A stretch of DNA of 64,000 nt, from assembly GCF_001261775.1 (NCBI RefSeq), contig NZ_LN868536.1, positions 620,001 to 684,000 of the forward strand, read 5' to 3'. The number at the start of each line of letters is the position of its first letter. The stretch's first letter is position 1. The notes beneath the pieces were generated by a model. The model ran no database searches and was not told the origin of the DNA. It saw nothing but the letters and a program-made list of their open reading frames with translations. This stretch comes from Anaeromassilibacillus senegalensis (GTDB taxonomy: Bacteria; Bacillota; Clostridia; Oscillospirales; Acutalibacteraceae). A program made the position numbers and the translations under genes. Shown piece by piece: positions 1-64,000 of this stretch.

Positions 1-1
1 A

Positions 2-700
2 ATGAAACGCAGAATGATTAATATTAACAAAGAAAAATGCAATGGCTGTGGTCTTTGCGCGGCAGCATGCCACGAAGGCGCGATCGGTATGGTAGACGGC
101 AAAGCGGAGCTGTTGCGGGAGGATTACTGTGATGGTTTGGGCGATTGCCTGCCCGTTTGTCCCACAGGTGCAATCACGTTTGAAGAACGCGAAGCGCCTG
201 CGTATGATCACGCGGCAGTACAGGCGGCCAAGGAAAAAAGTGTTTCCAAGCCATTGCCCTGTGGCTGCCCCGGCACCCGGAGCAAACGAATAGCCCGACA
301 GACCGAATCTGTTCCGGGGCCGATGGAATCCGGCAGCATGCTTTCTCAATGGCCGGTACAAATAAAACTGGTTCCGGTCAATGCGCCTTATTTTTACGGG
401 GCGGACTTGTTAATCGCAGCTGACTGTACCGCTTACGCCTACGCGGGATTCCATCAAAAGTTTATTCGGGGCCGGGTAACGCTGATTGGCTGCCCTAAGC
501 TGGATGAGGGAGACTATGCGGAAAAGTTGACGGATATCATCATGCAAAATCCTATACGCAGCGTCACGGTTGTGCGAATGGAAGTTCCCTGCTGTGGAGG
601 AATTGAAAATGCGGTTAAAAAGGCGCTTCAAGCAAGTGGGAAGTTCCTGCCGTGGCATGTCGTGGTGGTTTCGACCGACGGACGGATTCTTTCGGAATAA
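2..700 (+). CDS. 4Fe-4S ferredoxin-type protein beside hcp
   Basis: Predicted iron-sulfur electron carrier of up to 232 aa. A complete first cluster motif is visible (C13, C16, C19, C23 in CNGCGLCAAAC) and a second, spaced differently (C43, C49, C53-Pro in CDGLGDCLPVCP). After a long middle part there is a late CCGG motif around residue 198. ATG codons at 2 and 14 are both in frame; no ribosome binding site can be judged because the window begins here, so the true start could even lie upstream. It ends 20 nt before hcp, which suggests one operon, and I infer it supplies electrons to, or matures with, the hydroxylamine reductase. The double-cluster domain is clear; the exact role is inferred. 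Confidence 0.8.
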   Translation: MKRRMININKEKCNGCGLCAAACHEGAIGMVDGKAELLREDYCDGLGDCLPVCPTGAITFEEREAPAYDHAAVQAAKEKSVSKPLPCGCPGTRSKRIARQTESVPGPMESGSMLSQWPVQIKLVPVNAPYFYGADLLIAADCTAYAYAGFHQKFIRGRVTLIGCPKLDEGDYAEKLTDIIMQNPIRSVTVVRMEVPCCGGIENAVKKALQASGKFLPWHVVVVSTDGRILSE

Positions 701-720
701 ACAGAATGGAGGATTTACCG

Positions 721-2319
721 ATGAAAGAGACAATGTATTGTTATCAATGCGAGCAGACGGCAGGCTGTACGGGATGCACAGGGAAAGCAGGTGTCTGCGG
801 CAAAAGCGCGGCCGTATCCGCTTTACACGATGAGCTGACCGGTGCGCTGATTGGATTGGCCCGCGCGTCAGATGGCAACCATGCGACGGAGTCGACCCAC
901 CGGGCGATGATGGAAGGACTATTTGCCACACTCACCAACGTCAGTTTTGATGACACGGCGCTGCAAAGGCAGATTCAAACGGTTCATGAAGAAAAGAGCA
1001 AGTTGATCCCAAGATGCGGCGTCTGTGCGAGTCCCTGTTCGCGCAACGATGACTATGCCATGTCCCAGCTTTGGGAGGAGCCAAATGCGGATATCAAGTC
1101 GCTGAAGTCCCTGCTGTTGTTTGGACTGCGCGGAATGGCTGCGTATGCATATCATGCGATGGTGCTGGGTTATATGGATGAGGAAGTGAATGAGTTCTTT
1201 TACCGTGGCCTTTTTGCAGTAGGAGAAGCGTTCGGCACAGACGATCTTCTTTCGCGCGTGTTGGAGTGCGGGCGGATCAACCTGCGCTGTATGGAATTGC
1301 TGGATCAGGCGAATACAGAAATGTATGGGACGCCGACTCCTGCCACAGTTCCTTTGGCAGTTGAAAAAGGGCCGTTCATCGTTGTTTCCGGCCATGATCT
1401 GCGGTGCTTGCAACTCCTGCTGGAGCAGACGGAAAACAAGGGGATTCAGGTTTATACCCATGGGGAAATGCTTCCCGCTCACGGGTATCCAAAACTGCGG
1501 GCGTACAAGCACCTGAAGGGTAATTTTGGAACTGCCTGGCAAAACCAGCAAAAGGAATTTGATCACATTCCCGCGCCGGTTCTCTTTACGACCAACTGCT
1601 TAATGCCGCCAAAAGCCTCCTATGCTGACCGCGTTTTTACCACGGAAGTGGTGGCTTATCCTGGAATGGTCCACATTGGGGAGGATCAGGATTTCACACC
1701 TGTGATTGAAAAAGCGCTTGAATTGAGCGGATATCGGGAAGAACATTCGATGACGGGGATAAATGGCGGCACGCACGTAACGACCGGTTATGGCCACGGA
1801 ACAATTTTATCGGTGGCGGACCAGGTTGTAGATGCGGTAAAGGCTGGCGCAATACGACACTTTTTCCTGGTTGGCGGCTGTGACGGAGCCCGGGCCGGCC
1901 GCAATTACTATACGGAACTGGTAAAACAGGCCCCGGCCGATACCGTGATTTTAACGCTGGCCTGTGGTAAATACCGCTTTAACGACCTTGATCTGGGAGA
2001 GATCGGCGGACTTCCGCGGCTGATGGATGTAGGACAATGCAATGACGCATTCGGGGCGATCAAAGTCGCATTGGCCCTTTCGGAAGCGTTTGGATGTGGT
2101 GTTAACGAGCTGCCGCTCTCGCTGGTACTTTCCTGGTATGAGCAAAAGGCGGTCTGCATCTTGCTTTCACTCCTGTATTTGGGTGTAAAAAATATTCATA
2201 TCGGGCCGACGCTGCCGGCGTTTATCTCTCCAGGCGTTCTCAAAATTCTTGTGGAAAATTATGCGCTGACGCCGATCACTTCTGCGGAGGAAGACCTGAA
2301 GAAAATGCTGTCCCGTTGA
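721..2319 (+). CDS. hcp: Hydroxylamine reductase (hybrid cluster protein)
   Basis: Hybrid cluster protein of 532 aa, which reduces hydroxylamine and nitric oxide in anaerobes as part of nitrosative-stress defence. The N-terminal Cys motif (MYCYQCEQTAGCTGC) binds the proximal Fe-S cluster, and later conserved blocks (VSGHDLRCL, NGGTHVTTGYGHG, FFLVGGCDGARAGR, TLACGKYRFN, DVGQCNDAFGA) carry the ligands of the hybrid Fe-S-O cluster. The open frame runs upstream to 652, but ATG at 721 has a GGAGG 8-14 nt upstream and gives the usual family N-terminus. It follows the ferredoxin gene by 20 nt and ends before a hairpin terminator. Length and motifs are typical of the family. Confidence 0.96.
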   Translation: MKETMYCYQCEQTAGCTGCTGKAGVCGKSAAVSALHDELTGALIGLARASDGNHATESTHRAMMEGLFATLTNVSFDDTALQRQIQTVHEEKSKLIPRCGVCASPCSRNDDYAMSQLWEEPNADIKSLKSLLLFGLRGMAAYAYHAMVLGYMDEEVNEFFYRGLFAVGEAFGTDDLLSRVLECGRINLRCMELLDQANTEMYGTPTPATVPLAVEKGPFIVVSGHDLRCLQLLLEQTENKGIQVYTHGEMLPAHGYPKLRAYKHLKGNFGTAWQNQQKEFDHIPAPVLFTTNCLMPPKASYADRVFTTEVVAYPGMVHIGEDQDFTPVIEKALELSGYREEHSMTGINGGTHVTTGYGHGTILSVADQVVDAVKAGAIRHFFLVGGCDGARAGRNYYTELVKQAPADTVILTLACGKYRFNDLDLGEIGGLPRLMDVGQCNDAFGAIKVALALSEAFGCGVNELPLSLVLSWYEQKAVCILLSLLYLGVKNIHIGPTLPAFISPGVLKILVENYALTPITSAEEDLKKMLSR

Positions 2320-2396
2320 ATCCTCTTGACAGCGTGGCAAATAAATTGCATCCTATCAATACGCATGTAGCGATGTGATAAAACACTTGGACCAAT

Positions 2397-2434
2397 AAAA
2401 AACGCAGACTGCTTTCAGCAGTTCTGCGTTTTTT
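2397..2434. terminator. Bidirectional intrinsic terminator
   Basis: Arms AAAAAACGCAGA (2397-2408) and TCTGCGTTTTTT (2423-2434) enclose a further CTGCT/AGCAG helix with one bulged base. U-tracts form on both strands, so it can end hcp on the plus strand and the coat-protein pair on the minus strand. Confidence 0.85.
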
Positions 2435-2445
2435 ACATGGCCTAT

Positions 2446-2691
2446 TTACTGAGCAAGGAATTTTTGCTTAACAGTATTGATCTTGTTCTGCTCCACTTGC
2501 TCGGTGGGATACCAGCCTTTTTCCATCATTTTGTCGTAAATGGTGTCCTGCATGCACAAAGAATCGTTCAGTGCGGTACAGAAGGCCTGGTGCACGTTAT
2601 CGGTGCCGGACTCGATTGCTCCGTGCATAAACAGGTCGCAGACGCCCTTTTCCAGCAGGAGGATATTTTCCATCATATTTTTGTCATCCAT
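2446..2691 (-). CDS. CotF-like spore coat protein
   Basis: Small 81-aa helical protein resembling the C-terminal half of the CotF spore coat family: a long amphipathic helix (MENILLLEKGVCDLFMHGAI), a second helix beginning at the conserved HQAF-ALNDSL segment, and a closing YPTEQVEQNKI-like tail that is characteristic of CotF-type proteins. Clostridial coat proteins of this size are common and may adopt half of a ferritin-like bundle. It lies 13 nt downstream of the companion gene at 2705-2878 and shares its transcript and terminator. Family assignment is by motif recall; incorporation into the coat is inferred. Confidence 0.75.
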   Translation of the reverse strand: MDDKNMMENILLLEKGVCDLFMHGAIESGTDNVHQAFCTALNDSLCMQDTIYDKMMEKGWYPTEQVEQNKINTVKQKFLAQ

Positions 2692-2704
2692 GTTCTTTCC
2701 CTCC

Positions 2705-2878
2705 TCACAGCAAACCGTAGAAGCTCTGGAAAAGCTGCTGGTGCTTTTTTTCCATCTGCTCTACATACGCTTTTAAATCGGCGTCCTGTAATTGGCCAGC
2801 CACTTCTTTGCACTTGGTCTGAAAATATTTTTCATGTCCCAGCGCGTCTTCGACATACAAAAGTTCTTTTGAAGTCAT
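2705..2878 (-). CDS. Small helical protein, probable coat partner
   Basis: A 57-aa protein with two predicted helices; the first carries an E-x3-H-E pattern (VEDALGHEKYF) often seen in coat or ferritin-like folds, the second is charged (LKAYVEQMEKKHQQLFQSF). ATG at 2878 is preferred because GAGGTG (2885-2890) sits 6 nt upstream; a GTG nine bases earlier overlaps that ribosome binding site. It is followed after 13 nt by the CotF-like gene. I infer that the two short proteins together supply the four helices that a longer single-chain CotF protein would have. No enzyme motif is visible. Confidence 0.65.
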   Translation of the reverse strand: MTSKELLYVEDALGHEKYFQTKCKEVAGQLQDADLKAYVEQMEKKHQQLFQSFYGLL

Positions 2879-2976
2879 TATCATCACCTCAAAGGTATTA
2901 TGAGGAAAAAACGGTACTGTTATGCGTGAAATTGCGCTTTTTATAAATCTTGATCCGTAATAGAAAATATCCCCGC

Positions 2977-3030
2977 AAAAAAAAGAGGCTGTCGCAGATT
3001 TGTCCTTTTGAACACAATCTGCGACAGCCT
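2977..3030 (-). terminator. Intrinsic terminator of yjdF
   Basis: A perfect 15-bp inverted repeat (AGGCTGTCGCAGATT at 2986-3000 with its complement at 3016-3030) is followed on the minus strand by a run of eight T (A-run 2977-2984), just past the yjdF stop codon. Confidence 0.88.
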
Positions 3031-3050
3031 GATTCTAGATAAATTTTGCG

Positions 3051-3470
3051 TTAGTGTCCCCTGTGCTTTTCTTTGCGCTTTTCCTGCCGCAGGGTAAATT
3101 GCCGCTCTTTCTCAGCTTCCCGCTGTTCCCGGGATCGAACCTTACGCGCTGTTTTTCCCTGCACCTGCTGGAGTTTTAACGCCTGCTGCGCTTTGGTTCC
3201 AATGCCGGTGTGTTCCGTCTGCTGTTTTGCGAGGCGCTGCATGCGTTTGGGATTCATCCGTTTTTCAACGAGCGCGGCAGCTTCCATGGACGGACTGAAC
3301 CGAAGCCTTTTCCAATTCTTCAGCATGAAATCGTAAACCTGATACTCTTTTGGTTCTGCTCCAAATGTGATTTTGCTGACTTCGTACTTGCCGGAATCTT
3401 CCCGCTCGTAAAGGCCAATCCAAAAAGGGTCCTCAAACAGAACGGTGAGTTTAGACGCAATTTTGCCCAT
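3051..3470 (-). CDS. yjdF: YjdF family protein (DUF2992)
   Basis: Protein of 139 aa with the YjdF/DUF2992 arrangement: an N-terminal segment with FEDPFWIGLYER and ITFGAEPKEYQVYDF motifs (residues about 12-50), and a highly basic helical C-terminal half rich in Lys, Arg, Gln and Glu. Its biochemical role is unknown. In Firmicutes this gene is typically controlled by the yjdF riboswitch, which binds azaaromatic compounds, and a matching structured leader is present here (3475-3595). It is transcribed alone and closed by a strong terminator. ATG at 3470 follows AAAGGAGG (3479-3486) with 8 nt spacing. Confidence 0.88.
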   Translation of the reverse strand: MGKIASKLTVLFEDPFWIGLYEREDSGKYEVSKITFGAEPKEYQVYDFMLKNWKRLRFSPSMEAAALVEKRMNPKRMQRLAKQQTEHTGIGTKAQQALKLQQVQGKTARKVRSREQREAEKERQFTLRQEKRKEKHRGH

Positions 3471-3474
3471 AAAT

Positions 3475-3595
3475 GCTTCCTCCTTTAATGTGTTCTGCGC
3501 CGCAAAGAACGGACAACCAAAGGAGGCAGGTTACTGACAACAAATTGTTGCTTCCGGACTACCAACCGGAATGTGTTTTTATCTTTGCGCTTCTT
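3475..3595 (-). promoter_or_regulatory. Probable yjdF (azaaromatic) riboswitch leader
   Basis: The minus-strand leader of yjdF is rich in compatible helices. The ribosome binding site AAAGGAGG (minus strand of 3479-3486) is fully complementary to CCTCCTTT (minus strand of 3519-3526), so it can be sequestered. An outer helix pairs CGCAAAGA (minus strand of 3582-3589) with TCTTTGCG (minus strand of 3501-3508), and inside it are a TTCCGG/CCGGAA hairpin and a CAACA/TGTTG hairpin. Location before yjdF and translational masking fit the known yjdF RNA class. I matched context and pairing, not a covariance model. Confidence 0.7.
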
Positions 3596-3714
3596 ATTTT
3601 ACAGGAATTCCGGAGGGTGTCAAGCCGTTGCCCTGTGGAAAACGGAAGGATGGGAGAAAAGCGAATGAATTCATCGAGACAAGGGGTTAAATACGGCTTT
3701 TTCATCCGTTTCAA

Positions 3715-3743
3715 TTGCCGGATATTTTATCATTTGCTATAAT
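3715..3743 (+). promoter_or_regulatory. Sigma-A type promoter
   Basis: TTGCCG (3715-3720), 17-nt spacer, TATAAT (3738-3743), 37 nt before the methyltransferase start. Confidence 0.7.
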
Positions 3744-3780
3744 CATAGCGGATCAATAAAAGCAGAAAGGGGGATGAAGC

Positions 3781-4449
3781 GTGGCAGGAAATGTTTCCGC
3801 GTTTTGTGCGGAGGAATACGACGAAGAAATCCGGCGTGCGCTCCCGTACTATGAGGAGTTTTACAGACAAGCCATCGATGTGGTGCAGGCCTGTCAAACG
3901 GGAGCGCTGGTATGGCTGGACGTGGGCTGCGGCACGGGGAAAATGGCGGAGCTGGCATTTGAAACGGTCAAGCTAAAAAGATTCGTATGTTTGGATTCCT
4001 CCTCTGAAATGATACAACTGGCGCGTGCCCGTTTTGCTTCACCATGCGCGGAGTTCCAAGTTGCAGATGTGCGGGAATGGGACTATGACAACGAGTTTGA
4101 CGTTGTGACCGCCATACAGGTCAATCATTATTTGCAGAAGGAAGAACGAAGGAAGTCGCTTCAAAATTGCTGGAAAGCCTTGAAGACAGGCGGCGTTTTC
4201 ATAAGTTTTGAGAACTTTGCGCCAAACAGCCGTATTTTGCAGCAGCTCTATCTGGAACGATGGAAAACATATCAATTACGGCAAGGAAAAGACATGGAAG
4301 AGTGTGAACGGCATATCGCAAGATATGGCAAAGCGTATTTCCCGATTACTCTGTCGGAACAGCTTGCTGCCATAAAAAACTGCGGCTTTCAGGAGGCGGA
4401 ACTGCTGTGGCTTTCCGGCATGCAGGCGGGGTTCCTGGGGATAAAATAG
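3781..4449 (+). CDS. Class I SAM-dependent methyltransferase
   Basis: A 222-aa Rossmann-fold methyltransferase. Motif I is LDVGCGTG (residues 46-53), followed by an acidic residue at the end of strand 2 (FVCLDSSSEM) and motif II-like FQVADVREW, all of which bind S-adenosylmethionine. The C-terminal half (residues about 130-222) would hold the substrate site and gives no clear specificity; small-molecule methylation is likely. The GTG start at 3781 is supported by AAAGGGGG 7 nt upstream; an ATG at 3774 is out of frame. Monocistronic, with its own promoter and a hairpin behind it. Confidence 0.85.
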   Translation: MAGNVSAFCAEEYDEEIRRALPYYEEFYRQAIDVVQACQTGALVWLDVGCGTGKMAELAFETVKLKRFVCLDSSSEMIQLARARFASPCAEFQVADVREWDYDNEFDVVTAIQVNHYLQKEERRKSLQNCWKALKTGGVFISFENFAPNSRILQQLYLERWKTYQLRQGKDMEECERHIARYGKAYFPITLSEQLAAIKNCGFQEAELLWLSGMQAGFLGIK

Positions 4450-4493
4450 GTTGGACCATTCTCGGCTTTTATGGCGTGGAGAGCAATAAAAAA

Positions 4494-4546
4494 CCTGTGC
4501 TGTTCTTTCTTTGAGAAAGAAACCGCACAGGGCGACGTTCTTTTTT
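4494..4546 (+). terminator. Probable intrinsic terminator
   Basis: CCTGTGC (4494-4500) and GCACAGG (4525-4531) enclose a second TTCTTTC/GAAAGAA-type helix, with a T-run at 4541-4546. The distance to the T-run makes it weaker than the others in this window. Confidence 0.5.
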
Positions 4547-4590
4547 GTCTTGCAATGTCCAATGGTTCAAAATGTGAGAAGGAGTATGCT

Positions 4591-5181
4591 ATGATTTCTG
4601 CTATTTTACGGCGAAGAAGCATTAGAAAGTACAGGGGAGACGCAATACCCAAAGACACCGTTGAACAAATTCTGCGCGCGGGGATGCTGGCGCCGTCCTC
4701 CAAAAACAGGCAACCGTGGAAGTTTGTCGTAGCGGGCGGAAAAGCAAAGGAAGAAGCGCTTTTTGCCATGCGGGAAGGCTTGCTGCGGGAAAAAAGGGAG
4801 GCGATTCTGCCGGGCAGCAAGCAGCATTTAGGAGGAGCCGAGTACACGCTGCAAATCATGCAGCAGGCCCCTGTGGTGGTATTTGTCGTCAGCCCTCTGG
4901 GACAGGATCTCTTTCGCCCGCTTACGGCGGAAGAGCGTATCTATGAAATTTGCAATGCGCAGTCCGTTGGAGCCGCCATGGAGAACATGACCCTGGAGGC
5001 AACAGAGCTGGGACTGGGAAGTCTGTGGATTTGTGATACCTATTTTGCCTATCCGGAGCTTTGCAGCTGGCTGCACATGGAGGGAGAGCTGCTTGCTGCC
5101 ATGGCATTGGGCGCAGCGGATGAAACGCCGCCGCCAAGGCCGAGGAAGCAGCTGACGGAAATTGTGGATTGGCGGATCTAG
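4591..5181 (+). CDS. Nitroreductase family protein
   Basis: FMN-dependent NADH/NADPH oxidoreductase of 196 aa. The opening LRRRSIRKY motif with the following AGMLAPSSKNRQPW segment makes up the FMN phosphate and ribityl site typical of nitroreductases, and ATELGLGSLWI is the second conserved flavin-contact block. The substrate is unknown: family members reduce nitroaromatics, quinones or flavins. ATG at 4591 lies 8 nt after AAGGAG; the open frame extends upstream to 4471 but that part overlaps the preceding hairpin and is probably not translated. It converges on an Rrf2 regulator gene, with only 10 nt between the stops. Confidence 0.9.
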   Translation: MISAILRRRSIRKYRGDAIPKDTVEQILRAGMLAPSSKNRQPWKFVVAGGKAKEEALFAMREGLLREKREAILPGSKQHLGGAEYTLQIMQQAPVVVFVVSPLGQDLFRPLTAEERIYEICNAQSVGAAMENMTLEATELGLGSLWICDTYFAYPELCSWLHMEGELLAAMALGAADETPPPRPRKQLTEIVDWRI

Positions 5182-5191
5182 GGGATGGCGC

Positions 5192-5611
5192 TCAATTGTC
5201 CCCCAGAAGCATCTGATACAGAGTATGCGCGCGCAGCTCGTCATCCAGGGCCTTTTGGATATGGACTAGGCGGTTGTGGACGGCGCATTCTGTACGATGT
5301 GTGATGCGCCATTCACATAGATGCCCTGGTTTCATGCAGGCGTTGATCTGTGTTTCCGCTCCCACTGCCGTCATCAGATCGTACAGAGTTACCGTCTTCA
5401 AGTCGACGTTTAACCGGCAGTGCTCCGATGTGCCGCGTGAAATTTGGATCAATCCGCCTTTTTCCAGCCTTTTAAGAACAGATTCCCCAAGCAGAGCAGG
5501 AATCATTTCTCTTTCGCAAATTTTTTCTGCCTCTGCCGACTCTCCATTGGACAGTGTGCGGAGAATCCGCAGGGCGTAATCCATTTCCCTTGTAATCAGC
5601 AATCTTTCCAC
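5192..5611 (-). CDS. Rrf2 family transcriptional regulator
   Basis: A 139-aa winged-helix regulator. The N-terminus (LLITREMDYALRILRTL) is the characteristic Rrf2 helix 1. Three cysteines, C92, C99 and C109, lie in the region where IscR/NsrR-type proteins bind a [2Fe-2S] or [4Fe-4S] cluster, so it may sense iron-sulfur status, NO or redox state. GTG at 5611 follows AGAAGG closely; the alternative ATG at 5584 would cut off helix 1. It has a near-consensus promoter. Proximity to hcp (about 3 kb away) and to the nitroreductase suggests, but does not prove, a nitrosative or redox regulon. Confidence 0.88.
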   Translation of the reverse strand: MERLLITREMDYALRILRTLSNGESAEAEKICEREMIPALLGESVLKRLEKGGLIQISRGTSEHCRLNVDLKTVTLYDLMTAVGAETQINACMKPGHLCEWRITHRTECAVHNRLVHIQKALDDELRAHTLYQMLLGDN

Positions 5612-5641
5612 CTATCCTTCTAAATGATACATTTTGACAAA

Positions 5642-5670
5642 AGTATAGTCAGTTCGCGCGGTTCTGTCAA
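5642..5670 (-). promoter_or_regulatory. Promoter of the Rrf2 gene
   Basis: On the minus strand, TTGACA (5665-5670) and TATACT (5642-5647) are separated by 17 nt. The spacer holds a CGCGCG core flanked by related GAAC and GAACT halves, a plausible autoregulatory site. Confidence 0.8.
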
Positions 5671-5726
5671 GATGATATTGTCCAAAAAGAAATAGATGAG
5701 ATTGGTGAAAAAGCGTAAATATGTAA

Positions 5727-5776
5727 ACGGCGCCCACTCGACCCATACATGTGTCGAGTGGGCGCCGTCTTTTTTG
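5727..5776. terminator. Strong hairpin terminator
   Basis: A perfect 16-bp stem (ACGGCGCCCACTCGAC at 5727-5742 with its complement at 5753-5768) is followed by a T-rich run on the plus strand (5769-5776). On the minus strand the tail is only weakly T-rich, but position says it ends the MerR gene. Confidence 0.75.
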
Positions 5777-5790
5777 TTCTTTGGGGATGG

Positions 5791-6585
5791 TTAAACCCGT
5801 TTTACAGGAAACAGAATGCCGGTTTCCAATTCTTCCGGGCTGTTTACCATTCCCTCGTCTTTCAGATAGCGTTCGATTGCCGGGCCGCACACCTGATATT
5901 CCGGATGCTGTGCAAACCAGGAGCGAAGCGCCTCATACGCGCATGTGGTCGTTTCATACGGACCGATGTGCGTGGTTGCAACGCAGGTCATTGCCGGAAT
6001 CGTCTGAATCTCCGGCCCGTCCGCGTTGACAACCGCCTGTGCCTCCACATCCATGCTTTCATAAGAAAACGTCTCGCTGTGACAGATCAGCTGTGTTGCG
6101 CCGGTGCGCCTTAAACCGCGTGCCTCCATCTCACGATGCAGCTGGGCGAACAGTTCGTGCACCTCGCTGATTGAGATGGTTCTGCGAATGCCAAAGACCT
6201 TTTGCTCCGGCACTTCCATTACAATAACCGCGTATTTTTCCATTGCCATACCGATTCCCTCCATACGGATGATGTCATCTTCCATCAGACGAATCGACCG
6301 GCGCATGTCGTTCAGCTCTTTATAAGCGTGGACCCTGCGCGCGTAAATCCGCTGTGCCAGCTCCTGTTGAGGAAGAGGCAGCAGTCCGGCAATTTCCGCG
6401 AGCGTAAAACCATAGTTTTTCAGCGTTTCAATCTGTTTGAGACTGGAAAGCTGGGCCGGGTCGTAATAGCGGTAGCCGTTTTCCGCGCCGATATGAGCGG
6501 GACGAAGCAGCCCAATTGCGTCGTAATGCCGCAGCATGCGCGTTGAAATGTGCCCAAGAACGGAAAATTCGCCGATGGTGAGCAT
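5791..6585 (-). CDS. MerR family regulator with GyrI-like effector domain
   Basis: A 264-aa regulator. Residues about 1-70 form the MerR winged helix (MLTIGEFSVLGHISTRMLRHYD, then GLL...YRYYDPAQL), residues about 75-115 a dimerisation coiled coil, and residues about 120-264 a GyrI/BmrR-type small-molecule domain (PEQKVFGIRRTI, then GPYETTTCAYEALRSWF). Such proteins respond to drugs or lipophilic cations. ATG at 6585 has AAAGGAGG 6 nt upstream; the longer frame to 6624 starts inside the promoter. Its own promoter has the 19-bp spacer typical of MerR-activated genes, so it probably autoregulates. No exporter lies directly beside it except the Bce-like permease upstream. Confidence 0.9.
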   Translation of the reverse strand: MLTIGEFSVLGHISTRMLRHYDAIGLLRPAHIGAENGYRYYDPAQLSSLKQIETLKNYGFTLAEIAGLLPLPQQELAQRIYARRVHAYKELNDMRRSIRLMEDDIIRMEGIGMAMEKYAVIVMEVPEQKVFGIRRTISISEVHELFAQLHREMEARGLRRTGATQLICHSETFSYESMDVEAQAVVNADGPEIQTIPAMTCVATTHIGPYETTTCAYEALRSWFAQHPEYQVCGPAIERYLKDEGMVNSPEELETGILFPVKRV

Positions 6586-6625
6586 GACAGACCTCCTTTT
6601 GATTTTCTGAACCGGTTCTATCATA

Positions 6626-6656
6626 AGGATACACCTTCACACAATGGTAAGGTCAA
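6626..6656 (-). promoter_or_regulatory. MerR-type promoter/operator, 19-bp spacer
   Basis: Minus strand TTGACC (6651-6656) and TATCCT (6626-6631) are 19 bp apart. The spacer is a dyad, ACCTT-N11-AAGGT, which is the classic arrangement that a MerR dimer untwists to activate transcription. Confidence 0.8.
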
Positions 6657-6674
6657 GAGGGTTTGAAACATTTT

Positions 6675-8651
6675 TTAATTCATGTTCTGCACAATACGGT
6701 AATAGGTGCGGGCTGTCCGATGATACACAATGAAGTACAGGATTGCAAACAAAAGAATGGTGACGATGGTGCAGATGAAAAACAGTGAGGTGTCTGTCAT
6801 GCTGAATGCCGTCATGATCTTACACAGAACGGGGTAGGCGACGATCATGTGCAGCACCGCCATACCCAAAGGCAGGAAGAATACCATCAGCACCTGCTTT
6901 TGAATGGTGCGGCGAACTTCCCGGTCGCTCATACCGACTTTCTGCATGATCTGGAAGCGGTCGTGGTCGTCGAACCCCTCCGTAATCTGCTTATAGTAAA
7001 TGATCAGCACGGTGGCGATCAGAAACAATGCGACAAAGAAGATGCCCACAAACAGGAAACTGCCGTAAAGCTGGTAAAATTCATCACGCGTGTCGTCTAT
7101 ATTTTGGATATAGGAGAGATGCGGCACAGTCTTGTTGAAACCGTCCCGAAGGTTTTCATAAAACGCGGGAAGCTGATTTTGATCGCCCTGCACATCAAAA
7201 TAGTAATGGTATCGGATGATGCGCTGGTAGGAAGTGTTGGAATTGATCTCTGCCAGAAGATGATTCATGTCTTCCAGTGCCGGCATAATCACGTAAGCGC
7301 GTGACATGCCGATGGTATTGTTAAAAAGGTCGGGGGAGGGGATGCTCTTTTTAACCCGGTAGGTCAGATCCCCAATCTGGATGCTGTCCATTTTCTCTGT
7401 GCTGTCAGAATCGTAATACAAGACCTCGCCGGAAGCAAGCGATTCGTTGGAGCCGGTGATAGCATTGTAATCGCCCAGCGGAATGCAGGAGATGCTGTAA
7501 TATGGTCCTGAAAAACCGTCGTCGGAGGTTTGGAACCGGCTGCCGTTTTTTACGGTGGCGAACTCCAGTGCAGCGTATCCAAACGGGTTTTCAACGGTAA
7601 AGCCGTAGGATTTTGCATAATCCTGTGCGGTCTGATCCATCAGAGCGCCGCTGGCTTCGTCCGCGTCCGTGCAGGTCACATGGATTTGCCGGGGGAACTG
7701 CGAGCGGAGCGTATCCTCCTCCCCGATAAACAGGCTGACAGTAAAGGACAGCGTCGTCAGCACACAGGTGGATAAAATACAGATGGTCGCCAGGCCGGCC
7801 GCATTTTGTTTCATCCGGTAAATCATGCCGGAGACGGAGATGAAGTTCTGCGGCTTATAATAGAATTTGCGGTTTTTGCGCATCAGCTTCAACGCGGCGA
7901 CACTGCCGGCAATAAACAGCAGGTACGTGCCGATGATGACCAGCATGACACAGGGGAAAAACATGAGCAGCGCGTCCGCCGGATTTCCCACGATGCACGC
8001 CAAAACGTATCCGCCGCCCAGGGTCAGGACGCCGCCCAATGCGAGCAGCCAGCGGGCCTTTGGTTCCCGCTCGCCCTCCTTGCTGCTGTGCAGCAGATCG
8101 ATCGGATTAGTGCGGCAGATGCTGACGATGTCGTACAGCAGGATGAATGCAAAGATGTATAAAAAGAGCACAACGGTCATGGAGACAGCATCCAGCGGGA
8201 TGCTGAAGGTAAGCGGGGAGGGAATACCGACGATATAGAGCAGCAGCAGGAACATCAGCTGGCTTAACAGCGCGCCGCCCAGAATACCGACGACAAGGCT
8301 CAGCAGACCGGTGAACAGCACCTCAAAAAAGATCACAATGGAGATATGCCGTTTTTCCATTCCCAGGATGCTATACAGGCCGAATTCCTTTTTCCTCCGC
8401 TTCATCACGAAGCTGTTGATGTACAACAGGATCATAATGGCGATTGTGGCAAAAATCCAGAAGCTGAGCCCCAGGATAAAGGACATATAATCTGCGCCCT
8501 TTGCGCCGCTCCGTTCGACCATGATGGTAACGGAACGCAGGATATAGCATAAGCCGACGATCAGGGTGCTGGCCATCAAATAGGGCAGATAAATGCTTTT
8601 GTTTTTCTTGATGTTTGTAAAAGCAAGGCGCGAATAGAATAACTTACTCAT
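6675..8651 (-). CDS. BceB-like ABC transporter permease (FtsX family)
   Basis: Integral membrane protein of 658 aa with the BceB layout: an N-terminal helix (residues about 18-40), pairs of helices up to about residue 310, a large extracellular domain (about 310-525) that contacts peptide antibiotics in this family, and three C-terminal helices. The FtsX core (ILGMEKRHISIVIFFEVLFTG) is recognisable. With the ATPase it forms a target-protection transporter of the type that frees lipid II-cycle intermediates from bacitracin-like peptides and signals to the kinase. ATG at 8651 overlaps the ATPase stop by 8 nt (ATGAGTAA), which points to coupled translation. The natural ligand cannot be read from sequence. 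Confidence 0.9.
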   Translation of the reverse strand: MSKLFYSRLAFTNIKKNKSIYLPYLMASTLIVGLCYILRSVTIMVERSGAKGADYMSFILGLSFWIFATIAIMILLYINSFVMKRRKKEFGLYSILGMEKRHISIVIFFEVLFTGLLSLVVGILGGALLSQLMFLLLLYIVGIPSPLTFSIPLDAVSMTVVLFLYIFAFILLYDIVSICRTNPIDLLHSSKEGEREPKARWLLALGGVLTLGGGYVLACIVGNPADALLMFFPCVMLVIIGTYLLFIAGSVAALKLMRKNRKFYYKPQNFISVSGMIYRMKQNAAGLATICILSTCVLTTLSFTVSLFIGEEDTLRSQFPRQIHVTCTDADEASGALMDQTAQDYAKSYGFTVENPFGYAALEFATVKNGSRFQTSDDGFSGPYYSISCIPLGDYNAITGSNESLASGEVLYYDSDSTEKMDSIQIGDLTYRVKKSIPSPDLFNNTIGMSRAYVIMPALEDMNHLLAEINSNTSYQRIIRYHYYFDVQGDQNQLPAFYENLRDGFNKTVPHLSYIQNIDDTRDEFYQLYGSFLFVGIFFVALFLIATVLIIYYKQITEGFDDHDRFQIMQKVGMSDREVRRTIQKQVLMVFFLPLGMAVLHMIVAYPVLCKIMTAFSMTDTSLFFICTIVTILLFAILYFIVYHRTARTYYRIVQNMN

Positions 8652-9411
8652 GGAGTTCGCCCCCTGTTGCAAGCACCGTCAGCGTGTCAGAAATTTTCTG
8701 GTACAGCTCGCCGTTGCTTTGGTTGCCGCGGTAGATCTGGTGGTAGACCAGACCGTCTTTGATGAACAGCACGCGTCCCGCGTGGCTTGCGGCGCGTGTG
8801 CTGTGGGTAACCATCAGGATGGTCTGCCCCTCCCGGTTGATCTCCTCAAAGACCCGCAAAAGGCTTTCCGTCGCTTTGGAGTCCAGCGCGCCCGTGGGTT
8901 CGTCGGCAAAGACAATATTCGGCTGTGTGATTAAAGCGCGGGCGACCGCTGCGCGCTGTTTCTGTCCGCCGGAGACCTCATAGGGATATTTGTTCAACAG
9001 GTCGCCGATGCCGAGCCTCTGTGCGATGGGAGCAATGCGTTGTTCCATCTCCCGGTATTCCTTGCGGGCCAGAACCAGCGGAAGGAAAATGTTGTCTTTT
9101 AAGGAAAAGGTATCGAGAAGATTGAAATCCTGAAATACAAAGCCCATGTGGCTGCGCCGGAACGCCGCCATCTGCCCTTCCGGGATCGCCGCGATATTTT
9201 TGCCGTTGAGCAGCACTTCACCGCCGGTCGGCTTGTCGAGCGCCGCGAGGATATTCAGCAGCGTGGTTTTCCCGGAGCCGGATTCGCCCATAATGGCAAC
9301 GAATTCGCCTTCCTCCACGGAAAAATTGACATCCGACAAAGCCTGCACCAGGCTGCCGCCCAGGCGGCTGGCATAAATTTTCTTTAAATGGTTGACCTGC
9401 AAAAGGGTCAT
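8644..9411 (-). CDS. BceA-like ABC transporter ATPase
   Basis: Nucleotide-binding subunit of 255 aa from the MacB/LolD/BceA group. Walker A is GESGSGKTT, the Q-loop lies in FVFQDFNLLD, the signature is VSGGQKQR and Walker B is IVFADEPTGALD, followed by the H-loop in TILMVTHS. ATG at 9411 has AAGGAGG 9 nt upstream; an upstream extension to 9492 runs through the promoter. It is followed by the permease with an 8-nt overlap. It should be induced through the two-component genes just upstream, and a palindrome resembling a BceR site precedes it. Confidence 0.93.
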   Translation of the reverse strand: MTLLQVNHLKKIYASRLGGSLVQALSDVNFSVEEGEFVAIMGESGSGKTTLLNILAALDKPTGGEVLLNGKNIAAIPEGQMAAFRRSHMGFVFQDFNLLDTFSLKDNIFLPLVLARKEYREMEQRIAPIAQRLGIGDLLNKYPYEVSGGQKQRAAVARALITQPNIVFADEPTGALDSKATESLLRVFEEINREGQTILMVTHSTRAASHAGRVLFIKDGLVYHQIYRGNQSNGELYQKISDTLTVLATGGELHE

Positions 9412-9462
9412 AATAAGCTCCTCCTTTTGGAACGATCCATAGTTATTATTCACTTCTCTCAT

Positions 9463-9536
9463 AGTATAAAAAAGATCGGACCGTTCTTCCATCGGATTGG
9501 CTTACGTTTTCGGCCGGTTTCTTACATTGCTGTAAG
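9463..9536 (-). promoter_or_regulatory. Candidate BceR-controlled promoter of the ABC genes
   Basis: A perfect 6-4-6 palindrome (CTTACA-GCAA-TGTAAG on the minus strand, 9521-9536) lies directly after the kinase stop codon. A TATACT -10 box is at 9463-9468 with no good -35, as expected for an activator-dependent promoter. The palindrome centre would sit about 70 nt upstream of the transcription start. Confidence 0.55.
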
Positions 9537-9537
9537 G

Positions 9538-10545
9538 TTACTCGACCTCCAGTGTTTGGCGGGAGAGATCCAGGAGTACCCGGGTCCCTTTTCCCACCTC
9601 GGAAGTGATCCGAATGGAGTGCCCCAGCATGGTCAGCGCCTGACGGCAGAGACTCAGCCCAACACCAGTGGAGCGCTTGTCCAATCGTCCGTTATAGCCG
9701 GTATATCCCCATTCGAATACCCGGGGCAGGTCCTCCGGACGGATGCCAATGCCGGTGTCTTCAATCACAAGCGTTGCGGGCGTATCCGGCTGCAAATAGA
9801 TGGAGACAGCCCCCTTCGGCGTGTATTTGACGGCATTGGTCAACAGCTGCTCCAATATAAAGACCAGCCACTTTTCGTCGGTAATCACCCGGCAGGAAAC
9901 GGATGTGAAATTTAGAGAAATCTTTTTATGGATAAAGAGTGTGGCCGTCTTTTTTATGGCCTGCCGAATTAAAAAGTCCAGTGAGTATTCCTGAAACAGC
10001 AGATCCATCGGGCCTTTTCCCAGACGCTGATATTGCAGAACCATTTCCACGTATTGTTCGGTTTTAAAAAGCTCCTGTTCCAGCGCGCTGCAATCCGGCG
10101 TTTCCTCACGCAAAAGCAGCCGCATGGCGGCAAGAGGCGTTTTAATCTGATGGGACCAGAGCGTGTAGTATTCTTTAGCGTTTTCAGTCGACTGGCGCGC
10201 ATGTTCTTCCGCGTCCTGGCAGCGCTTTTCCAGCAGGTGTAAAAGCTCCTGATAGGCGCGCTCCTGTTTGTCTGCCGCAATGGGAAGCGCACCCAGGTGC
10301 GTAGGCGCCTGCTTGCGCAAAAAATACAGGTGCTGCTGCCGCTGCCGGTAATGCCTGAAATCCCAAAAGCTGAACAGGATCAGGGCGACAGTGAACAAAA
10401 GCGCCGTGTAGAAGGCCGGTCCCCAGGGCAGTCCGTACAGGCCGTACACGGTGAAAAGGACCGTGAGAAACAGAAGAAACAGGAAAAGCGTTCTCCAATG
10501 CCTCTGGATATATCCCAAAGTATCGGTTAGAAATTGTTTTCCCAT
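9538..10545 (-). CDS. BceS-like intramembrane-sensing histidine kinase
   Basis: Kinase of 335 aa with two N-terminal membrane helices (residues about 20-40 and 43-62) and almost no extracellular loop, the hallmark of kinases that sense through their partner transporter rather than by direct ligand binding. The H-box is SHQIKTPLAAMRL; downstream are the N-box (EQLLTNAVKYT), G1 (VIEDTGIGI) and G2 (STGVGLSL). The ribosome binding site GGAGG lies inside the end of the response regulator gene, and the two are 3 nt apart. Forms the RS half of the Bce-type module. Confidence 0.92.
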   Translation of the reverse strand: MGKQFLTDTLGYIQRHWRTLFLFLLFLTVLFTVYGLYGLPWGPAFYTALLFTVALILFSFWDFRHYRQRQQHLYFLRKQAPTHLGALPIAADKQERAYQELLHLLEKRCQDAEEHARQSTENAKEYYTLWSHQIKTPLAAMRLLLREETPDCSALEQELFKTEQYVEMVLQYQRLGKGPMDLLFQEYSLDFLIRQAIKKTATLFIHKKISLNFTSVSCRVITDEKWLVFILEQLLTNAVKYTPKGAVSIYLQPDTPATLVIEDTGIGIRPEDLPRVFEWGYTGYNGRLDKRSTGVGLSLCRQALTMLGHSIRITSEVGKGTRVLLDLSRQTLEVE

Positions 10546-10548
10546 TTT

Positions 10549-11223
10549 TTATGCCTCCACCAGATAGCCCATGCCTTTTTTGGTGTGGATCAAATGATCC
10601 AGCCCAATGCCCTCCAGCTTTTTGCGCAGGCGCGTCATGTTGACCGTCAGGGTGTTGTCATCGATGAAGCTTTCCGTTTCCCAGAGCTTTTGCATCAGGT
10701 GTTCGCGCGGTACGGTGTTGCCCCGGTTTTCCAGTAAGACCTGCATGATTTTAAATTCGTTTTTGGTGAGTTCCACCTGCTGCCCCTGATAAGAAATCGT
10801 CGCGTCCCCCAGATTAAATACCATACCGTTGTGTTCCACAATGTTGAAATCCGCCCCGAAGGAATAAGTGCGCCGCAGGACGGCCTGAATCTTTGCGGTC
10901 ACAATGTCCAGATCAAACGGCTTGGCGATGAAATCGTCCGCTCCCAGGTTGATTGCCATCACAAGGCTCATGTTGTCCTTTGCAGAAGAAATAAAAATGA
11001 TGGGCGCCTGGCTGACTTTGCGTATTTCCGTACACCAATGGTATCCGTTGAAGAAGGGCAGAGAGATGTCCAGCAGGACCAGGTGCGGCTGGCTATCCTG
11101 AAATTGCTTTAAAACCGTCCCAAAGTCCGTGACCGTCTGTACCTGATAACTCCACTTTTCCAGATGGCGGGATAAAACGCCGGCAATGGTGAGATCGTCT
11201 TCCACAATCATAATTTTATACAT
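10549..11223 (-). CDS. BceR-like OmpR-family response regulator
   Basis: A 224-aa regulator with a receiver domain (residues 1-115: DD at 9-10, phospho-acceptor D in LVLLDIS, K in FIAKPFD) and an OmpR/PhoB winged helix (about 130-224, ending in LEGIGLDHLIHTKKGMGYLVE). It is the first gene of the minus-strand cluster RR-kinase-ATPase-permease, the standard order of bacitracin/lantibiotic sensing modules in Firmicutes. It should bind the palindrome upstream of the ATPase gene. A TTGTGG-17-TATGAT promoter precedes it. Confidence 0.92.
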   Translation of the reverse strand: MYKIMIVEDDLTIAGVLSRHLEKWSYQVQTVTDFGTVLKQFQDSQPHLVLLDISLPFFNGYHWCTEIRKVSQAPIIFISSAKDNMSLVMAINLGADDFIAKPFDLDIVTAKIQAVLRRTYSFGADFNIVEHNGMVFNLGDATISYQGQQVELTKNEFKIMQVLLENRGNTVPREHLMQKLWETESFIDDNTLTVNMTRLRKKLEGIGLDHLIHTKKGMGYLVEA

Positions 11224-11269
11224 AAACTGTGCACATCCTCAATTCTGTTAATGTTTTGCAGCAGGTTTC

Positions 11270-11298
11270 ATCATAACATGGATTGCGCCGCTCCACAA
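11270..11298 (-). promoter_or_regulatory. Promoter of the response regulator gene
   Basis: Minus strand TTGTGG (11293-11298), 17-nt spacer, TATGAT (11270-11275). Confidence 0.55.
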
Positions 11299-11532
11299 TC
11301 ATTGATCTCTTCTAAAAAGCAGGATGACGCCAAAAGCTGTCAAGTTGAAATGATCGTTTTATCCATATTTGTACATTTTGGCTTTTTCCAGTAAACTGGA
11401 AACTATTTTGGCATGTTTTAAATATTACGCCGTGTAAGAATAAGGCTGGTAAATGTTTTCATTCAGTAGCGGAACCATGGTGCATAATTGAGGAATTAAT
11501 TGTCATTTTCGTCCACACCCCATGGACAATGC

Positions 11533-11562
11533 TTGATAAAATTTTCCATATAATGTTATAAT
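11533..11562 (+). promoter_or_regulatory. Promoter of the giant surface protein
   Basis: TTGATA (11533-11538), 18-nt spacer, TATAAT (11557-11562), leaving a leader of about 220 nt before the start codon. Confidence 0.6.
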
Positions 11563-11790
11563 ACAAAGGATATAAATACTACAAAACTTATCTGTAAATT
11601 GAATGGAAAACCATTGTAAATTGACAAATACTGGACCGCAGGTTTGTAAATAAGCATTCATTTTGAATAAATGGTAGAGCATGATGCAGTCAATGAGAAG
11701 GAGGGATGGCGCGGGAAAGGAGAAATGGCGGACGTGGTTGTCCGCCGGAAGGATATCTTGGAAACGTGAAGAAGGAGGTAAAGGAAAGAA

Positions 11791-14700
11791 ATGAGACAAA
11801 AACGTTCAACAAAGCTTCTGTCGTTGTTTCTGTCGCTGACACTGCTCTTGAGTACCTTTACGGGTACCATGGCGTTTGCGGCAAAAGACACGGGAGCATC
11901 CGCCTTTGCGGGCGGAGCCGGAACGGTGGAAGACCCGTATGAGATCACAACGGTCGCGCAGCTGAATGCGGTCCGCAATGATCTGGAGGCGTCTTACCGC
12001 CTGGGCAAAAGCCTGACGCTGCCGGAGGGCAATTGGGAACCCATCGGCAAAATAGACGCCGAATTCAAAGGCACCTTTGACGGCGCCAGCCATACCATCA
12101 GCGGGCTGACGCAGGACGACCGGCTTGGGAGCAAACTGGGCCTGTTTGGGTACATGAGGGATGCGTCTGTCAGCAATCTGCTTGTGGAGGTCAACTTCAT
12201 CAGCGGTAAAAACGAGGTGGGTGGCATCGCCGGTTATGTGGTTGGCGGTGCAATTCTGAATTCCGGCGTGGTGGGAATGGACGCGGACAGCTACATTTCC
12301 GGCACGAATACCGATCTCGGCGGTCTGGTGGGCGAAGCAAACCGCACGGTCATCGATGGCTGCTTCACATCCATCGACGTGCTGGGCAATGTCAGCTGCA
12401 GCCCGGTTGGCGGCTTGGTGGGAATCTATCAAGGCGAGAAAACCAACACGGAATACGACACGGAGGACGCAATTAAGAATTGCTTCACCACGGGCGACGT
12501 GCGCAGCGGAAGCAGTAGCGCAGGCGGTCTGGTCGGCGCGCTGAACGGCGCCAGCCTGTATAACAGCTTTGCCACGGGCAACATCAGCACAAGAGGCAGC
12601 AGTTCCCAATTTATCGGCGGCTTGGTCGGTTCCATGAAGAGCGACAACGTCGGAGCTACAGGCTACAAGCATGCCGGAACAGTGGAAAATTGTTATTTTG
12701 CGGGCACTGTGCAGGAAGGCGGCGCGGGCGCGATTGCGTATCTCTCCGGAGAGGGCACCGGCGCGGGCGTCAACTATTACAGCGATGCCATTGAAAATGG
12801 ATTCAATCTGGCAAGCAAGTGCGATGAACCCACGGATCTGACTCCGAAATCCATGGAAGAAATGCAGAGCGAGGCGTTTGTGGATGACATGAACAGCACC
12901 ACGGACGCAAGTTGGATCGATTGGACTTACAATGAGAGCGGATTCCCGACGCTGTTTGGCGTGGGAGAAGGCTTTGATTCTTCTACAGATCCTGAACCGA
13001 CACTGGATTCCTATTCGCATTACAGCGAGTGGAAGACGGACGGCAACAACGACGGCCCGGTCTGGTTCTACCAGAAGCGGGTCAAAGCAGACCAGAGCTG
13101 GGCGGACTTTACCAACTGGAATACGTCTGAATCGGCTTGGGCGGAAACGACCTTCGGTAGCAACACGGATTGGGGCAAAATCGGACAGGATATCATGGTA
13201 TCCCTGTTTGGCGCCAACTCCAGCTATGACGGCGTGGCGTATGCATGGAAAGCGCCGCAGGCCGGTCGCATCCGTATTTCCTTTGAGACTGAAATCACGG
13301 CGACCAAACCCAATGAAGCGCTGGTGCAGATTTCCAAGGGAACCCAAAGTGCGGTGGAGGAAGTCCTGCGCACCTATACGGTTAAGAGCGGTGCCCCGAC
13401 CACCACGGCAACCACCGATCTGACGGTTGCGGAAGTCGCGGCAGGGGATTACATTCGCATCGCACAGTTTGGCAATGTGGACAACGACGTGAAAACTGTG
13501 CGCCCGGTTATTTTTTATCTGGCGGACGACGATGCAACGTACGAGCAGGCCATTTTGGGACAGCTCTGCGACCAGGCAGAAGCACTGCTGAGCGGCGATT
13601 ACACGGCTGAGTCCCTCGCGGCGCTGCGGGACGAGCTGGCTGCGGCCCGTACCGTTCAGGAGAACAGTTTTGCAACGGCGGCGGAGTATCTGGCAGCGTA
13701 TGATGCACTGCAGGCTGCGATCGACGCACTGGTTGCCATCCCGTATACCAAGCTGGACCAGGCGCCGATGGCCGCGACAGTTGTGGCGGACAGCGAGCAC
13801 ACCACCAGCGGTTCCTCCGGAGACGGTCCGGCAAGATGGGCTTTTGATGGCAGACAGGATACCTGGTGGCATTCCCACTGGACACAGAATGTTCAGCCGA
13901 ATCACTGGATTGCGTGGGGTCTGAGCAATAATTTGTCCGAATCTTACTATGTGGCAAAAGTGGAGTACCAGCCCAGAACTTCCGGCGGCAGCCCCAACGG
14001 ACGGTTTGGCCAGTATGTCCTGGAAGTAAACAACGATGCTACCTCGGTTGCAGATACGCCCGACAGCGCGTGGACGCAGGTGGCGAGCGGTACTTGGGCA
14101 AACGACGCAGCACTCAAGACGATTGTGCTCGAGACGCCGGTGCAGGCAAACAAGATTCGTTTGAGAAGCCTGACAACCTACGGTGACCCGGCCAACAGCT
14201 TCGGCAGTGCGCAGGAGATCAACGTATATGCGACAGATGAGCCGACGCCGCCTTCCGTAAATAAGGATGCGCTGCAGGAGCTCTATAACATTCATAAGGA
14301 TAAAGAACAGGGCGAGTATACGCAGTCCTCCTGGCAGGCTTTTGTCACGGCGCTTGAAGCCGCCGGACTGGTGCTGGCAAACGACAATGCGACCCAGCAG
14401 CAGGTTGACGATGCCAAGAAAGCGCTGGAGGATGCGGTCATCGGTTTGACAACACCGTCAGGCGAGACCCGGACGTATATCTTCCATCCGTACGCTTTGA
14501 AAAACTGCATGCAGCTTGTTGTCCCGGTGGGAGAAAATGCCGTTGTCAAGTGGGTGTGGGTTCAGGAGCAGAACGGATATGTGCCGACAATCAACGGCTC
14601 CATGCTGCGGGACGACCTGACGTTTGACGCGGCGGCGATTGCGCCGGTAATTGCGATGCCGGTCAGTGGCGACAGGCAAGTGGTCGGCGGACTGCAGAAG

Positions 14701-17700
14701 GTCCGTGCCATTCCGGATCCGGCGGAATATACCCTTTCCCCAACGGCAGAAACTCCGGCGGAGACGGATATTCAGACAAACAGTAAGTCACCGGATGTTC
14801 CCTTTACCGTCCAATATGTGGACCAAAACGGTGAAATTCTTGGAACCATTCAGAAGGTAGCGGGTCTTTATGACGATGAGTTCACTGTCAGCGCAACGCT
14901 CAATGATATTCCCGAGTACAAGGATAAGGGCGCAAAACTGAGCGGAAAGACCTATACAACAATCAATGTGACCAGGGATGCGGATGGAAACGATGTTGCC
15001 ATTCCGTCCACTGTCAGCTTTACAGTAACGATTCCGGAGCAGACCAAAGAAGTTACGATTCAGTACACCCTGAACAACGAAGTGGTGAGCACTGCGACGG
15101 AGACCCTGTATCTGGGCGACCCGGCGAAGACGATCACGGCGGTCAGTCCGTCCGATGCGTATCTGCTTAACCCGGCGGTTCAGACTGCCACGGCGGAATA
15201 TACGATGGCTGGCAATGTTAAAATTAACGGTAAGACCGTAACCGGTGCGCCGGTCATCACCTTCACTTTGAAGAGAGTGCCGCCTCCCAAGGCCTATTAT
15301 GACTTTGTTGTCAACGGCGAAAAGGCGTTTACCCTCGGTTTGGAAGAAGGCAAAACAGCAACGGTACAGTGGAAAAAGTATCAGCCGCCGTACATTGACG
15401 GACAACCCACACCGGATCCATATTTCCGGCTGGAAATCCGTATTCCCAGCGGAAAAAGCTTTTATCCGACCTATTTGACGGAGTTGGATGGTACCAAGTA
15501 CAATGGCTTTAAGTTTGATGAAGGCGAACTTAAAAGAGCGGGCTTTGATGTAACAGGCGCTTACAACCTGCCGGATATTGTCCGCAGCGTTCCGCTTGAT
15601 CAGACGATTACACCGATCGCGCTGGATCTGGCCCCGGTTTCCGGAGACGCGGCACTGTATCCGTTCGGTACCCCAAAGGCGCTGGAAATTACCATCGGTG
15701 AAATTCAGCCGGAAGTAACCGCCGTCAAGGTGACCCATCCGAGCGAAAAGATCGAGAAGGGTACGACAGAACAGTTCCTGGCGACCGTAGAGGGAACCAA
15801 TGTGACGCAGAACGTCACCTGGAGCATTGTCGGCGCGCATCCGGACAGCAAAACGTCTATCGACGAAAATGGCTTGCTGACAGTTGATGAGAACGAACCG
15901 TACGATATCTTTACCGTGCGTGCGACCTCTGTGGATGATCCGACCAAGTACGGAGATGCACATATTACAATGACGCCGGCCGGTATGCCGAAGGGCTCCG
16001 GTACGGAGGAAGACCCGTACATGATCACCACAGCAAAAGAACTGAACGCAATCCGGAACTTGTCCAGCACCTATTCTCCGAAGTACTTTAAGATTGTCAA
16101 CGATATTGACCTTTCCGACTATGCGGAGACTTGGACGCCGATCGGCGTGGACCGCAACAGACCGTTTGGCGGTATTATTGACGGCAACAACAAGACCATC
16201 CGTGGCCTGAAGGTGGATACCGGCGATGCAATGTACGCTGGACTCTTTGGATACACCAGGGGCACGACCATCCGGAACCTGACGGTGGAAGTCGTTAGTG
16301 TGAAGGGAAAAACCTACGTTGGTGGCCTGATCGGTTATGCCAACGAAACGACCCTCATTGGCTGTGGTGTCAAAGCGGCCAACGCGGACAGCAAGGTCGT
16401 GGGCACCGGCAGCGAAATCGGCGGTTTGGCGGGCGTCGCGCTTTCCACCACGCTGAAGAACTGCTATGCGGAAATCCCGGTGCAGGGCATTGCAAAGCTG
16501 GGCGGCCTGGTCGGCAGCTACAGCGGCAACAGCAAGACCGAGATCACCAACTGCTATGCGACCGGCGATGTGACCTCTACGAATACAAACGTTGAAAGTC
16601 ATATTCACACCGGCGGTTTGGTTGGCAACGCACAGAAGGCAAAGATCAGCAACAGCTTTGCAACCGGTACGGTTACAGCCACTGGCAAACGCATCGGCGG
16701 TTTGACCGGTACGATCAACGGTTCCTCCGGCGGCGAAAAGGGCTGGCTCAGCAACAGCTTTGCTTCCGGCGTGGTCAACGCGGGCGAAGGCTCTGAATGG
16801 GTTGGCGGTTTGACCGGTACCCTCGAAGGCGGCGGAACGGCGATCGTCAACGGTTATTACAACAATGCGACCGCTCTTGGCTGTGGATCTGTTTCTTCCA
16901 GCCTGACCGACACGTCCGTTGGGAAAACGACGGAAGAGCTGAAGAGCCATGCGTTTGCATTGGAACTGAATACCAACGCTTCCAGCCATTCCAATTGGGC
17001 AAAGTGGGGCTTTGACTCCACAATTAACAATGGGCATCCGGTTCTGTGCGAAGTCGGCGTCGGCGAAGGCGTGGACGAAGTCACAGACCAGCCGGTTGAT
17101 CAATATGTCCATTATGTTGTCATGCTGAGCAACGTGGGCGGCCTGCTGCAAACAAGCTTTGAAGTGGATGTGAAGGTAGGAGACAGCCTGCAGTTCGGCT
17201 ACGAGTACGGCAAGAAGTGGGGAAGCGGCTCGACCAGCGACTACGGCTATTGGCTGACGGTCAACGGCAAGAAGGTCAGCTGCGACAACTACGGCAAGTG
17301 CAAATTCATCTACAATGGCGAAGAGGTCAAGGTCGGCACGAATATCGGCTGTATCACCTCCAAACTGCCGCCGGTGGATATCCCGGCAATTGTCCCGACA
17401 GCGGACATGATTGGAAGAGATCAGACATTGGTTCTGCCGCTGCGCGACTTCACGGAGAATGTGATTACGATTCCGATCGTAGCGCAAAACCTGGAGAGGC
17501 AGGAAATCGGCTCCTTCACCTTCACGGTGGATTCCTACACGGATTCCAGCCGGTTCCAGGTGAAGGACCTGACACAGCGCAACATCAAGGTGACGATGAA
17601 CAGCGGTTATGAAGTGGAAGACTGCACACCGGTGCAGATGATGAACTACGCGGTCCTGCTGGGCGCAGACGGCGTGGCAAAGCTCGGCACGAGCGCCGAG

Positions 17701-19491
17701 TGGATGGGCCAGTTCGCCGTGGTCGTAAAGACTGTGGCTGTGACGGGCGTCACGCTGGACAAGACGAACCTGACTCTGGAAGAGGGCACAACGGATACAT
17801 TGACCGCGACGGTCCTGCCGGAGAATGCGACGAACAAGAACGTCACATGGACGTCCGAAGACCCGACGGTTGCAACCGTGGAGGACGGCGTTGTCACAGC
17901 GAAGAAATCCGGAACCACGGTGGTCACCGTTCGCACAGTGGACGGCGATCACAGCGCAACCTGTAATGTGACCGTGAAAGCGGCCGGACCGGAAGAGCCG
18001 CAAGCTCTGACGGTGACCTACGGCTCCAATGTGACGCTGAAGGTCAATGGAGAAGCACAGCCGATTGCGGATAAGATCGGCAGATACCAGGTGCAGAAGG
18101 CGGAAGAGGGAACAGCGTACCGGTTCACCTTTGAGCCGCGTCTCAGCGGCCGGATGTTCCGCTCCGTCACAGTGGGCGATGCGGAGTCGGCAATGATCAG
18201 CGGCAGCACCTACAACTATGATTTCACCATGGGCAAAGAAGAGACCGCACTAAACTTCACATTTGAAGTGACGGACAAGAGCGTCCTGGGCCTGATTGTC
18301 GATTACGCGAAGGAGCGCATCGACGCGGGCGACGTGGAAGTTCTGGTGCCGGATGTGAAGACGCAGTTCATGGCGGCGTACAACACAGCAAAGGCTGTGA
18401 ATGAGGACGCGACCGCGACACAGGCGGAGATCAACAAGGCGTGGAGCGACCTGCTGCACATGATCCATTACCTGGAATTCCGTGCGGGCGACAAGGAAGA
18501 CCTGCGCGACATGATCGCGGTTGCGGAAGGCCTCCAGGAGGCGAACTACACCGCGGCAAGCTGGGCGGCCATGCAGGCAAAGCTGAGCGAAGCCAAGGCT
18601 GTGGAGCAGGACAAGAACGCGCTGGAGAACGACGTCAAGACAGCGACAGAAGCCCTGTATGACGCGATCATGGAGTTGAAGCTTGTAACGACGAACTGGA
18701 GCGGGCTCCAGAAGCTTCTGGAAGAGGCGGAGAGAATCGAAAGCGTACTTGACAGCGAGTATCTGCCGATTGGACAGGATGCCTTCAAGGAAGCGCTGAA
18801 GGCGGCAAAAGAACTGCCGGCGGACGCAACACAGGCACAGATCGACGCGGCGGCGAAGACGCTGACCGTAGCGATTGCCAACCTGCAGAAGATTCCGAAC
18901 AAGGATGCGCTGAAGGCGATCCTGGATCGCACGGCGAATGTGGACCTGAGCGGCTATCCGGCGGAGAAAGTGGCATATTACGAGGCCAGACGCGCCATCG
19001 CGGAGAATGCTATGAACAATCCGCAGGCGACGCAGGCAGACGTGGACAGCGCGTGTGAAGGATTGCAGGATGCGTGGGACAAGCTGCATGACAACCACAA
19101 CAGCAGCAAGCCGTCCGGCGGTAATTCCGGCTCTTCCGGCAACAGCTACGGCGGCGCGGGCACAGCGTCGGCACAGACCTCCCCACTGGTAGCGGCGGCG
19201 CAGGGCGTAACCGCACAGGCGAGCGTCCGTTCCGACACAACGCTTCCGTTTGTACTGAAGAGAGGCAGCGCGTACTGCTTCAAGATGACGGTGGTCAACG
19301 GCAATGCAAATACGGTACCGAGCTTCACCGTAGGCAATGGTGGCGTATTGAAGACGCAGTTTGTAGCGAAGATCGGCAACGATTACTACTACAGAGTGTG
19401 GGCGACCGGCAAGCCGGGCGAGAGCACGGGCGTGTACACGACTCTGCCGGGCCAGAATCCGCAGAAGCATTGTGTGGTAACCATCGGCTGA
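11791..19491 (+). CDS. Giant secreted multidomain surface protein (GLUG, F5/8C, Big_2, FIVAR)
   Basis: A 2566-aa exported protein. Residues 1-30 are a signal peptide ending in TMAFA. Then come a GLUG repeat block (about 100-330, repeats such as VGGIAGYV and LGGLVGEA), a helical FIVAR-type segment (about 577-650), an F5/8C discoidin-like domain (about 655-815, with ARWAFDGRQDTWWHS), FIVAR (about 820-890), MucBP-like strands (about 1000-1165), Big_2 (about 1309-1395), a second GLUG block (about 1402-1760), a second Big_2 (about 1980-2065), several FIVAR helices (about 2165-2430), a Ser/Gly linker and a C-terminal beta domain (about 2464-2566). No LPxTG motif, SLH domain or catalytic domain is visible. 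Carbohydrate or host/matrix binding is likely; GGAGG lies 13 nt before the start. Confidence 0.85.
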   Translation: MRQKRSTKLLSLFLSLTLLLSTFTGTMAFAAKDTGASAFAGGAGTVEDPYEITTVAQLNAVRNDLEASYRLGKSLTLPEGNWEPIGKIDAEFKGTFDGASHTISGLTQDDRLGSKLGLFGYMRDASVSNLLVEVNFISGKNEVGGIAGYVVGGAILNSGVVGMDADSYISGTNTDLGGLVGEANRTVIDGCFTSIDVLGNVSCSPVGGLVGIYQGEKTNTEYDTEDAIKNCFTTGDVRSGSSSAGGLVGALNGASLYNSFATGNISTRGSSSQFIGGLVGSMKSDNVGATGYKHAGTVENCYFAGTVQEGGAGAIAYLSGEGTGAGVNYYSDAIENGFNLASKCDEPTDLTPKSMEEMQSEAFVDDMNSTTDASWIDWTYNESGFPTLFGVGEGFDSSTDPEPTLDSYSHYSEWKTDGNNDGPVWFYQKRVKADQSWADFTNWNTSESAWAETTFGSNTDWGKIGQDIMVSLFGANSSYDGVAYAWKAPQAGRIRISFETEITATKPNEALVQISKGTQSAVEEVLRTYTVKSGAPTTTATTDLTVAEVAAGDYIRIAQFGNVDNDVKTVRPVIFYLADDDATYEQAILGQLCDQAEALLSGDYTAESLAALRDELAAARTVQENSFATAAEYLAAYDALQAAIDALVAIPYTKLDQAPMAATVVADSEHTTSGSSGDGPARWAFDGRQDTWWHSHWTQNVQPNHWIAWGLSNNLSESYYVAKVEYQPRTSGGSPNGRFGQYVLEVNNDATSVADTPDSAWTQVASGTWANDAALKTIVLETPVQANKIRLRSLTTYGDPANSFGSAQEINVYATDEPTPPSVNKDALQELYNIHKDKEQGEYTQSSWQAFVTALEAAGLVLANDNATQQQVDDAKKALEDAVIGLTTPSGETRTYIFHPYALKNCMQLVVPVGENAVVKWVWVQEQNGYVPTINGSMLRDDLTFDAAAIAPVIAMPVSGDRQVVGGLQKVRAIPDPAEYTLSPTAETPAETDIQTNSKSPDVPFTVQYVDQNGEILGTIQKVAGLYDDEFTVSATLNDIPEYKDKGAKLSGKTYTTINVTRDADGNDVAIPSTVSFTVTIPEQTKEVTIQYTLNNEVVSTATETLYLGDPAKTITAVSPSDAYLLNPAVQTATAEYTMAGNVKINGKTVTGAPVITFTLKRVPPPKAYYDFVVNGEKAFTLGLEEGKTATVQWKKYQPPYIDGQPTPDPYFRLEIRIPSGKSFYPTYLTELDGTKYNGFKFDEGELKRAGFDVTGAYNLPDIVRSVPLDQTITPIALDLAPVSGDAALYPFGTPKALEITIGEIQPEVTAVKVTHPSEKIEKGTTEQFLATVEGTNVTQNVTWSIVGAHPDSKTSIDENGLLTVDENEPYDIFTVRATSVDDPTKYGDAHITMTPAGMPKGSGTEEDPYMITTAKELNAIRNLSSTYSPKYFKIVNDIDLSDYAETWTPIGVDRNRPFGGIIDGNNKTIRGLKVDTGDAMYAGLFGYTRGTTIRNLTVEVVSVKGKTYVGGLIGYANETTLIGCGVKAANADSKVVGTGSEIGGLAGVALSTTLKNCYAEIPVQGIAKLGGLVGSYSGNSKTEITNCYATGDVTSTNTNVESHIHTGGLVGNAQKAKISNSFATGTVTATGKRIGGLTGTINGSSGGEKGWLSNSFASGVVNAGEGSEWVGGLTGTLEGGGTAIVNGYYNNATALGCGSVSSSLTDTSVGKTTEELKSHAFALELNTNASSHSNWAKWGFDSTINNGHPVLCEVGVGEGVDEVTDQPVDQYVHYVVMLSNVGGLLQTSFEVDVKVGDSLQFGYEYGKKWGSGSTSDYGYWLTVNGKKVSCDNYGKCKFIYNGEEVKVGTNIGCITSKLPPVDIPAIVPTADMIGRDQTLVLPLRDFTENVITIPIVAQNLERQEIGSFTFTVDSYTDSSRFQVKDLTQRNIKVTMNSGYEVEDCTPVQMMNYAVLLGADGVAKLGTSAEWMGQFAVVVKTVAVTGVTLDKTNLTLEEGTTDTLTATVLPENATNKNVTWTSEDPTVATVEDGVVTAKKSGTTVVTVRTVDGDHSATCNVTVKAAGPEEPQALTVTYGSNVTLKVNGEAQPIADKIGRYQVQKAEEGTAYRFTFEPRLSGRMFRSVTVGDAESAMISGSTYNYDFTMGKEETALNFTFEVTDKSVLGLIVDYAKERIDAGDVEVLVPDVKTQFMAAYNTAKAVNEDATATQAEINKAWSDLLHMIHYLEFRAGDKEDLRDMIAVAEGLQEANYTAASWAAMQAKLSEAKAVEQDKNALENDVKTATEALYDAIMELKLVTTNWSGLQKLLEEAERIESVLDSEYLPIGQDAFKEALKAAKELPADATQAQIDAAAKTLTVAIANLQKIPNKDALKAILDRTANVDLSGYPAEKVAYYEARRAIAENAMNNPQATQADVDSACEGLQDAWDKLHDNHNSSKPSGGNSGSSGNSYGGAGTASAQTSPLVAAAQGVTAQASVRSDTTLPFVLKRGSAYCFKMTVVNGNANTVPSFTVGNGGVLKTQFVAKIGNDYYYRVWATGKPGESTGVYTTLPGQNPQKHCVVTIG

Positions 19492-19525
19492 GTTTCCAGA
19501 CGAATCGATTGACAACCTGAACAAC

Positions 19526-19567
19526 AGGACCGCACCCTTGGCAACAGCTGAGGGTGCGGTCCTTTTT
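19526..19567 (+). terminator. Intrinsic terminator of the giant gene
   Basis: A 13-bp perfect stem (AGGACCGCACCCT at 19526-19538 with its complement at 19551-19563) followed by a T-run. Confidence 0.92.
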
Positions 19568-19644
19568 GTTGAGCAGAATAGCATATACGGAAGCAGCGGT
19601 GCATATTTTATGTTGACGACTGAGAAAAGTGACGGTGAGAATTT

Positions 19645-20454
19645 ATGATTATTGTAATTAAAAAGAAACAGATTATCGCAGCGATCCTGTGCCTGCTGCT
19701 CCTGCTGGCAGTACCATTGGCGTTTCGTAAGCTTTCACCCGCAAGTGTAGCGGCGTCCGCATCTGCCAACACCAACTGGGGATTGAGTTTTCAGGAAGAG
19801 GGAAAAACGCCGGTTGGAAATGCCTCTGCAGATTTCCTGAAGCAGTACGATGCATATTATGCGGGGGATCCGTCTAAAAAAGTGCTCTATCTGACCTTCG
19901 ATGCGGGATATGAAAACGGCTATACACCAGCGATCCTGGACGCGTTGAAAAAGCACAATGTAAAAGCGACTTTTTTCGTAGTGGGCAACTACATAGAAAC
20001 CAGCCCGGATCTGATTAAACGCATGGTAGCGGAAGGCCATATTGTCGGCAACCACACCTACCATCATCCAGATATGTCTAAAATCTCCGATATGGAGTCC
20101 TTTAAAAAGGAAATCAACGATCTGGAGCAGCTTTATAAGGAGACGACCGGCCAGGAAATGCAAAAGTTTTACCGGCCTCCACAGGGAAAATACAGCGAAA
20201 GCAATTTGAAACAGGCACAGGAGCTGGGGTATAAAACGATATTCTGGAGCCTTGCATATGTTGATTGGTATGTGGATAAACAGCCGACCAAAGAAGAAGC
20301 TTACAGCAAGCTGCTGCCGCGCATCCATCCGGGCGCCATTGTGCTGCTGCACAGCACCTCCAAGACCAATGCAGAGATACTGGATGAGCTTTTAGGCAAA
20401 TGGGAAGCGGAAGGGTATACCTTCGGCACGCTGAACGACCTGTGCACGGGATGA
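19645..20454 (+). CDS. pdaA: PdaA-like polysaccharide deacetylase
   Basis: A 269-aa membrane-anchored or secreted NodB-fold deacetylase. One hydrophobic segment (residues about 10-30) precedes the catalytic domain. Motif 1 is TFDAGYENG (D86 within it), motif 2 is HTYHHPD (H137 and H141 as metal ligands) and motif 3 is YRPPQGKYS. The TFDAGYE form and the sequence WSLAYVDW are typical of PdaA, which removes acetyl groups from muramic acid during spore-cortex delta-lactam formation; general peptidoglycan deacetylation is the alternative. It has its own GGTGAG ribosome binding site and a strong terminator. Confidence 0.88.
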   Translation: MIIVIKKKQIIAAILCLLLLLAVPLAFRKLSPASVAASASANTNWGLSFQEEGKTPVGNASADFLKQYDAYYAGDPSKKVLYLTFDAGYENGYTPAILDALKKHNVKATFFVVGNYIETSPDLIKRMVAEGHIVGNHTYHHPDMSKISDMESFKKEINDLEQLYKETTGQEMQKFYRPPQGKYSESNLKQAQELGYKTIFWSLAYVDWYVDKQPTKEEAYSKLLPRIHPGAIVLLHSTSKTNAEILDELLGKWEAEGYTFGTLNDLCTG

Positions 20455-20470
20455 TCTGATGATATACATA

Positions 20471-20516
20471 AAAGGCGGCCTGTTTCCGGTCAACGGAAAC
20501 AGGCCGCCTTTATTTT
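20471..20516. terminator. Intrinsic terminator between convergent genes
   Basis: A perfect 18-bp stem (20471-20488 with 20494-20511) and a 5-nt loop, followed by a T-rich run on the plus strand; it serves pdaA and probably also the minus-strand PAP2 gene. Confidence 0.9.
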
Positions 20517-20524
20517 TGCATTTT

Positions 20525-20989
20525 CTAAGCCGAAAGCAGCGCCACACAGATGCCGAGCAGCGCCCCGCAGAGGACCTCGAAGGGCGTATGCCCCAAAGAG
20601 ATTTCCAATGTACCGATGGATTCTCTCAAAGAGGCTGCTTTTCCGGAGGAATCGTTTTCTTCCAGATAGTCCGTGATCTGGTTAATGGCCTTCGCCTGTT
20701 CTCCGGCGGCACGCCGTACCCCCATTGCGTCATACATGATGACCGCCGCAAATGTCAAAACAATGGCGGACATGGGGGAGACAAAGCCCATTTCCTGTAC
20801 GGTCGCAATGGCGACGGAACAGCCCAGTGCGGAATGTGCGCTTGGCATTCCACCCGATTCAGACAGCCGTTTAATGTTGAATTTCCGGTTTTGCAGAAGG
20901 TAAATCCCTGTTTTAATCAGCTGGGAAAGCATCCAGGAGATGAACCCAACATTAATGATTCGGTTGCTGATCAGGAGCTGCCAATTCAT
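20525..20989 (-). CDS. Divergent PAP2 family membrane protein (YuiD-like)
   Basis: A 154-aa membrane protein of the divergent PAP2 (DUF212) family. It has four hydrophobic segments (about 12-32, 50-72, 73-90 and 135-153), the conserved GGMPSAHSA phosphatase-like motif (residues about 46-54), and SLGHTPFEV near the C-terminus, which matches the third phosphatase motif. A lipid-phosphate phosphatase activity is plausible but not established. Its ATG directly abuts the stop of the TVP38-like gene, so the two are co-transcribed on the minus strand. Confidence 0.88.
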   Translation of the reverse strand: MNWQLLISNRIINVGFISWMLSQLIKTGIYLLQNRKFNIKRLSESGGMPSAHSALGCSVAIATVQEMGFVSPMSAIVLTFAAVIMYDAMGVRRAAGEQAKAINQITDYLEENDSSGKAASLRESIGTLEISLGHTPFEVLCGALLGICVALLSA

Positions 20990-21757
20990 TTATTTTCCTT
21001 CTTTCTGTTTCTGTAAGGTGATTCTTCGGTAGAGCAACAGGCCTGCCGCACTGATCACTCCCGTCACAACAAAGACAAGTACAGCAAACGGATAATTTTG
21101 CTCGCCAAGCGCCGCTCCTCCAATGGTGGAGGTGATAACGGACGGAATCCTGGCAATGCTGGAGAGGATCAGGAAGGTCTTGAGTTTCATCGGCGTCAGG
21201 CCAACCAGATAAGTTAAAATGTCCTTGGGGGAACCCGGAATAAAAAAGAGAATAAAAATTAATAGATTCAGCCGGCTGGCATCCTGTAAAAATTGAAGGG
21301 ACTGGATTTTTTCCCGGGAGACAAAGGCCTCCACCACACGAATACCAAACCATTTGGTAAACCCGTAGATAATAGCGGAACCAATAGCCGCGCCGATCAG
21401 GCAGAGGAACATTCCTTCCACTGCGCCAAAGGCGTAGCCCGCGCCAATTTCCACAACCTCGCCGGGGATGATGGCGACGACTACCTGTAAAGTCATAATG
21501 CCGATCAAAGCCAATGGGCCAAGAATCCCCTGCTGTTCCACCCACTGTTGAAATGCTTTTCCATCGGAAATAAACTCGATCATTTTCTGCCCCGCGGTTG
21601 CAGCAAAAACAACGGAAAGCACCAGAAAAACGATGAGAGAAAACAGGCTGACCAATCTTTTCCGGCGCAGGTATGCCGGATCGTTGACCGGTTCACCGGC
21701 CGTTTTCGCAGAACGATGGGTGGTCTTGCTGAAACAAAGTTGTCCTTCTTTTGTCAT
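20990..21757 (-). CDS. TVP38/TMEM64 (DedA-like) membrane protein
   Basis: A 255-aa integral membrane protein of the VTT-domain family, which includes lipid scramblases and DedA transporters. After a basic N-terminal tail there is one helix (about 35-55), the conserved PGEVVEIGAGYAFG re-entrant motif (about 97-110), GAAIGSAIIYGFTKWFG, and the second re-entrant motif FFIPGSPKDILTYLVGL (about 167-183), with further helices to the C-terminus. ATG at 21757 follows AAGGGG. It lies upstream of, and directly adjacent to, the PAP2-like gene; both deal with membrane lipids, which suggests a joint role in lipid-carrier recycling. Confidence 0.88.
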   Translation of the reverse strand: MTKEGQLCFSKTTHRSAKTAGEPVNDPAYLRRKRLVSLFSLIVFLVLSVVFAATAGQKMIEFISDGKAFQQWVEQQGILGPLALIGIMTLQVVVAIIPGEVVEIGAGYAFGAVEGMFLCLIGAAIGSAIIYGFTKWFGIRVVEAFVSREKIQSLQFLQDASRLNLLIFILFFIPGSPKDILTYLVGLTPMKLKTFLILSSIARIPSVITSTIGGAALGEQNYPFAVLVFVVTGVISAAGLLLYRRITLQKQKEGK

Positions 21758-21901
21758 ATCATAACGCCCCTTGCACTTTTTTGTTCTGCGTGTTATTCTA
21801 CAAGTAAAATCTTACAAGTCTGCGCATCTATTTCTTAAAGAAATCTTACAATGATCTTCTTTGCCAAAATAGAAATACGCCGCAGAAAAAGAAGGGCAGT
21901 T

Positions 21902-22849
21902 ATGAAGAATCCGTTTCCCTATGCGGATGATAATAAACGATATCACACGCTTGCCTATCACCTGAAAGAGGTGTTTGGGCGGCGTGTTTTCAAGGCGGTT
22001 ATCGATGCTGGAATGACCTGTCCCAATTTGGACGGGACCAAAGGGACGGGGGGCTGTACGTATTGCCAGGGCGGCAGCGGCGCATTTACGCATGGCCCGC
22101 TGCTTAGCGTACCGGAACAAATACAAAAGGAACAGGAGCGTATCCATAGAAAGTGGAAGGACGCGCCGGTAATCGCCTATTTTCAGGCACATACCAACAC
22201 CTATGCGCCGCTCCCGGTTTTACGCTGCCTGTTTGAAGAGGCGCTGGCGGTTCCGGGGGTTTGCGGTTTGAGTATTGCGACCAGAGCAGATGCTTTGGAG
22301 CCGGAGACCGTTTCGTATTTACAGGAGTTGTCCCGTCGCACCTATCTGACAGTGGAGCTCGGGCTGCAAACGGTTCACGACCGCACCGCGGAGCGCATCA
22401 ATCGAGGACATACCTATCCCGAATTTCTCAATGCCTATGATGCGCTGCAAAAGCATGGCATACGCACCTGCGTCCATCTGATCGATGGATTGCCGGGAGA
22501 GGATACCGGTATGATGCTGGAAACAGCGCGTGTTGTCGGTCTGCTGCGGCCCGGCGCTGTAAAAATTCATTTGCTTCACATCTTAAAAGGAACACCGCTC
22601 GCGGCGGACTTGGTCGCCGGAAAAATAGAACCTATGACGCGCGATGCATACATACAGACGGTTTGTTCCCAACTGGAACTGTTTCCGCCGCAAACCGTCG
22701 TGGAGCGGATAACCGGCGATGGGGAACGTGCCATGCTTCTCGCACCGCTTTGGAGCATTGATAAAATCGCGGTACTCGGCGGGATTGACAGGGAGCTTGC
22801 TCGCCGGGAAACCTGTCAGGGGGCCCGCTTTCACGAGACATCCGTTTAA
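21902..22849 (+). CDS. Radical SAM protein, TIGR01212/YhcC family
   Basis: A 315-aa radical S-adenosylmethionine protein. The cluster cysteines are C40, C52 and C55 in a C-X11-C-X2-C arrangement (MTCPNLDGTKGTGGCTYC), the unusual spacing that distinguishes the YhcC/TIGR01212 group from the standard CX3CX2C. Downstream blocks include YFQAHTNTYAPL, GLSIATRADAL and VELGLQTVHDRTAERINRGH. The substrate is not known; a tRNA-modification or related role has been suggested for relatives. ATG at 21902 after AGAAGGG gives the normal N-terminus. The gene is followed by a small DUF1653 gene. Confidence 0.9.
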   Translation: MKNPFPYADDNKRYHTLAYHLKEVFGRRVFKAVIDAGMTCPNLDGTKGTGGCTYCQGGSGAFTHGPLLSVPEQIQKEQERIHRKWKDAPVIAYFQAHTNTYAPLPVLRCLFEEALAVPGVCGLSIATRADALEPETVSYLQELSRRTYLTVELGLQTVHDRTAERINRGHTYPEFLNAYDALQKHGIRTCVHLIDGLPGEDTGMMLETARVVGLLRPGAVKIHLLHILKGTPLAADLVAGKIEPMTRDAYIQTVCSQLELFPPQTVVERITGDGERAMLLAPLWSIDKIAVLGGIDRELARRETCQGARFHETSV

Positions 22850-22980
22850 AAGTGTACGAGGGTTCGGGGAAAAAGTCAAGCAGACTGGAAAAGAAAAGCA
22901 AAAAACTCCTCCAAGGGCCAATGGATACAGGGGTGAAAAACACACTAAAAGAGATTTTTTTGAAGGAAGAGGAGAAGTTG

Positions 22981-23202
22981 ATGCAGGAATTACCAATACG
23001 CCCGGGGCGGTACCGGCATTTTAAGGGCGGCGAATACCGTGTGCTGTATTTGGCGCGGCATTCAGAAACACAGGAATGGATGGTGGTCTATCAGGCCTTA
23101 TATGGAGAACACGGAATCTGGGTGCGCCCCGCCGCCATGTGGGAGGAGATCGTGGAACGCGATGGATATACGGGCAAACGTTTTACCTATATTGGAGAAT
23201 AG
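22981..23202 (+). CDS. DUF1653 family protein
   Basis: A 73-aa protein of the DUF1653 family, recognisable from the RPGRYRHFKGGEYRVLYLARHSET opening, the WMVVYQALYGEHGIWVRP centre and the final RFTYIGE. It resembles a small SH3-like barrel; function unknown. ATG at 22981 follows GAGGAG by 6-8 nt and yields the usual family length; the frame extends back to 22852 but that part overlaps the region just after the radical SAM stop. It ends 9 nt before the alcohol dehydrogenase gene, so the genes are likely one transcript. Confidence 0.85.
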   Translation: MQELPIRPGRYRHFKGGEYRVLYLARHSETQEWMVVYQALYGEHGIWVRPAAMWEEIVERDGYTGKRFTYIGE

Positions 23203-23211
23203 AGGGATGAA

Positions 23212-24273
23212 ATGAAACGTACTATGTTGGCTGCGGTATGCCATGGAAGCGGACAAATTTCTCTGGAGGAACGTCCAATTCCCCAAATTCAACAGCCGGA
23301 GGATGCAATTGTCAAGGTGACGCTTTCCACCATCTGTACAAGCGACCTGCATATTCTGCACGGCGCGGTTCCGCGGGCGGTGCCGCATACCGTGTTGGGG
23401 CATGAGTTTGTGGGAGAAATCGTTTCAGTTGGGTCCGGTGTGAAACACCGGAAAACGGGCGAGCGCGTCGCCGCCAATTGCATCACATTCTGTGGGGACT
23501 GCTGGTTCTGCCGGCAGGGATTTATTAACAACTGTGCGCATGGCGGGTGGGAGTTAGGATGCCGGATCGATGGATGCCAGGCGGAGTATGTGCGCGTTCC
23601 CTATGCGGATATGGGCCTGACGCGCATTCCCGACACGGTAACCGATGAGAATGCGCTCTTTTTGGGCGACATCCTTTCCAGCGGCTATTTTGGCGCGGAG
23701 CTGGCGGAAATCAGGCCGGGAGATACGGTGGCGGTGATCGGAGCGGGTCCGGTGGGGCTTTGCGCTGCCATGTGTGCAAAGCTGTTCGGCGCGGGCAAAA
23801 TCGTTCTTTTGGACGTTGACGAAACCCGTCTGCAGCTCGGAAAGCAACAGGGGCTTGCAACGCAGATTGTCAATCCCGCCAAGGAAGATGCGTCGGCATG
23901 CATTTGGGCCTTGACCAATGGGCGCGGCGCGGACGCGGTCATTGAAGCGGCGGGCGGTGACGGCACGTTCCAGCTGGCGTGGCAGATTGCAAGGCCCAAC
24001 GCGGTGGTCGCTTTGGTTGCCATGTATGAGGAAGCGCAATCGCTTCCGCTGCACCAGATGTACGGGAAAAATCTGATTTTCAAGACCGGCGGTGTGGATG
24101 CTGTTCATTGCGACCGGCTGATGGAGCTGATTGCCTGTGGAAGGCTGAACACCGATTTTCTGATTACCCACCGCGCGCCTCTGGAAGAAATATTGGAGGG
24201 ATACCGGGTTTTTGCAAACAAATTGGACGGATGTATCAAATGGGCGGTTACGCCGCCTGTTCATCATATTTAA
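23212..24273 (+). CDS. Zinc-dependent alcohol dehydrogenase family protein
   Basis: A 353-aa medium-chain dehydrogenase. Catalytic zinc ligands C42, H64 and E65 (ICTSDLH, GHEF) and the four structural-zinc cysteines C94, C97, C100 and C108 are all present. The NAD(P)-binding Rossmann motif is VIGAGPVGLCA (about 177-187), with LLDVDETRL marking the end of the second strand. The overall form resembles the threonine/sorbitol or secondary alcohol dehydrogenase branch; the substrate is uncertain. GAGGG lies 6-7 nt before the ATG at 23212. Likely co-transcribed with the DUF1653 gene upstream. Confidence 0.9.
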   Translation: MKRTMLAAVCHGSGQISLEERPIPQIQQPEDAIVKVTLSTICTSDLHILHGAVPRAVPHTVLGHEFVGEIVSVGSGVKHRKTGERVAANCITFCGDCWFCRQGFINNCAHGGWELGCRIDGCQAEYVRVPYADMGLTRIPDTVTDENALFLGDILSSGYFGAELAEIRPGDTVAVIGAGPVGLCAAMCAKLFGAGKIVLLDVDETRLQLGKQQGLATQIVNPAKEDASACIWALTNGRGADAVIEAAGGDGTFQLAWQIARPNAVVALVAMYEEAQSLPLHQMYGKNLIFKTGGVDAVHCDRLMELIACGRLNTDFLITHRAPLEEILEGYRVFANKLDGCIKWAVTPPVHHI

Positions 24274-24291
24274 GAGAAAGGATGAAATACC

Positions 24292-24851
24292 TTGGGTAAA
24301 ATACCAACCTTGGGGGAAGCGCAAGCGTTACTGGAACAATATAATCAGGAGGAATTTCATTTAAAGCACGCCCAAATTGTCTCCGGCGTCATGGGCTGGT
24401 TTGCGCAGGAGCTGGACCCGGAGCAGGTGGACTTCTGGAAAGTCGTTGGACTGCTGCACGATCTGGATTATGAGCAGTTCCCGGAACAGCCTGCATAAAA
24501 AGTCAGGAGATCATGCGGGAGAAGGAGATAGATGAACGGATTATCCGCGCTACGGCAAGCCACTCCTATCCCATGGTAGATAGTAAGCCGGAGCACATCA
24601 TGGAAAAGGTTTTGTATGCGACGGATGAGCTGACCGGCTTGATCGGCGCGGTCGCGCTGATGCGGCCTTCTAAAAGTGTATCCGATCTGGAAGTGAAGTC
24701 AGTAAAAAAGAAATTTAAAACGCCGAGCTTTGCGGCGGGCTGTTCTCGCGATGTGATCCAGGCAGGCGCGGACATGCTTGGCTGGACGTTGGAAGACCTG
24801 ATGGAAAAGACCATTTTAGCCATGCGCAGCCTGACTCAGGAAACAGAATGA
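24292..24851 (+). pseudogene. HD-domain hydrolase gene with a frameshift
   Basis: Two adjacent open frames together encode one HD-superfamily protein of about 185 aa. The first (24292-24498, TTG start after AAAGGA) has LKHAQIVSGVM and the metal-binding GLLHDLDYEQF, then stops at 24496. The second continues in another frame with IKSQEIMREKEIDERIIRATASHSYP and runs to 24851. Inserting one base near 24490 restores an EQ-x-CIKSQEIM junction, where relatives usually read EQHC. This is therefore a one-base deletion, a recent inactivation or a base-calling error. The 3-prime end overlaps a possible ATG of the next gene. A phosphohydrolase role is likely for an intact version. Confidence 0.82.
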
Positions 24852-24871
24852 AAAAAGCGGAGGAAATGTCC

Positions 24872-26035
24872 ATGGAGCAGACGACGACGGAGCGGCTGTA
24901 TTACGCCGATCCGTATCAAAAGGAGTTTACAGCAAAGGTAACGGGATGTACTCCGTGCAAACAGGGGTATGCCGTCACGCTGGACCGCACCATTTTTTAT
25001 CCAGAGGGCGGCGGGCAGCCTGCCGACACCGGTGTGCTGGGCTGTGTTAAGGTGTTGGATGTGCAGGAAATAAACGGGAACATTCTACATATGGCGGACG
25101 GACCTTTGGAGATTGGCGTGGAGGTGCAAGGGAAAATTAATTGGGCGCACCGCTTTTTGCTGATGCAGCAGCACACCGGTGAGCATATCCTCTCCGGCAT
25201 CACCAACCGTCTTTACCAACTGGACAATGTAGGATTCCATATGGGGGCAAAGGCGGTCACAGTCGATTTTAACGGCGAGCTTTCCACAGAGCAATTGCAG
25301 AACATTGAAAAGCTGGCAAACGAGGCGGTTTACGCCGATCTTCCAGTTTTAGCGGCGTGCCCGACGAGGGAAGAATTAAAAAATATTTCCTATCGCAGCA
25401 AGAAAGAGCTGGACGGTGAGGTGCGGATTGTAACGGTTCCGGGCTACGACAGCTGCGCATGCTGCGGGCTGCATACCGCCAGGACGGGGGAAGTCGGCGT
25501 TATCAAGGTGGTTGCCTCCCAGCGCTACAAGGGCGGTATGCGTATTACGCTTCAATTGGGGAGCCGTGCATTGGAGGACTACGACGAAAAGACAAAGCAG
25601 GTGGCGGCCCTTTCCAATTTGCTTTCTGCAAAACCGGAAGAGGTGGTTTTGGCGGTGGAGCGGTTGCTCATGGACCGCGACGCTTTAAAACAACAGGTGG
25701 GACAAATGCGCGCGCAAATTTTTGCGCAAAAGGCGGCTTCCCTGCCGGAGGGGCAGGAAAAAGCCTGTGTTTTTGAAGAAGGGCTTTCGCCGGCCGACCT
25801 GCGCACATTTTGTTTGATGCTTTGTGCGCGTGTGCCACTGGCTGCCGTTTTTTCCGGAGATGAGCGGCAGGGGTGGAAGTATGCCATTGCCGGTAAAGAG
25901 GATGTGCGGCCGATGGGCAAGGCGTTAAACCAAACATTTTCCGGAAGGGGCGGCGGTACGCCGGAGCTGGTGCAGGGATCTTTGCAGGGAGACCGGGAGG
26001 CTCTTGAACAGTGGATGCAATCATACGGAAAATAA
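24872..26035 (+). CDS. Alanyl-tRNA editing protein (AlaX-type, with DHHA1 domain)
   Basis: A 387-aa stand-alone editing enzyme that hydrolyses mis-charged Ser- or Gly-tRNA(Ala). The N-terminal barrel has the IFYPEGGGQPADTG motif. The editing core carries the zinc motif HTGEH (about residues 104-108) and the matching CxxxH in SCACCGLH (about 202-209). A C-terminal DHHA1-like region (about 235-387, including SGRGGGTPELVQGSL) corresponds to the C-Ala domain, so this is the long AlaX form. ATG at 24872 has GGAGG 8 nt upstream; ATGs at 24848 and 24866 are less well placed. Followed immediately by a terminator. Confidence 0.92.
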   Translation: MEQTTTERLYYADPYQKEFTAKVTGCTPCKQGYAVTLDRTIFYPEGGGQPADTGVLGCVKVLDVQEINGNILHMADGPLEIGVEVQGKINWAHRFLLMQQHTGEHILSGITNRLYQLDNVGFHMGAKAVTVDFNGELSTEQLQNIEKLANEAVYADLPVLAACPTREELKNISYRSKKELDGEVRIVTVPGYDSCACCGLHTARTGEVGVIKVVASQRYKGGMRITLQLGSRALEDYDEKTKQVAALSNLLSAKPEEVVLAVERLLMDRDALKQQVGQMRAQIFAQKAASLPEGQEKACVFEEGLSPADLRTFCLMLCARVPLAAVFSGDERQGWKYAIAGKEDVRPMGKALNQTFSGRGGGTPELVQGSLQGDREALEQWMQSYGK

Positions 26036-26066
26036 AAAGGAGCGGCCAGCGAGCCGCTCCTTTTAC
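26035..26066. terminator. Bidirectional intrinsic terminator
   Basis: A 12-bp stem AAAAGGAGCGGC (26035-26046) with GCCGCTCCTTTT (26053-26064), with a T-rich end in both directions, between the convergent alaX and lipoprotein genes. Confidence 0.88.
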
Positions 26067-26079
26067 TTGCAATGCAAAT

Positions 26080-26829
26080 TTATTGAGAAACTTTTTCAAC
26101 TTTAGAAACAACAACGCCGGACGTATCCGTCCCCTCGATGGAGCCGCTGTAATAAACGCGCAGCCGGTCGCCGATGATCAAACCGTCCGGGGCGTTGACT
26201 TCTGCCCCTTCTTTGTCAAAGAGCAATTCTTTTCCGTCGTCTGTTTTAATGGTGATGGTATTGATGGTTCCGTCCTCCAAAATGCCCTCCATATAGGAAC
26301 TCTCCGTTTTGGAAGAAGAGGGGGAAGCCGTCACGGTAAAGCCGTTTGTTACCTCGTCCGCAGAAATGGCCATGGACTGATACAGCTCCAGTTCCTCGTC
26401 CGGAACCGTTGGATTTTCCGGCAGTACGGCCAGGTAAACAATATCGCCCTGTTCCTGCAGCAGGGTGGGCAAAGCCGCACCAACGGAAATCTGGTCGTCC
26501 CACCAGGCTTTGGGAGCCGCCCATAACGAGAGTAGCGGAAGGTCGGCGTTTCCTTTAAAGAGGAAATCAACCTTGTCGTATTCCACTTCCTGCCCGTCCA
26601 TGACGGCGTCCTTGGTTACTTTGACCGTATAATTTTCCTTGCTCCAGCGGGCAGGAATGGTGAAAGAAAAGTCTATCCCGTCAAACGTAAGCGTCTGTGG
26701 CACGCTGCTGACTGTAGAAGACGGTGTTTCGCTGGAAGAAGAGGAAGATTCCTCAGACGTATTGGTGCAGGCACAGGCTGCAACAGCCAACACAGCTGCC
26801 ATGAATAATGCCATCGCTTTTTTCATCAT
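26080..26829 (-). CDS. Putative lipoprotein of unknown function
   Basis: A 249-aa exported protein. The hydrophobic signal ends in a lipobox-like AVAAC (Cys about residue 19), followed by a Ser/Thr-rich low-complexity linker (about 22-45) and then a mixed alpha/beta domain. The C-terminal part (DGLIIGDRLRVYYSGSIEGTDTSGVVVSKVEKV) resembles the OB-like end of DUF3221-type proteins, and the middle reads like a small surface-lipoprotein domain (FDGIDFSFTIPARW). The gene has GGAGG 8 nt before a double ATG. It lies 113 nt downstream of the aldolase-like gene on the same strand. Function unknown. Confidence 0.78.
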   Translation of the reverse strand: MMKKAMALFMAAVLAVAACACTNTSEESSSSSSETPSSTVSSVPQTLTFDGIDFSFTIPARWSKENYTVKVTKDAVMDGQEVEYDKVDFLFKGNADLPLLSLWAAPKAWWDDQISVGAALPTLLQEQGDIVYLAVLPENPTVPDEELELYQSMAISADEVTNGFTVTASPSSSKTESSYMEGILEDGTINTITIKTDDGKELLFDKEGAEVNAPDGLIIGDRLRVYYSGSIEGTDTSGVVVSKVEKVSQ

Positions 26830-26942
26830 ATTGTATTCCTCCTTATTAGGACGATCGCTTAAGTCGCATCTATTTTAACGCTTTTCGTCCAAAAAAGAAA
26901 GAAACATTTTGTGAATTATTGTTACAGACTTGTTGCCAATTT

Positions 26943-27974
26943 TCATAAAGCCTGTACATGAAGGTGCAGGTCGCGCACAAATTCCCGTGCGGCTTCCTCC
27001 GGCGTGGCCCAGGAGGTGACCAGGCGGATCGCGGTATGGTCCGCGTCGACGGCTTCCCGAACCTCAAAGGCGTAGTCCCGTGCAAGGGACTCAATCAACG
27101 CATTCGGGAGAATGGGGAAGAGCTGATTGGTGGGGGAATCCGCCAGGAACGGCAGGCCCTCTGCCCGGAATCCATCCTTGAGGAGTTCCGCCGTTTGGTT
27201 GGCATGCTCCGCAAGCGTATAATAGAGGCCGTCCGTAAACAGCGCTTCAAACTGCGCGCCGAGCGCGAGCCCTTTTGCCAGCATGCCGCCGCGCTGTTTT
27301 AAAATGTAACGGAAATCCGGTTTCAATGCATCATTGCAAATGACCAGTGCTTCTCCAAACAGCGCACCGTTTTTGGTTCCGCCGATGTAAAAGGCATCCG
27401 TCAGCGTGGCGATGTCCGTCAGTGTTAAGTCGCTGGCGCAAAGCGCGCAGCCCAGACGTGCACCATCCAAAAAGAGATACAGGTCATGTTCTTTACAGCA
27501 GACGCTTAACGCCTGCAGCTCTGCTTTGGAATAGACCGTGCCAAGTTCCGTCGAATCGGAGAGATACACCAGTTTGGGCTTGACCATATGCTCGTCCGGA
27601 TGTGCGGCCAATACGCCTGTAATGGCTTCCGGTGTCAGTTTTCCCTCTTTTCCCAGAGCGGTGCACACCTTATGGCCCGTCGCCTCAATGGAGCCGCTCT
27701 CATGCCCGGCGATGTGTCCGGTCTCTGCCGCAATTGCCGCCTCATGCGGACGCAGAAAAGCGGTCATGGCGGTAAGATTCGCCTGTGTGCCGCCCTCCAG
27801 AAAGTGTACGTCAATATCCATCCTGCCTGTTTCCCGCCGGATGCGGTCAGCGGCATTTTTGCAGTGGACATCGTTTCCATATCCCTCGTTTTGTTTGGAG
27901 CCTGCCAGCTGTAAGGCTTCCAGAAGCTTTGGATGCGCGCCCTCGCTGTAGTCATTTTTAAAGCTGTACTTCAA
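26943..27974 (-). CDS. Threonine aldolase / beta-eliminating lyase family protein
   Basis: A 343-aa fold-type I PLP enzyme of the low-specificity L-threonine aldolase group. Visible landmarks are FKNDYSEGAHPKLLEAL at the N-terminus, NEGYGNDVHC, the cofactor-stacking ETGHIAGHESGSIEA region, FLDGARLG (the Asp pairing with the PLP ring nitrogen) and IGGTKNGALFGE with the Schiff-base lysine. It should cleave threonine or allo-threonine to glycine and acetaldehyde, or an analogous beta-hydroxy amino acid. The start codon is TTG at 27974; no ATG gives the standard N-terminus. An AAGGA lies a little further upstream than usual. Confidence 0.9.
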   Translation of the reverse strand: MKYSFKNDYSEGAHPKLLEALQLAGSKQNEGYGNDVHCKNAADRIRRETGRMDIDVHFLEGGTQANLTAMTAFLRPHEAAIAAETGHIAGHESGSIEATGHKVCTALGKEGKLTPEAITGVLAAHPDEHMVKPKLVYLSDSTELGTVYSKAELQALSVCCKEHDLYLFLDGARLGCALCASDLTLTDIATLTDAFYIGGTKNGALFGEALVICNDALKPDFRYILKQRGGMLAKGLALGAQFEALFTDGLYYTLAEHANQTAELLKDGFRAEGLPFLADSPTNQLFPILPNALIESLARDYAFEVREAVDADHTAIRLVTSWATPEEAAREFVRDLHLHVQAL

Positions 27975-28123
27975 TCCGATTCCCGTCCTTTTCCAAAAGA
28001 TTTATTAAAACCAGTATAGCACATTTTGTCGGAGAAAAGAAGGCGTCCGGCGTCTTTCCATTTGCAATGGTTTGCTATATAATAGTTAAGATATGAAAAT
28101 AGTTTAGGCGGTGAGAAAGACAG

Positions 28124-28558
28124 ATGCAGATTTTAGTGGATGCAGATGCCTGTCCGGTGAAGGAGATCATTGTGCGGCAGGCAAAAAAGAGAAGCCTGCC
28201 GGTTGTGATGCTGCTGGATACCAGCCATGTATGGAACGACGGGTACAGCACGGTGATCACAGTGGATAAAGGGCGGGACAGCGCGGATATCCGCCTGGCA
28301 AACCTGTTGCAGCCGGGAGACCTTGTGGTAACACAGGACTACGGCGTTGCCGCAATGGCACTGGGCAAAGGCGCGCGGGCGATGAATCAAAATGGAATGC
28401 ATTATGACAGCGGAAATATGGACCAATTGCTTTTTGAACGCCATTTGGGGCAGAAAGTCCGCCGTGCGGGTGGAAGAACCACCGGTGCGAAAAAGCGAAC
28501 CAGGCAGGATGACGAGGCGTTTGAGGCAGCGCTGGTGCAGCTTTTGGATGATAGATAG
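28124..28558 (+). CDS. YaiI/YqxD family protein (DUF188)
   Basis: A 144-aa protein of the DUF188 family, which has a PIN-like nuclease fold. The N-terminus MQILVDADACPVK and the later blocks DSADIRLANLLQPGDLVVTQDYGVAAMAL and GGRTTGAKKRT are diagnostic. Clustered aspartates (D6, D8) suit metal binding, but no activity has been established for the family. GGTGAG precedes the ATG by about 9 nt, and a TATAAT at 28078-28083 with a weak TTTCCA -35 may be its promoter. Followed after about 90 nt by the MATE transporter gene. Confidence 0.9.
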   Translation: MQILVDADACPVKEIIVRQAKKRSLPVVMLLDTSHVWNDGYSTVITVDKGRDSADIRLANLLQPGDLVVTQDYGVAAMALGKGARAMNQNGMHYDSGNMDQLLFERHLGQKVRRAGGRTTGAKKRTRQDDEAFEAALVQLLDDR

Positions 28559-28651
28559 TTGCATTTCTCCAAAAAGGATTTTTGTTACGCTCAAGAGTGG
28601 AACATTTAAAGATCGTTTGATGCAATTGAAGAAATAAAGGAGATGCTTTTC

Positions 28652-30046
28652 TTGGCACAAAAAACAGCAAACAACCTGGGTGAGGACCGGATTGGCAGCT
28701 TACTATTTAAACTGGCGCTTCCTGCCATCACGGCGCAGATCATCAATGCGCTGTACAATATTGTAGACCGCATCTATATTGGGCATATCCCGGAGATTGG
28801 TGCAAAGGCCCTGACGGGCGTGGGCGTCACATTCCCGATCATCATGCTGATCGCGGCATTCAGCTCTCTGATCGGCATGGGCGGCGGGCCGCGCGCCTCC
28901 ATTAAAATGGGAGAGGGGGACAACGACGGAGCGGAAAAAATCATGAGCAACTGCTTTGTCAGCCTGATCGGTATTTCCATTGTTCTGACAGCTGTCTTTC
29001 TGCTGTTTCAAAGGCCGCTTCTGCTGATGTTCGGCGCAAGCGGCGACACGCTGCCCTATGCGATGGATTATATGACGATCTATGTCAGCGGGACCATTTT
29101 TGTACAGATGGCCTTGGGGCTGAATAGCTTTATTACTACGCAGGGCTTTGCCAAAACCAGTATGATGACGGTCGTAATCGGCGCGGTATTAAATATTGTC
29201 CTTGACCCAATCTTCATTTTTGTGTTTGGGATGGGCGTGCAGGGCGCGGCGTTTGCGACAATTCTCTCGCAGGCGGTTTCTTCCATTTGGGTGCTGCGCT
29301 TTCTGTTCGGCAAGCGAACGATCTTGCGCATTCGCAAAAAGTATTTGAAGCTGGAAGCAAAGGTTATTTTGCCGGTATTGGCGTTGGGACTGTCTCCGTT
29401 TATCATGCAGGGAACAGAGAGTGCGGTCAACATCGTGTTAAATTCTTCCTTGCAGCGCTATGGCGGAGACTTAGCGGTGGGCGCTATGACCATTTGCAGC
29501 AGCGTCATGCAGGTGGCTTTCATGCCGCTGATGGGGCTTGCGCAGGGTGCGCAGCCGATCGCCAGTTTTAATTTTGGCGCAAAGAAAAACGACCGCGTAA
29601 AAAAGGTATTCCATTTGCTTTTTAATTGCTGTCTGTTTTTTTCCACCGCCTTCTGGATCGCATTGATGCTGTTTCCGCATGTGTTTGTGCGGCTGTTCAC
29701 GCCGGAATCGGAGCTGGCGGAATTTACGTCCTGGGCACTGCGTATTTACATGGCGGCAGGATTTATGCTGGGGATTCAATCTTCCTGCCAGCAGACGTTT
29801 GTATCCATTGGGCAGGCGAAGACATCGCTGTTTCTCGCGCTGCTGCGCAAGGTCATTTTGCTGATTCCACTGATCCTGATTCTGCCGCAATTCTTTGCCA
29901 ATCCGGTTCTGGGCGTTTTTATCGCGGAGCCGATCGCTGATTTTCTGGCGGCATCTGCAACGGGCGTGGTGTTCCTGTGTGAATTCCGAAGGATTCTGGC
30001 TAAAAACCAGCCGCTGCAAACACTGCAGAACCAAATGGAACCCTAG
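28652..30046 (+). CDS. MATE family efflux transporter
   Basis: A 464-aa, 12-helix multidrug/toxin exporter of the MATE family, driven by Na+ or H+. The N-terminal half has ALPAITAQIINALYNIVDRIYIG, the usual start of the first pore helix, and the second half repeats the pattern from LALGLSPFIMQGTESAVNIVLNSSL onward; the QGAQPIASFNFGAKK segment is strongly conserved. An ATG at 28643 directly touches the GGAG ribosome binding site, so the TTG at 28652, 9 nt downstream of it, is the likely start. The substrate cannot be predicted. A long hairpin follows at 30139-30186. Confidence 0.92.
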   Translation: MAQKTANNLGEDRIGSLLFKLALPAITAQIINALYNIVDRIYIGHIPEIGAKALTGVGVTFPIIMLIAAFSSLIGMGGGPRASIKMGEGDNDGAEKIMSNCFVSLIGISIVLTAVFLLFQRPLLLMFGASGDTLPYAMDYMTIYVSGTIFVQMALGLNSFITTQGFAKTSMMTVVIGAVLNIVLDPIFIFVFGMGVQGAAFATILSQAVSSIWVLRFLFGKRTILRIRKKYLKLEAKVILPVLALGLSPFIMQGTESAVNIVLNSSLQRYGGDLAVGAMTICSSVMQVAFMPLMGLAQGAQPIASFNFGAKKNDRVKKVFHLLFNCCLFFSTAFWIALMLFPHVFVRLFTPESELAEFTSWALRIYMAAGFMLGIQSSCQQTFVSIGQAKTSLFLALLRKVILLIPLILILPQFFANPVLGVFIAEPIADFLAASATGVVFLCEFRRILAKNQPLQTLQNQMEP

Positions 30047-30138
30047 CTGTGGCTTGTGTTACAACGCTTATTTTAATAAAGATTGAAAGGGTAAAATTGG
30101 GCCTGTTGCAGAACGGCCCATTGGAAAAAAGCTGTATC

Positions 30139-30190
30139 AAACCGCCGTTGAATCTGGTCGTAAAAGGCCATTTTCAACGGCGGTTTCTTT
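30139..30190 (+). terminator. Terminator-like hairpin after the MATE gene
   Basis: AAACCGCCGTTGAA (30139-30152) pairs perfectly with 30173-30186; the loop is 20 nt and a short T-rich stretch follows. Confidence 0.7.
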
Positions 30191-30369
30191 TGTTACCATC
30201 GGTTCCTTTGTGCAAGTTGCCATCGCAAATTCATTTTGCAACGCGCCCTATTCAATTTGTTGCGTGTTTTGCCAGTTTGGAGACAGCACAGCTCTTTTAC
30301 GGAAATGGTAAATTGTGTAATAAAATATTTAACTTTCATTGATTTTTTGTAAAATTGCGCTTAAAAAGC

Positions 30370-30397
30370 TTGACAGGACCAAAAAGCATGGTATAAT
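30370..30397 (+). promoter_or_regulatory. Sigma-A promoter
   Basis: TTGACA (30370-30375), 16-nt spacer, TATAAT (30392-30397), about 50 nt before the oxidoreductase start. Confidence 0.85.
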
Positions 30398-30448
30398 ACG
30401 ATTGTTTTGCCTGAAACCTACGACGATAAGAAATGAGGATTATCAGTT

Positions 30449-31870
30449 ATGTATGATTATGACCTGATTGTCATTGGAGCGGGTCCGGCCGGTATCTTTA
30501 CCGCGTTGGAAATGAATAAACTGGCGCCGGAAAAGAAAGTCCTGGTGGTGGATTCCGGCAGCAGCATCGATCACCGCGCCTGTCCGGCGCGCACAAGCGG
30601 GCAGTGCGCCCACTGTAAAACGTGCAGCATTATGAACGGTTGGGCCGGCGCCGGCGCATTCTCGGACGGCAAGCTTTCCCTCTGTGAGGAGGTTGGCGGG
30701 AACGTAACGGATTACCTGCCGGTAGACGAAGTGCGCGCATTGATCCAGTACGCGGATGAAATTTATCTGCAATTCGGAGCGCCAAAAAAAATCTATGGAA
30801 AAAGCAATAAATTTGCCGAGCAGGTTTCCTATCAGGCGCATAAAGAAAATATCAAACTGATTCCCTGTCCGGTCCGCCATATGGGGACGGAGTATTCGTT
30901 TGAGGTTCTGCGCGCCATGTACGATTATCTTTCTGCCTGCCCCAACTTCACCTTTATGGAGCATACCACGGCGGATACCATCCTGGTGGAGGATGGTAAG
31001 GCACAGGGAGCATGGCTGGTCAATCGAAAGGGGGAACGCACGCTGGTGCGCGCCCCGTATGTGATTGCGGCGCCGGGCCGCGGCGGCGCGGAGTGGCTGC
31101 ATGGAATCGCGCAGCAGAATGGACTGTCCACCACGAACAACGCGGTGGATATCGGCGTCCGCGTGGAGGTTCCCAATGCGGTGATGGATCATCTGACAAA
31201 AAATCTCTATGAGGCGAAGCTGGTCTATTACTCTGATACCTTTGAGAACAAGGTGCGCACCTTCTGTATGAATCCGGGCGGTATCGTCAGCGAGGAACAC
31301 TACGACACGCCGGAGGGCGGCATTGCGGTGGTTAACGGACACTCCTACGCGGATGAGGACAAGCGCACGGAGAACACCAACTTTGCTATGCTGGTATCCA
31401 CAACCTTTACGGAGCCGTTCAACCAGCCGATCGAATACGGCCGCTATATCGCGCAGCTTGGCAACATGCTGACGGGCGGCGGTATCATGGTGCAGCGCCT
31501 GGGCGACCTGCTTTTGGGCCGCCGTACCGATCTGGGCCGCCTGAAAAAATCCACCACGGTGCCGACACTGAAAAACGCGGTGCCGGGCGATCTCTCCTTT
31601 GTGCTGCCGCACCGCCATCTGACCAGTATTGTCGAGTCCCTGCGGGCGTTCGACAAGCTTGCGCCCGGGCTGTATTCTAAAAATACGCTGCTCTATGGCG
31701 TGGAGGTAAAGTTCTACTCCTCCAAAGTTGCGGTTAAAAATAATTTTGAGACGGAGATTGACCAGTTGTACGCCATTGGGGACGGCGCGGGCATCACGCG
31801 CGGCCTGATGCAGGCTTCTGTGACCGGCGTTGTAGTGGCACGGGATATCGCCGCGAAAATGAACAAATAA
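30449..31870 (+). CDS. FAD-dependent oxidoreductase (COG2509-like)
   Basis: A 473-aa flavoprotein. The dinucleotide-binding motif VIGAGPAGIFTALE lies at residues about 7-20. A Cys-rich stretch (ACPARTSGQCAHCKTCSIMNGWAGAGAFSDGKL) follows the first strand, and the ATG-like GDGAGITRGLMQASVTGVVVARDI block near the C-terminus binds FAD. This combination is typical of the uncharacterised COG2509 dehydrogenases of anaerobes. The CxxC-like cysteines suggest redox or metal function. Physiological substrate unknown. It has its own near-consensus promoter and is followed by a large inverted repeat. Confidence 0.88.
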   Translation: MYDYDLIVIGAGPAGIFTALEMNKLAPEKKVLVVDSGSSIDHRACPARTSGQCAHCKTCSIMNGWAGAGAFSDGKLSLCEEVGGNVTDYLPVDEVRALIQYADEIYLQFGAPKKIYGKSNKFAEQVSYQAHKENIKLIPCPVRHMGTEYSFEVLRAMYDYLSACPNFTFMEHTTADTILVEDGKAQGAWLVNRKGERTLVRAPYVIAAPGRGGAEWLHGIAQQNGLSTTNNAVDIGVRVEVPNAVMDHLTKNLYEAKLVYYSDTFENKVRTFCMNPGGIVSEEHYDTPEGGIAVVNGHSYADEDKRTENTNFAMLVSTTFTEPFNQPIEYGRYIAQLGNMLTGGGIMVQRLGDLLLGRRTDLGRLKKSTTVPTLKNAVPGDLSFVLPHRHLTSIVESLRAFDKLAPGLYSKNTLLYGVEVKFYSSKVAVKNNFETEIDQLYAIGDGAGITRGLMQASVTGVVVARDIAAKMNK

Positions 31871-31878
31871 GAAGCATG

Positions 31879-31943
31879 AAATCCCCTTTCCCGCAATATA
31901 ATAGGAAGTGGAAACGCTGCCTGTTGATAGGGAAAGGGGATTT
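31879..31943 (+). promoter_or_regulatory. 14-bp inverted repeat covering the ribosome binding site of the next gene
   Basis: AAATCCCCTTTCCC (31879-31892) is exactly complementary to GGGAAAGGGGATTT (31930-31943). The right arm contains the AAAGGGG ribosome binding site of the ATPase gene (ATG at 31946) and is followed by a short T-run. It can act as a read-through terminator, as a translational mask, or both. A TATAAT at 31897-31902 lies in the loop; a transcript starting there would lack the left arm. Confidence 0.65.
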
Positions 31944-31945
31944 TT

Positions 31946-32962
31946 ATGCGAAATCAAGTGTTGCATTATTTTGTGGATACAAACAGTTCACGCGGAGCGG
32001 TGAACTTTTACGACTCCAATTTTCAGCCGCTGCAGCATACGGTACAGCTGCATGCGTATCCTCCGGCACTGCTGGCAAATCTGTTGAGCGGGATCTGCAG
32101 CCGGGCGGAGGAAGAAAAGCTGGATGTAGAGTGCATCCACAACTGCTTGGACAACTCTTTGGAGGGCATTGTTGTGCCGGAACTTTCTGCCGGCGTCATC
32201 AACATTCCGTCTTACCGGGAATACAATGCCCTGAACCTGTTGGAGGATCACAATATCAAGCAGGTTTTGGAGGCACTGGAACAATCCCACCAATTTTTCC
32301 GCGCGGCATTGAAGGTACATGACGCGTGGGAAAAGGTGTATATTGATCAGATGGACTTTGCAGCAGCCAACCAGTTGACCGAGAAAACCATTGACCGCCT
32401 GATTGGGGATCAGCGATTGGAAAAGCAGGGCACAGAGGTCCATCGCTTTTTCGGTGCGGCAACGATCAACGGCGCCTTTGACCACATTGCCAACATCACC
32501 CAATGTTTGGGCAAACGGTATTTCATCAAGGGCCGCCCAGGTACCGGCAAGTCAACTTTCCTGAAAAAGATCGCGCAAAAAGCGGTGGAAGCGGGCTTCC
32601 GCGTAGAAATCTACCACTGTGCGTTCGATCCGCAGAGCCTGGATATGATCGTGTTGAGAGAACTGGATTTCTGCCTGTTTGACAGCACATCCCCGCATGA
32701 ATATTTCCCGTCTCTTCCCACGGACGAAGTAATCGATATCTATGAGGCGGCGGTAACGCCCGGCACAGATGAAGCAAATGCGGCGGCTCTGGTGGATTTT
32801 GCAAAAGGCTATAAGGCGGAGGTGGCAAAGGCCACGGAGAAGCTCCGGCTGGCAAAAGAATTATACGACCGGTTCCAGCAGACGCATTTGTCGCGTATCA
32901 GCGAGGAGGCGCTCAGAGACGTTTCCGCACGAATTGAAAACGAGATATTTCAAAAATCATAA
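31946..32962 (+). CDS. P-loop ATPase, PRK06851-like
   Basis: A 338-aa protein resembling the uncharacterised PRK06851 ATPases of Firmicutes. A Walker A motif GRPGTGKST lies at about residues 196-204, in the second of two similar halves (HRFFGAATINGAFDHIANITQCLGKRYFIKGRPGTGKST); the first half has the related HYFVDTNSSRGAVNFYDSNF but lacks the P-loop. Helical C-terminus from about residue 275. The role is unknown; family members are often found in spore-formers. Its ribosome binding site is embedded in a perfect inverted repeat. Followed by a terminator. Confidence 0.75.
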   Translation: MRNQVLHYFVDTNSSRGAVNFYDSNFQPLQHTVQLHAYPPALLANLLSGICSRAEEEKLDVECIHNCLDNSLEGIVVPELSAGVINIPSYREYNALNLLEDHNIKQVLEALEQSHQFFRAALKVHDAWEKVYIDQMDFAAANQLTEKTIDRLIGDQRLEKQGTEVHRFFGAATINGAFDHIANITQCLGKRYFIKGRPGTGKSTFLKKIAQKAVEAGFRVEIYHCAFDPQSLDMIVLRELDFCLFDSTSPHEYFPSLPTDEVIDIYEAAVTPGTDEANAAALVDFAKGYKAEVAKATEKLRLAKELYDRFQQTHLSRISEEALRDVSARIENEIFQKS

Positions 32963-32964
32963 AC

Positions 32965-32997
32965 AAAGGGCAGGCACTTCTTGGGTGCCTGCCCTTT
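32965..32997. terminator. Intrinsic terminator between convergent genes
   Basis: AAAGGGCAGGCAC (32965-32977) and its complement (32985-32997) form a 13-bp stem with a 7-nt loop. Confidence 0.8.
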
Positions 32998-33031
32998 ATG
33001 CAAGAAAGAGGGAGTCTCTCGTATTTGAGGG

Positions 33032-33766
33032 TTATCCACATGCCAATGTTTTGGATGCGGCGTGGATGTGTACGACATTGTTTTCTTCTTGCTCCGCAAT
33101 AAAGTCCTCAATGGCCTTTGCGATGATCGCATGCCCTTTTTCGTTGGGATGAATTCCGTCGTCGCAGATGCAGGATTGATAGTTTACCATTTCCAAAAAA
33201 CGGGTGGTAATGTCAATCAGCGGTACATTTTCCGTCTGCGCGATGCGGCAAACCGCCATATTGTACATCTCGTGCCAGCGGTAGATGTGTTCCTTGTCTC
33301 CCAGAAACTGTAAAATACGGCCAGCGTCCAGTCCCTGGGAAATCCAGTCGAAGTACCGCTGTGCGTCGATGGGAGGAAGGGAAAGGAGTACCGGATGCCC
33401 GCCGTTTGTGCGGATGGTGCGGATCATTTCCGTGTAAGAGCGTTCGAATTCTTCAAGCGGCGTTTTGCAGAGGTGCGGCACGGCAGGATCCTTTGCGACC
33501 TCCGCCCAGTCAAAATCGCAGTCATTGCCGCCAAACTCCAGCACAATGTAGTCGTATTTGGAAACGCTGCTTAGATGTTTTTTTAAAAGCTCCAACCCCT
33601 TGGAAACGGTGCAGCCGAATTTGGAATAGTTGGTTACCGCGATTTCAAACCCGCTTTGCAGCCGGTTGACAAAGCTGTCCTTCAAGAGCGTGTATTTATT
33701 TTTGATGTTGTCGAGGATGACACCTTTTGCCACGGAATCCCCATAAATGCAGGCTGTATCTGCCAT
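33032..33766 (-). CDS. SGNH/GDSL hydrolase family protein
   Basis: A 244-aa cytoplasmic-looking esterase (no signal peptide). Block I is YGDSVAKG with the catalytic Ser (about residue 10), block III is LEFGGNDCDF with the oxyanion Asn, and block V is DGIHPNEKGH with the catalytic Asp-x-x-His. The substrate could be an acylated sugar, lipid or small ester. ATG at 33766 has GGAGGTG 6 nt upstream; the longer frame to 33775 begins inside that site. It stands alone, convergent with the ATPase gene. Confidence 0.88.
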   Translation of the reverse strand: MADTACIYGDSVAKGVILDNIKNKYTLLKDSFVNRLQSGFEIAVTNYSKFGCTVSKGLELLKKHLSSVSKYDYIVLEFGGNDCDFDWAEVAKDPAVPHLCKTPLEEFERSYTEMIRTIRTNGGHPVLLSLPPIDAQRYFDWISQGLDAGRILQFLGDKEHIYRWHEMYNMAVCRIAQTENVPLIDITTRFLEMVNYQSCICDDGIHPNEKGHAIIAKAIEDFIAEQEENNVVHIHAASKTLACG

Positions 33767-34143
33767 ACTTGACACCTCCGTAATTTATCTAGTTTTTAAT
33801 ACTATATATTATGATTGCGATAATGTCAATATATACAGAAGAAAATTATTATCTTGTTAACATTATTCTATGTTTTCTTAGGGAAAACATACATAAAAAA
33901 TGTAAAATGAATCAACAAACGGCGGTTCAAACAGTCTATATCATTTATTTTGAGCCTCCGCTTGTACATTTTAATAATAAAAAATATAATAGAGCTATGA
34001 AGATGTTATATGTGAAGGATACAGCAATCCTAGAGAAGCCCCCTGTTTCGTTGGTTTGCCGGGCAGATACAGGAAGTGAACAGCCGGGCGCTGCAGGGGG
34101 GCACATGGTGGAAAATAAAAACAGAAAAGGATCGTGAGGATAC
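33767..34143. other. Intergenic region, 377 nt, AT-rich
   Basis: Holds a perfect palindrome ATGTTTTC-TTAGG-GAAAACAT (33870-33890), a promoter for the two-component genes (33962-33990), and a structured leader in which GCCCCCTG (34038-34045) can pair with CAGGGGGC-type sequence at 34094-34102. A 108-codon open frame here has no ribosome binding site or recognisable product, so I do not call it. Confidence 0.55.
33962..33990 (+). promoter_or_regulatory. Promoter of the second two-component operon
   Basis: TTGTAC (33962-33967), 17-nt spacer, TATAAT (33985-33990); the leader would be about 145 nt. Confidence 0.65.
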
Positions 34144-34830
34144 ATGAAACGAATTTTCTTGGTTGAAGACGATCAGGCGATTGCCAAGAATCTAATCCTG
34201 CTGCTCCGCTCGGAAGGATTTACCGTCATCCATGCCCACACGCGCGGTGAAGCGCTTGCCGCGCTTGCTGACAATCCATTTGATCTGGCATTGGTGGATA
34301 TTTCCCTGCCGGATGGAAATGGCTTTACGGTCTGCACGGAGATCAAAGCAGCCAGGAATATTCCCGTGATCTTTTTGACCGCTTCCGGCGATGAATCCAG
34401 CGTTGTGACCGGGCTGAACATGGGGGCGGACGACTACATCACCAAGCCTTTTCGTCCGCGCGAATTGATTGCGAGAATCGGAAGCGCGCTGCGGAAAAGC
34501 GGGCATTCCGGATCGGCTTTTGAAATTTTTGGGCTTCAGGTCGATACTGCAAGCGGCGTTGTGAAAAAAAATGGCGATGAGGTGTTTCTTTCACCGTTGG
34601 AATACCGCCTGCTTTTGGTGTTTGTCAACAATCCCAAAAGCATTATCACCAGGAGCAGGCTGCTTGACGAATTGTGGGACGCAGCGGGCGAATTTGTCAA
34701 TGACAATACGTTGACCGTGTACATCAAACGGCTTCGGGAAAAGATTGAGGACAACCCGGCAAACCCGCAAATCATACGGACGGTTCGCGGTACGGGATAT
34801 CGATTGGGGGACGGGTATGCTTCGAAATAA
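34144..34830 (+). CDS. OmpR-family response regulator
   Basis: A 228-aa regulator with a receiver domain (residues 1-115: acidic pair in VEDDQA, phospho-acceptor in LALVDISLPDG, K in YITKPFR) and a winged-helix DNA-binding domain (about 130-225, ending RTVRGTGYRLG). First gene of a four- to five-gene plus-strand module with a kinase and an ABC transporter. The kinase start lies inside its last codons (14-nt overlap). It probably acts on the repeat cluster upstream of the ATPase gene. Ribosome binding site GTGAGGA is 7 nt before the ATG. Confidence 0.93.
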   Translation: MKRIFLVEDDQAIAKNLILLLRSEGFTVIHAHTRGEALAALADNPFDLALVDISLPDGNGFTVCTEIKAARNIPVIFLTASGDESSVVTGLNMGADDYITKPFRPRELIARIGSALRKSGHSGSAFEIFGLQVDTASGVVKKNGDEVFLSPLEYRLLLVFVNNPKSIITRSRLLDELWDAAGEFVNDNTLTVYIKRLREKIEDNPANPQIIRTVRGTGYRLGDGYASK

Positions 34831-35806
34831 GGAAGTTCGGCAATTTGCCGTTTGGTTCATCCTGATAGCGGCTGTCTCAATCACATTGGGTTTTGTCATT
34901 CATGCAGCGGCGGGAATGCTTGCCCTTGCTTCTGCCGCCGCCTTCGGCACAGCATTTTTTGTGTTTACCAGAGCCCGGTATCAAAGCATTGCACGCATTT
35001 CCAATCAAATCGATCTGGTGCTTCATTATGCCGACCGTCTGTATATCGGCGAATCAGATGAGGGCGAACTTTCCATTCTGAACAGTGAAATTACCAAGAT
35101 GACGCTGCGAATCCGGGAGCAGAACGACGCGCTGAAAAAAGAAAAAGAACACCTTGCCGACTCGCTGGCCGATATTGCCCATCAGCTCCGCACGCCCCTC
35201 ACGTCCGCGAATCTGATCCTGTCCTTGCTGGAGAATACGCCTGACGAAAACGAGCGGAAAGCTTTTTTGCGGGAAACAGAGGCATTGCTAGTGCGGATGG
35301 ATTGGCTGCTGACCTCTTTGCTGAAGCTCTCGCGCCTGGATGCGGGCATCGTGGTGTTCCAAAGAGAACGGGTCAATGTAAATAACCTGTTGCGCGCTGC
35401 CCTGCGTCCGCTTTTGATTCCCATGGAATTACACAACGTTGACGTACAGATAGAGGTGCCGGTAGGAATAGAGATTTTCGGCGATTTCAGCTGGCTTTCG
35501 GAGGCAATTCAGAATATCCTGAAAAACTGTATGGAAAGTACGGGCGATAACGGGCGGATTGAGATGGTCTGTACGGATAACCCATTGTTTACCGAAATTG
35601 CGATCCATGACAATGGCGCAGGGTTTGACAAAGAAGATTACCCCAACCTGTTTAACAGATTCTACCGGGGGAAAAGCGCAAATGCGACGGGATACGGGAT
35701 TGGACTGGCCCTCTGCAAGAAAATTATTGTCCGGCAGGGAGGGACAATCACCGCAAAAAATCACCCCAAAGGCGGCGCGCTGTTCGCCATCCGTTTTCCA
35801 AAGTGA
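34817..35806 (+). CDS. Sensor histidine kinase
   Basis: A 329-aa kinase with two closely spaced N-terminal membrane helices (residues about 10-30 and 33-52) and no sizeable extracellular domain. A HAMP-like or coiled linker follows, then the H-box (DIAHQLRTPLTSANL, His about 120), N-box (QNILKNCMEST), G1 (IHDNGAGF) and G2 (GYGIGLALCKKI). The lack of an input domain suggests sensing at the membrane or through the neighbouring ABC transporter. ATG at 34817 overlaps the response regulator by 14 nt, with a G-rich ribosome binding site. Confidence 0.92.
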   Translation: MLRNKEVRQFAVWFILIAAVSITLGFVIHAAAGMLALASAAAFGTAFFVFTRARYQSIARISNQIDLVLHYADRLYIGESDEGELSILNSEITKMTLRIREQNDALKKEKEHLADSLADIAHQLRTPLTSANLILSLLENTPDENERKAFLRETEALLVRMDWLLTSLLKLSRLDAGIVVFQRERVNVNNLLRAALRPLLIPMELHNVDVQIEVPVGIEIFGDFSWLSEAIQNILKNCMESTGDNGRIEMVCTDNPLFTEIAIHDNGAGFDKEDYPNLFNRFYRGKSANATGYGIGLALCKKIIVRQGGTITAKNHPKGGALFAIRFPK

Positions 35807-35812
35807 CAAATC

Positions 35813-35861
35813 TCTCACCTGAATGTCACCGGGTTGTAAGCGGGATGCTCTATTATATAGG
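35813..35861 (+). promoter_or_regulatory. Response-regulator-type direct repeats and promoter
   Basis: Three related 7-mers, TCTCACC (35813), TGTCACC (35824) and TGTAAGC (35835), are spaced exactly 11 bp apart, the pattern bound by OmpR-family regulators. The third overlaps a TTGTAA -35 element; TATAGG at 35856-35861 is a possible -10 with a 16-nt spacer. Confidence 0.6.
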
Positions 35862-35888
35862 TAATCCATCAAGAAAGGAGCTCATATA

Positions 35889-36578
35889 ATGGAGCTTTTA
35901 CGAATTGAAAATTTATGTAAGATCTATGGTAAGGGCGAAAACAGAGTGACCGCGCTTGACCGTGTTTCGCTGACCATCGAAAAGGGGGAATTTACCGCAA
36001 TCATCGGTTCTTCCGGTTCCGGCAAGTCCACTTTGCTTCATATGGTCGGCGGCGTGGATGTACCGACGGGCGGTAAGGTGTATTTGGATGGGCAGGATGT
36101 GTATGCCCAAAACAATGAAAAACTGGCTGTTTTTCGCAGACGGCAGGTCGGACTGATTTACCAGTTCCACAACCTCATTCCGACGTTGAATGTGGTAGAG
36201 AATATCACCCTGCCGATTTTGATGGACAAGCGGAAGGTCAATGAGGAACGGCTGAATGACCTGTTGGATTTGCTGGGTCTGAAAGAGCGCAGAACACATT
36301 TACCCAATCAGCTTTCAGGTGGACAGCAGCAGCGCGTCGCGATTGGGCGCGCGTTGATGAACGCACCGGCGGTTATGCTGGCAGATGAACCCACCGGCAG
36401 TTTAGACAGCCACAACGGACAGGAAATCATCCGATTATTGAAAGAAAGCAATCAAAAGTATGGGCAGACCCTGCTCCTTGTCACCCATGACGAAAACATT
36501 GCCCTGCAGGCAGACCGTATTATCACAATCGCGGATGGAAAAGTGGTACGGGATGAGAGGCAGGTGGCACAGCCATGA
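35889..36578 (+). CDS. ABC transporter ATPase (MacB/LolD group)
   Basis: A 229-aa nucleotide-binding subunit. Walker A is GSSGSGKST, the Q-loop lies in [11 protein letters not shown], the signature is LSGGQQQR and Walker B is [12 protein letters not shown], with the H-loop in LLLVTHD. Typical partner of FtsX/MacB-type permeases in antimicrobial-peptide resistance or peptide export. AAAGGAG lies 9 nt before the ATG. Its stop overlaps the ATG of the next small gene (ATGA, 36575-36578), showing coupled translation. Preceded by a likely regulated promoter. Confidence 0.94.
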
Positions 36579-36769
36579 GCAGCTTCCGGCATATGATTCT
36601 GCAAAACATAAGAAACAGCCGCACACAAACGGTCGTAACGGTGGCTGGAATCCTTCTCTCGGTCTCTATCATTGCGGCGGTTGTTAACTTTCTGATTGTC
36701 ACATATGATGCCCCTGCGGCTTTTCTTTCGGATGGCAGCGCTGTGCGGAGCGCGGAGGTGCGGCCATGA
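36575..36769 (+). CDS. Short FtsX-like N-terminal fragment protein
   Basis: A 64-aa protein with one membrane helix (residues about 18-44) that closely parallels the first 45 residues of the full permease downstream: FRHMILQNIRNSRTQTVVTV matches FHKVTLQSMKRNRTRTIVTI position by position. It overlaps the ATPase stop and the permease start by ATGA at both ends, so it is placed to be translated in step with both. It is either the stub of a degraded second permease or a genuine small subunit; the intact couplings favour continued translation. No other domain is present. Confidence 0.65.
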   Translation: MSSFRHMILQNIRNSRTQTVVTVAGILLSVSIIAAVVNFLIVTYDAPAAFLSDGSAVRSAEVRP

Positions 36770-39342
36770 ACATTTTTCATAAAGTGACCCTGCAAAGCAT
36801 GAAGAGAAACCGGACCCGGACCATTGTTACAATCATCGGAGTGGTTTTATCCGCAGCGATGATCACAGCTGTCGCTACCTTTGGTACTTCTTTGCTGAAC
36901 TTTCTGGTGAACGGTTCCATTGCAAAATATGGCGGCTGGCATGTGGCCTTTTTGGATGTGGATGCCTCTGTCGTTCAGGAACAAATACAAGACGATGCGG
37001 TTGCGGGCGCCGCGTCGTTTGAGAATATCGGCTACGCTATGCTTGACGGCGGAAAAAGTCCCGAAAAGCCCTATCTTTTTCTCGCCGGGTTCAACGACAA
37101 AACGTTTGATACGTTGCCCGTAACCCTGATCTCCGGCAGATTGCCAGCCAACAGTGAAGAAGTTCTGGTCCCTTCCCATTTGGCAATCAAAAGCGGCGTT
37201 CGATTCAAAGTAGGGGATCCACTTTCTCTTGCAGTGGGAAACCGCATGGACGAAAATAAGACGCTCAATCAACATGACCCTTACCGCTCCGGGGAAGAAT
37301 CGCTTGTGCCGGAAGAGGAGAAAACCTATACGGTTGTAGGGATCTGTGAAAGGCCTGGTTTCGAGGAGCACTCCGCGCCGGGATATACCTTAATTACCAG
37401 AGCAGATGCAGGAAAACAGACGGACAGCTTCAGCCTGTTTGTCACACTGCATAACCCGCGTCAGGTAAAGACTTACGCAAATGGGATTGCCGAAGCGGGG
37501 ACGTATATCCTGAATAACAATGTGCTGCGCTTCATGGGGATTTCGGACGATCAGCTGTTTAACACGTTTTTGTATGTGGTTGGCGGCATCCTGGTCGCCA
37601 TCATCATGATCGGTTCGGTCTTTCTGATTTATAATTCGTTTAACATTTCAATGAATGAACGTATGCGTCAGTTTGGCATCCTCTCATCGGTGGGCGCCAC
37701 AGCAAAACAACTGCGGAATTCGGTGCTTTTTGAGGGGCTTTGCATCGGTGCGGTGGGCATTCCCATTGGCGTGCTGGTTGGAATAGGCAGTACCGGGCTT
37801 GTCATCCCGCTTGTTGCCGGAAATTTTGGCAACATTGTTCCCACCGCCGTGCCTTTAACTTTATCGGTATTTCCTCCGGCGATTGTTGCAGCTGCGGTGG
37901 TCAGCTTAGTGACCATCTTGATTTCAGCCTATATTCCAGCCAGAAAAGCCGCAAAAACGCCTGTAATGGAGTGTATTCGCCAGACCAATGAAATCAAAGT
38001 TGAGCCAAAAGCGGTAAAGACGTCCAAGCTTGCGCAGCGCATCTATGGCCTAGAAGGGGTTCTTGCGCTAAAGAATTTTAAAAGAAATAAAAAACGCTAC
38101 CGCAGCATCGTATTGTCCCTTACACTAAGTGTTGTGCTGTTTGTTTCAGGAAGCGCCTTTGGAACAACGTTAGAACGGCTTTCAGAGAGAATGATTATGG
38201 ATATCGACTACGACCTTCTTTTTTATGCAGAAGATATGGACGTCAGCGAAGCGCTGCCGCTCTACGACAGGCTAAAAACCGCAGGAGGGATTTATGAGAG
38301 CACGTACCAGGCGGTTTTAGCATATTCCTGCACGGTGAGTGCGGACGATCTTTCAGATCGCTACCGGGAATATGCGGGATATGATGTGCCGGGTGAAACC
38401 GTTCCGCTGTCCATCGATCTTCAGTTTATTGAAGACAGCGCATATCTGCGCTTTCTCAAGGAGTTAAACTTGCCTGCGGAGGAATATACCGGACAAAATG
38501 CGAAGCTGCCTGCCGTTGCCAAAAAGCGGATAACCGGGATGGACGGGCCGAGCGAAGTGTTCGACCTGTTCGCGCAGCGTTCCGGGACCTTCCATATCGC
38601 TCCCCAAACAGGTGGCGGAGCAATGACGGAACAGGGGCAAAGCGTCAGTTTTACCTTTGTGGACACGTATCCGATCGATCCGCCCCCGAAGGAAACACTC
38701 AAATCTGAGAAGGATCCACTCATTTTTATGGTGGTGGCGCCCTATTCACTGATAGATCGTTTTCAAACGCCAGACGTCCATACGACAATCGGCCTGTCCT
38801 TCCGGTCGAAAACCCCTTCGCAATCGGAGACGGAAATGGAAGCGATCATTCAGGATGAGGGGAGTACGTCCGCATATACCATCTACAATGTACATGCAAC
38901 GTTGGAGCAAAACCGCAGCATAACCTTTGTGATCGATGTGTTTACCTATATCTTTGTCATTATGATTTCATTGATTGCGGTTGCCAATGTGTTTAACACA
39001 ATTTCTACGAATATCAAGCTGCGCAGGCGGGAATTTGCCATGCTTCGCTCTGTGGGAATGTCCGACCGCTCGTTCAATAAAATGATGAATTTTGAGTGCG
39101 CCTTCTATGGGATGAGGACGCTGCTATTTGGACTTCCTATCGCGGGAATCTTTTCATGGTTGATTTACAAAGTAATTGTAAGTGTTGAACAACTTGACGA
39201 CTTTACCTATCTATTCCCGTGGGGCAGTATGGCAATCAGTGTATTCAGTGTGCTTTTTATCGTATTTATTACCATGTTGTATGCCATTCATAAAATCAAA
39301 AAGGAAAATATTATTGACGCGCTTCGGGACGATATGACCTGA
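36766..39342 (+). CDS. ABC transporter permease (FtsX/MacB type)
   Basis: An 858-aa permease with the duplicated FtsX layout. Helix 1 (about 18-45) is followed by an extracellular domain (about 46-255), three helices (about 265-410, with the ISMNERMRQFGILSSVGAT coupling segment), a new helix at about 445-465, a second extracellular domain (about 470-715), and three C-terminal helices with a matching coupling segment (KLRRREFAMLRSVGMSDRSF). With the ATPase it likely exports or expels peptides or protects membrane targets. The start overlaps the small upstream gene by 4 nt. A strong hairpin follows. Confidence 0.92.
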   Translation: MNIFHKVTLQSMKRNRTRTIVTIIGVVLSAAMITAVATFGTSLLNFLVNGSIAKYGGWHVAFLDVDASVVQEQIQDDAVAGAASFENIGYAMLDGGKSPEKPYLFLAGFNDKTFDTLPVTLISGRLPANSEEVLVPSHLAIKSGVRFKVGDPLSLAVGNRMDENKTLNQHDPYRSGEESLVPEEEKTYTVVGICERPGFEEHSAPGYTLITRADAGKQTDSFSLFVTLHNPRQVKTYANGIAEAGTYILNNNVLRFMGISDDQLFNTFLYVVGGILVAIIMIGSVFLIYNSFNISMNERMRQFGILSSVGATAKQLRNSVLFEGLCIGAVGIPIGVLVGIGSTGLVIPLVAGNFGNIVPTAVPLTLSVFPPAIVAAAVVSLVTILISAYIPARKAAKTPVMECIRQTNEIKVEPKAVKTSKLAQRIYGLEGVLALKNFKRNKKRYRSIVLSLTLSVVLFVSGSAFGTTLERLSERMIMDIDYDLLFYAEDMDVSEALPLYDRLKTAGGIYESTYQAVLAYSCTVSADDLSDRYREYAGYDVPGETVPLSIDLQFIEDSAYLRFLKELNLPAEEYTGQNAKLPAVAKKRITGMDGPSEVFDLFAQRSGTFHIAPQTGGGAMTEQGQSVSFTFVDTYPIDPPPKETLKSEKDPLIFMVVAPYSLIDRFQTPDVHTTIGLSFRSKTPSQSETEMEAIIQDEGSTSAYTIYNVHATLEQNRSITFVIDVFTYIFVIMISLIAVANVFNTISTNIKLRRREFAMLRSVGMSDRSFNKMMNFECAFYGMRTLLFGLPIAGIFSWLIYKVIVSVEQLDDFTYLFPWGSMAISVFSVLFIVFITMLYAIHKIKKENIIDALRDDMT

Positions 39343-39429
39343 CGTAAAGTGGATTTTTCAAAAGAATTTTTATTGCAGAGGCCTATATTATCCTGGACGT
39401 TTTGCGGAAAATTTTGGCAGTATACGCGC

Positions 39430-39466
39430 AATTCCCCTCCCTCGCCAAAGGCGAGGGAGGGGAATT
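39430..39466. terminator. Long hairpin, probable terminator between convergent genes
   Basis: A perfect 17-bp stem (39430-39446 with 39450-39466) and an AAA loop. A T-run appears only further downstream on the plus strand (39477-39484). Confidence 0.65.
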
Positions 39467-39524
39467 GTCTGTTAAGCCTTTTTTGTATATACCGCCAATT
39501 ACGATCCAGTCCCTGCTACTCAGC

Positions 39525-40910
39525 TTATCCAATTAAGCTGTCCATTTTGCCGACCAGAGAAGCGTTTCTGGTGGCGGAAACGTTATTCAGGAACAGGACG
39601 TTTTGAATGCCCTGCGCTTTCACAAAGTCCGGAATACTTCCTTTCCAATAGCGGTAATCGATGACATGAACCGTCTGATACTGCGACGCAAGGAACGGAA
39701 CGAATGCGTTTCCGTAGGATTCCTTGATGATCAGGCAGGAGGACCCGTCTGTGAGATCCGCATTTTTAATAATCGTATAGGGATTGTCTCCGCCGATAAA
39801 GGTGCTGTATTTGGAAGAGGCGGCCCAGCTGGAAACATCGGAAATCAACGGCCAATCGTACTCGGTTCCCTTTTTATCCGTAAAGGTCATGGAAATATCC
39901 CCCGGAGGGACGTAGGCTGTTACGGTATCCGGATTTTTGGTGAGTGCCGGATTCTTTTTGGTATCCGAGTAAAAAGCGCCTAAGAAACCGGGGAAATCCT
40001 TCGCTTCGTATTGGGAAAGCTCCAGCGGCGTAAAACCGGTCTGCTTGGCAAATTCGCTGTATGCATAGTAGGCGCCCAGGGCGGTCCAATGGTGGTCGGT
40101 CCGGTAATAGATATACTCATCCGCGTGCGCCTTTAAAATATCATACACGTTGACGCTGTGTACCTGCGGAGAAAGAGAGCCATACATATACTGAATGGCG
40201 TCCTTTTGGGAAGAGGTGTTGAGCCCCTGGCGGAAGCTTTCAGGCAATATAATGTCCATGCTGGTGGGAACGACCATGTCATAAACTTTGGCTGTACCGT
40301 CCAGTTTCTGTGCGGCCCGGTTGAGCAGGCCGATGTATTGATCGGCGGTTTCACGGTTGAAATTGTAATATTCATAGCCGCTGTCTCCCACAATCAATAC
40401 CGCGCCCAGGCTCTGCGTCACCTCGCCGGTCACGTCAATCTCCGGTGCAGGAGGCGGCGTTTCAGAGGAACCGGAGGAAGACGGTTCTGATTCGGCGGGC
40501 GGTTCGCTGGAAGGCGTCTCAGAAACGGAGCTTTCCGGCGCAGAGGGCGGATTGGCAGGTGCGGACGGAATAACGTCTCCCTCTTCGACGTTGCCGCTGA
40601 CCTGCACAGGCTGGATGCCATAAAGCTGCTTGATATAACTGTTCGCGGTAATAAAGGTATCCCGGAAGGGGAATGTATCGGAAAACCACAGGTCGATGTT
40701 GCTGAAATAACTGCCGTCAAACAGGGATTGAACGCTGAATGCCGGGAACTGCGTCAGATCGCGTTTTTCAAAGTCGGAATAGGAGGGGCGGAGCGGCAAA
40801 ATAAAGGAAGTGACAAAGAACACGGCCAGCGTCAGCAGAAAAGCGATGATGCGTTCCGCCTGAAAGTTTTTTTGCCGTTTCCGGCGCATGATTTTTGGTT
40901 GATGTTTCAT
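39525..40910 (-). CDS. DHHW / AlgX-like surface polymer acetylation protein
   Basis: A 461-aa membrane-anchored protein. One N-terminal helix (about 19-40) is followed by a segment typical of the DHHW family (DLTQFPAFSVQSLFDGSYF, then WFSDTFPFRD), a Ser/Pro/Glu-rich low-complexity insert (about 112-160), and an SGNH-like catalytic domain with GDSGYEY (about 176-182) and the diagnostic YRTDHHWTALGAYYAY (about 270-285). KESYGNAF near the C-terminus is a further conserved block. Such proteins work with MBOAT transferases to O-acetylate exported polysaccharide. It starts 14 nt after the MBOAT stop, so the pair is one operon. Confidence 0.88.
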   Translation of the reverse strand: MKHQPKIMRRKRQKNFQAERIIAFLLTLAVFFVTSFILPLRPSYSDFEKRDLTQFPAFSVQSLFDGSYFSNIDLWFSDTFPFRDTFITANSYIKQLYGIQPVQVSGNVEEGDVIPSAPANPPSAPESSVSETPSSEPPAESEPSSSGSSETPPPAPEIDVTGEVTQSLGAVLIVGDSGYEYYNFNRETADQYIGLLNRAAQKLDGTAKVYDMVVPTSMDIILPESFRQGLNTSSQKDAIQYMYGSLSPQVHSVNVYDILKAHADEYIYYRTDHHWTALGAYYAYSEFAKQTGFTPLELSQYEAKDFPGFLGAFYSDTKKNPALTKNPDTVTAYVPPGDISMTFTDKKGTEYDWPLISDVSSWAASSKYSTFIGGDNPYTIIKNADLTDGSSCLIIKESYGNAFVPFLASQYQTVHVIDYRYWKGSIPDFVKAQGIQNVLFLNNVSATRNASLVGKMDSLIG

Positions 40911-40924
40911 GGATAGCCTCTCTT

Positions 40925-42382
40925 TTAAAACTGAAAATACAGGAACGGATTGTAGCTGTTGCCCACCAGTGCGGCGGTGGAAAGCAACAGCAGAACCGGC
41001 GGTACAAAAATCTGCACAAAGTTATATGTCCTGGCAGTGGGAAGACGGCTGGATAAATGTTCCCCCAGATATTTCACCGCAGGGGTGGAAGCGATGAGCG
41101 CGGCGACCAGGAAGAACAGATAGTTCAGGAAAATGGTACCGGATTCAAAGTTGGACAGAGGATTTCCGTTCATTCCAAACATTCCGCCGAGAACGGTAAA
41201 GAACAGAACCGGCTGTTTAAAGCGGAAAATCGCCCAGCCGAAAAACACAACGACCAACAGATAAATATGGGAAAAAACCGCCGGGATGCGGTCCAGGAAT
41301 TTTTGCAGAAAAAGCCTCTCAATGGCGATGAAGACGAAGAAATACAGTCCCCACAGCACAAAGTTCCAACTTGCCCCATGCCAAAGCCCGGTCAGGAACC
41401 AGACAATGAACAGGTTGGCAATCGTACGGGGAACGCCCTGCCGGTTGCCGCCCAACGGAATATACACGTAGTCCCGGAAAAAAGAGCCGAGGGAAATGTG
41501 CCAGCGCCGCCAGAATTCGGACACGGAACGGGATAAGTAGGGGTAGTCAAAGTTTTCTTTGTAGTGAAAGCCGATCATCAGTCCCATACCGATCGCCATA
41601 TCGGAATAAGCGGAAAAATCCAGATAAATTTGCAGCATGAAGGCGAGTACGCCCAGCCACAGAGAAAGGACGGGACGCGCCTGCAAGACAGCGGCGTTCT
41701 GTGCCAGAGAAGCCGCACTGGAAGCTGCCGCGTCAGAGAGCAGCAGGGTGTCGGCCAGGAAGCCGCAGGTATTGGCCAGCAGCGCCTTCTTGGCGAGGCC
41801 GGTACAGAAGCGGCTGACGCCCCGGTTGATTTCCTCCCGGCTTGCGGAGCGGTTCAATATCTCCCGGTTGACGTCCTGATACCGTACGATTGGGCCCGCG
41901 ATACATTGGTGGAACAGACTGACGTACATCAGCAGGAGCCAGAATTTGTCCTGTGCGTCCACCTCGCCGCGGTAAACGTCCACCACATAGGAAATCAACT
42001 GGAAGGTGTAGAAGGAAATGCCGATGGGCAGGGCAATCTGTGGAATCGTCGGGGGAAATCCAGTGAGCTGGTGCAGCATATCCGCAAAAAATCCCGTATA
42101 CTTAAAAGTGCCCAGCAGACCAAGACTGACCACCAGCGCGCCGATCAGCGCCAGTTTTGCCGCGGGCCGGCCGCGGTTTCGCTGAATGGCCAGAGAAAAC
42201 AGCCAGTCGGCAAACGCCATGCCGACGAGCAGCAGTACATAAACCGGTTCTCCCCAGGCGTAGAAGAACAGGGAAAAAATCAGCATGACAATGTTTTTAG
42301 CCCGGGTGGATTTTACCAGCGTGTAGCAAAGCAGATTGAGCGGCAGGAACACAAACAGAAAGAACAAATTGGAAAAGACCAT
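40925..42382 (-). CDS. MBOAT family O-acyltransferase (AlgI/DltB-like)
   Basis: A 485-aa polytopic membrane enzyme of the MBOAT family, which moves acyl groups across the membrane onto an extracellular acceptor. It starts with MVFSNLFFLFVFLPLNLLCY, contains the conserved SVSEFWRRWHISLGSFFRDYVYIPLGG block, and has the catalytic His in FLTGLWHGASWNFVLWG (about residue 320). ATG at 42382 has GAGGT 8 nt upstream. With the DHHW/AlgX-like protein it forms a two-gene system for O-acetylating exopolysaccharide or another wall polymer; the acceptor cannot be told from sequence. Confidence 0.93.
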   Translation of the reverse strand: MVFSNLFFLFVFLPLNLLCYTLVKSTRAKNIVMLIFSLFFYAWGEPVYVLLLVGMAFADWLFSLAIQRNRGRPAAKLALIGALVVSLGLLGTFKYTGFFADMLHQLTGFPPTIPQIALPIGISFYTFQLISYVVDVYRGEVDAQDKFWLLLMYVSLFHQCIAGPIVRYQDVNREILNRSASREEINRGVSRFCTGLAKKALLANTCGFLADTLLLSDAAASSAASLAQNAAVLQARPVLSLWLGVLAFMLQIYLDFSAYSDMAIGMGLMIGFHYKENFDYPYLSRSVSEFWRRWHISLGSFFRDYVYIPLGGNRQGVPRTIANLFIVWFLTGLWHGASWNFVLWGLYFFVFIAIERLFLQKFLDRIPAVFSHIYLLVVVFFGWAIFRFKQPVLFFTVLGGMFGMNGNPLSNFESGTIFLNYLFFLVAALIASTPAVKYLGEHLSSRLPTARTYNFVQIFVPPVLLLLSTAALVGNSYNPFLYFQF

Positions 42383-42576
42383 GTACGCAAACCTCAACTT
42401 ATTATGAAATGGAATCTATGGATAACACAAGAATAGACGCCTGAAACTTGCAAAAAGACGGACGCTCCGAGTGAAAAATACAAATATTTTCCGAAACCAG
42501 GATGCAATGGAGTCCGTTTGTTATTCTATCATACTTTTGACCAATTAGAACACTGCGAACACACATTTATCAAATA

Positions 42577-42620
42577 AAAATGGAACGATGCCGCACGCTC
42601 TTGCAGCTTCGTTCCATTTT
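42577..42620 (-). terminator. Intrinsic terminator of the HAD phosphatase gene
   Basis: AAAATGGAACGA (42577-42588) and TCGTTCCATTTT (42609-42620) form a 12-bp stem just past the stop, with a T-rich tail on the minus strand. Confidence 0.82.
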
Positions 42621-42623
42621 GTT

Positions 42624-43235
42624 TTATTTAAAGGCAACGCCTGCTTCCAAAAGCGCGGCGGTCAGGCGTTCCGTGTCCATTTGATAACAGTAACCAGACA
42701 TCCCGCATTGCTGCGCCGCCTGAACGTTCTCCAGCCTGTCGTCTATAAAATAACATTCCTCAGGCCGTAGATGATAGCGGCTGCACAGTAGCTGGTAAAT
42801 GGCAGGCGAGGGCTTGACGATCTTTTCGTCCGCCGAAACGATACAGCCGTCCAACAGCGAAAAAATGGGAATCCGCTTTTCATACAGGTGAAAGCTGTAA
42901 GCTGCATTGGAGAGGATGTAGATGGCATACCCGGCATGCTTCAGCCTGCGGGCCAGCTCATTCATCCCCTGAATCGGTTCTATAAAGTCAAACCAGTGCA
43001 GGAACAGCTCTTTTGCGGCGGAATGCATGGCCTTCGGCAGCCGTGTGCACACGCTTGCGATGGCATCTTCCGGTTCCATGATTCCTTCGTCCAGCTTTAA
43101 CCATTCAGGGCCTGAAAAAAGTTCCCTGTAAACCAGCTGTACCTCCGATTCGTCTGAAAAAAACTGTTTTGCGTAGGACAGCGGCTGGTAGTCAATCAAA
43201 ACATTTCCCATATCAAAAACGATATTGCGTATCAT
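42624..43235 (-). CDS. HAD family hydrolase (YihX-like phosphatase)
   Basis: A 203-aa HAD-superfamily phosphatase with a small helical cap. Motif I is VFDMGNVLID (nucleophile Asp about residue 8; the DxGNV form is typical of the YihX/haloacid-type branch), motif II is ILSNAA, motif III the Lys in KIVKPSPAIY, and motif IV CYFIDDRLENV. The substrate is probably a sugar or nucleotide phosphate. ATG at 43235 is the first residue of motif I strand. Not obviously linked to the flanking genes. Confidence 0.88.
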   Translation of the reverse strand: MIRNIVFDMGNVLIDYQPLSYAKQFFSDESEVQLVYRELFSGPEWLKLDEGIMEPEDAIASVCTRLPKAMHSAAKELFLHWFDFIEPIQGMNELARRLKHAGYAIYILSNAAYSFHLYEKRIPIFSLLDGCIVSADEKIVKPSPAIYQLLCSRYHLRPEECYFIDDRLENVQAAQQCGMSGYCYQMDTERLTAALLEAGVAFK

Positions 43236-43307
43236 GAAGATTCTCCTTTCACATTGCGGATTGTCTCCATTATACCGTTCCTCTTCGGAAAAAGAAAGGG
43301 AAAATCT

Positions 43308-43736
43308 CTATTTACCGGCTTCCAACTGCTCCACCAGAACAGCGATGTTCCGTATGGTGCGTTCGTCAATAAAATGCTCGATGCGCTCCACCTGTTCCAG
43401 TTCGCTTTCTGTATGGTTCAGCAGGCATAAAAAGCGGTTGAGCAGGCTGTGGCGGTACAGCAGATATTTGCCGAGCGCCAGACCCGTTTCTGTGGGGCTG
43501 ATGCAGCCGTATTTTTCCGCGTCTACAAGACCGAGCTCTTTTAAATGGTCCGACATTTTGGAGGCAGAGGAGGGCTTTACATTTAAATGCTGCGCCAATA
43601 AATGGACGCGGGTGTACCCCTCGTCCTCGCACAGGCGGCAGATCATTTCCAGGTAATCCTCCATGGCGGCGGTCAGCTGGTTCTGTGCTGCCAGCTCGTA
43701 GCCCTTTTGCGTGTGAAAATCCGAAAAACTGCTCAT
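43308..43736 (-). CDS. MntR/DtxR family metal-dependent regulator
   Basis: A 142-aa regulator with a winged helix (about 20-75: MEDYLEMICRLCEDEGYTRVHLLAQHLNVKPSSASKMSDHLKEL-like pattern) and a dimerisation/metal domain (about 76-140, with YRHSLLNRFL, C and E/H residues in LNHTESELEQVERIEHFID). No SH3 domain, so it resembles MntR rather than full-length DtxR. ATG at 43736 has GGGAGGG 7 nt upstream. It is divergent from feoAB across about 100 nt, which suggests Fe(II)- or Mn(II)-responsive control of iron uptake. Confidence 0.9.
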   Translation of the reverse strand: MSSFSDFHTQKGYELAAQNQLTAAMEDYLEMICRLCEDEGYTRVHLLAQHLNVKPSSASKMSDHLKELGLVDAEKYGCISPTETGLALGKYLLYRHSLLNRFLCLLNHTESELEQVERIEHFIDERTIRNIAVLVEQLEAGK

Positions 43737-43839
43737 TCTCAGCCCTCCCATGGGGAACACATCGTCCCATATCGCATATATTAGCAGCAGGAAAGAAAGT
43801 TTCCCCGTCCTAAATACTTATTTTGAGGAGATCATTTTT

Positions 43840-44076
43840 ATGAATCAGATATATTCTCTTACCAGCCTGAAAGAAGGGGAGCGCGCACGCGTATCCACCT
43901 TGCTGTCCAACGGAAGCATGCGCAGAAGGTTGCAGGATATCGGCCTGATCGAAGGAACCGAAGTGGAATGCGTACAGAAGAGCCCGGCGGGAGATCCGGT
44001 GGCTTACATGATCCGCGGCGCACTGATTGCTCTGCGCTCCGAAGATTCTGCCAACGTTCTTGTCGCCTGCCGCTAA
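43840..44076 (+). CDS. feoA: Ferrous iron transport protein A
   Basis: A 78-aa SH3-like protein that assists FeoB. The typical SLTSLKEGERARV opening, RRRLQDIGLIEGTEVECVQKSPAGDPVAYMIRG centre and IALRSEDSANVLV end are present. GAGGAG is 9 nt before the ATG at 43840; the frame to 43750 extends through the intergenic region and lacks support. It is 84 nt upstream of feoB and divergent from the MntR-like regulator. Confidence 0.93.
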   Translation: MNQIYSLTSLKEGERARVSTLLSNGSMRRRLQDIGLIEGTEVECVQKSPAGDPVAYMIRGALIALRSEDSANVLVACR

Positions 44077-44160
44077 ACCGTCGTTGATATTTGTTTTTAC
44101 AGCCGGGAGGCGGGGCGCAATGCGTTTCGCTTCCCATATTTTTAGATAGAGGTGATTCAT

Positions 44161-46308
44161 TTGGGATTGACCAGCGGTTCAACAGGAATTAAAGCGGTGG
44201 ATATGGGATTGGTCGTCAAAAAACAGACCGAGGACGATAAAGTGATTGCCCTTGCCGGGAACCCAAACGTGGGAAAGAGCACGGTGTTTAATGCATTGAC
44301 AGGAATGAATCAACATACAGGAAACTGGCCCGGAAAGACCGTCACCAACGCGCAGGGATATTGTACATACAATGACAGGCATTTTGTCATGGTGGATATC
44401 CCCGGCTGCTATTCCCTGATGGCGCATTCCGCGGAGGAGGAGGTTGCACGCGACTTTGTCTGCTTTGGAAATCCCGACGCGGTAGTTGTGGTGTGCGACG
44501 CCACCTGCCTGGAACGCAACATGAATCTTGTGCTGCAAACGGTTGAGATTACGCCCAACGTCGTGGTGTGCGTCAACCTGATGGATGAGGCGGAACGCAA
44601 AGGCATTCGGCTCGATCTGGATCAGGTGGCGCAACGGCTGGGAGTGCCGGTGATTCCCGCGGCGGCGAGAAGCGGAAAAGGACTGGATGAACTGATGCAG
44701 GCGGTCTGTGACCGGTTGGACGAAGAGGAAAAAGGAGAGACCATCCAAATCCGGTACATCCGACCCATTGAAGATGCGATTGCCACCCTGCAGCCCGCGG
44801 TGGAAACCGTCTGCGGAGAAACCGTCAACGCACGCTGGCTGGCACTCAAGCTGTTGGACTACGATGCGTCGCTGATTCATGCGTTGAACGAATCGCTTGG
44901 CTTTGATGTCACCGGAGACGCGTTGGTCCAGGAAAAGCTGGAGGAAGCAAAGCAAATCATGCAAAGCCGAGGCATCTCCCTGGAGGAATTGCGAGACAAG
45001 ATTGTTTCGTGCATCGTCCTCACCGCGGAGGATATCTGCAACGACGTGGTACATCATGAACGCACCAAGCGGGAGATTCGGGATCGGAAGATTGACCGCA
45101 TCCTGACCAGCAAATGGACCGGGTTTCCCATTATGCTGCTGTTGCTGGGAATCATATTCTGGTTGACCATCACGGGGGCCAACTATCCCTCGCAGCTGCT
45201 CTCCGACGGCCTGTTCTGGATTCAGGACCGTTTGATGGATCTGTTTGTTATGATGGGCGCGCCGGTCTGGCTGCGCAGTATGCTGGTGGAGGGCGTCTAC
45301 CGTGTGCTGGCGTGGGTGGTGTCTGTTATGCTGCCGCCAATGGCGATTTTCTTCCCGCTCTTTACCCTGCTGGAAGACCTGGGCTACCTGCCGCGTGTGG
45401 CGTTTAATTTGGATAAGTATTTTAAAAAGGCGCGTGCCTGCGGAAAACAGGCGCTGACTATGTGTATGGGCTTCGGCTGCAATGCAGCAGGGATCGTCGG
45501 GTGCCGAATTATAGATTCCCCGCGGGAACGGCTTATCGCCATGATCACCAACAACTTTGTTCCCTGCAACGGCAGGTACCCCACATTGATTGCCATCATC
45601 ACCATGTTTTTTATCGGTACGGCAGGAATGGGCGCTTCCTTCCTCTCCACCCTGATCCTGACGGGCGTGATCGTACTAGGCATTGTAATGACGTTCCTGG
45701 TGTCCCGGCTGCTGTCGGCAACCATCCTGAAGGGCGTCCCCTCTTCCTTTACCCTGGAGCTGCCGCCCTACCGCCGTCCGCAAATTGGAAAGGTGATCGT
45801 CCGTTCCATCTTTGACCGGACGCTGTTTGTTTTGGGAAGAGCGGCGGCAGTGGCCGCGCCCGCCGGACTGATCATCTGGGTGATGGCAAATGTATTTGTG
45901 GGGGATGCCAGCCTGCTTGCGCATTGCGCCGCGTTTCTGGACCCCTTTGCGCAGCTGATTGGTTTGGACGGCGTGATCCTGCTGGCCTTTATACTGGGCT
46001 TCCCGGCAAATGAAATCGTCGTTCCCATCATCATCATGGCTTACATGGCAACGGGAAGTCTGACCGACATGAGCGACCTGACGCAGCTGCATACGCTGCT
46101 GGTCAACAACGGCTGGACCTGGCTGACCGCCGTTTGCACGATGCTGTTTTCCCTGATGCACTGGCCTTGTTCGACGACCTGTATGACCATCAAAAAGGAG
46201 ACGCAAAGCCTGAAATGGACACTGATCTCCTTCGCGGTTCCCACAGGGATCGGAATTATCGTCTGCTTCCTGGTGGCAAGCGCTGCCCGGCTGTTTGGAC
46301 TCGTGTAA
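44161..46308 (+). CDS. feoB: Ferrous iron transporter B
   Basis: A 715-aa Fe(II) transporter. The cytoplasmic G-domain has G1 GNPNVGKS, G2 with the GNWPGKTV threonine, G3 DIPGCYS and G4 NLMDE (residues about 30-150), followed by the helical GDI domain and a membrane part (about 320-715) with the two conserved Cys-containing Gate motifs (CMGFGCNAAGIVGCRIIDSPRERL and VPCNGRYPTLIAI). TTG at 44161 with AGAGGTG 6 nt upstream is the likely start; a GTG at 44152 overlaps that site. Works with feoA; a strong terminator follows. Confidence 0.95.
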   Translation: MGLTSGSTGIKAVDMGLVVKKQTEDDKVIALAGNPNVGKSTVFNALTGMNQHTGNWPGKTVTNAQGYCTYNDRHFVMVDIPGCYSLMAHSAEEEVARDFVCFGNPDAVVVVCDATCLERNMNLVLQTVEITPNVVVCVNLMDEAERKGIRLDLDQVAQRLGVPVIPAAARSGKGLDELMQAVCDRLDEEEKGETIQIRYIRPIEDAIATLQPAVETVCGETVNARWLALKLLDYDASLIHALNESLGFDVTGDALVQEKLEEAKQIMQSRGISLEELRDKIVSCIVLTAEDICNDVVHHERTKREIRDRKIDRILTSKWTGFPIMLLLLGIIFWLTITGANYPSQLLSDGLFWIQDRLMDLFVMMGAPVWLRSMLVEGVYRVLAWVVSVMLPPMAIFFPLFTLLEDLGYLPRVAFNLDKYFKKARACGKQALTMCMGFGCNAAGIVGCRIIDSPRERLIAMITNNFVPCNGRYPTLIAIITMFFIGTAGMGASFLSTLILTGVIVLGIVMTFLVSRLLSATILKGVPSSFTLELPPYRRPQIGKVIVRSIFDRTLFVLGRAAAVAAPAGLIIWVMANVFVGDASLLAHCAAFLDPFAQLIGLDGVILLAFILGFPANEIVVPIIIMAYMATGSLTDMSDLTQLHTLLVNNGWTWLTAVCTMLFSLMHWPCSTTCMTIKKETQSLKWTLISFAVPTGIGIIVCFLVASAARLFGLV

Positions 46309-46334
46309 AAGACGGAAATATCGTGCAAAACGAA

Positions 46335-46377
46335 AAAAGCGTTCCTGACCGGCAGTCTGGCCGTCAGGAACGCTTTT
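46335..46377. terminator. Bidirectional intrinsic terminator
   Basis: AAAAGCGTTCCTGAC (46335-46349) and its complement (46363-46377) form a 15-bp stem with T-rich ends both ways, separating feoB from the convergent Ter-type locus. Confidence 0.9.
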
Positions 46378-46408
46378 GTATGCTGTTTTTTGTAAATGCG
46401 CCCCGTTT

Positions 46409-47749
46409 TTATGAGGTTTGTTGCTCCCACAGCCGCTTGCGTGAGGCCTCCTCCATCCAGTTGCACATGGCGACCAGCAGACGGCTGTATAAAGCGCTGT
46501 CCGTAATATCGTCGATGTCGTTGACACGGAAGAAGCTGGCGTTGTTGCAGTGGCGGCCGTCAATTTCCTCCAGATGCTCCAGAATGCCGTATTCCTCACC
46601 GTGGACGCCGACAAACTGCCAGAAGATCGGATAGCGGGAAGTCTTGATCAGAATTTCCTCAATCTCCCAATCGGAGCTGAGACGGCCGTCGGTGAGAAAC
46701 AGAACGACGGTCGGCGCGTTTCTGCCGCCGTAAATCATCATGATATCCCGCATCGCTTCCGGTTCGTTGTTGTACTGGTAGTTCAGCATGCTCATCCAGC
46801 GTTCAAATCCGCCGCCGGTATCAAAGGAGTAGGTGCGGACGTTGTCCATGGTGACAGGCTCAAACTGGCGGCTTTTTGCCGCAAACGCCCAGAAATCCAT
46901 GCTGCAGGAGGGATGCAGGACAGACGCGAAGGCGAAGAATTTATCGATGATGCGCTGCACGCGCCCGTTGCGGTACATGTCAAACATAGAACCGGAGTTG
47001 TCCGCCGCCATCACCACACGGACGGGCTGGCTGACGGACTGCGGCAGCAGGTTGATACCCGCATAGAGGCTGCGGTACAGTGGCAGCAGGTAGTCATTTT
47101 CTCGTTTCGCGCGCTCCGTCAGTTCGTTCATCCGCTTGACGACGTCCGGCGGAATCAGGCTGGTGACGGTAACGTCGCCCGAAGGAGCGGCAACCGGAGC
47201 GGCTGGAGCCGGGGAACGGGCCTCCCGCGTCACAATGCCGCCGTAGCTTTCGATCAGCGCCTTAAGCCCGCCGTTAAAACCGCGTCCCACCGCGTTTATG
47301 CGCCAATCGCCGTTTTTCCGGTAGAGCTCACAGATGACCAGCGCACGCTCGCCGGCGAATTCCGCGCCGCTGTAACGGTACCGCGCGCATTCGGTTTCTC
47401 CGGCTTTCAGCCGCACAAAGCCCTGCGTCAGCTCCCGCATGCAGTTGACGCCGTCAATGGCGCAAGTAAAGGACAGGCGGTCGATTTTGGCCGGGAGCTT
47501 ATCCAGCTGAACGGCAAACCGTACGGCGCCGTCCAACGCTGGAGGGAGCAGACAGACTGCCTGCTCCGGGGATTCCTTGTGGTTGTAGAAGATAAAATAT
47601 TGGTCGTCTGCCAGTTTTCCGGCGGCATCCAGGCCAAAGCAGGAGCAGTCGATTTCCATAGGGGACTTGTGAAAGAGTTCTACCGTCAGAGAAAGACCGC
47701 CGCACAGCTTAGAGATGGAATCCTTTTGGCCCCGTTTCATTTCAAGCAT
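46409..47749 (-). CDS. TerD-VWA protein (TerF-like)
   Basis: A 446-aa cytoplasmic protein. The first 175 residues form a TerD-like domain (KLCGGLSLTVEL, then IDCSCFGLDAAGKL, FIFYNH and ICELYRKNGDWRINAVGRGFNGGL) but lack the GDNRTG-type Ca2+ loop of the true TerDs. A Pro/Ala linker leads to a von Willebrand A domain (about 245-430) with a MIDAS site DNSGS and a later TDGR. This TerD+VWA fusion matches TerF of tellurite-resistance loci. It is the last gene of the minus-strand locus, 21 nt after the Ca2+ pump gene. I infer a metal-dependent scaffold role at the membrane-associated Ter complex. Confidence 0.88.
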   Translation of the reverse strand: MLEMKRGQKDSISKLCGGLSLTVELFHKSPMEIDCSCFGLDAAGKLADDQYFIFYNHKESPEQAVCLLPPALDGAVRFAVQLDKLPAKIDRLSFTCAIDGVNCMRELTQGFVRLKAGETECARYRYSGAEFAGERALVICELYRKNGDWRINAVGRGFNGGLKALIESYGGIVTREARSPAPAAPVAAPSGDVTVTSLIPPDVVKRMNELTERAKRENDYLLPLYRSLYAGINLLPQSVSQPVRVVMAADNSGSMFDMYRNGRVQRIIDKFFAFASVLHPSCSMDFWAFAAKSRQFEPVTMDNVRTYSFDTGGGFERWMSMLNYQYNNEPEAMRDIMMIYGGRNAPTVVLFLTDGRLSSDWEIEEILIKTSRYPIFWQFVGVHGEEYGILEHLEEIDGRHCNNASFFRVNDIDDITDSALYSRLLVAMCNWMEEASRKRLWEQQTS

Positions 47750-47770
47750 GCCTGCAAAGCCTCTCTTTCT

Positions 47771-50485
47771 TTACTGGTGTTTTTCCCTCATGGGAAAGAT
47801 CAGTTTGCGAAGGGTGCCGATCGGCAAAATCACAAGGGAGAAAAGGACGACCCAGCCCCATTCGGAGATGGTCAGCGGCGCGGTGCGCAGGATAGGGCCG
47901 CCGATGAAGGTCATCAAAACCTGCACCACGGCGATCAGGAGCATGACGTAAATAAAGTTGCGATTTTCGCCGATATGTTCAAAGATGTTGACTTTATCCG
48001 TGCGCGCGTTGAAGCCGTTAAACATGGCGCTCAGCACATAGAAGCAGAAGAATCCGGTCATGAAGTACATATCCATGCCGGGGTAGATTTCCGGCCCGTC
48101 CAGGCGGAACAGGGAGCGGAAGAACGGATGCAGCAGAAACAGCAGACTTGCGGCGGTCAGGTATGCGCCAACCGTCAAAACGGAAGACCACATGTTCTTG
48201 CTGATAATGGATTCATCCCTGCGCTTGGGCCGTTCGTCCATATACCGGGCGAGCGGCGGCTCTCCTCCGAGTGCCAGAGCGGCCAGCGTGTCCATAACGA
48301 TATTGACCCAGAGCATCTGTGTGACGGACAGGGGGGTGCCAAGGCCGATGAACGGGCCAATGAAGGCGATCAATACGGCGCTGACATTGATGGTGAGCTG
48401 GAATACGATGAACTTGCGGATGTTGTTATAAATCGTACGGCCATAAAGAACCGTCTTGACAAGGGAATTGAAGTTGTCGTCCAGAATGGTGATATCCGCG
48501 GCCTCCTTGGAGACCTCCGTGCCGGAGCCCATTGCAAAGCCGACGTCCGCTTTTTTGAGCGCGGGTGCGTCGTTGACGCCATCGCCGGTCATGCCGACCA
48601 CCAGATTGAGTTCCTGAGAAACGCGCACCAGACGGCTCTTGTCCGTCGGCAGCGCGCGGGCGACCACGCGCAGGCGGGGCAGGATCTTTTTCAACTCGTC
48701 ATCGCTCATGGCGTTCAAATCGTCGCTGGTCAATGCGATATCATCGCCGGTTTCGATCAGCTTGGCGTCGCGAGCAATGGCGGCGGCGGTTTCCTTCTTG
48801 TCGCCGGTGACCATGACCACCTGGATACCGGCCTTTTTAGCCGTGCGGATGGCTTCCACCGCCTCCGGGCGAAGCTCGTCGCGGATACCGACAATACCGA
48901 CAAACGTCAGGTCTTCCAGAAGGTACTCGCCGATCGGGTTGGCGGAGGTGGCAAACGCGAGGACGCGCATCGCCTTGTTGGCGAGTACCGCCATACGCTC
49001 GTCCAGCCGGGTGCGGATGGCGTCGGTCAGCGGCTGAACCTCCATATTCTCATCGTAATAATACTTGCAGTTCTTCAGGAGCTTTTCCGGCGCACCCTTG
49101 ATCACAGCGCGGTTGAAAGGCCCCTTGATCTCGTTGGCGGAATACTTGTTGGCGCTGTTGAACATCAGGGATTCGCCGGTTTCCAGCTTTGCCGCCTCGT
49201 AATCCAGCGTGCCCTGTACGCCGACAAACTCATGCAGTGCGCGCTCCGTAATATTGCCGCCGGTGACCTGTAATTTGCCATTGTTGACCAAACAAACCGC
49301 ATTGGTGTTTCCGCAGATGTTGACCAGCAGCATCTTCTGCATTTTCTCCGGAATGGCGTTAAAGCTGTTGTACTCCTTGTCTTCCGCGGAGAAATAGTTG
49401 ACGACCTGTAAGGCGCCCTTGGTGATGGTGCCGGTTTTGTCGGAGAACAGGATATTCAGGCTGCCCGCCGTCTCTGCACCGTCAATTTTACGGATCAGAA
49501 TATTATCCTTCAGGAGCTTTTTCATGTTGAGGCCGGATACCAGTGCGATCATCATGGGCAGGCCCTCCGGTACAGCGACCACGATGATGACGATGGCCAA
49601 TGTGATCGAGGAGACCAGATCGCGGAAAATCTGCATCAGATTGGCGGCGGAAAGGTAGGTTTCCGCGCCGGGAAGCAGGGTCGGGTTAAAGAAGATGCAG
49701 TTGATCATGAACGCAACGGCGATCAGTGTGCCGCCGATGTAGCCGAATTTGGAGATCGCGTCCGCGACCTTGCCCAGCTTCAGCTTCAACGGGGATTCGC
49801 GGTCGTCCTCTTCCTTCAGTTCCTGCGCCAAACGGCCGAACTGCGACTGGTCACCCACACATTTGACCAGCATGATTGCCTCTCCGCTGGTGACAACGGA
49901 GCCTCTGTAGAGCTTGTGCTCGTTTAAGAAGTCGATTTCCTCCGGGTTGAACACAAAGTCTTCGTCCGCCGGACGCTTGGAGGCCTCTTCGCTTTCGCCA
50001 TTCAGGCTGGCCTGGTTGACTTTGATAAACCCGTCCACGATCACACCATCCGCCGGAATTTTATCGCCCGCCTGCAAAAGGACATAGTCGCCGGTGACAA
50101 TATTGTCCGTCTGGATGTCGCATACCTGCACGGAGCCTTCCCGCTTGCGGAAAACCTTGCATACAATTCTGGAATACTCGTCCTGAAGCTTTTGAAAGAG
50201 CTGGTTGTTGGAATACTCGCTGTATGTAGATACCGTGGTGGCGAGGACAACGGCGATGGCGATGCCGACGGCTTCCAGCCAGTCGCCAAGTCCCAGAAAA
50301 GCGAAAATCAATGTGATGATGAGCGCTACAGTAAGGATGCGAATGAGTGCGTCGCCGCGGAAATTATCCCACAGCGCGGCCCAGAAGGAGGTTTGCTCCG
50401 GTGGGGTCAGCATATTGCTGCCGTACTTTTTCCGGCTTTCCTCGGCCTCTTGCTCGGTCAATGCTTTCAATTCATGCTTTAACAT
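47771..50485 (-). CDS. PMCA-type calcium-translocating P-type ATPase
   Basis: A 904-aa P2-type cation pump. Phosphorylation site DKTGT at D349; LNGESEE (about 161-167) is the dephosphorylation motif; TGDGVNDAPALKKADVGFAMG is the hinge. The TM4 VPEGLP (305-310) and TM6 WVNIVMDTLAALALGGEPP segments match plasma-membrane Ca2+-ATPases with one Ca2+ site, rather than Na/K or heavy-metal pumps. It would expel Ca2+ from the cytosol. Its start overlaps the HAD gene by 14 nt, so it is part of the Ter-type operon, in which TerD domains bind Ca2+. No calmodulin-type regulatory tail is present. Confidence 0.93.
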   Translation of the reverse strand: MLKHELKALTEQEAEESRKKYGSNMLTPPEQTSFWAALWDNFRGDALIRILTVALIITLIFAFLGLGDWLEAVGIAIAVVLATTVSTYSEYSNNQLFQKLQDEYSRIVCKVFRKREGSVQVCDIQTDNIVTGDYVLLQAGDKIPADGVIVDGFIKVNQASLNGESEEASKRPADEDFVFNPEEIDFLNEHKLYRGSVVTSGEAIMLVKCVGDQSQFGRLAQELKEEDDRESPLKLKLGKVADAISKFGYIGGTLIAVAFMINCIFFNPTLLPGAETYLSAANLMQIFRDLVSSITLAIVIIVVAVPEGLPMMIALVSGLNMKKLLKDNILIRKIDGAETAGSLNILFSDKTGTITKGALQVVNYFSAEDKEYNSFNAIPEKMQKMLLVNICGNTNAVCLVNNGKLQVTGGNITERALHEFVGVQGTLDYEAAKLETGESLMFNSANKYSANEIKGPFNRAVIKGAPEKLLKNCKYYYDENMEVQPLTDAIRTRLDERMAVLANKAMRVLAFATSANPIGEYLLEDLTFVGIVGIRDELRPEAVEAIRTAKKAGIQVVMVTGDKKETAAAIARDAKLIETGDDIALTSDDLNAMSDDELKKILPRLRVVARALPTDKSRLVRVSQELNLVVGMTGDGVNDAPALKKADVGFAMGSGTEVSKEAADITILDDNFNSLVKTVLYGRTIYNNIRKFIVFQLTINVSAVLIAFIGPFIGLGTPLSVTQMLWVNIVMDTLAALALGGEPPLARYMDERPKRRDESIISKNMWSSVLTVGAYLTAASLLFLLHPFFRSLFRLDGPEIYPGMDMYFMTGFFCFYVLSAMFNGFNARTDKVNIFEHIGENRNFIYVMLLIAVVQVLMTFIGGPILRTAPLTISEWGWVVLFSLVILPIGTLRKLIFPMREKHQ

Positions 50486-51257
50486 TTTTTAACTCCTGTA
50501 CAATTTCAGATAATATTTCTTCCGTACCCGCCTGTGCGGGAGAGCGGGAAAAGGTGATGGGAAAGCCCCAGTCGATTCCGTCCAGCTCGCAGCCGCACAG
50601 AGAGTAGCGCGCATCACAGCGGGACAGCATGGGCAGGTCAAACCAGGAATCACCGAATCCAACCGCCCGGTCCTGCCCGCAGCAGGCGCGCGCATATTGT
50701 AAAACAGACCCCTTGTCAATCGCAAGGGGGGAGAGGTAAAGTTTTTTGCGCTGGCGGTAAAACTCCCAGCCGCGCGCGGCGAAATGATGTTGCAGCTGTT
50801 TGTATACAGTTTCGTCAAACGCGTCCGCGTCCACAAAAAAGACCGCCAGATACTCGTATTGCTTAGACAGGCATGTAATGCCGCCCTGCTCGCGCAGGAC
50901 CGTTTGAATCCCGCTGGACAAGTCCTGCGGGAGGCTGCGGACCGTCTGTTCCACCTTTTGTGCCCAGACCGGGTCCAGAACGCCATCCCGGTAGAGGTAC
51001 AGGCCGTTCTGTGTGCTGAGATAGGCGCAGCCGCCGTCTCCGACAAACTGCACCCGCTTGGCCTGTTCCTCGCCCCGCAGGGTATTGATGAAAAAAACGG
51101 ACCGCTTTTGAATTTCCCGCAGGTTCTGGTAGGCGCATGCGGTCATAAAACCGAAGGGTTCCCCATAGCGGAACTCGACTGCGGTAACAGGCGGTTCCGG
51201 CAGGATCCGGCGCTGAGAGAACAGCAGGGTTCCGTCCAGATCGGCACAGAAAATCAT
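50472..51257 (-). CDS. HAD hydrolase of the Ter biosynthetic module
   Basis: A 261-aa Cof/SPP-type HAD phosphatase. Motif I is FCADLDGTLLFS (nucleophile about D6), the Lys motif lies near LSPLAIDKGSVLQYA, and motif IV is VGFGDSWFDLPML. A cap domain occupies about residues 85-180. ATG at 51257 has AAGGGG 8 nt upstream and overlaps the upstream stop (ATGA); its own end overlaps the pump gene. In Ter-linked modules this phosphatase is predicted to act on a phosphoribosylated, nucleoside-like intermediate made by the PRTases; that substrate is inferred. Confidence 0.88.
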   Translation of the reverse strand: MIFCADLDGTLLFSQRRILPEPPVTAVEFRYGEPFGFMTACAYQNLREIQKRSVFFINTLRGEEQAKRVQFVGDGGCAYLSTQNGLYLYRDGVLDPVWAQKVEQTVRSLPQDLSSGIQTVLREQGGITCLSKQYEYLAVFFVDADAFDETVYKQLQHHFAARGWEFYRQRKKLYLSPLAIDKGSVLQYARACCGQDRAVGFGDSWFDLPMLSRCDARYSLCGCELDGIDWGFPITFSRSPAQAGTEEILSEIVQELKNVKA

Positions 51258-52363
51258 ATGTCCGCCCCTTTCTGGTTGGAAATCAGTCCGCAGCACAGGT
51301 AAGGCATGTCACGGTATTCCACAACCGGAACGCCCTTTTCCTGTGCCAGCAGGCAAATATGGACCAGGTCGGGATGGTTCAGACTTTGTACCAGGACACG
51401 GTCCGGAACACGCCGCAGTAAAACACGCGTCGTTTCCCCGATGCTGGGCTTGATCCGGTTGATGTCGTGAATACCAAAGGTTTCCCCGATTTGACGGACC
51501 GCCCGCATGCCGGACCAATCCGGCGTTCGGTCTTCAGAAGAACGCCGCTCGTACAGAGAAAGTATTTCCTGCTGCAAAGGGACAAATTGCGCCGTGATGG
51601 AATCCAGATAAAATTGCGTCAGGTCGATCCCGGTAAACTCGCGGTACACGCGAACACCGTGAAACTCGTCTGCACCGATGATGCAGGGATTGTGTACGGT
51701 ACGGCTGATGAGCCCGCAGATTGTACTGTTCAGGCAGCAGGAGGGATTGATAAAATCTTCGCGCGTGGCGTACAGCTCGGTGCAGTGCGCCGGGTCTGCC
51801 AGCACCGCGAGAATGGGCTTTACATCCGTGTGGTTTTCCCGGTTAAAGGCTTCACAGGACTCTTGCAGCTGGGTGGCGATCATGCCCTTGCCGGTCCAGC
51901 CGTCCACAAAGATGAGTTGGGAATTGGGATGCCGTTTAAGAATCTCGCGCAGGGCATTTTGGTCGAATCCCTTGCCGCGGATGATGCTGATCCCATAGTG
52001 GGGAATATCGCGTCCCAGCTCCCGGCGCGCATAACGGCGCATCAATACGCCGCAGGGAACGCCGGCCCGTACCAGTGAAATAAAAACCGGATTGGGATAC
52101 TGGGAGAGAACCAGACGCGTCAGCGCGCCGGTATACAGAGCGACCCGGCGGCAGCCAGTTTCCATCAGATCATGAAAAACTTTGAGATATGCTTCGCTGG
52201 GGACCTGCTCGATCGGCAGGTTCTCGGAATAGTGCCGGCCCGCCTGGATTTCCTTTTCCCGGACCGCGACGTCCCGCTCTTCCACCAGACCGGTCACATC
52301 TTTTAACAGAAGGACCACGTCGTCCGGACGAAAGCTGCCGGGAGGCTGTAACCCAATGTTCAT
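51254..52363 (-). CDS. StiP-type phosphoribosyltransferase with PELOTA domain
   Basis: A 369-aa protein of the PF11202-type family (sometimes labelled cysteine protease StiP). Its N-terminal two thirds read as a PRTase: FISLVRAGVPCGVLMRR, IIRGKGFDQNAL and the PRPP-loop-like LIFVDGWTGKG (about 180-190). The C-terminal 100 residues (from about GIHDINRIKPSIGETTRVLLRR) form a PELOTA/L7Ae-type RNA-binding-like domain. ATGA overlaps link it to the genes on either side. In Ter-associated modules it is thought to help make a modified nucleotide or nucleoside-like metabolite. Confidence 0.88.
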   Translation of the reverse strand: MNIGLQPPGSFRPDDVVLLLKDVTGLVEERDVAVREKEIQAGRHYSENLPIEQVPSEAYLKVFHDLMETGCRRVALYTGALTRLVLSQYPNPVFISLVRAGVPCGVLMRRYARRELGRDIPHYGISIIRGKGFDQNALREILKRHPNSQLIFVDGWTGKGMIATQLQESCEAFNRENHTDVKPILAVLADPAHCTELYATREDFINPSCCLNSTICGLISRTVHNPCIIGADEFHGVRVYREFTGIDLTQFYLDSITAQFVPLQQEILSLYERRSSEDRTPDWSGMRAVRQIGETFGIHDINRIKPSIGETTRVLLRRVPDRVLVQSLNHPDLVHICLLAQEKGVPVVEYRDMPYLCCGLISNQKGADI

Positions 52364-53616
52364 AGGCTGACCACCGTCACTTTCCGGATGCCGCGGCTGT
52401 TTAAAAACGCGGTAAGCTGCCGGAGTCCGGCTGCCTGCTGCGTCTCCTGTTCTGAGAAGATGACCGCCTGTTGAAATGCGCCCGCTGGAATGTTGTATAC
52501 ATAACCGGTTGCGCTGTAGCAATCGGGTGCGTGAAAATGCGCGCCGCTTACAATGGCGGAGCCTTCCAACGGAATCACGGGGCTTTGCGTGGTGGAATGG
52601 AAGGACTGCCCGCCGCAGAACCCCGCAAGCAGCATGGGCGCATAGATGCATTCTCCGGTGCCGAGGAACAGCGTCCGTTCCGGAGAGAGGTGCAGGGCAG
52701 TTGCAAGCAGTTGGCTGTACGTTGCTTGCCGGTGCAGTTCTATTCCGGTAAAGGCAGTACGGCCGGGGGAAAAAGCGCCGGAAGGACAGGAAAGCAGCGC
52801 GCCCGCACGGACGGTCTGGTAATCCGCCCCAGCATGATCGCTGTATTCTTCCGGTTCAAAATCCGGCTGTGCACTTTCTACTTCTAAAATATGTCCTTTG
52901 ACCAGAGAGATAACCTCAATGGAAATGTGCAGTTCCCGCTCCAATTCCCGGCGCTGCTCCGGCGTACTCCAGTCCAGGAGCGTATAAATGGCATATTTTT
53001 GGATGCCATATACCCGGTGCAGTTCCCGGATCAGATTCAAAGAGGTATTCCCGGTGGTCAACTCGTCGTCAATCAAAACGACGCGCCGGCAGCGCTTCAT
53101 GAAATCGGCGATCCGGTCCAGATAGAGAAAATGCTCTGACGCGTGGGAATGCACCTCTTGGAATTGCAGGGAGCGCATTCCAGGGATCTCCATGCGGGTG
53201 GTGGAGGCATAGCAGAAATCTCCGTCGAAGCAGTCTGCGACCGCCTGCGCCAGTCCGGTGGCCGTTTCAGCAAAGCCGATCAACAGCGTGCTTTCCGGAA
53301 CAATTGTCCGGCTGGAGACGACGGAACGGTAAAGAGAGGGAAAAGAGGGTTCCGCGGTTTGATTGACTGTGTCTGTGTACAGAGTGTCTGGCGTGGTGCC
53401 GGTATCGGCACAGGCCAGCAGTTTTGCCGCCGCGCTCAGAACAGCGGGCCTGATTGCCAGATGCTTTCCCAACACCTTGCTGACGAACAGAAAACCGCGT
53501 TTCTGGTTCCGGCGAACTGCCGGGAAAAATAAGGCGTCCGGGTCGAGCCCGAATCGGATGGTGTCAAAAGATAAAGTGAGTCGAAGGGCATTTGCAATGG
53601 AATACGTTTTGGTCAT
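52360..53616 (-). CDS. Phosphoribosyltransferase with C-terminal TRSP domain
   Basis: A 418-aa protein of the PRTase_2 plus TRSP type. The PRPP-binding loop is VVLIDDELTTGNTS (about residues 180-193), typical of the class I orotate-PRTase fold. The C-terminal part (about 285-418) includes ERTLFLGTGECIYAPMLLA and STTQSPVIP, corresponding to the TRSP signature though with altered residues. Start ATG overlaps the lyase stop by 4 nt, and its stop overlaps the StiP-type gene likewise. Forms, with the neighbouring PRTase, lyase and HAD enzyme, the Ter-linked biosynthetic module. The base it uses is unknown. Confidence 0.9.
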   Translation of the reverse strand: MTKTYSIANALRLTLSFDTIRFGLDPDALFFPAVRRNQKRGFLFVSKVLGKHLAIRPAVLSAAAKLLACADTGTTPDTLYTDTVNQTAEPSFPSLYRSVVSSRTIVPESTLLIGFAETATGLAQAVADCFDGDFCYASTTRMEIPGMRSLQFQEVHSHASEHFLYLDRIADFMKRCRRVVLIDDELTTGNTSLNLIRELHRVYGIQKYAIYTLLDWSTPEQRRELERELHISIEVISLVKGHILEVESAQPDFEPEEYSDHAGADYQTVRAGALLSCPSGAFSPGRTAFTGIELHRQATYSQLLATALHLSPERTLFLGTGECIYAPMLLAGFCGGQSFHSTTQSPVIPLEGSAIVSGAHFHAPDCYSATGYVYNIPAGAFQQAVIFSEQETQQAAGLRQLTAFLNSRGIRKVTVVSL

Positions 53617-54740
53617 ACGTTCATTTCTCCGTGATAAGCGAGTTGTATCAGATCGGCGTACGTTTTATCTTTGCGGTATACGCCGTAAATATGCGCGCGC
53701 GCCAATGTTTTAACCGCCCAGCGCTCATGCGGTTTCAACTCGTTCATTTTGTTTCCCGCCTCGCTGGAAAGGACGCCCTTGTTCGCGCTGTTTTCCGCGA
53801 GGATTCCGGAAGCGTCCTGAAATGCTTCGTACGGGACGGCGTGCAGCGCCTGTATAGGAAGAAGCTGCGTGGGGTGAATAGCTGCTTTTCCCATCAGGCC
53901 GTTCTGTAAATCCAGCGAGCACTCCTGCAGCAAGCCCTGAATTTCCTTGGGAAGCGGCGTTTGTCCCGGATCGCCAAAGTATTCCCAGACCGGCGCGCTG
54001 ATGGTGTAGCGGTCCCGCAGGCCGAAGGTGCGTACAATGTCTCCGATGCAGCCGCTGACGGCGGCGATGGAGTAAATGGGCGTTTCCGGCTGCCGGCGGA
54101 TCCCGAACAGCCCGCTGAAATCGGTTGCGCCGATCCGGATATTTAAAATGTAGGAATAATATGGGTCGATGCGCTCGCGCAGGGTATTTAACAGGCGCAT
54201 GCGATGGGTGGAGGTAATGATTTCTTCTGACTCCAGAATGGGCAGCGCATAGACGGTATGTTCGCTGCGCCAGTTGATTTCCTCAATCCGGGGCAGGTAT
54301 TCACGCAGGTTGGCGACCGTCACCTTGGGCAGAATCACACCGGTCACCACGTCGGACCGGCGGATCAAGAAGTCCTGCATTTCTTCCAGCATGGCATAAT
54401 CCCGGATGCGAATAAACAGGAGGGGAAGGTCATTCTGTGAAATCGTTCCGTCCTTCAGGGCTGCCGCGATCTGGTCCACCTGCTCCATCACATTATGGAT
54501 GCAGAAAGCGCGGTCCACGTCGCCCACGGAGTCCTCCAGACAGATCGCCGCGGAAACCAGCCCTTTGATTTTACCGGACAGGATGGTTTCTGCAATGCGG
54601 GTGCCTGTGGACGGCATATACAAAAGTGGTCCTAACGCGCGGCGCAGCTCCTCGCGGGAAGAAGCGCGGCTGAATGCTTTTGGGTTGCGGAAGAAAAGGG
54701 AAGCCTTTTCTTCCTCCGTTAAAAATTGAAAATACTGCAT
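53613..54740 (-). CDS. TIM-barrel C-C bond lyase (HpcH/HpaI/CitE-like)
   Basis: A 375-aa protein of the citrate-lyase-beta-like superfamily, in the variant found with Ter systems. Recognisable parts are LGPLLYMPSTGTRIAETI, AAICLEDSVGDVD (acidic metal site), GVILPKVTV, ALPILESEEI (metal Glu), NIRIGATDFSGLFGIRR and GKAAIHPTQL. It should form or break a C-C bond next to a carboxylate. ATG at 54740 gives the family start MQYFQFLTEEEKASLFF, with GGAGG rather far upstream (15 nt); no better codon lies between. It overlaps the PRTase gene by ATGA. Confidence 0.87.
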   Translation of the reverse strand: MQYFQFLTEEEKASLFFRNPKAFSRASSREELRRALGPLLYMPSTGTRIAETILSGKIKGLVSAAICLEDSVGDVDRAFCIHNVMEQVDQIAAALKDGTISQNDLPLLFIRIRDYAMLEEMQDFLIRRSDVVTGVILPKVTVANLREYLPRIEEINWRSEHTVYALPILESEEIITSTHRMRLLNTLRERIDPYYSYILNIRIGATDFSGLFGIRRQPETPIYSIAAVSGCIGDIVRTFGLRDRYTISAPVWEYFGDPGQTPLPKEIQGLLQECSLDLQNGLMGKAAIHPTQLLPIQALHAVPYEAFQDASGILAENSANKGVLSSEAGNKMNELKPHERWAVKTLARAHIYGVYRKDKTYADLIQLAYHGEMNV

Positions 54741-54825
54741 GGGCTGATTTTGATTCCTCCGGTTACAAATGGCGGCCCGCACACCATATGGCATACGGGC
54801 CTGACCAGATGAAAGATGGGCCCGA

Positions 54826-55398
54826 TTAGACGTCCAGGCCGTATTTTTTACAAAGTGCTTCCAAACCGCCGTTAAAGCCGGAACCCACGGCGGAGAATTT
54901 CCACTCGCCGTTGTAGCGGTAGATTTCCGCAAAGACAATGGCTGTCTCTGTGGAATAGTCCTCGCCCAGGTCATAGCGGAGCAGCTCGGTGCCGCTGTCT
55001 ACATCCAACAGGCGGACGTAGGCGTTCTGCACCTGTCCAAAGTTTTGGCCGCGCGCCGGCGCGTCGTAGATGGTCACGGTGACGGCGATGCGGTCCACGG
55101 ACTGCGGAACCTTGTCGAACTCGATGGTAATGGCTTCGTCGTCGCCTTCCCCTTCTCCGGTGCGGTTATCGCCGGAGTGGGTCACGCCGTTGCTGGAAAG
55201 GTTGTTGTAGAAAACAAAGTCCGTATCGTGTGCGCATTTGCCGCTTGCATCCAGCAGAAACACGGATGCGTCCAGATCGAAATCTGCGCCGCCGTCATAC
55301 TGCTTGGTATCCCATCCCAGGCCGATCAGAGCTACTTTCAGGTTCGGCGCTTCTTTGCTCAGGCTGATTTTTTGTCCTTTGGAAAGATTGATAGGCAT
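54826..55398 (-). CDS. terD: TerD family Ca2+-binding protein (third copy)
   Basis: A 190-aa TerD-domain protein. The opening [64 protein letters not shown] and the closing FSAVGSGFNGGLEAL are all present, including the two acidic loops that bind Ca2+ in characterised TerD proteins. It is closely similar to the copy at 56077-56655. Sits between the divergent TerD copy and the lyase gene. Cytosolic, presumed part of a membrane-associated metal-sensing complex. Confidence 0.95.
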   Translation of the reverse strand: MPINLSKGQKISLSKEAPNLKVALIGLGWDTKQYDGGADFDLDASVFLLDASGKCAHDTDFVFYNNLSSNGVTHSGDNRTGEGEGDDEAITIEFDKVPQSVDRIAVTVTIYDAPARGQNFGQVQNAYVRLLDVDSGTELLRYDLGEDYSTETAIVFAEIYRYNGEWKFSAVGSGFNGGLEALCKKYGLDV

Positions 55399-55442
55399 GT
55401 TACATGTCCTCCCTTATATAAAATGATGCGTTTTGAATGCGC

Positions 55443-56051
55443 TTATGAGTACTTTTTCACGAGTTCGCCCAGCCCGCCCTCGTAGGAAGCCTGGCCGATC
55501 GCATTAAATTTCCACTGACCGTTGTGGCGGTAGATTTCTCCCACCGTCATGGCGGTTTTGCCGGAGTAATCCTCCGTCAGGTTGTAGCTGGCAATGGTCT
55601 CGTTGGAGCCTTTGTCCACAATGCGGATATAGGCGTTTTCCACCATGCCGAAATGCTGTTTGCGGCGAACGCAGTCATAGATGTTGACCACGAACACGAT
55701 GCGTTCAATCTGCGCGGGAACGCGCGCCAGATCGATCAAAATCTGCTCGGAATCGTCCATGCCGCCCATTTTGCCGCCCACCAAGTTGTCGCCGCAGTGA
55801 TGGACGCAGCCGGTGGAATGGTCTTTGTTGCCAAAGTAGATGATATTTTCATTTGCGTGGAGCTTACCGTCGGCGCCGAGCATCAGCACGGAGGCGTCGA
55901 TATCCACATCCTGCTTCGCCTTAAACAGCCCCATGAAGCCGCCGCCCTGCTGCATTTCCTTCCAGCCGAGTCCAACCATCAGGTTGGTGAGCTGGCTGCC
56001 GTCTTTTTTGGTCAGATCAATCTTTTGGCCCTTTTGAAGAGAAATTGCCAT
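55443..56051 (-). CDS. Divergent TerD family protein (middle copy)
   Basis: A 202-aa TerD-domain protein distinct from its two neighbours. It opens with MAISLQKGQKIDLTKKDGSQ, has an insert after GLGWKEMQQGGGFMGLFKA, keeps DVDIDASVLML and GDNLVGG, but replaces the GEGEGDDE acidic loop by KMGGMDDSE and adds a GCVHHCGDN pair of Cys and His. It resembles the TerX/TerZ-like branch. ATG at 56051 is well defined by homology, although the ribosome binding site is weak. Ca2+ handling may differ from the flanking copies. Confidence 0.9.
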   Translation of the reverse strand: MAISLQKGQKIDLTKKDGSQLTNLMVGLGWKEMQQGGGFMGLFKAKQDVDIDASVLMLGADGKLHANENIIYFGNKDHSTGCVHHCGDNLVGGKMGGMDDSEQILIDLARVPAQIERIVFVVNIYDCVRRKQHFGMVENAYIRIVDKGSNETIASYNLTEDYSGKTAMTVGEIYRHNGQWKFNAIGQASYEGGLGELVKKYS

Positions 56052-56076
56052 ATTGTCACATTCTTTCTTTAAAAAT

Positions 56077-56655
56077 TTAAACGTCCAATCCGAAGTTACG
56101 GCACAGCGCCGCAAGACCGCCCTGGAAGCCGGAGCCGACCGCTGCAAATTTCCACTCGCCGCCGTGGCGGTAAATTTCCGCGACGACAATCGCGGTCTCA
56201 ATGGAATAATCCTCACCCAGATCGTACCGGAGCAGCTCCTCATTCTTGGCCGTATCCACCACGCGGATATAGGCGTTCTGCACCTGGCCGAAGTTCTGGC
56301 CGCGCTCGTCCGCCTCGTGGATGGTGACGGTAAAGGAAATCTTCTGAATGTCCGCCGGGACCTTGCTCAGGATGATGTTGACGGTTTCGTCGTCGCCTTC
56401 GCCCTCGCCGGTGCGGTTGTCGCCGCCGTAAATCACGCTGCCGGCCGCATCCTGTGTATTGTTGTAGAAAATAAAATCGGTATCCTTTGCCACGCGGCCC
56501 TGTGCGTCCGTCATGAAGACGGAAACATCCAGATCGAATTCGCTGCCGCCGTCATATTTATTGGTGTCCCAGCCCAATCCCGCCAGGATTTTGTCCAGAC
56601 CGGCGTTGCCTTTAGTAAGATCGACTTTTTGACCCTTGGAAAGATTGATAGGCAT
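56077..56655 (-). CDS. terD: TerD family Ca2+-binding protein (first copy)
   Basis: A 192-aa TerD-domain protein: [86 protein letters not shown] and [11 protein letters not shown]. The acidic residues for two Ca2+ sites are intact. First of three tandem TerD genes, 60 nt downstream of telA, with AGGACAAACAT-type spacing before ATG. The three copies and the TerD-VWA protein probably form the multi-TerD complex typical of these loci. Confidence 0.95.
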
Positions 56656-56715
56656 ATGTTTGTCCTCTTTTCATTGTTTTTTCTATGCAAACAGCATCTG
56701 CTGTTGCTTATGTCG

Positions 56716-57852
56716 TTACATATGGATTTTGCTGCGGAAATCCTCTTTCATTGCCTCCAGCTTCTTGGCGTCTTCCTGACGCTTTGCGCTGGCCTGTTCC
56801 TGAATCCGGCGGGTTTCTTCGATGCCATTGACGATGGTCTGCCAGGTCTTTTCCAGCGTTTCCACCTTGATGGAGCTGGAAGAAGCGAGCTGCGCGGTCA
56901 GTTTGGACTGGTCCGCGGTATTCTGCGCATTTTTCAGCAGCATCTCATTGGTGCGCTCGTCCAGCGCCTGCATGGCGTCCGCCTGAATTTTCTGCCGCTT
57001 CAGAAGAACCGCCTGTGTCAGCGCCTGCTTGAATACCGGCAGGGTGATGATGAAGGCGGAGTTGATTTTGCGGATCAGGTTCAGGTTGCCGAACTGCATG
57101 GACTGGATCATGGGGATGGACTGCATCGCCACATTTTCTGCAATGCGCAGATCCTGCACGCGCTGTTCCAGGATGATTTTGGCCTGTTCCATGGCGTTCA
57201 AGTCAAGCTGCAGCATGCTGTCCTGCGTCTTTTCATAATCGGCGCGCAGCTGGCCGAGATACTGGTCGATTTCCTTCAAGCCCTGCTCACCGGCCAGAAT
57301 ATATTTGACAAGCTCCTGGTAGTAGCCGACGTTGGCCTCAAACATGGCTTGCAGTTTCTTGTTGGATTCCATGATTTCCACTTCATACTGCTTGAGCTGG
57401 ATATAGATTTTGTCCACCTCTTCGCCCATGGTGTGGTATTTGGCAAGAATCTGCTCGATCTGTTTTTGAATGTTGTTGAAAAACTTAGAGAACAGGCCGC
57501 GCTTTTCATCGGCGGCGATCTCCTGGATATCAAATTTATCCATAATATTGCCGAGCGTGGTCAGCATAGTGCCCGCATCGTTGATCTGCGCCATGTTGAC
57601 GCTGTTCAGGATGGTGTCGGAACACTTGGCGATTTCCTCCGCGGCCTTGGCGCCAAAAGTGACAATGGTTTGCGGCTCGTTGATGCAGATGGTGGAAACC
57701 AGATCGTCCACCTCTTTGGAGTTGACCAGCTTTTCCGTCATCTCTTTGCGCTGTACGGAAACGTCGTACACCTCGATTTCCTTTGGCTCAGCGGCCTCCG
57801 GTGCGGCTGCGGCCGGCTGTGCGGCGCGCGTCGGCTGATATTGCAGTCCCAT
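56716..57852 (-). CDS. Toxic anion resistance protein, TelA/KlaA family
   Basis: A 378-aa, mostly helical cytoplasmic protein of the TelA family (YceH in Bacillus). It contains the conserved VTFGAKAAEEIAKCSDTIL, IQKQIEQILAKYHTMGEEVDKIY, QFGNLNLIRKINSAFIITLPVFKQALTQAVLLKRQ and LEKTWQTIVNGIEETRRIQ blocks, with long coiled-coil stretches between. Members are linked to tellurite and colicin tolerance and envelope stress; the mechanism is unresolved. The start is 3 nt after the YceG stop, showing tight operon packing. The Ala/Pro-rich N-terminal 25 residues are probably disordered. Confidence 0.92.
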   Translation of the reverse strand: MGLQYQPTRAAQPAAAAPEAAEPKEIEVYDVSVQRKEMTEKLVNSKEVDDLVSTICINEPQTIVTFGAKAAEEIAKCSDTILNSVNMAQINDAGTMLTTLGNIMDKFDIQEIAADEKRGLFSKFFNNIQKQIEQILAKYHTMGEEVDKIYIQLKQYEVEIMESNKKLQAMFEANVGYYQELVKYILAGEQGLKEIDQYLGQLRADYEKTQDSMLQLDLNAMEQAKIILEQRVQDLRIAENVAMQSIPMIQSMQFGNLNLIRKINSAFIITLPVFKQALTQAVLLKRQKIQADAMQALDERTNEMLLKNAQNTADQSKLTAQLASSSSIKVETLEKTWQTIVNGIEETRRIQEQASAKRQEDAKKLEAMKEDFRSKIHM

Positions 57853-57855
57853 ACA

Positions 57856-60213
57856 TTAATTCCTGCCTTTCCCAAATAATTTGCTGAGCCATGCGGAGGA
57901 ACCGCCGGCCCGCTTTCTGTTTCTCAAATCGGGCGCTGTCTGATGGAAGACAAAATCGCCCGCCTGGTAAATTTCAAAGCTGTCTTCGTTGATATAGGTT
58001 TCCAGATTCCGGTATCCGGTCGGAGTAAAGACGGCAATGTCAAAGCCGACCAGATTCAAAAACGCGGTCAGAATGCAGTCCTCCAGAGAGAATACATTTT
58101 CCGTGGTGTCGATGATCATCAGCTTGGGAATGTGCTGCGTAAAATCAAAGGCCTGGATCGTCTGCAGCAGTGCCTGGTTCAGATTCAGCAGCACCGCCAG
58201 AGCGGCGATGGGGAGGTCCTTTCCGGGACTTTTTAAAATTTCGCAGTCGATCATCATCTGGATTTTTTCCAATATATAATCCTGGGTATCCTCAGGTAAA
58301 TACGCGTATTGATAAATACTGGCGCGCTTGAGCTGTGTGGGGTCAATTTTGCCGTTGTGCACAAACTGCCGCAACCGGTCCGGACTGGCCGCTTTTGTGC
58401 CGCAAAGCTGGCTGAAAAAGGGAACGCGGTCCACAAGGAAGGTTTTGTCCGTGATCATATCCTGAATGCGGTCCCAGTACGATTCCATATCGCCGCCGTC
58501 GACGCCGCAGATTTTGGCAAAGATATTCGGCACCTTTACGGCCCCGCTTTCCGTTTCAAAACAGGGGCGGAACTGCGCCTGCTCCTTCCACAGGATGCCG
58601 ACTTCGTCGATGGTCGTTTTCAGTGTGACCGGCACGGAACGGGTAAACTGCCGGTTGCGGAACATCCCGGTGTCCGTATAAAGAATCTGGTCCAGCTCCT
58701 GGGAGGCCTTATAAGCGACGGTCGCGGCCCGCACCCGTTCCTCGTGCTGCGGAAAGGGCTCCACCGGAAGGGTATTGGGCAGTACAATGGTCCTGGCGTC
58801 CTGAATCAGCGGATTGGTCCCCAGCGTCGCCTGAACGGACAGGTCGGGGCAGAAGTAAAGCACGTCGGTTCCCATGGAAGCCATGGCCCATAGAAGCGAG
58901 AGTTCGTGGGTATTGATGGTTCCATAGTACAGGAAAACAGGCTGCAGATCAGCCCGATAGCCGGCAAACAGTTTTTCCCCGTATCGCCGCATCCAGCAGG
59001 CAAGGCGAACGCCCTGATTGTATAATTTTCCAGAATCTGTTTCATTCAAACGGTCCATGGCGGACAGGAACGCCCGCTGCGCCAGCATGGTCGGCAGTTT
59101 TCCGCACGGCAGCAACAGCCGGGAAGCCAGCTGTTCCGCCAATGCGTCGGCAGGCAAGCTGCGGTTGCAGTCACGGAACAGGGCAATTTCCTCATTGGTG
59201 GGCGGGGGAATGCGGTTTTCCACCAGTCCCCAGGTTTTGCCGCTGGACGCCAGACGGTTTTTCAGAGAGAACAGCCGGTTCCGGTATTCCTCGCGCGATT
59301 GCGCGCCCAGTGTAAAGACAAACAGATTGCAAATCGCGGGCGGCTGTGTGGTGGAACGCCGGCTGTTTGGCAGAAGTACCGCTTCAAATGGGTCCGCGTC
59401 CTTGGCCCAGCCGTTGATGTTGACCGTTTGGCCCATTCCCTGCAGGCTGTGGCGCAGATTTCCAGCCCCGGTTGACGGAACAGTACCGGGCCGCGTCAGA
59501 GATATCCGGGGCCGCACCGGTACTGCGTTTGAAACCGGGGCCGGAATTGGTCTGGCTGCGGGTGAAGGAACCGCTTTCGCCGGTTCCGTACGGATTTCAT
59601 TGTAAACAGGAGTGGAAAACGCAGAATGCGGGTCCGCTTTTAAATAGGTTTCGTCAGACGTCCAGTTTAAAAACACGACGTCGCAGCCCGCAAGGTGCAG
59701 CAGGTGCAGCAAATACACCTCGTATTTGGAAATGGTTCCCTCGTAGAGAACCTTTGGGGCCAGATGTTCGGAAAAATGCATCAGAACGCGGCTGCAGGTT
59801 TCACGCATCCAACACATCAGTTTGATATAGGTGTTGCGGATAATCGTATCGTTAGCGTGGTTCTGCTTGCGCAGAGCTTCCAGCGTTGCCTCCATCGCAT
59901 GCGCGACTTTTTCACGCTGTGCCGGGCGGAGCTGTCCCATCCAGACGGTCAAGTGCCGGACCGCAAGCTGCGGCGTTGGAGAAAAGTTCGTTCCGATGGT
60001 GTCGTAAAATTTCTGGATCTGCGCTTCCGGCGGATTGGACAGAGGGGTATGAAAATACAGACCCTCCCGTGTGGCTTCCGTACGGTAGCGGTCGATGAAG
60101 CGATCAATTGCGCCCTCTTTATCCCTTCCAATGATGCGATAAAACAGCGGGCGGGGAGGGGTGCGTTTATCCAGATCGAGAAAAAAGATTTGAAGTGGAT
60201 CGGGTCCAGTCAT
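57856..60213 (-). CDS. YceG_bac-family protein, extended with an internal repeat
   Basis: A 785-aa protein matching the YceG-type component of Ter biosynthetic modules. It contains two similar regions: residues about 23-195 (with LMCWMRETCSRVLMHFSEHL, APKVLYEGTISKYEVYLLHL, GCDVVFLNW) and about 297-466 (with RLACWMRRYGEKLFAGYRAD, QPVFLYYGTINTHELSLLWA, GTDVLYFCP), joined by a Pro-rich linker (about 210-260). The remaining C-terminal 320 residues are helical and resemble the rest of YceG. As I recall, Bacillus YceG is about 540 residues, so this version is longer. ATG at 60213 follows GGAG at 11 nt. Function unknown; it is co-transcribed with telA. Confidence 0.82.
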   Translation of the reverse strand: MTGPDPLQIFFLDLDKRTPPRPLFYRIIGRDKEGAIDRFIDRYRTEATREGLYFHTPLSNPPEAQIQKFYDTIGTNFSPTPQLAVRHLTVWMGQLRPAQREKVAHAMEATLEALRKQNHANDTIIRNTYIKLMCWMRETCSRVLMHFSEHLAPKVLYEGTISKYEVYLLHLLHLAGCDVVFLNWTSDETYLKADPHSAFSTPVYNEIRTEPAKAVPSPAARPIPAPVSNAVPVRPRISLTRPGTVPSTGAGNLRHSLQGMGQTVNINGWAKDADPFEAVLLPNSRRSTTQPPAICNLFVFTLGAQSREEYRNRLFSLKNRLASSGKTWGLVENRIPPPTNEEIALFRDCNRSLPADALAEQLASRLLLPCGKLPTMLAQRAFLSAMDRLNETDSGKLYNQGVRLACWMRRYGEKLFAGYRADLQPVFLYYGTINTHELSLLWAMASMGTDVLYFCPDLSVQATLGTNPLIQDARTIVLPNTLPVEPFPQHEERVRAATVAYKASQELDQILYTDTGMFRNRQFTRSVPVTLKTTIDEVGILWKEQAQFRPCFETESGAVKVPNIFAKICGVDGGDMESYWDRIQDMITDKTFLVDRVPFFSQLCGTKAASPDRLRQFVHNGKIDPTQLKRASIYQYAYLPEDTQDYILEKIQMMIDCEILKSPGKDLPIAALAVLLNLNQALLQTIQAFDFTQHIPKLMIIDTTENVFSLEDCILTAFLNLVGFDIAVFTPTGYRNLETYINEDSFEIYQAGDFVFHQTAPDLRNRKRAGGSSAWLSKLFGKGRN

Positions 60214-60286
60214 TTTGTGATACTCTCCAGTATGCAGCACCCGGGAAGGGGCTGCTCAGGTTTTTGCAAAGGGTATTTTGTTAAAA

Positions 60287-60315
60287 ATTATACTACAAAA
60301 AGACGAAAATCTCAA
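60287..60315 (-). promoter_or_regulatory. Internal promoter before the YceG gene
   Basis: Minus strand TTGAGA (60310-60315), 17-nt spacer, TATAAT (60287-60292), in the 159-nt gap after AIM24. It could drive YceG, TelA and everything downstream independently of AIM24. Confidence 0.7.
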
Positions 60316-60372
60316 CAAGATCGCATGTTTGTCACTAAAAAGTAAGAAAAGTTAACAAATTATACATTTTTG

Positions 60373-61215
60373 TCAGCTGTGGCTGGTGTTCATATTCATC
60401 GCCTTGGTGCTGCCGGTTCCCATGGCGCGGGCCTGAGAAATCGTATTGTAGATTTTAATGGTGGGCGCCAGCCAGACAGAGCCGGTCCCACGGTACACGT
60501 TGACGAGGCCTTCCCCGCTGACGGCGGAACCGATCAGGGTTTTGGCGGAGCGCTCCACGGTAAACTGCAGATTTCCGGTGCGGAGCACGGCAAAATTGCC
60601 GTCTACCTTGAGGATATCGTTTTCAAGTTCGACAATATCGATTTCGCAGGATGGGACCAGGCATTCCAACACCACCAGGCCGGAACCGGACAGGGAAATC
60701 TGGAACAGACCCTCTCCGCCCGCCATGGCGGAGGAAACATTGCGCTGCATGATGGGTTTTACCGTTACGCTGCCCTGCGCACAGTAAAACATGCCCTTGT
60801 CTACAATGATTTCCTCTTTGTCGAGCTGCAAAATCAGGAAATGATTAAAGGAGGGTTCCAGCACCAGCATGCCGTTGCCCCGGTACTCCGGCTGTGCAAC
60901 GCCTTCTCCCGTGACCATGCTGGAAAACATGCGGCCCAGAGCGTTGCCTACTGTGACGCCGGAGACCATCTCCAGATTCCCACGGAAATAGCTCATGGCG
61001 CCCGGTTCGATGGTGACCATGTCGTTATTCAGATAAACCGCGACCTGACGGGCACGGATATTTTGCTTTTCCATGAAATACATGTCCATGGCGGCGTATG
61101 TATTGGTGGAGCCCAGCAGGTGCTGGTATTCCATGACCTCCACCCGCATATTGCCATATTCGGCTGTGTCGATGATTTTAATGTTTTCTCTGGTGCCAAT
61201 TGCGCTGACCGGCAT
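60373..61215 (-). CDS. AIM24 family protein
   Basis: A 280-aa protein of the AIM24 (TIGR00266/PF01987-like) family, a beta-rich trimeric fold. Repeated strand motifs are visible: VTIEPGAMSYFRGNLEM, GEGVAQPEYRGNGMLVLEPS, GEGLFQISLSGSGLVVLE and GEGLVNVYRGTGSVWLAP. The biochemical role is unknown; AIM24 genes are often found near Ter-type genes and other membrane-stress loci. AAAGGAGG lies 7 nt before the ATG. First gene of the minus-strand locus, 159 nt before YceG, from which it may also be transcribed separately. Confidence 0.9.
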   Translation of the reverse strand: MPVSAIGTRENIKIIDTAEYGNMRVEVMEYQHLLGSTNTYAAMDMYFMEKQNIRARQVAVYLNNDMVTIEPGAMSYFRGNLEMVSGVTVGNALGRMFSSMVTGEGVAQPEYRGNGMLVLEPSFNHFLILQLDKEEIIVDKGMFYCAQGSVTVKPIMQRNVSSAMAGGEGLFQISLSGSGLVVLECLVPSCEIDIVELENDILKVDGNFAVLRTGNLQFTVERSAKTLIGSAVSGEGLVNVYRGTGSVWLAPTIKIYNTISQARAMGTGSTKAMNMNTSHS

Positions 61216-61259
61216 ATAAATGCCCTCCTTTATATTGAAATGTATAGACCTTATAAATT

Positions 61260-61271
61260 GCAGTATACTGC
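61260..61271. promoter_or_regulatory. 12-bp palindrome over a -10 box
   Basis: GCAGTATACTGC is a perfect palindrome whose centre contains TATACT on the minus strand, 45 nt upstream of the AIM24 start. It could be both the -10 element and an operator of the Ter-type locus. No good -35 lies at the usual distance. Confidence 0.45.
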
Positions 61272-61331
61272 TTTGTTCGACAAAAAGCCAGCGAAACCCA
61301 GAAGATTTTATATATCGTGAACAGCTTTCAC

Positions 61332-61360
61332 TTGGCTTTTGTAAGAATACCGCCTATAAT
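61332..61360 (+). promoter_or_regulatory. Promoter of the acetyltransferase genes
   Basis: TTGGCT (61332-61337), 17-nt spacer, TATAAT (61355-61360), 30 nt before the first GNAT gene. Confidence 0.7.
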
Positions 61361-61389
61361 AAACATATTCAGAGGAACGGGGGAAGCAG

Positions 61390-61872
61390 ATGTCCATTCA
61401 AATACGGGTATTTCAAGCAGGTGACGCGGAGGAGATCGTGCGTCTGATCCGCCGCAACCTGCGGGAGGTCAACAGCCGGGACTATCCGGCGGAAGAAGTG
61501 GAGCGGCTTGTACGGGAACATACGCCGGAAGTTGTCTGCGCGATGGCTGGGCAGGGACGGATGTTTGTCGCGCTGCTCGAGAATGTTCTGGTGGGCGTGC
61601 TCTGTGTGCTTCCCTCCTGGGAGAAGGAGCGGGAATACTGGCTGCGGACGGTTTTTGTTTCACCGGAGCTTCATGGAAAAGGAATTGGCAGTATGCTTGT
61701 AGAAGCGGGGGAAGCATATGCCCGCGAAGTGGGCGCGGTGATCCTGCGCCTTTGCGCCTCACAGACCGCACATGGCTTTTATCTAAAACTGGGGTATCGC
61801 GATCTGGCGCAGGACGCGGATGCCGACGGGCTGTATCCGATGGAGAAGTACTGTGATACGGCAGTGATGTGA
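61390..61872 (+). CDS. GNAT family N-acetyltransferase
   Basis: A 160-aa acetyltransferase. Motif A, which binds acetyl-CoA, is LRTVFVSPELHGKGIGSMLVEAGEAYA (about 79-105), with the R/Q-x2-G-x-G/A pattern as HGKGIG. The N-terminal MSIQIRVFQAGDAEEIVRLIRRNL and the LYPMEKYC end resemble small GNATs of the YhbS/ElaA type with undefined substrate. Ribosome binding site GGGGGAAG is 6 nt upstream. Transcribed divergently from AIM24 and followed by a second GNAT gene, probably on one transcript. Confidence 0.9.
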   Translation: MSIQIRVFQAGDAEEIVRLIRRNLREVNSRDYPAEEVERLVREHTPEVVCAMAGQGRMFVALLENVLVGVLCVLPSWEKEREYWLRTVFVSPELHGKGIGSMLVEAGEAYAREVGAVILRLCASQTAHGFYLKLGYRDLAQDADADGLYPMEKYCDTAVM

Positions 61873-61905
61873 TTGCCGTGATGCAGAAACAGGAAAAGGG
61901 ACAAG

Positions 61906-62433
61906 ATGAAACTGTTATTTGAAAAAGGGACAAAGGCGGATATTGACGAACTGGAAAAGCTCTATGATGCCTTAAATGACTACCTGGCCTGCCATACGAA
62001 TTTTCCCGGCTGGATCAAAGGTGTTTATCCCGTCCGAAAAACGGCGGAGGATGGAATAGAAGAAGGAACTCTGTTTGTAGCCAGAAGCGGCGGTCGAATT
62101 GCCGGGACGGTCATCCTGCGCCATGAGCCGGAAGCAGGGTATTCCCAGGCCGACTGGCATATCCAGCTGGAGGAGGCAGAAGTTTTTGTGGTTTATACTT
62201 TTGCCGTCCATCCGCAGTACCTGGGCAAGGGTGTTGGGAAAGCGCTGCTGGAGTTTGCCGTCCGGTACAGTGTGGAACAGAAAGCCAAAGCGATACGGCT
62301 GGATGTTTACGAGCACAACACCCCCGCGATTGGCCTGTATAAAAAGTGCGGGTTTCAATATGTAGATACAGTGGATCTGGGATATTCGAATTACGGGCTG
62401 GACCGGTTTGAGCTGTACCAAAAAGGATTATAA
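61906..62433 (+). CDS. GNAT family N-acetyltransferase
   Basis: A 175-aa acetyltransferase with a complete GNAT core: VYTFAVHPQYLGKGVGKALLEFAV (about 103-126) binds acetyl-CoA through LGKGVG, and IRLDVYEHNTPAIGLYKKCGFQYV is the typical motif B. The substrate is unknown. It is 33 nt downstream of the other acetyltransferase, from which it differs too much for a recent duplicate. A weak GGGACA-like ribosome binding site precedes the ATG. Closed by a hairpin. Confidence 0.9.
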   Translation: MKLLFEKGTKADIDELEKLYDALNDYLACHTNFPGWIKGVYPVRKTAEDGIEEGTLFVARSGGRIAGTVILRHEPEAGYSQADWHIQLEEAEVFVVYTFAVHPQYLGKGVGKALLEFAVRYSVEQKAKAIRLDVYEHNTPAIGLYKKCGFQYVDTVDLGYSNYGLDRFELYQKGL

Positions 62434-62440
62434 TGTAAAA

Positions 62441-62475
62441 ATGGGGCGGGTATGCACATCGCATATCCGCCCCAT
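62441..62475. terminator. Intrinsic terminator between convergent genes
   Basis: ATGGGGCGGGTATGC (62441-62455) pairs with GCATATCCGCCCCAT (62461-62475), one G-T pair, 5-nt loop. An A-run before it gives T-tract on the minus strand for the HPr gene. Confidence 0.82.
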
Positions 62476-62495
62476 TGCTTCTATGAAAATTCAGC

Positions 62496-62753
62496 TTATA
62501 AATTTTCCTTGAAAAACGCTTCCAATGCGGGAGCCGCAGTGTCTTCGTCCGCACCGTCGACGGTGACGACGATTTCCTCGCCCTTTTTGGCTGCAAGGCC
62601 CATCACAGAGAAGATCTTTTTGGCGTCGCCGGACTGCTCTCCCTTTTTGAGAGTGATGGCGCTTGCAAATTCCTTTGCTTTTTTGACCAACAGGCCGGCC
62701 GGTCTGGCGTGGATTCCTTCATTGTCGGTAATTACATACTTAAATTCCTTCAT
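62496..62753 (-). CDS. HPr-family phosphocarrier with Lys at position 46
   Basis: An 85-aa HPr-like protein of the phosphotransferase system. The active-site His is H15 in GIHARPAGL, so transfer of phosphate from enzyme I to sugar permeases is expected. Aligned without gaps to Bacillus HPr, position 46 (the serine phosphorylated by HPr kinase) is Lys here: AKKIFSVMGL in place of LKSIMGVMSL. It therefore should not take part in HPr(Ser-P)/CcpA regulation. ATG at 62753 follows AGGAGA. It sits directly downstream of the fructose-type permease gene on the same strand, 117 nt apart. Confidence 0.92.
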   Translation of the reverse strand: MKEFKYVITDNEGIHARPAGLLVKKAKEFASAITLKKGEQSGDAKKIFSVMGLAAKKGEEIVVTVDGADEDTAAPALEAFFKENL

Positions 62754-62870
62754 TGTTCCTATCTCCTTGCATTTTGATGGCGTCCCGGCAGAACCGGGGC
62801 GGTTATAAATTCCCCACAGGGAAATGCGCTTATCCTTATTATAGGAGGAAAATTCTGGCGGGTCAATAGA

Positions 62871-64000
62871 TCAGGCCGTTTCCTTGACCGGCTTTTTCAG
62901 AATTGCCAGCAGAATCATGGCGATCACGGAACCAATTAAGAGAGAGAGCAAATACATGGGCCAGTTTTGCACCACCGCAAAGACGAAGATACCGCCGTGG
63001 GGCGCAGGCAGTGTGCAGCCAAACAACATAGAGAGTGCGCCGGCTACAGCGGAGCCGACGACGCAGGAGGGAATGACGCGCAGCGGGTCGGCGGCGGCGA
63101 ACGGAATCACGCCTTCCGTGATGAAGGAGAAGCCCATGATATAGTTGGTCAGCGTGGTCTGGCGCTCCTTGACCGTAAAACGATTTTTAAAGAAGGTCGT
63201 ACACAGTGCGATGGCGAGCGGGGGCACCATGCCGCCGATCATGACGGCCGCCATGACGCCGGAAGAAACCGGATCACCCGCGGCGCTGATCAGGGAAGCG
63301 GTGCCGAATACATAGGCCGCCTTGTTGACCGGGCCGCCCATGTCGACGCTCATCATGCCGCCGACCAGCGCGCCGAGCAGAACGCCGCTGGCTTCGTTCA
63401 TACTCGCCAGAGAATTGCTGATCCAAAGATTCAGCATGGAAACCGGCGGATTCACAATAAAGGTGATGATTGCGCCGATGGCCAGAATGCCGACAACGGG
63501 GTAGATCAGTACCGGTTTGGTGCCCTCCAGCGATTTGGGCAGACGGCCGCAGAGCTTTTCCAGGCCCAGCATCAGGTATCCCGCGATGAAACCCGCGATC
63601 AGCGCGCCCAGGAAGCCGGAACCGCCTGCATTGGCAAGCGCGCCGCCTACAAAGCCGACCGCCAGTCCCGGGCGGTCCGCAATGCTGCTGGCGATAAAGC
63701 CTGCGAGGATCGGGAGCATAAAGCCAAATGCCGCGTTGCCGACCGTCTTAAAGAATGCGGCGGCGGGGGAGTTCATACCGAAGTTTGCGGGATCCGCGCC
63801 GGGAGCCAGAATGGTATCGAGCAGGAAGGCGATCGCGATCAGGATGCCGCCGCCAATGACGAAGGGCAGCATGTTGGAGACGCCGTTCATCAGGTGCTTG
63901 TAGATTTGATGGCCGATGCCCTCCTTGCTTTCTTCAACAACGGCCTGCTTGCCGCCTTCCGTGTGGTAAATGGGCGCATTGCCATTTAAAATTGTTTCGA
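62871..64000 (-). CDS. PTS fructose-type permease, EIIC portion (partial)
   Basis: The frame is open from 62871 to the window edge, so the 5-prime end lies outside. What is visible is an EIIB-EIIC linker (NGNAPIYHTEGGKQAVVEE, then GIGHQIYKHLMNGVSNMLPF) and a full fructose-type EIIC membrane domain with nine to ten helices, the VGGALANAGGSGFLGALIAGFIAGY block, MSVDMGGPVNKAAYVFG and FITEGVIPFAAADPLRVIPS. It imports and phosphorylates fructose or a related sugar together with HPr and enzyme I. An ATG at 63890 is internal, not the start. The EIIA/EIIB parts are presumably upstream in the same gene. Confidence 0.93.
   Translation of the reverse strand, partial: ETILNGNAPIYHTEGGKQAVVEESKEGIGHQIYKHLMNGVSNMLPFVIGGGILIAIAFLLDTILAPGADPANFGMNSPAAAFFKTVGNAAFGFMLPILAGFIASSIADRPGLAVGFVGGALANAGGSGFLGALIAGFIAGYLMLGLEKLCGRLPKSLEGTKPVLIYPVVGILAIGAIITFIVNPPVSMLNLWISNSLASMNEASGVLLGALVGGMMSVDMGGPVNKAAYVFGTASLISAAGDPVSSGVMAAVMIGGMVPPLAIALCTTFFKNRFTVKERQTTLTNYIMGFSFITEGVIPFAAADPLRVIPSCVVGSAVAGALSMLFGCTLPAPHGGIFVFAVVQNWPMYLLSLLIGSVIAMILLAILKKPVKETA

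Follow-up and report, generated by a model that had tools for sequence, protein, structure and literature searches.

A putative translation lock enclosing a candidate sporulation promoter at a PRK06851-type NTPase gene of Anaeromassilibacillus senegalensis

In the 64,000-nucleotide stretch of Anaeromassilibacillus senegalensis DNA analysed here (the window), a long hairpin covers the start of a P-loop NTPase gene and holds, in its loop, the -10 element of a candidate sporulation promoter. We put at roughly 60% the probability that a sporulation promoter is embedded here in a lock that blocks translation of read-through RNA. In the proposed mechanism, read-through RNA from the upstream FAD-protein gene would carry both arms of the hairpin and form a helix of about 19 bp, which would bury the Shine-Dalgarno sequence and the start codon of the NTPase gene, such that no NTPase protein would be made from vegetative read-through. 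In sporulating cells, a sigma-E RNA polymerase would instead initiate within the loop, just past position 31902, and the resulting short mRNA, devoid of the left arm, would present an open start region, allowing the NTPase to be made in the mother cell. We infer four of these steps: that RNA reads through from the FAD-protein gene, that transcription starts in the loop, that sigma E is the factor used in this species, and that translation differs between the two RNAs.

The upstream gene (30449..31870, plus strand) encodes an FAD-dependent oxidoreductase-like protein of 473 aa (FAD-depend_C, PF21688, 1.7e-14), and is the presumed source of the read-through RNA. It is followed on the same strand by the gene for a PRK06851-type P-loop NTPase of 338 aa (31946..32962), a relative of C. 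difficile CD3298. Against PRK06851 (NCBIfam NF005317), for which the curated cut-off is 689 bits, the NTPase scores 269.9 bits (3.9e-80), most strongly over residues 106-316, and is homologous to that equivalog model while falling outside it. Excerpts of the published work describe PRK06851 as the 'dual-wield NTPase' family, identified with CD3298 (PMC10949312), and report that spores of a CD3298 deletion contain less than 1% of the normal dipicolinic acid (PMC5509370), a CaDPA defect that is confirmed elsewhere (PMC10449524). They further report that the mother cell expresses CD3298 under the control of SigE (PMC5509370); when sigE is mutated in C. difficile, expression of the gene is 0.19, and the gene is listed with a sigma-E promoter (PMC3789822). 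In the translation of the target gene, the P-loop GRPGTGKST occurs in the second half only, and because the N-terminal half contains no GxxxxGK[ST], one of the two sites of the 'dual-wield' NTPase seems to have been lost in this protein. On the far side, a convergent GDSL-lipase-like gene (33032-33775, minus strand) carries a sigma-E-like motif upstream, ATATATT-N14-CATAATAT.

Between the FAD and NTPase genes, on the plus strand, lie two arms of 14 nt, AAATCCCCTTTCCC (31879-31892) and GGGAAAGGGGATTT (31930-31943), which are 100% complementary and are spaced by a loop of 37 nt (31893-31929) with a predicted nested stem and GAAA tetraloop. The earlier note had described a perfect 14-bp inverted repeat whose right arm contains AAAGGGG and whose left arm is complementary to it, and both descriptions are borne out by the arm sequences. 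AAAGGGG, the Shine-Dalgarno sequence, lies 6 nt 5' of the ATG at 31946, and the left arm, which serves as the anti-RBS strand, lies mostly within the spacer of the promoter described below. The predicted RNA helix pairs 31874-31892 with 31930-31949, with a single bulged U, and since it extends to 31949 the start codon is predicted to be paired as well; the embedding of the ribosome binding site in the helix thereby stands, with the correction that the predicted fold covers the AUG too. Folding of the plus-strand RNA yielded -42.1 kcal/mol, compared with a mean of -16.7 in shuffled sequences (z -8.9), and none of 200 shuffles equalled it. A repeat of this kind exceeds chance expectation: across 464 kb of this genome we counted 37 perfect inverted repeats of at least 14 bp with loops of 3-60, and only 2 of these 37 have a loop of at least 20. 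The 96-bp element as a whole occurs once in the genome. A second match in the repeat search, 23 bp long, lies at a gltX-like start (L002:1501-1523), where the stretch is 96% identical to the target's start region, to which the overlap is restricted; we take this second gene, from its sequence, to be glutamyl-tRNA synthetase-like.

The loop contains TATAAT at 31897-31902, which the earlier note had read as a promoter. The hexamer is present as described, and no sigma-70-type -35 element was found for it on the plus strand; judged by sequence, its most plausible role is that of a -10 element in a sigma-E-type sporulation promoter, which it fits better than sigma-70, so that the promoter reading is retained and the housekeeping box is not. 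The full -10 element, AATATAAT, occupies 31895-31902, and a weak -35-like match, GCATGAA, assigned by comparison with relatives, occupies 31874-31880 in the lower left strand of the helix. Together they give GCATGAA-N14-AATATAAT, a weak sigma-E type with neither the consensus C in its -10 nor the ATA in its -35, and transcription from it would be expected to start at about 31908-31910. As the left arm lies wholly upstream of the -10, an RNA from the loop promoter cannot contain it. Among the congeners, L004 shares the weaker AATATAAT, again preceded at a distance of 14 nt by GCATGAA, and L005 and L006 carry at the corresponding place GGATATT-N14-CATACAAT, a very good sigma-E-type promoter.

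These motifs were called with the sigma-E promoter consensus, with the -35 pattern broadened (A or G at position 5) after inspection of the sequences. Across the PRK06851 family, CATANNNT was found upstream in 22 of 29 loci, as against 63 of 1093 starts in the target's own genome and 7.4% of shuffled upstream regions, a count that takes in the -10 only and compares 70 nt upstream of the PRK06851 start regions with 52 nt per own-genome start. The target (L003) and L004 are among the 7 of 29 loci that do not have CATANNNT, and L047, whose upstream frame is broken, was omitted from both the motif analysis and the count. A protein encoded in the genome closely matches the sigma-E family, scoring 342.3 bits, just short of the 348.6 cut-off. 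Excerpts of PMC3789822 describe an ATA/AC distinction in the -35 and a shared -10.

In prediction, opening the region from the Shine-Dalgarno sequence to the AUG of the target costs 26.5 kcal/mol in the read-through RNA and 4.2 in the short RNA, the latter modelled as starting 6 nt after the -10. The target's opening energy was the highest of 379 starts, and again the highest (29.2) of 1093 crude gene starts called in 1.26 Mb of its own genome, both being rankings in which the starts are crude and some of the highest entries resemble terminators with a wrongly called start. Among 688 own-genome ATG starts with a good Shine-Dalgarno sequence, the target lock of 26.2 ranked first, with the next highest at 17.3, a median of 0.3 and 9 of 688 reaching 8.7. 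These predicted energies and ranks favour the earlier proposal that read-through RNA is silenced and that loop-started RNA is translatable. The shuffle test that we applied to such locks is somewhat liberal, in that 3 of the 110 control starts scored above every one of their 40 shuffles. Among the 13 own-genome sigma-E-like candidates found at the 1093 starts, a lock at p<=0.05 occurred in 1, so that a lock is not general for such promoters in this genome.

The opening-energy rankings brought up other genes with hairpins at their ribosome binding sites. In three genes of the same genome, for ECF-like sigma factors by Pfam assignment, a long hairpin covers the gene's own ribosome binding site (L083:6584, minus; L088:18873, minus; L110:6643, plus); these genes take ranks 2, 6 and 9 of 1093 in opening energy. 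Their proteins share similar N-termini, M/L-W-x-L-x-x-GPSD, and the arms in L110, AATCCCCTTT and AAAGGGGATTTTTTATG, resemble those of the target. A D-Ala-D-Ala carboxypeptidase gene (Peptidase_S11; L066:12648, minus strand) has a similar hairpin at its ribosome binding site and a TTG start.

A hairpin over a ribosome binding site, with a structured loop, could also belong to a leader on a longer transcript that is controlled by a ligand, by temperature or by a protein, as in a riboswitch or thermometer, and the second-highest own-genome lock (17.3) is found at a gene which we take to be precorrin methyltransferase-like, presumably of a type often under a cobalamin riboswitch. We consider such a leader very improbable at the target, where no Rfam family matched the hairpin at gathering score (the best permissive hit, on the opposite strand, scored 26.6 bits where the cut-off is 50), and where the loop holds a promoter motif that is also present in distant relatives. 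Elsewhere in the window, at 3493-3592 on the minus strand, there is an azaaromatic (yjdF) riboswitch (93.3 bits).

To follow the hairpin within the genus (g1), we compared four genomes, those of the target (L003), L004, L005 and L006. Opening costs in the read-through and short RNAs, respectively, were 22.6 and 4.4 kcal/mol in L004, 15.5 and 5.4 in L005, and 8.0 and 5.3 in L006. When the upstream part was shuffled, the locks of L003, L004 and L005 each stood above all 300 shuffles; L006 has a weak lock of 2.9, with 28 of 300 shuffles as high. The long helix was not recovered by RNAalifold on a MAFFT alignment of the four congeners, and we paired the arms by hand, since MAFFT failed to put them in register. 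Paired in this way, the four congeners keep 14, 14, 12 and 13 of 14 pairs, their left-arm differences mostly preserve pairing, and one A-U to U-A change has occurred on both arms.

The weakness of L006 bears on two other explanations. A sigma-E spacer rich in pyrimidines, facing a purine-rich Shine-Dalgarno sequence, could pair with it as a by-product that has no selected role. When the promoter elements were kept constant and shuffling was confined to the spacer and the sequence ahead of the -35, about 6% of shuffles matched L005 (127/2000) and L006 (121/2000), which are unremarkable by this measure, so that a C/T-rich spacer opposite a G/A-rich Shine-Dalgarno sequence explains part of the pairing. 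We find the by-product reading improbable: only 2 and 8 of 2000 such shuffles matched L003 and L004, respectively, the target stands first of the 688 starts, and the locks of both loci in a second genus (g78, below) exceeded 300 of 300 shuffles. Double-strand-specific RNases cut helices near 19 bp, and the target helix, at about 19 bp, is near the size for a processing site that would separate two mRNAs, not block ribosomes; with a weak helix in L006, we regard this reading as scarcely credible. A translation lock is the reading we prefer over both.

Beyond the genus, we compared locks in 25 of the 29 PRK06851 loci, the four omitted (L034, L035, L008 and L051) having no convincing promoter at the expected distance. 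Most relatives in the family have no lock: outside L003-L005 and L041-L043, at least 18 of 300 shuffles were as high in these 25 loci. In genus g78, in which 2 of 11 genomes contain a close homolog, none of 300 shuffles was as high as the lock of either locus (L041 and L042). The g78 arms have other sequences: the left arm overlaps the -10, and the right arm reaches the AUG, with AUGG directly after it and no U-tract; the topology is that of the target and the sequence is different, and on this comparison the locks at the PRK06851 gene are apparently of separate origin in the two genera. Genus g106, with a different upstream gene, has moderate locks of 7.8 in L043 (1 of 300 shuffles) and 6.3 in L039 (18 of 300).

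The gene order also speaks to a further explanation, in which the hairpin is mainly an intrinsic terminator of the FAD gene, with a U-tract running into the next start codon and the hiding of the ribosome binding site as a by-product. No other terminator was found between the FAD and NTPase genes, the stem core is preceded by AAA and followed by U5 in L003 and U6 in L004, and six loci of a third genus (g26), with the same FAD gene upstream, carry a canonical terminator at the same place in the gene order. We nevertheless consider a terminator unlikely at the target, as the 37-nt loop far exceeds those of usual intrinsic terminators, the U5 behind the core is mostly base-paired according to the fold prediction, only AAUCUUU follows the core in L005 and L006, and the g78 right arm runs straight into AUGG; scans for short-loop terminators after the shared FAD gene found none in 4 of 4 g1 and 2 of 2 g78 loci.

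The six g26 terminators were found among seven loci, and the seventh (L124) has an imperfect hairpin followed by T4; this count leaves aside L123, with no same-strand gene within 450 nt, and the partial L125. Locks in g26 were only 1.5-3.3 in the 3 loci measured. We regard this pattern of either a terminator or a lock as the best indirect sign of function, one drawn from few independent lineages. The promoter-dependent switch proposed in the earlier note gains from the comparison, with a lock in a second genus and a terminator in a third, although its likely purpose is better described as insulation of a sporulation gene from leakage. Since the same gene pair has a terminator in one genus and locks of apparently separate origin in two others, it is conceivable, as a tentative generalisation, that locks with embedded sporulation promoters are interchangeable with terminators and that developmental genes may widely be insulated at translation.

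If the translation lock is real, translation would be a level at which a developmental gene can be kept silent during growth, with no terminator involved, and such insulation would have evolved on more than one occasion at this gene pair. It would add a regulatory layer to a gene of a family needed for dipicolinic acid packaging, and would offer a sequence test for other sporulation genes, namely a left arm within the sporulation promoter and a right arm over the ribosome binding site.

Within the open-licence literature, as far as the available excerpts go, we found no description of an RBS-locking hairpin for the PRK06851 family, and only two precedents for locks of this type, sigG and phage T4. 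For B. subtilis sigG (spoIIIG), excerpts of PMC5942855 describe a hairpin of 20+ bp that is proposed to block translation of spoIIGA-sigE read-through RNA and that cannot form when transcription begins at the sporulation promoter of sigG itself. The likeness to the target, so far as these excerpts describe it, is that of a sporulation gene behind another gene, with a read-through hairpin over its ribosome binding site that its own promoter escapes; the two differ in that the B. subtilis gene encodes sigma G, is transcribed from a sigma F/G promoter in the forespore and is unrelated in sequence, whereas the target is a PRK06851 NTPase gene with a sigma-E-type promoter. In the target's own genome, sigG (L128, C11:822234-822989, minus strand) lies about 30 kb from sigE, and a hairpin there pairs the promoter region with the ribosome binding site in a modest lock of 5.7 (16 of 300 shuffles as high). 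A terminator-like hairpin is also found upstream of this gene, so that lock and terminator are not always exclusive.

In phage T4, according to excerpts of PMC3014915, early long RNAs of gene e (also soc, 49 and I-TevI) hide the ribosome binding site in a helix, and late promoters lie within the DNA encoding its 5' strand, such that late RNAs do not contain that strand and are translated. As described there, gene e resembles the target in that a site hidden in the long RNA is paired with a promoter placed so that the short RNA escapes, and differs from it in using a phage late sigma factor, in serving lysis timing and in having no homology to the target. C. difficile CD3298, in turn, shares the gene family of the target, with sigma-E control that is known in C. 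difficile and at motif level here. The locking principle is thus already known from B. subtilis sigG and T4 gene e, and because both share the logic of the PRK06851 locus, this locus is probably a new example of it.
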